Assembly (NCBI GenBank): GCA_900618425.1
Contig: UZAN01046664.1
Location: 754 to 18,378, forward strand
Direction: 5' to 3'
DNA: 17,625 nucleotides
DNA from: Echinostoma caproni
Lineage: Eukaryota; Platyhelminthes; Trematoda; Plagiorchiida; Echinostomatidae
The notes beneath the pieces are model-generated. The model saw nothing but the letters and a program-made list of their open reading frames with translations. It did not search any database and was not told the origin of the DNA. The position numbers and the translations under genes are program-made. Shown here in pieces: positions 1 to 17,625 of this stretch. Each line of letters starts with the position of its first letter. Position 1 is the stretch's first letter.

Positions 1-970
1 CTTGTATTGCTCGGATTGGGTCACTGCGTTAGAAACGTGCTTATGATAAGTCATCTCGAGCCACTGGTTTTATGCCTTGTGTTTCCAGGTGTCGCTTGAT
101 CCTGCAGGATGAAATTTTGGAGTCGATCATAGATGACAACATTTACGTACTGTTTGATTGGAAAAAATCAGCTCGTCGATTATTTTACATCCTAACAACC
201 AGAACCTGAATTATAAGTTTTCTTTCGTGGTGGAACAAGTTTTTGACCAGTGCGTGTGTGTGTGATAAGAATTTAAATACCATCTGGATTCATAAAACAT
301 TCGTTTTGACGCCGCCTTTTCCTAGACATCAGTAGTATTCGCGGAGTTGTTGATCCCCATGAAACAGACAGAAGCAATGCTTNCTATCACCTATGCGTGT
401 GAAACTGAATACTGGAACTAGCCCGGATAGTGTTTTAGTTTGATGTGCCGACCACATGTTCACCGGGATTTTGATTGTCTGGCACTCGTATTGCATGTAT
501 ACTACTAACGCGTCCCGGACTAGCAGCATGAAACAGATATACGATGAATGATGGTTGCAGCGTTTTCCAGTCGTATGCGTGACACGCTGTGACATATCAT
601 GTGATGAATCAGGTTTCTCAAATAAATCATTCATTCTCCGATTACTCAAACAACCACGAACGTGTTTGACGAACATCAATCAATGTCATCAGTCTGCGGG
701 TTGTCTAGTCCAACCGTCAAGCCCCCTTGCCCGATAGTCGCATTGCTAGTTCTGTGACAAAAATAAAAAGGTCATTCCGCAGTTGTTTTCGTTTTTCGGC
801 GACCAGAAGGACAGTTGCACTGGCGTATGATTTATCTAACCCTAGACCCGGTCGCTTCAGAAATGTTTTACAAACCGGATTCGAATTAGCGTTTCTTGTA
901 CAAAACTATCCTAAAACTTTGCAAGAGAGTAATGGAGAATTTGCTTTGATCATGTGGTGAATTTAGTCAT
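1..970. other. Non-coding stretch, no gene recognised
   Basis: No tRNA-like box, ribozyme core, long open frame or simple repeat of note is visible. The frames on both strands (60 to 117 codons) have no recognisable motif. A single undetermined base lies at 383. This could be intergenic, intronic or heavily decayed repeat DNA, and I cannot distinguish these from sequence alone. Confidence 0.6.
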
Positions 971-974
971 ATAC

Positions 975-1140
975 AAAGCAAATGAAGCTCGAACTGGAAA
1001 GGTAGGAAGCACTAAACTGCACTGTTCTGATCTGGCTGGGTTTCATCAGCAGTGTGTGAATCCATCGATCTAACTGAGGATCGAACCCGAGACCTCATAG
1101 GTAGAACGCAAACATACTACCCACGTGACCACGTCGGACA
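975..1140 (-). mobile_element. tRNA-headed SINE-like element with hammerhead relic (family 1, copy A)
   Basis: Read on the minus strand, this element begins with a tRNA-like head. It has an A-box-like block at 1121-1131 (TGGTCACGTGG) and a good B box at 1078-1088 (GGGTTCGATCC). About 25 bases after the B box comes a hammerhead box CTGATGA (1043-1049), then a tail with GTGCTTCC. The tail and the segment around the B box match the plus-strand copy at 1240-1405 almost base for base, which defines a repeat family of about 165 bp. The head is too degenerate in its anticodon arm to be a working tRNA gene. It is probably a retroposed Pol III transcript. The two copies lie head to head about 100 bases apart. 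Confidence 0.75.
1006..1053 (-). ncRNA. Degenerate hammerhead ribozyme relic
   Basis: On the minus strand the C3-to-A9 box CTGATGA is intact at 1043-1049. Helix I is still possible: CACTG on the 5' side can pair with TAGTG on the 3' side, with one wobble. Helix II has decayed (AACCC is not matched by a clean partner). The GAA box at 1025-1027 is followed by CAG rather than ACAG, and the expected GTC cleavage triplet is lost. It is recognised mainly through its better-preserved sister at 1325-1371, and it is very unlikely to cleave. Confidence 0.65.
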
Positions 1141-1239
1141 GCCTATCAGTGTTGAGAGACGCGAGATTGGATGTCTGCATTGAACTTGCAAAGGTGGATT
1201 GTGCTATTGCGTGTACAGAGAAAAAGAAAACAATTCTGG

Positions 1240-1405
1240 TCAGTTGCTCACTACTCAAGTGGATCGTATGCTCGCATGTGAGCTGTGAGGTCCCAGGTTC
1301 GATCACCAGTTGAGTCGCTTGATTGGCACTGTTGATGAGACCCGAAGGGATCGAAACAGTTGTCCAGTGCTTCCAAACTTTCCAGCTCAAGCTTCGTTTG
1401 CTCCG
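1240..1405 (+). mobile_element. tRNA-headed SINE-like element with hammerhead ribozyme (family 1, copy B)
   Basis: The plus-strand head has an A-box-like block at 1252-1262 (TACTCAAGTGG) and a B box at 1296-1307 (GGTTCGATCACC), at the spacing expected of a tRNA-type internal Pol III promoter. A hammerhead core follows at 1325-1371. The 3' tail (GTGCTTCC, then CTTTCCAG and a T-rich stretch) matches copy A. I see no clear poly(A) tail or target-site duplication, so the 3' limit is approximate. The longest open frame of the window (1310-1840) starts inside this element and runs over the ribozyme, so I regard it as a chance frame. The order tRNA-like head then hammerhead recalls Schistosoma SM-alpha repeats. 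Homology to those, as opposed to shared design, is untested. Confidence 0.8.
1325..1371 (+). ncRNA. Hammerhead ribozyme, intact helices, C3-to-U core change
   Basis: Helix I pairs GGCACTG (1325-1331) with CAGTGCT (1365-1371): seven pairs, the last one G-U. The core box is TTGATGA (1332-1338), so conserved C3 is U here. Helix II pairs GA and CCC with GGG and TC around the loop GAA (1339-1352), leaving one bulged A, as if one T had been lost from a perfect six-pair stem. GAA is at 1353-1355. Helix III pairs ACAG (1356-1359) with TTGT (1360-1363). The predicted cleavage is after C1364 (GTC). The C3-G8 pair is needed for catalysis in known hammerheads, so this copy is probably weak or inactive although its fold survives. 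Confidence 0.8.
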
Positions 1406-2230
1406 TACACCACAAAAAGTCATGTTCCAGAATTACTTGTAAAACATTCAAGTGATCATAAATCTGGGCACTCAGAAGTGCTCACATTTAAAAGGATCCA
1501 GTCAAGCAGTTCACTGTATCTTCTTGGGGCGGGGGGGGGGAGNAGTCGCTTGGACCCAGCTCGGGTTTACAAGCACACAAAATTTGTTTCGTTCTGTTCC
1601 ATGCATGTGTGGGAACACCTGCGAGACACAGGCATTCAATCCCAAATCCCGGAAATTTTGTACACTCACATACCCATCCTGCGTAAACTATCGTTCAGCT
1701 TCATTTCGGGATCGATAAAAACATGTGAACGCAAACGTTTAGTTAGATCCTCTTTTTTGACCACTGCATGGACCATGAAAATCCCTCACGAACCTCAAAA
1801 GTATCGGGATTTTCTCGGCTCTACTATGCGTTGTAAATAAACTATACCTGTTTCAAATAAGAACCAGATTACGTAATCCATATCTTCTCTATATTTTTCT
1901 CAGTAATTCTAGTTGACTGAATCAGTCGGAGAAATAATGTGTCTCAATCATGTGATTTTTAAAAAGACGATTTGCAGTCTATGACTAGTCAGAAGAATCA
2001 ACCAGAATTGTCCGCGTCACAGTTGCTCATTGCAAACCGTCCACTCCTTCAACTTTTACCCGGTTACATCCGCATGACGGGAGAGGAGATCTGCACGAAT
2101 AACATATCGCAACAGAACATCTGTTCCAGTCCTTCACGTAAATAAGAGATAACTCTCGGGGGCCTGGTCTCATTCGGCAAACGAACAAGCATCCCCGGTC
2201 CCTGTTTTTTCTCTCTACGTACACCGTATA
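1406..2230. other. Non-coding stretch with a poly-G run
   Basis: An uninterrupted G run occupies about 1531-1541, next to an undetermined base at 1543. Such a run is a common sequencing and assembly weak point. The frame crossing this area shows no recognisable domain. I see no further promoter, RNA gene or repeat boundary. Confidence 0.5.
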
Positions 2231-3270
2231 CTCAGCGCGCACACACACACCTGCATTGCACCCATACGAAAATGCACTCGTTACAATGCTGTCGATGACC
2301 CCGATTCCCGGACAATTGTTCGACCGCGTTCCAGGATGATGCTTTGTCTCTGTTCGACTAGCACAAGATGTCCAATCCCAGTAGCGAGACCCCAGATCCA
2401 CACGCACACCCACACAGTGTATGGCGGTAGCACCTGTTCACGTGTGCCTCAGAACACAGGAGAAGAATCACTCTGTCCGTCCCGTTTCCGCCCAGTTTCC
2501 CATGAAAGTCCGGCCGATAGGATGAGTGCTGTTACCTTGACTGCGGTGTAGTTGAGCCTTGTTGATCAAGTGTTCTTTTGAACCCGCCGTTTTATAGCCT
2601 ATCATTGATTGTCCTCAGTTGATATGGCCTCTGAATTCTTGTGGTAACGTGAAAATGTAAACAGAGATGGGTATCAGTGTAAAACAACAACAGTGCATCT
2701 TCTCGTCCCACGTGGAATAAACTCACTTGAAAAATGTCATTAACAACTAGCCTATTTTTCTTCACTTTCATTGATTCACCATTTCAAAAGTTGATTTAAT
2801 CAAGTGCCCCGATAACATCTACACTGCGAGCTAGCTCTGGAACACANGAACACACATGCAAACAGACAAACCACTTTCCCTAATAAGTCCTCCGTTGTGT
2901 CTAACACATTCAACTCGTGTGCTCATTGAGTCCTCACACCTCGGAAGTTCACCACCATCACCACCGGCACACACTCCCTCTGTTGCATTCCATGCAATGG
3001 CATGCAACAATATGTGGTCCGATATTCTATGAGGTCCGTTAAAAATGACACATCACACGATAGAGAACCCCATGTTGAACGAATGATGTGGCTACGGGAC
3101 GGGAATTTGGCATGATAAACGTTTCGCTGATTTCGTATCTTTCAACAGCTAAAATCTTCAACAAGGAAAGCAGTGTGCCAGAAGTCAACAGCAAAGTTTG
3201 TCCTTTGGGATAGCAGTAAGATGCGATCATGGCACTGTTTTAGTTCCACAAGCACACGCACTTACACACA
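2231..3270. other. Non-coding stretch with short CA blocks and a quasi-palindrome
   Basis: Short CA-rich blocks occur near 2241-2256 and 2398-2416, with an undetermined base at 2846. Apart from the quasi-palindrome at 2981-3009, listed separately, nothing here resembles a gene. The small frames at 2027-2413 (minus) and 2336-2551 (plus) overlap each other and run through CA-repeat sequence. Confidence 0.5.
2981..3009. repeat. 29-bp quasi-palindrome
   Basis: TGTTGCAT (2981-2988) pairs with ATGCAACA (3002-3009), and CCAT (2990-2993) pairs with ATGG (2997-3000). The single mismatch is 2989/3001 and the loop is GCA. It could extrude as a hairpin, or be a dyad site for a DNA-binding protein. No adjoining gene supports a regulatory role. 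Confidence 0.7.
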
Positions 3271-3276
3271 CGCACG

Positions 3277-3297
3277 CACACACACACACACACACAC
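3277..3297 (+). repeat. (CA)n microsatellite
   Basis: Uninterrupted CA dinucleotides, flanked on the left by imperfect CA/CG units from about 3253. Confidence 0.9.
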
Positions 3298-3304
3298 CAA
3301 AAAG

Positions 3305-3700
3305 ATCACCTTTACATATGGCGAATCCGTACGTGTGTTGTAACTACAAGTGCATTTTCTAACCACACAGCACACACACGTCATGAGCAATCAGAGAGAT
3401 GAATCCCATTGCCGAGATGACTAACCTATTGGTGTTCACTCCCGAGAACCAGATAGACGACAGCAAACTCCACCAATAAAGCTGAACGACTGGGACGCAG
3501 TTCGAACGTCAGATCTTCACGACTCAAAGCTTGCCAGTGACTGACTTTCGTGATCTAACCAAAATCTTTATTTGGATTTTAACTAGTGTAAGACGTATGT
3601 TCATGTACGGTATTGTGTTAGTCACAATATTCTTGAAAGAAACAAAGGTTTTTATGTGGATGGGCCAGCTGTGGTCATTTTGGGGGGAAGAGTCGAAGTA
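3305..3700. other. Non-coding stretch, nothing recognised
   Basis: There is no convincing frame, RNA gene or repeat. A GTTCGAAC-like string near 3498 recalls a B box, but no matching A box or stem can be placed around it. Confidence 0.5.
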
Positions 3701-3706
3701 TGAGTG

Positions 3707-3738
3707 AGGAAGAGATAATCGACGGATTATCTCTTTTA
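3707..3738. repeat. Strong short hairpin
   Basis: Eleven perfect pairs join AAGAGATAATC (3710-3720) to GATTATCTCTT (3725-3735) around the four-base loop GACG. Two G-U pairs and an A-U pair extend it outward to 3707-3738. A G run (about 3682-3687) upstream and C runs (about 3741-3750) downstream could add an outer imperfect stem. It lies about 60 bases before the family 2 element at 3800. No T tract of the Pol III terminator type sits where it would be needed, so the role is unknown. Confidence 0.75.
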
Positions 3739-3799
3739 AACCCCCTCCCCTGTTGTTGGGCTATGGTTAAACGCCTGTGGATTCCAGTCATCCATTTTG

Positions 3800-4016
3800 G
3801 AGTATCAAGCTTGGATTAGCCCATTCGATTGTTCAGAGGCACCAGGCACTCTTGATGGTCTTGGGTTTGATTTTCCAACCCGATGGTTCGCGGTTCGAGT
3901 CCTGACAAGGACACAAAAATTTCGTACTGCTGATGAGTCCCAAACAGGACGAAGCAGCTGTCCGCTGCTCTTGTCAGTTATCATAAACCTTTCCACCGCA
4001 TTTAAATTCAGTGATC
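3800..4016 (+). mobile_element. tRNA-headed SINE-like element with hammerhead ribozyme (family 2, copy A)
   Basis: The 5' module (GAGTATCA, then TTGGATTAGCCCATTCGATTG, then GATGGTCTTGGG) recurs at 10412-10461 and 10693-10757. It runs into a tRNA-like segment with B box GGTTCGAGTCC at 3892-3902. A GGACACAAAA linker and a hammerhead core at 3924-3968 follow. The tail contains ACCTTTCCA and GCATTTAA and matches the tail of the minus-strand copy at 10471-10692, which sets the 3' end near 4016. This is the best-preserved element of the window. A Pol III promoter is inferred from the B box. The A box is less clear than in the sister copy. No reading frame is encoded, so mobility would depend on enzymes from a LINE elsewhere. 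Confidence 0.8.
3924..3968 (+). ncRNA. Hammerhead ribozyme, near-intact core
   Basis: All core boxes are present. CTGATGA is at 3930-3936. Helix II is GTCC/GGAC (3937-3940 with 3947-3950) around the loop CAAACA. GAA is at 3951-3953. Helix III is the near-palindrome GCAGCTGT (3954-3961). C17 is C3962, with cleavage predicted between 3962 and 3963. Helix I pairs 3924-3929 (GTACTG) with 3963-3968 (CGCTGC): five of six pairs including two wobbles, with a C-C mismatch at the third pair. One core deviation is G instead of A at 15.1, giving a G-U closing pair for helix III. Helix III is so short that one molecule can hold only two or three pairs with a tiny loop. Two molecules could pair the full eight bases, as known for dimer-active hammerheads. 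Confidence 0.87.
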
Positions 4017-4298
4017 CATATTTATTCCTGAAATCTTCACCGTGGATGCATTTGAGAGTTGTTGTTCAGTATACGCGTGAATGCACTTCCAGGTCAGGTG
4101 ACTGTTTCATCATCACGCATCATGTTGGGCATACTCTTCCGTACAAATCTACCTTGTTGATGCAAAAACCTCCCTGGTTGAGTGCTTACGAGAACACCGG
4201 TTATCAATATTTGTGATAGACTGAGCACATAGTGAAAGGAGATTCATTACTGCGAAATACGGCAGAGTTTAAAATGAGATTATATAATTAGGACAATT

Positions 4299-4300
<2 letters not shown>
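4017..4300. other. Non-coding flank, nothing recognised
   Basis: This follows the family 2 element. The string CAATATTTGTGAT near 4205-4217 recurs in reverse near 10763-10775, which may be a remnant of the same family. The match is too short to be sure. Confidence 0.35.

Positions 4301-4342
<42 letters not shown>
4301..4342 (+). repeat. (TG)21 microsatellite
   Basis: Uninterrupted TG dinucleotides, followed by a purine block GGAGGAGGGAGGG. This is the longest pure dinucleotide tract in the window. Confidence 0.95.
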
Positions 4343-4343
<1 letters not shown>

Positions 4344-5115
4344 AGGAGGAGGGAGGGTTGATTGTGAATCAATGAATGAGAGTTTATGAGCGAAAGTTAC
4401 GTCACTAGATTGTAAGCAGATGACCATGTTAAAACTATGTTCCCACAAATTGTTTCTGGACTCATGAGGTGTTTTTGGAAGAGGGGGGGGCATGTGTGGA
4501 GACGGATGACAAACGCCTCGACTGTGGACAACATTCGGAATGTATTGTATTGTATTGTGTATAACTTTTGCCAGCACTGGAGCTCATATTTTAGTTAAAA
4601 AATCATACACGATAAACGTCATAATGTACATAATCAACCAAGAGAAGAGTTTTTACAGACACGGGGACATTTCATAATCCAAGGTTATGACAAAGTTCAC
4701 TTATTGTGACCTAATTAGATGGCTTTCCTTGGACTGTATGGAGAGGACGGAAAGCCTCACCTGATTGATGCCGCACCGAAATAGAGCTTGTTTACTAACC
4801 GGGGTTCTCACGACCTTGTTGAGTTGAAACACCGTTCTGAGGCACATTTTTGCCTGCCTAATAAACTCCCCCAATCTCCCAGCTATTCGTGAGCCGGACT
4901 GATTCGACAACAAACCGAGCATAATTGTAGAGAATGCATATTTTAAGTAGATTGTACTCTGCTCGGTTGAACTCGTGTCCGTTTGTATGAGGTCAGTGTT
5001 ACCGTGTCCGGCGTGAATGCTAAATCCTCCCCTCCCCCCTACACAGCACTCGTTCATGTAGATGTACACAGTCAAGCTGTATGCTCAGAAGACTCGGCTC
5101 TGTACGCATGCATGC
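4343..5115. other. Non-coding stretch with small simple repeats
   Basis: A run of eight G lies near 4482-4489, and pentamer (TATTG) units lie near 4540-4557. The 124-codon minus-strand frame at 4701-5075 shows no recognisable domain or compositional sign of coding. I do not call it. Confidence 0.5.
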
Positions 5116-5119
5116 ACGC

Positions 5120-5142
5120 ATGTGTGTGTGTGTGTGTGTGTG
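5120..5142 (+). repeat. (TG)n microsatellite
   Basis: TG dinucleotides with flanking CATGCATGCA and GTGAGTGAGTGAG units at about 5106-5120 and 5157-5173. Confidence 0.9.
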
Positions 5143-5358
5143 CGTGCAAGTGTGTGAGAGTGAGTGAGTGAGTAAACATAGCTATACTCGACATGTCATC
5201 ACACGAGCTGAAGTATCTTACAAATCGAACTATCACTACGCCGTCCCCTTTCCGGATTTTCAATCTCAACAGAACGGCTCGTCGTGTATGTGTGTGTACT
5301 GGTGAGGACAGTCACCACAATCAAACCAAAGATGGTCGAATGTGGTGAGGAGTTACGT

Positions 5359-5393
5359 GGGGGTTGCGGGAGGGGGGGAGGGGGTGGTAGGGG
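5359..5393 (+). repeat. G-rich tract with G-quadruplex pattern
   Basis: Five G runs of 5, 3, 7, 5 and 4 bases are separated by loops of 4, 1, 1 and 5 bases (TTGC, A, A, TGGTA). This satisfies the usual four-run quadruplex pattern on the plus strand. No promoter or gene start can be tied to it, so any function is open. Confidence 0.8.
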
Positions 5394-5464
5394 TCAGATG
5401 AGCCGCGGGAACCCAGACCAGTCGAACTCATCCGGTCCGATTGGCGCAATTCTCATCTCAGTCG

Positions 5465-5479
5465 CTCTCTCTCTCTCTC
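5465..5479 (+). repeat. Short (CT)n tract
   Basis: CT dinucleotides that end at a CTCGAG. Confidence 0.8.
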
Positions 5480-5990
5480 GAGCATTCACGCCGAGAAGTT
5501 GCACACTGACAGGAAAAAATCACGCCAGCAAAGGTATTCAAATTCGTCCCGTTAGATGATTTATTACTGCCCTTGATTTACCGAATTGGGTGTGATTTCG
5601 CCTGTCGGATCACAAATTCAGTGTCGAAGATTCGATACCTTTTTGAAGTACCCTGTGTTCTACCGGACTGTTAATCGGTTAGTGGGACAGTTTTTTACGT
5701 CTTATTTTGTTAAGTTCCATTTGTCCAGGGTAGTATCTACAGACATATAGCTAGTATGGTTTTGTATCAGGTGGGTATGAACTATGGGTCCTCCACCTGT
5801 CCACACGCATTTCGACCGGAACGTATGGTCCGGGTGAAATTTTCGGATTGAATAACAAACGAACTGATATAGCTCTCCAATGATCTTGATCTAAATTAAA
5901 CGAAGTTGTACATCATTTCCCTGATGTGGCTAGATGTAAAAATGTTGTAAAGTGGATTAAACAAGAACATTTCTGATCTTATTATTATAG
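5480..5990. other. Non-coding stretch, possible weak tRNA-like block
   Basis: GATTCGATACC at about 5631-5641 resembles a B box and is followed at once by a T run. No good A box or arm pairing is visible upstream, so I do not call an element. Otherwise nothing is recognised. Confidence 0.4.
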
Positions 5991-5993
5991 CGC

Positions 5994-6135
5994 AAAGTTT
6001 CGACCATCGACTGTGTAGCGCTGGAGTACCAGTTTCGCGTTCAGTCTCTCAGGTTTACAGAGACACGAACAAAATACACATTGTGGTCAAGCTCCAGTAC
6101 GGACGAAATAACTTACCAGTGGTGACCGAAACTTT
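5994..6135. repeat. Imperfect inverted repeat pair, about 20 bp arms
   Basis: AAAGTTTCGACCATCGACTG (5994-6013) is repeated in inverted form as CAGTGGTGACCGAAACTTT (6117-6135). The outer nine bases are perfect and the inner part has a few changes. The 140-bp span with terminal arms resembles a tiny MITE-like element. I see no convincing target duplication and no second copy here, so it may be a chance or decayed structure. Confidence 0.4.
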
Positions 6136-6139
6136 CATT

Positions 6140-6995
6140 ACAACTATACTGATTTGTGAGTGCGAGCGTTATCGAGCCATTCAAACTGCAATCAGTTTGC
6201 ATTAGTGTAGTTGTGCTGCCCCGTTGTCCATGGATAGGGGCTGATGAACCACTCGTTACTCGAGTCGATAGTGTGCTGTTCTTCTATCGCTGCTAGGGTT
6301 TACAGAGAACCGTTGTTAACTTTCTTTGGCAAGCCCTAATCCGAAGCTTATCTCTAACGTTTCGAGTCCATTATTCACAAGACCGTGAAGTGATTCATGG
6401 ATGAACACCAATCGTCCCACACTATCGGCATGATACACAGGATATTGTGTAAAACGCTACTGATCATTTGTCTTGGCTACGACAGTAACACTTGGTTAAC
6501 GCTGTACACTCGAAGCTCGTAACCTAAGGTTCACCTCAGAATCGTCATTTCTGTCACCAGGCGAACTGTAATCCATCGGGTGATCTGATGGTGGTATTCG
6601 ATTGACCTTTAAAGGTGTCTTGACTGTTGACGATTAAATGTATATCCGTTCTTTTGGAGAACTGATATGGCCTATCGCGTCGGAGCATAGTCCGATAATT
6701 GACGAGTAATGTGACGTAACGAATAAAAAAGGAGTATATTTCGGTGCACCTTTCACGGTTTGTGTATCGCATGAAACAGCTGCTAAACGATTCGTTTTAT
6801 TCACCAACAGGTCTCGGATGATACCGAGGAAATGCTCCCGGATAGATTTCAGTTGGTTTTTCTCGTAGAACATGGGTTGTGGAGTACCATATGGTTATTA
6901 CCCGGACCAGATTTCTTGAAGTACAATAAAAAATCCATCAGTAAAACCGAATTATCTGATCATTTACCTATACAATAGCTGCCGTTTCTGTACAT
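6140..6995. other. Non-coding stretch, nothing recognised
   Basis: A CTGATGA at 6241-6247 was examined as a hammerhead box and rejected because no GAA box follows. Short frames on the minus strand (6554-6873) overlap in two registers with no recognisable domain. No simple repeats of note. Confidence 0.5.
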
Positions 6996-6997
6996 CC

Positions 6998-7063
6998 CTA
7001 GTTGCACAGCGGTTATCAGCGTTTCAGTTCATCGGTCGTGGGTTTGAATCCCAATAAAACTAG
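6998..7063 (+). mobile_element. tRNA-like sequence, probable SINE head
   Basis: The A-box-like block GTTGCACAGCGG (7001-7012) and a strong symmetric B box GGGTTTGAATCCC (7040-7052) are spaced as in tRNA genes. CTAGTT (6998-7003) can pair with AACTAG (7058-7063) as a six-pair acceptor-like stem. A proper anticodon stem and a seven-pair acceptor are not evident, and no CCA-adjacent discriminator fits, so I favour a tRNA-derived retroposon head over a working tRNA gene. Downstream, CTGCTGAA near 7079-7086 faintly recalls a hammerhead box but is not followed by the rest of the core. Confidence 0.6.
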
Positions 7064-8100
7064 TATACTTTCTGCGCCTGCTGAAAACTGACAACACATT
7101 TACTCCCTATCCGTTGTCCGTCATTGGCTATGTGTATGTTTGTCTGCGTATTTTGTATCCAGCGCAATTCATCTCCAGATGTAGAATTCACATTTTTATA
7201 CGAGGGCAGAATGTTTTCATTTGCTTTGCGAAAGTTTCTGCTTTCCCGGTCGCAAGAAACACGATTTGCGTGAAATATTCTCACTGAGTTCGATGAAAAA
7301 ACCATGTGTTTATCGTTCTTTCGGTTGTAGAATAAAAGATGATCTTGTCTTACTTCAAATCACCGGGGTTTTCTGTGTGTACGTGTTTGTCTTCACATGT
7401 GCCTGCAAATGAGTAGTCTATAGCGATCTTATAGTGATATCCTGCTACAACTGACACTCAACCTCTGCCTTTACTGTTAACACCAAAATCATCAATTGCG
7501 TAAGACCAGAGACTGACTGGATCGAAACAACCAATCCTCCAGTGGTATCAAGGGTGCATATTCCACTGCTCCAAATCATCCGCGAACAATGACCACAGTT
7601 GGTGTGAAATTTTGACAGTTCATACGGATGACAATTGTGCAACCTACAGGTTACATAGTCGATAGAATTCGGATTGATCGATACATCCCGAGAGACGAGC
7701 ATGCACCGTGAGTACAAACGATTGACATCTCATTCTGGGAAGCACCGTTGCAAATCATTATGAGATTGTTGTGCAAATTTGCCTGATCCCCGGTTTGAAA
7801 GTGCACGGGGTGGCTGTGCACCGCGTGCTTAGTGTATAGCACTATACCCGAACGACCTGACATGTTCAGACTCGCTGAGGACCCAACTCATGCAAATAAT
7901 TGCTTGCTTTTTCCTGTCACACAAGCACAAACTTACCGACATCTTCACACATGTATGCATGTAAGCTGTCGATCAGACAGAGAGGGATACACACACAAAC
8001 ACAAACACACAAGTCTTCTTAAACTCCGTTGCTTTCGTATCTACCGAGCGACCAGATATGCCTGTACCCCCGTGTCTGTTCTACCATCGGGTCTAGCTAT
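7064..8100. other. Non-coding stretch, nothing recognised
   Basis: Several short overlapping frames on both strands have no known domain. A GGATCGAAACA string near 7520-7530 matches part of the family 1 ribozyme, but the CTGATGA box is missing. A short imperfect CA-rich block occurs near 7988-8011. Confidence 0.45.
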
Positions 8101-9560
8101 GTCGTGCATTTCTGTATGACAATGGTTCTTATAGTAGTAGTTTTCATCTGTCGGGAAACACGTTGGTGATGACGCTTAGTCTGGTGATGATGCAAGAGAT
8201 AACGATACTGTTGCTGATGTGTATCGTGATTCAATAAGTGACGGATGCGCCGAACGATTAGGGGAAAAGAATAAAGTCGGTTCTCAGTTAGGCAGTATAT
8301 CTCCAAACGGTAGCTATTATGTGACGTTAATGGGACTGACTTCGGTCCCCTTATGAATGAGCTCGGATGGGGGTTGGCGTAGCACGATGGAGAACACATA
8401 CAAGAAGATCAATCTGTAGCAGACAGATTACCGATTTTGGAAGTAAGTGCAATTTCATCGTGAAGGACACCTGAAATTCCATTCAAATCCTTCTGATTTG
8501 TACTAATACAGTTCTGTAGCATACAATAAAATACAGTACAATTTCAACACCAACATGAGTCTGATCAGATTACATAGGATGAATCTTTTTTGATGTATGA
8601 CATGCGAAATCCCGGGGCATTTGCCATGCGCATCTGATCCGCTCAGTCAAGTTCCCATTATCTTTCCCCTCAAAACAAAGTTTTTTCCCAGTTTCCACCA
8701 CGGACAGTCCTAATTAAGCCATATACTTCCCTGATATGGTTCTCTATTTTGGCTGCCCACCAGGTCAATCGGTGAAAAACAAGGAACCAATGGTAAATAT
8801 AACTGTGTATATGAGTTAAAGCGGGAAGTGTGTGTGGAGTATGAGAAATTGCAATGCATAAGTACAGCACGTGGATTCAAGCACGTCAAAACAAACGCTA
8901 TTCACTCAGTTCAATTGACTGGGTCGATCTGCGAACACACCATGAGGTCGTGAAGTCTCACAAGAACTGCATAGTTAGGTTCACCGGTCCACTTCTTCGT
9001 AACTTCACGCCTTTGTCATGGTTTGATTGTCCTTGACCTCTTTGTAATCACTTGCTGTCTGAGTAAACACCCCACACACCGAAGAAACCTGTGCTGTGAT
9101 ATATGTATGCTTCCACCATGTCAAGGTCGTGTAAAGGTCGAGTACTTGCCCTGGAGGAGCGCGACCACTATTCTCCGACAAAATTGGTCAGACCCCAAGC
9201 GTGTATTGCCTCATAGACAGAGGACTTAAATCCTGCTCCAGATTGTTTATGACATCGCCCAGCCGATGTAAAATGCTAGCACACGGATGAAACTCGACAT
9301 ACACGATTTACTGGATGAAATTTAAGTGATACAATTACGATCCGAATAGCTTCCCCTACAACCCACATGAATGTACCTCACTTATCTTTTTGGGGTCTTG
9401 TGTGATTGATCTTTTCAAAGTTGCCAACTCACCTCACATGACTATACAATAATGGAGATAATACTAAGTAGACGTCCACTTATGACATACAATAAAGATA
9501 CAGTCAGTATTAAAAGAAAATGGGTTGGCTGCCGATTAAAGAGTGCCGAACAAACTATCG
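8101..9560. other. Non-coding stretch, nothing recognised
   Basis: The minus frame at 8097-8399 gives a His/Gln/Arg-rich peptide from GAT/GTG-rich DNA, not a family I know. The frames at 8854-9229 (plus) are likewise unremarkable. No RNA gene, tandem array or ribozyme box found. Confidence 0.45.
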
Positions 9561-9564
9561 GTTT

Positions 9565-9640
9565 GTGGGGTGACGACGGCGGGGATCGAACTCAAGAAAT
9601 ATAGTATAGCAGATATATGGGATATCACACTCGACCACAG
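9565..9640 (-). mobile_element. tRNA-like SINE head (family 3, copy A)
   Basis: On the minus strand, TGTGGTCGAGTG (9628-9639) serves as an A-box-like block and GTTCGATCC (9583-9591) as a B box, followed by CCGCCGTCG. The stretch from CTAT through the B box resembles the copy at 16330-16397, which indicates one repeat family. No ribozyme box follows. Stems are too poor for a functional tRNA. Confidence 0.55.
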
Positions 9641-10410
9641 TAATATTAACAGAGCGATTGAAGTATTGTGTCATTGATGGGTCTTGAACAAGTCACGATG
9701 GGATATGATAAGAATACAGAGATCAGTGTCCAAAGTCGCTTTCACTGACGTCCTTATTCTCACTATCTCCTCCAGGGCCTGTGGTTCTAGCTTTGAACCC
9801 TCTCACGGCTACCCAACTTTGGTAGTAAGCAACTCTATTGTCACTGTATATCTCATTGTACATTTATTATTGTGCTGGGAAGTGCTTTTTAAGTGCTGTG
9901 GTGAGATCAACACTCGCGATCGTAGAATTCCTACTTCTTAGCGTGTGATGTACCTTCGGCTGTAAGAAAAAGGCCTACCCCAGTGAAAAGTCGATTGAAT
10001 TTAATCAAAAATTGTGATATTTTATGCAGACAATCGTTTGATCTCAGATTGGCTTTTGCAAGAATCGATTCCAGAACCCATCAAACCAGTGGGGGTGAAA
10101 TCTCCTAGGGGTCACTGATATACTTCTCAATGATCAATTTATGAACAGTGGTTCTTGGGAAGCTAGACATCATAATTATGTGCTTAGTATGATCATCTGG
10201 GCTTCATCAACGGTTGCAATGTTTGAAATGCACAGTACCAGCTTATTATTTATATCTCTAATAGTGGTGGNGCAAATAGCTGTCATTATTTTGCTTCGAG
10301 CCCTACAATTTGAGCTTCCCATTTTACTATAAGCTGCGAACTTTGCTGGTAGTCTACTTTGTTCGCACTCGACTAGATATCGCACCAATATTACGAGTAG
10401 TAAATTTGGA
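9641..10410. other. Non-coding stretch, nothing recognised
   Basis: The frames at 9684-9941 and 10141-10332 (plus) are hydrophobic by virtue of AT-rich DNA and show no conserved motif. An undetermined base lies at 10271. Confidence 0.45.
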
Positions 10411-10411
10411 A

Positions 10412-10461
10412 CAATTCATTCGATTGTTCACAGGCACTGTTGATGGTCTTGGGTGTGAGTT
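10412..10461 (+). mobile_element. Family 2 element, 5' fragment (copy B)
   Basis: ATTCATTCGATTGTTCACAGGC followed by GTTGATGGTCTTGGG matches the start of the family 2 element at 3800-3860. The copy stops where the tail of the inverted copy at 10471-10692 begins, so it was probably truncated by, or on insertion next to, that element. Confidence 0.65.
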
Positions 10462-10470
10462 TCACTCCCT

Positions 10471-10692
10471 GGGTGATCGTTAATTCCTCACTAGTTAAAT
10501 GCATTTATAAGCAATAGAAAGGTCTGTCATGACCGACAATTGTTTCGTCCTGTTAGGGACTCTTCAGCAGTCCGTACTTTAGTGTCCCCGTAAGGACTTG
10601 AACCACAAACCTTCAGGTTGGGAGTTCCAACAATTACCTCTGAGATACACGGTCAACGGTTCTTCGCCTTGTGCGAATGGCTCAATCAATTC
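10471..10692 (-). mobile_element. tRNA-headed SINE-like element with hammerhead ribozyme (family 2, copy C)
   Basis: Read on the minus strand, a 5' module (GATTGAGCCATTCG, CACAAGGC) is followed by an A box TATCTCAGAGG (10637-10647) and a B box GGTTCAAGTCC (10594-10604). A GGACAC linker and a hammerhead core at 10531-10571 come next. The tail has ACCTTTC, GCATTTAA and AGTGAGG and matches the tail of the 3800-4016 copy. The tRNA resemblance of the head is clearer here than in that copy. It is flanked on both sides by plus-strand family 2 fragments, so it sits inside a nest of its own family. Confidence 0.8.
10531..10571 (-). ncRNA. Hammerhead ribozyme core with palindromic helix III
   Basis: On the minus strand, CTGAAGA (10561-10567) carries A for U at position 7, a position known to tolerate change. 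Helix II is GTCC/GGAC (10557-10560 with 10547-10550) around a six-base loop. GAA is at 10544-10546. Helix III is the perfect palindrome ACAATTGT (10536-10543). C17 is the complement of 10535, so cleavage is predicted between 10535 and 10534. Helix I is weak: the four bases next to the core do not pair in register, and only GAC with GTC pairs beyond an internal loop. Activity is therefore doubtful although catalytic residues are kept. Confidence 0.8.
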
Positions 10693-10820
10693 AGAGTATC
10701 ATGTTTGGATTAACCCATTCAATTGTCCACACACCAGGCACAGTTGATGGTCTTGTTGGTTATCACAAATATTGTCGTCCTACTTGAATTCATTTATTTG
10801 GTGAGTAATTAAAGATCTCC
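10693..10820 (+). mobile_element. Family 2 element, internally deleted or rearranged (copy D)
   Basis: AGAGTATCATGTTTGG followed by ATTAACCCATTCAATTG and GTTGATGGTCTTG (to about 10757) matches the family 2 start. GTGAGTAATTAAAGATC (10801-10817) resembles GTGAGGAATTAACGATC of copy C's tail. The ribozyme-bearing middle is missing in this orientation. On the minus strand, GGACGACAATATTTGT (about 10765-10780) looks like a decayed GGAC-GAA-helix III piece, so another inverted fragment may be wedged in. The exact joins cannot be fixed by eye. Confidence 0.5.
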
Positions 10821-11100
10821 TGAGGATTGAAACCCATACTCAAGAGCATCATTCCAAACATGCTTATTGCTGCTCTTATTAACGTGAACTTTATTTTCCT
10901 CACACCTAACTACAGAATATGTACCGGTCTTATCAGAGTACGTGCTAACACAAGGAAGCTCGCTTGCGTTGGTGGTAGTGGGATCACGTCCGTCACATCT
11001 TTTTTTCATTTTTACTTCCTTTTATTGAATACTTAATGAAACAATTTTCAGGAAGGCATATGCGGCCAATCAAAGGGCTACCATAAAACGCATAATGGGG
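10821..11100. other. Non-coding stretch, nothing recognised
   Basis: A minus-strand GGGTTTCAATCC (about 10823-10834) resembles a B box, but no clear A box pairs with it. The two small opposite-strand frames here mirror each other and carry no domain. Confidence 0.4.
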
Positions 11101-11107
11101 CCAGTTA

Positions 11108-11183
11108 GGCGGTGGTGGTAGGATTCGAACACACTTCCTCCGGGATGATAATTTGGTGACTTTACCATCGGGTCACCACCGCC
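11108..11183 (-). mobile_element. tRNA-like sequence with a long terminal stem (SINE head, family 3-like)
   Basis: On the minus strand this 76-base segment starts GGCGGTGGTG and ends CACCACCGCC, ten perfect terminal pairs. It has an A-box-like TGACCCGATGG, a possible five-pair D-type stem (GTGAC with GTCAC) and a B box GTTCGAATCC (11121-11130). The T stem has one mismatch and the anticodon stem is not apparent, so a working tRNA is unlikely. A tRNA-derived SINE head that kept a closed terminal stem fits better. No ribozyme box is visible in the 100 bases downstream. Confidence 0.6.
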
Positions 11184-11189
11184 CTGTTT

Positions 11190-11440
11190 CCTACGAACGA
11201 AAAGCACGAAGGGCATTTTTTGTCATATGAGATACACTTGCATGTTTGTTTCTCGCCATTGAATCATACATTAGGGATAAGGATTCGCCGGAATTTAACT
11301 GGTCAAGGAAAGTTGACAAATGCGGTCGCCAAACTACTCCGGATGAGATGTATGAATTATCCCCAAGTCGATCAGACAATTAGGAACTGTGGGCACGGGG
11401 ATCCCATTCGAAGGGTACATGATCCGACCAACGGAACACC
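11190..11440. other. Non-coding stretch, nothing recognised
   Basis: Overlapping short frames on both strands lack recognisable motifs. The right part leads into the interspersed repeat that starts near 11440. Confidence 0.4.
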
Positions 11441-11660
11441 AGCCAACATCATCAACATCATCGCCATTATCATACAGCGAGATACAGTGAAATGAAGTTC
11501 CATGATCGCTTTCATGCACGCAATGTACATAAAATAATTGGGAATGTATGCGATAGATAGTGATTGGGCCTGGTTGGAGGGCGGACAAGAAAGTGAACAT
11601 CTATGGTCGACAGACAGAATACGCAACCTAGTGGTGCATATCTACTTTTTGAAGTATTTT
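11440..11660 (+). repeat. Interspersed repeat, copy 1
   Basis: The order of shared blocks is ATCATCAACATCATC, CATACAGCGAGATACAGTGAA, TGATCGCT, GGGAATGT, ATTGGGCC, GTGAACATCTATGGT, ACAGAATACGCAACCTAGTG, GTGCATA and the T-rich GAAGTATTTTG. These recur in the same order at 12130-12350. Both copies are diverged. No frame is kept and no terminal inverted repeats are seen. It may be a SINE tail, a non-autonomous element, or the 3' untranslated part of a LINE. Confidence 0.7.
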
Positions 11661-12130
11661 GTTATCTGATTAGAATTGAGAACAAGAACACCACTGCTGT
11701 CGGCCCACAACCAATCGGGAACCCACTGCCTTGCCGGTTAGGTCATTTAGTCGTAGACTGTGGATGAGGTCCATCCGGTCGATTTTCCATCCTGGATTGG
11801 GTGGCTGAGTAGTAAAATAGCACATCACACTGGTAAGGGGGAACAAACACGAACACGTACTACTTTCCTCTTTCTGTGTATATTGATTGCCATATAAATA
11901 CCCCTTTTGCCATGTATGAGTATACAATACCACTTCCTCATCGAGTCGCACTCACTACCAACCGTCTGATAGTATGCTGGGGTATACACTGCTGTTCCTT
12001 CTTCAATGCAACCTGTAATCCACTTGAGCTAATCTTGCGAATATTTGACTGATTTGAGCCGTTTTATACCGTGATGCGCATGGAACTCGTGTACCACAAG
12101 GCAAGGCGTTGACGGGCTGGAGAATCGCTT
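11661..12130. other. Non-coding stretch, nothing recognised
   Basis: No recognisable gene, tRNA-like box or ribozyme core. The 93-codon minus frame at 11670-11951 has no known motif. Confidence 0.4.
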
Positions 12131-12350
12131 CATCAACATCATCATCATTGTACAGCATAATACAGTGAAGCTCGCTTCACTGATCGCTGCCAAACTCATA
12201 TTGCTAACAAGGCAAGTGAGAATGTGTAAGGGGGTAGGGATTGGAATTAATTTTAGGGACGGGAAAAAAAGCGAACCCCTGTGGTGAATACACAGAGTAC
12301 ACAGTCCAACTGTGCATAAATACTACTACTTCAAGCAGTCTGGTCTGATA
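12130..12350 (+). repeat. Interspersed repeat, copy 2
   Basis: Same block order as 11440-11660: TTCATCAACATCATCATC, AATACAGTGAA, TGATCGCT, GAGAATGT, GGGATTGG, GCGAACCCCTGTGGTGAA, ACACAGTCCAACTGTGCATAAATACT, TTCAAGCAGTCTGGTCTGAT. It contains an eight-pair hairpin AGTGAAGC-TC-GCTTCACT at 12164-12181 that copy 1 has lost. It directly precedes the LINE relic, so it may be part of the same insertion or a neighbour. Confidence 0.7.
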
Positions 12351-12359
12351 ATAAGTGAC

Positions 12360-12765
12360 AGCATGATCGTCACTGTGTGATCAGTTCTACTTTACGGTTG
12401 TGAGACCTTGAATTTGTAGGTAGAAGACATCCGTTGCTTAATGGTTTTCGACAATCGATGCTTACGTAGTCCGGCCCAAGTGGGATGGAGTGAGCGGGTT
12501 AGTAACGTAGAAGTACGTTGTCAGGTGTTTGGGAATGCATCCAACAAGAACTCGCTATCGCATCAAATCCAGCTCAATAGGCCGTTTACAGCAGCTCGCT
12601 TTATTCGCAGTAGCTGTTGCAGGCTAGAGAAAGTCACATGGAGGCCAGCAGATGACGTGGAGATGAGGCATGAAGAAATGCACAAAGCGATTAGGTAGAG
12701 TAGGTGTCTCTCGTCTTCCGAAACCGCATGGTTGGAGACCTTGAAGAAAAAAATCGCTTCAGTAT
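12360..12765 (+). mobile_element. Decayed C-terminal part of a LINE (non-LTR retrotransposon)
   Basis: The conceptual peptide SVLLYGCETLNL (12381-12416), stop, VEDIRCLMVFDNRCLRS (from 12420), then RVSNVEVRCQVFG is the pattern I know from the region C-terminal to the reverse transcriptase in flatworm and other metazoan LINEs (LYGCETW, VFDHRCLR, RVSN-EVR-RV). After about 100 degenerate bases the homology resumes in another frame: GMKKCTKRLGRVGVSRLP (12667-12720). It then returns to the first frame as AWLETLKKKIAS (12726-12761), matching the usual RLPGWGP and QWLETL landmarks near the end of such proteins. At least two frameshifts and two stops (12378, 12417) show it is dead. The reverse transcriptase and endonuclease domains are absent upstream. 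Clade (RTE, CR1 or similar) is not settled. Confidence 0.8.
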
Positions 12766-13735
12766 GTGTGCTCATCAGATCTGGGCTTTCCGATGAACTT
12801 GAGCATCAACTGTACCGTCCGGCAGTACCGAATTACTCAGATCCGAACACGGCTGCTGATCCGGATAGTGTTGGCATATCACCGATCTTCAATAGTAAAA
12901 TGATAAAGGATATGATGGATAAAAGTAATACAGCGGAACAATAACACTATGTAATTGTCCTGTGTTTGGGATAGTGGTTACCCCAGGTGGGCCGATTCTA
13001 CAAGCTGGTATTCGGTGTGTAATGCTACCCGGTACAGGGCACATGCATTCGTACCCTCATTCTTCGTGCTACTTGTTCAGGCACACTTCCGGTCCCCGGG
13101 GGTGTAAAAAGTTGTCATTGTTTGTTTGCTTGTTTGGTTTTTCATTCGTAAAATGCCTAATGTTGCTCAATTTCATGGGGACGCAAAGTTTTACAAACTA
13201 ATTGCTGTCTCTACTCGCCACTGCCCGGATCACGCTCTGGCAGTCATCCGACAGATCCAGCCACACGCACACACAGACGCGCGAGTACATCGTTCGAAGC
13301 GAGCATCAGACCGCGAGCGTTAAACGAGTATAGATTGTCAGCTTGCGGCGATCATGCTGATCAAGTATTGACAGCACAAACCCCTCAGCGTGTGTGTGTG
13401 TGATGCACTTTGTGTTGACAGGCATGATGAATGAGCATGCCGACCACCGTTCAGACACATTACTTTTTCCTCTCATCTCTTGCTCTCCCTCGTGCGGACT
13501 ACTACTGCTACTGCCACTACTACTACCTTGGCTATCAGGACTATTTTGGAGAATTTCATATGGGTGGCGTAGATCGCCTGCTGGGCGTTAGCATCACACG
13601 CGGCTCTTTACGGAATGCCAACCAGTATCTTTCTTTCCCCATGCCTATTTACATGCGTGCGGGACTGCTGATGATAGCTTATCTTTCATGCTACCAAAGT
13701 CTGGCCGTGGTCATGTACACGCGGCTCCATTCCCT
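12766..13735. other. Non-coding stretch, one Tyr-rich frame
   Basis: Frames at 12732-12944 and 12962-13201 have no known domain. A 131-codon frame at 13431-13826 (plus) contains a Tyr-rich run encoded by TAC/TGC repeats near 13497-13545, then ends in a CT microsatellite. I see no upstream acceptor or downstream donor that makes it a clear exon. CA-rich imperfect sequence lies near 13262-13276. Confidence 0.4.
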
Positions 13736-13737
13736 CT

Positions 13738-13756
13738 TTCTCTCTCTCTCTCTCTC
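13738..13756 (+). repeat. (CT)n microsatellite
   Basis: Pure TC/CT dinucleotides after a CCCTCTT lead-in. Confidence 0.9.
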
Positions 13757-14426
13757 GTTCGTGTGTGTATATACAACAGCTTCCATTGTTCGGGCTTTTA
13801 TATCTCGTTGTGTGCACATCCCCTAAATCGTACCATCTTAGTTGATTAACGGGGCACATCCGAAATGGTTGCATAGATCGTATCGGACAAACTCCTGCAA
13901 CATAAAAGCGTATCTAAGCTGATCGCTTAGCATCACTTATACAAAACAATGTGGTCATTATTTGCGTGCCGAGAACAAAAAAATAAACCCAGGCAAGCAA
14001 GAAAACGATTCCGCTTACTTCTCACCAGCATAACAGTTGATATCAGCAGACGGACGACGCAGCCGAATCTCGCGCCATACTTGGATCCTTTGATTTGCAC
14101 ACTCGGACGGGATTACGGGCGCTGGTGATAGGTAGGAAACGTGATCGCAATTTATGCCACCGTTTTCCTTTGCATTATCGTACCACATACTCTATCCCTG
14201 TTGTCGACTACCTGATGGTCCTGTTCATTAATCGACCATTTACCCGTACACGTGAGTGGGCTCTGAAATTGAGCTGCTCCTTGCCTCCTGCTCCTGCTCG
14301 TTCATCTGGTGTCTGTGTGTGTTTGGGCTCACGCGCTCACAAGTGCGTACACGCACACGGTCATTTGCGTTCACCTTGATCTACCGATTTGCCTGCTTGC
14401 CTGGTCAGTTGTGGTCGGTTAACTTA
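13757..14426. other. Non-coding stretch, nothing recognised
   Basis: The 94-codon plus frame at 14095-14379 has no recognisable domain. The CTC/CTG-rich stretch near 14276-14300 is low in complexity. No RNA gene seen. Confidence 0.4.
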
Positions 14427-14454
14427 CCCATCCATCCATCCATCCATCCATCCC
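14427..14454 (+). repeat. (CATC)n microsatellite
   Basis: Six to seven CATC units. Confidence 0.9.
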
Positions 14455-14666
14455 TACACCCGCCCACACTCACTCTCTAACTGTCCTCACACAGAGGCAC
14501 TACAAACTGATTTTGTGGCATCCTGTATGTCCGATTAGAGCTTCTTGATAAGTTCGTACTGTGTGCTTGTTCCTGTCAAGCTTCCGTTACTCGTCGTACA
14601 CGACCGTTTCACGGTTTGCTGATTCCATTTCCACTTTCAGCTCAACTGTCCACGTATATCCGTATC

Positions 14667-14695
14667 AGTAGTAGTAGTAGTGGTAGTAGTAGTAT
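14667..14695 (+). repeat. (GTA)n microsatellite
   Basis: AGTAGTAGTAGTAG, one TGG interruption, then GTAGTAGTAGTA. Confidence 0.9.
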
Positions 14696-14699
14696 TGAT

Positions 14700-15730
14700 A
14701 GCAGAATCAGTCGTTCTCATCTACCTACGGATATATACGAACACACCCGAGTAAACTTTTGTTCATGTATGAGCCTATACTCCGTCTCATTATTGCCACA
14801 GTCTCTCTATCGCTTGCATTTATTGTCGTTCACTGTCTGAGACCGGCCAGGCAAGCAGACTAGCGGGCGTGTGTAACAAAGTGTATCAGCCAAATTGGCA
14901 GTGACATCCGTGTTGTGTGTGTGTGAGAGAGTAGATATATGCATTCATGCTTTCATCTTATCCAGCCATCGTTTCGGTTGTCATTGCTTGTCCATGTATA
15001 TAGGCAAACGTGTGTATATGTATTGACCATATATATATATATATACATATTTATAGGACATGCATTGAGGACCGGTGAAATGGTGGTGGTGACGGTTGCT
15101 TCCTCGCCTGATTACCATGATGATTCTTTTGAAAGCCGCTCTTCCCATTTTCTCCCGCCCTCATTGATGAGTACACGTACGTTTACGACGTCGGGGCGAG
15201 AAATCATCCGGGTCTGACTGTACACTTTCAGCTGCTTCTGATTTCCTTTCTTTTTTTTGCCCTCTCCGTTCTCTATCTCGCTTTGTTATATATGTATACA
15301 CACACACACACGCATGCATACAGATACCCACGCTCACTACCCACCATCCTCGGACCTACATGGTCCAACCACTCAACCCTCCACGTTCTCACTAATCCCG
15401 AATAGGGATACGATTGCCAGACCGACCCTTCCGTTACACAGCCGGTCGGTCATCGTACCAGTCAAGCAAACATCTACCTAGGTCTGATCACATCCCAAGC
15501 TCTTTTCACTACTCCGTGCTGCGTGTGTGTTTAAGNNGTGTGCTTGTGTGTGCAGTCGTGATGTGCCGATAAAATCTTATAGCACAAAAATACTGGCTTG
15601 TGACCGTCCGTCCTCCAGTTCGTTATCAAATTATCAGGTTGACATGGGTTTGCCAACCAACATACACGGTCAAAGATAGAACCATTTGGATACAACCGAA
15701 CGATGTGACACTATATACCTTTCCATACCA
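14700..15730. other. Non-coding stretch with scattered microsatellites
   Basis: Contains a TA tract at 15029-15045, a CA tract at 15298-15311, TG-rich blocks near 14915-14925 and 15522-15553, and undetermined bases at 15536-15537. Frames here are mostly translations of these repeats. No gene recognised. Confidence 0.5.
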
Positions 15731-15812
15731 AGCAGGCAGGCAGGCAAGCACAGAAGCTGGACGGTAGGCAAGCTAGTGGGCAGGCAGAGGGGCAATCAGT
15801 CAGTCAGTCAGG
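15731..15812 (+). repeat. GGCA and AGTC tetranucleotide cluster
   Basis: GGCAGGCAGGCA units (15733-15747), single GGCA units to about 15795, then (AGTC) units at 15796-15812. Two different tetramers lie within 80 bases, in imperfect form. Confidence 0.8.
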
Positions 15813-16195
15813 CCCAAAACGCTAGTTTCCAACACGTAATTACAAGTATTAAACGTGACCTCGTATGTCACTGAATCTGGGTGTCGTTACGAAATCGAAC
15901 GAACAGATCATTTTTATCCCGCGCAATGGGGTAATACCCATTGCCTGTTTGCTTGATTACTACTCGTGACGTATTAGTTACTACAAATATTAGTATCACC
16001 CACACGCATACACTCATTTGCACACCGAAAATCGTTTTTTCGCTTGCTCTCGGCTTTCACTTTCATTCAGATGATTCAAATATTACATAGGTCACATTGA
16101 ATACGAGTCACTGATTTGTGTCCAACATCGGTGCGGGCTGTTGTCTGAATAATGCCAAGGTACACATGATAAGAACACTGTCATCACATAGGCTC
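15813..16195. other. Non-coding stretch, nothing recognised
   Basis: No frame, tRNA-like box or repeat of note. An undetermined base lies at 16198 just beyond. Confidence 0.45.
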
Positions 16196-16198
16196 GNG

Positions 16199-16225
16199 AC
16201 GATGACGATGATGGCGGTGGTGGCG
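16199..16225 (+). repeat. GAT/GGT trinucleotide tract
   Basis: GATGACGATGATGGCGGTGGTGG, imperfect trinucleotides. Confidence 0.75.
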
Positions 16226-16329
16226 TTTTACTCTCTTTTCATTTTCTCAGTGTACAGGTAAAGTTTAGGAAGAGGTCTTTGGTCAACCAAGACATGTCTA
16301 TGGAACTACAATCGGGAGATAAACGGGCG

Positions 16330-16397
16330 GAGATGGTGGGATCCGAACTCACGAAAATGGGATAGCCGTTATGTTGATTCAGTGGTGATCCACCCCT
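16330..16397 (-). mobile_element. tRNA-like SINE head (family 3, copy B)
   Basis: On the minus strand the T-arm block GTGAGTTCGGATCCCAC (16336-16352) has a perfect five-pair stem and a B-box loop. Upstream GGATCACCACTGAATCAAC is the likely A-box region. CTATCCCATTTTCGTGAG parallels CTATACTATATTTCTTGAG of the copy at 9565-9640. The other arms are weak, so I read it as a retroposon head and not as a tRNA gene. It is bordered on its 5' side by a GGT-repeat tract (16401-16429). Confidence 0.55.
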
Positions 16398-16400
16398 AGT

Positions 16401-16429
16401 GATGATGGTGGTGGTGGTGGAGGCGGTGA
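16401..16429 (+). repeat. (GGT)n tract
   Basis: GATGATGGTGGTGGTGGTGGAGGCGGTGA. It abuts the head of the minus-strand tRNA-like repeat. Confidence 0.85.
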
Positions 16430-17410
16430 TTCCATGTAGCATTGTAATATTACTAATGACAGAAAGTGTGTAATACTATTCTAGTGGCTCCTCTCATCAA
16501 ATATGTGCATTTTTTAGTGATTTTGAAACATTGGAAATCACTTTGATTACCAAGTTGCATTCTAGTTAATTACTTTTAAAAGCTTCGTTCCTTCCTCTTG
16601 AAAATGAACTCATTTGTGTAAATTGGGGTCACCAAAAGCCTCGGAATGTGCCCCTTAGTCCCTAATTCATAATCACGTATCGATTAGGTTTGTCATCCGC
16701 TGTCCCAGCTCCGTAAAATTCAGGTATTCCTCCAATTACCTCTCAACCACCGCTTCTTGTTTTGCGTGTAGCAGTTCATCCGCTCAATCCTCTGTTTTTC
16801 CAACCTTGCTGTACAAAGAGCCATAAACATGAAATATGTTCAGCAGAATCTGTGACATCCTTCCTTTACACTGTTCCATCAACTTGTCTATCTCATCATT
16901 ATTCACTTTGACGCGCTTCCTCGTGTAGCATGGTTTTGGAAAAATTTCGGGATATCCAGCTGACTAGCCGTGTTCAAACCTGGATTTATTATTCAAGCGT
17001 ACTTCACCCTCTTTTCAATAGTTTCTATCGTGAAACCAATAGACTACTTCTATTTTATTTGTTATTAATAATATCATTACTATTAACAAGTGCATTTTAT
17101 TTGAATGCATTAGTCTCTCAGATCAAGGAAACGTGCGTACTAATGTGCAATTCAACTGGACGATGATCTATGACTGGGTTCTTTTTGAGTAACCCTAAAC
17201 GCCTTTCTGATCGGCAAACTATAGACTTCCCATGCAATGAGAAGCCACTTTACACCGATAATCAACTTTAGTATTAGATTAAAGCCACGGCGTTTGTGCT
17301 TGATTCCGACGCCTATCTGTATATCTGCACATTCATCGCGGGATGGTGACCAGTGCCCATCTTGCGATACCCTGCTTTTCTGGTCGACGTACTGAGTCAG
17401 CGACACAGGG
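16430..17410. other. Non-coding stretch, AT-rich
   Basis: The plus frame at 16930-17166 is hydrophobic because of AT-rich TTA/ATT codons, and the minus frame at 17152-17406 has no known domain. Neither is called. No RNA gene, ribozyme box or long repeat was found. Confidence 0.45.
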
Positions 17411-17415
17411 CAGCC

Positions 17416-17434
17416 GACTGACTGACTGACTGAG
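17416..17434 (+). repeat. (ACTG)n microsatellite next to undetermined bases
   Basis: GACTGACTGACTGACTGAG precedes three undetermined bases at 17436-17438. The true repeat length may be misassembled. Confidence 0.85.
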
Positions 17435-17553
17435 TNNNTGTACCACTGCCTGGGTGGTTGACTGCACAGCTGTGTAGTTTCGCCGACTGCGCCTAGCCAA
17501 ACGCGTCAGCTTATCCCCGGCATGGCTGGTTGGTATAGCAAAGTTGTGTACCG

Positions 17554-17579
17554 TTGGTGGTGATGGTGGTGGTGGTGGA
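17554..17579 (+). repeat. (GGT)n tract
   Basis: TTGGTGGTGATGGTGGTGGTGGTGGA, close to the right edge of the window. Confidence 0.85.
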
Positions 17580-17625
17580 TTTCGGTGATAGTCATGAACA
17601 ATTTGAAGTGGCCGCCACAGCGATC

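Follow-up and report, generated by a model that had tools for sequence, protein, structure and literature searches.

A probable tRNA-headed SINE with a type I hammerhead ribozyme, and its mosaic and inverted copies, in Echinostoma caproni

Introduction

Short interspersed elements (SINEs) that are related to tRNA and carry a hammerhead ribozyme are described from schistosomes (PMC2770079, PMC8490949, PMC4918200). For SM-alpha of Schistosoma mansoni the tRNA is given as tRNA-Gln (PMC2770079), and both SM-alpha and Sj-alpha of S. japonicum have a type I hammerhead whose stem III is very short (PMC8490949). As far as those descriptions go, the element reported here is likewise SINE-like and tRNA-related, with a short-stem-III type I hammerhead and a high copy number (PMC2770079, PMC8490949). 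By the same descriptions it differs in that this genome has two, perhaps three, heads as well as mosaic heads and inverted composites; the window analysed here has, as a further point of comparison, a GC content of 41-48% across 1-kb steps.

Two other systems are close. Animal non-LTR retrozymes (Cervera and de la Pena 2020) likewise combine a type I hammerhead, a small non-coding unit and target-site duplications (TSDs); they are presented as tandem and circular, with platyhelminths among their hosts (PMC7229834). Penelope-like elements likewise have a type I hammerhead, and their enzyme is described as acting on both target strands, one such enzyme having been reported to cut and extend both strands in vitro (PMC11167929). 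They have been proposed as candidates for moving animal hammerhead repeats (PMC7229834). New hammerhead SINEs matter for two questions, namely which enzyme mobilises animal hammerhead repeats and what role the ribozyme has in that cycle. Our searches of the open-licence literature, which mostly lacks subscription papers, showed no description of hammerhead SINEs in mosaic or inverted form.

Here we analyse 17,625 nucleotides of contig UZAN01046664.1 (the window), in which a sequence-only reading had proposed a near-intact hammerhead inside a tRNA-headed repeat.

Results

The Rfam covariance scan of the window, the check that the sequence-only reading had named, matched RF00163 at 3924-3968 on the plus strand over the whole model (37.7 bits, E 1.7e-6; gathering cut-off 34 bits). 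The hammerhead proposed there is therefore real, and it is the sole one of three RF00163 matches in the window to reach the gathering cut-off (others 32.6 and 32.1 bits). Read from the sequence, this type I hammerhead comprises helix I (3924-3929 with 3963-3968; five of six pairs formed, C3927.C3965 unpaired), the CTGATGA box (3930-3936), helix II (3937-3940 with 3947-3950), the GAA box (3951-3953), the helix III stretch GCAGCTGT (3954-3961) and C3962, after which cleavage is predicted. Helix I has a possible distal extension, in which CTGACAAG (3902-3909) would pair with CTTGTCAG (3970-3977). When every box and helix is required, the window contains a single such motif and none of 200 dinucleotide shuffles contains one; the bare core boxes occur three times against a mean of 1.07 per shuffle.

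The description of the core as near-intact holds for the boxes and helices, which are all present, but not for position 15.1. GAAG stands where an intact core (CUGANGA, GAAA, UH) has GAAA; with G in place of A at 15.1 the core falls short of intact, and the basal pair of helix III becomes G.U. Given the change from A to G at 15.1 and the C.C mismatch in helix I, little activity is expected of this copy, and, from what is generally known of hammerhead mutants, its cleavage would be weak or absent. The short, loopless helix III had also been taken to separate the element from SM-alpha. It does not, since the RF00163 consensus itself shows a loopless 4+4 helix III and stem III of the SM-alpha type is very short; helix III length was thus rejected as grounds for a new family. 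The core and stem II of the element are close to the RF00163 consensus.

An alignment of 11 copies plus the window delimits the whole element, copy A, at 3796-4008 on the plus strand. It consists of a 5' module H (3796-3875; 95% to positions 1-80 of the module H consensus) and the 3' part of a tRNA-hammerhead SINE. On either side lie the 11-base TSD copies CAGTCATCCAT (left, 3785-3795) and CAGTGATCCAT (right, 4009-4019), identical at 10 of 11 bases with one mismatch; their score of 8 was equalled or exceeded by 5 of 342 mispaired flanks. Upstream of the hammerhead, where a B box had been read, an exact Pol III B-box-like GGTTCGAGTCC is present at 3892-3902, the only exact match in the window. 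No A box was seen in copy A, because its 5' part is module H and not an S-type tRNA-like head (see below), and ARAGORN found no tRNA in the window. The repeat is therefore tRNA-related and dispersed, as proposed, but the window copy itself begins with module H. It is most probably a dead SINE copy whose founder had a tRNA-like 5' region and a type I hammerhead, probably catalytically weak or dead and not expressed from its own promoter.

The genome (426.5 Mb in 12,689 contigs) was searched with positions 3800-4016 as the query. This returned 3,684 first-look candidates, of which 40 places were scored, giving 50 matches. Further genomic copies were indeed found, the best matches at the 39 scored places besides the window having 76-86% identity, and a second match lay alongside at 8 of the 40. 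Twenty of the scored places were fetched with their flanks; eight of these loci (L009-L016) were chosen for an adjacent second match, so composites are over-represented among them. Single copies in the alignment span approximately (TTTA)GAGTATCAAGC to CATCGCATTT. Among 19 insertions tested against the 342 mispaired flanks, TSDs of 8-15 bases were clear in eight: scores for L018, L024, L025, L028 and L009 were above all mispaired flanks, that for L011 was reached by one, and those for L022 and the window by five. In the other 11 insertions TSDs were not clearly above the control. The element is thus short, dispersed and TSD-flanked with no coding domain detected, as SM-alpha-like SINEs are. Fourteen 10-kb stretches were taken from two contigs that were long and known to carry copies, and in their 94,163 non-N bases Rfam found five hammerheads at E ≤ 0.05; rough scaling from these stretches would put the genome-wide number at the order of ten thousand. 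The contigs of L035-L054 contain long runs of N (71,856 N among 200,000 bases in all).

A B box (at least 9 of 11 bases) was present upstream of 32 of 36 hammerheads, 31 of them in a single distance column of 20-26 bases, as against 4% in base shuffles; the window query had itself retrieved the loci of 25 of these 36, which are hence not independent. The units fall into two families with different heads. S units (family 1) start with TTGATTGAGCC and contain an A-box-like GTGTAGCTCAGGGGTAAGGG, identified by eye; module H replaces this A-box-bearing head in copy A and in the majority of the remaining single copies. Family 2 comprises L044, L038, L035 and window 1200-1402. Units of the two families align over the B box and hammerhead (a score reached by 0 of 1000 shuffles), whereas their heads alone show no alignment above shuffles (208 of 1000 as high). 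This suggests that the hammerhead behaves as a conserved SINE domain with exchangeable heads. A third tRNA-headed family may be represented by a hammerhead at L046 9538-9582 (RF00163 32.5 bits, below gathering), judging from an A-box-like TGGCACAGTGGTAACGC picked out by eye upstream of it (region L046:9380-9760), where the best B-box candidate has 7 of 11 bases only. A recognisable relationship between the H and S heads was also considered and was unsupported (495 of 1000, 516 of 1000 and 1731 of 5000 shuffles as high).

Besides copy A, the window carries two weaker hammerheads and an inverted relic, again with two families and different heads. One weaker hammerhead belongs to copy B, a family 1 composite described below. 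The other lies in copy C, a family 2 tRNA-hammerhead unit at 1200-1402 on the plus strand (start set by eye against L038), in which the hammerhead at 1326-1370 (plus strand; RF00163 32.1 bits, below gathering) has C3 changed to U. Facing copy C, and so inverted relative to it, is copy D, a family 2 relic at 977-1128 on the minus strand; the inverted repeat (977-1128/1255-1402) is 72% identical over about 150 bases. Copy D has a hammerhead-like stretch by BLAST (1005-1066, minus strand) with no Rfam match at E 0.05.

BLAST identified 39 hammerhead-like stretches, of which 34 were aligned after five weak or distorted ones were excluded. Taken by majority, the 34 give an intact type I hammerhead: two of its helices are GCACTG/CAGTGC and GUCC/GGAC, and the third, helix III, is readable as two or three pairs. 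The core is kept in 12 of the 34 copies only; copy B of the window is among these, yet its helix I forms two of six pairs and the cleavage-site base is apparently missing. The highest score met was that of the family 2 hammerhead at L044:98-142 (44.6 bits).

A lack of other copies with covarying helices had been named as a refuting result; the copies exist, and their covariation is present though not strong. Across the 34 hammerheads, 88.9% of cells are paired against 86.6% in shuffles, and the covariation score is 0.124 against 0.084, with 0 of 500 shuffles as high in either case; sliding the pairing partners by 1-3 columns lowers paired cells to 20-45%. Double changes occur in seven cells (1 of 500 shuffles as high), a number that slid versions also reach (7 to 8). 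Four of the seven are a U-A to A-U exchange of helix II in the four family 2 rows. This exchange, at the second helix II pair, is the clearest one: family 1 has U-A there and family 2 has A-U. Pairs with double changes number two, not above the shuffled mean of 1.9, and further pair types 14 against 12.3 (67 of 500 as high).

At minimum energy (-66.6 kcal/mol) the S consensus does not fold as the hammerhead, and neither does its 45-base hammerhead by itself. Forcing helices I and II in the S consensus costs about 5 kcal/mol (-61.6 kcal/mol). Separately, both families show complementarity between the tRNA-like tail and stem II of the hammerhead, as GGGAC/GTCCC and GGGTC/GACCC (window 3890-3960, L044, L038), pairing at 11 of 14 positions in family 1. 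By its sequence this complementarity may form a switch, and a chance origin is conceivable; when forced, the tail-stem II pairing offers no gain in energy over the hammerhead forced likewise (-60.9 vs -61.6 kcal/mol).

Copies are mosaics of H and S. We fitted 21 copies as an H prefix joined to an S suffix and obtained 21 distinct junction positions. At least eight of these cluster closely (H 63-68, S 48-58) and could be a single old junction blurred by decay; L009, L011, L012, L020, L026, L027 and copy B of the window have junctions clearly apart. Without copy B the junctions range from H 43 to 106 and from S 36 to 96, and the two positions rise jointly (r 0.92 for 20 of the 21 copies; 0.43 with copy B included). 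The length of the product is therefore nearly constant. A shuffle-tested alignment found no similarity between H and S that could explain the co-varying junctions.

Several copies are also inverted composites. Copy B (window 10395-10851) reads overall as Hlong-S'-H.tail-Hlong' piece. It begins with a module Hlong at 10395-10506 on the plus strand, in which 10417-10506 correspond to H 27-121 at 85% and 10395-10437 to a repeat, D1, at 77%. There follows an inverted tRNA-headed unit S at 10535-10689 on the minus strand (S 1-155 at 83%) with a decayed hammerhead at 10535-10567 (RF00163 32.6 bits, below gathering). The third unit, module H fused to the S tail (10690-10790, plus strand; H 1-68 at 84%, fitted junction H 68/S 168), lacks a hammerhead owing to this direct H-to-tail junction, and beyond the tail lies an inverted Hlong piece (10801-10851, minus strand; H 58-108 at 82%). 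The form Hlong-S'-(H.T) was also found in L014 and L016. The form S'-(H.T)-Hlong' was found in L010, L011 and L015 and, truncated, in L009, L012, L017 and L018; L013 and L045 are additional variants. Units join by their heads or by their tails. Five composites are untruncated (L010, L011, L014, L015, L016); each is bounded on one side by the S tail, as AAATGCGATGG or the complement of this, and on the other by the end of H, and the inner junction varies; a clear TSD surrounds the whole composite in L011 only.

Rare variants are shared strongly between the two arms in L014 (0 of 400 other pairs as high), weakly in L011 (15 of 400) and L016 (51 of 400), and not above the remaining pairs in L010, L015 and L045. 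As sequence evidence that both arms of one composite may come from a single RNA, this is mixed. The inverted pattern would fit priming of cDNA from both cut target strands; template switching, nested insertion or recombination between inverted copies could yield an identical pattern. The idea that module H is the terminal inverted repeat of a DNA transposon was rejected on the clear TSDs of 8-15 bases and the absence of a second H in single copies.

Discussion

The element is most probably a tRNA-headed SINE with a type I hammerhead, of the SM-alpha/Sj-alpha kind, with mosaic and inverted copies. The sequence-only reading is borne out in the main: the hammerhead lies in a dispersed, tRNA-related repeat, and the genome has further copies of it. 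A hammerhead SINE is already a known kind from schistosomes; the mosaic and inverted architecture is the unusual part. We infer a founder that would have had a tRNA-like 5' region with Pol III A and B boxes, a type I hammerhead about 20 bases past the B box and a tail ending in CATTT. Pol III would transcribe the SINE, and the hammerhead would cleave itself either as a monomer or, as we propose because helix III is short, together with a second copy. The enzyme of a partner element would reverse transcribe the SINE RNA at a nicked target, and insertion would generate the TSD. New copies would be mosaic because templates switch during copying, which would join H to S at varying points and, in some copies, link oppositely oriented units by their heads or by their tails.

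The dispersed copies could instead be fragments of a metazoan retrozyme, with tandem transcripts processed into mobile circular RNAs. The type I hammerhead, units near 200-350 bases and TSDs longer than 4 bases all match animal retrozymes as described (PMC7229834). However, hammerhead units in head-to-tail tandem were seen neither in the window nor, by BLAST with the element, in the 20 fetched loci, neighbouring units are inverted, and S units have A- and B-box-like sequences whereas retrozymes seem, from the account in PMC7761336, to be promoterless. We therefore judge this origin improbable. We regard as very unlikely a hammerhead left over from a Penelope-like terminal repeat with the SINE-like parts as accidental neighbours, even though Penelope-like elements have hammerheads and a both-strand enzyme would suit the inverted composites (PMC11167929). 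In 31 of 36 copies the hammerhead retains its spacing from the B box, tRNA-hammerhead units are bounded by clear TSDs, and Pfam scans of all six frames of the window found neither RT nor GIY-YIG domains, the sole entry at E 0.1 being TMEM171 (E 0.033, below its cut-off). Penelope-like elements carry a pseudo-LTR, whereas the element here has a tRNA-like head and no protein-coding part found in the window. A chance hammerhead-like fold inside a repeat of another kind would agree with the modest covariation, with bare core boxes at about one per shuffled window and with one of three RF00163 window matches passing gathering. It is made extremely unlikely by the full motif in 0 of 200 shuffles, by a fold common to two families with an exchanged helix II pair, and by the 44.6 bits of the L044 copy.

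A wider version of the SINE reading appears rather unlikely at present: the hammerhead would be the shared domain of a SINE superfamily with two or three tRNA-like heads, inserted by an enzyme that primes on both strands, so that opposite-sense cDNAs would join at an inner point that varies, with the outer ends staying fixed. If both-strand priming were true, hammerhead SINEs would be linked to Penelope-like machinery. A repeat with possibly thousands of copies, with TSDs, with outer ends that recur and inner junctions that vary, is a record of the copying process, and such a record would let both-strand priming be tested from sequence.

Pattern scans of viral and genome collections, which may omit records near the source genome, gave no match. 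Among other features met, L029:1495-3324 (minus strand, 609 residues) and L031:1492-3315 (plus strand, 607 residues) contain uninterrupted, divergent HSP70-like reading frames, and L043:3744-3825 on the minus strand gives a weak tRNA match (RF00005, 29.7 bits, cut-off 29). The window itself contains CA/GT microsatellites at 3253-3297, 4300-4342 and 5121-5146.
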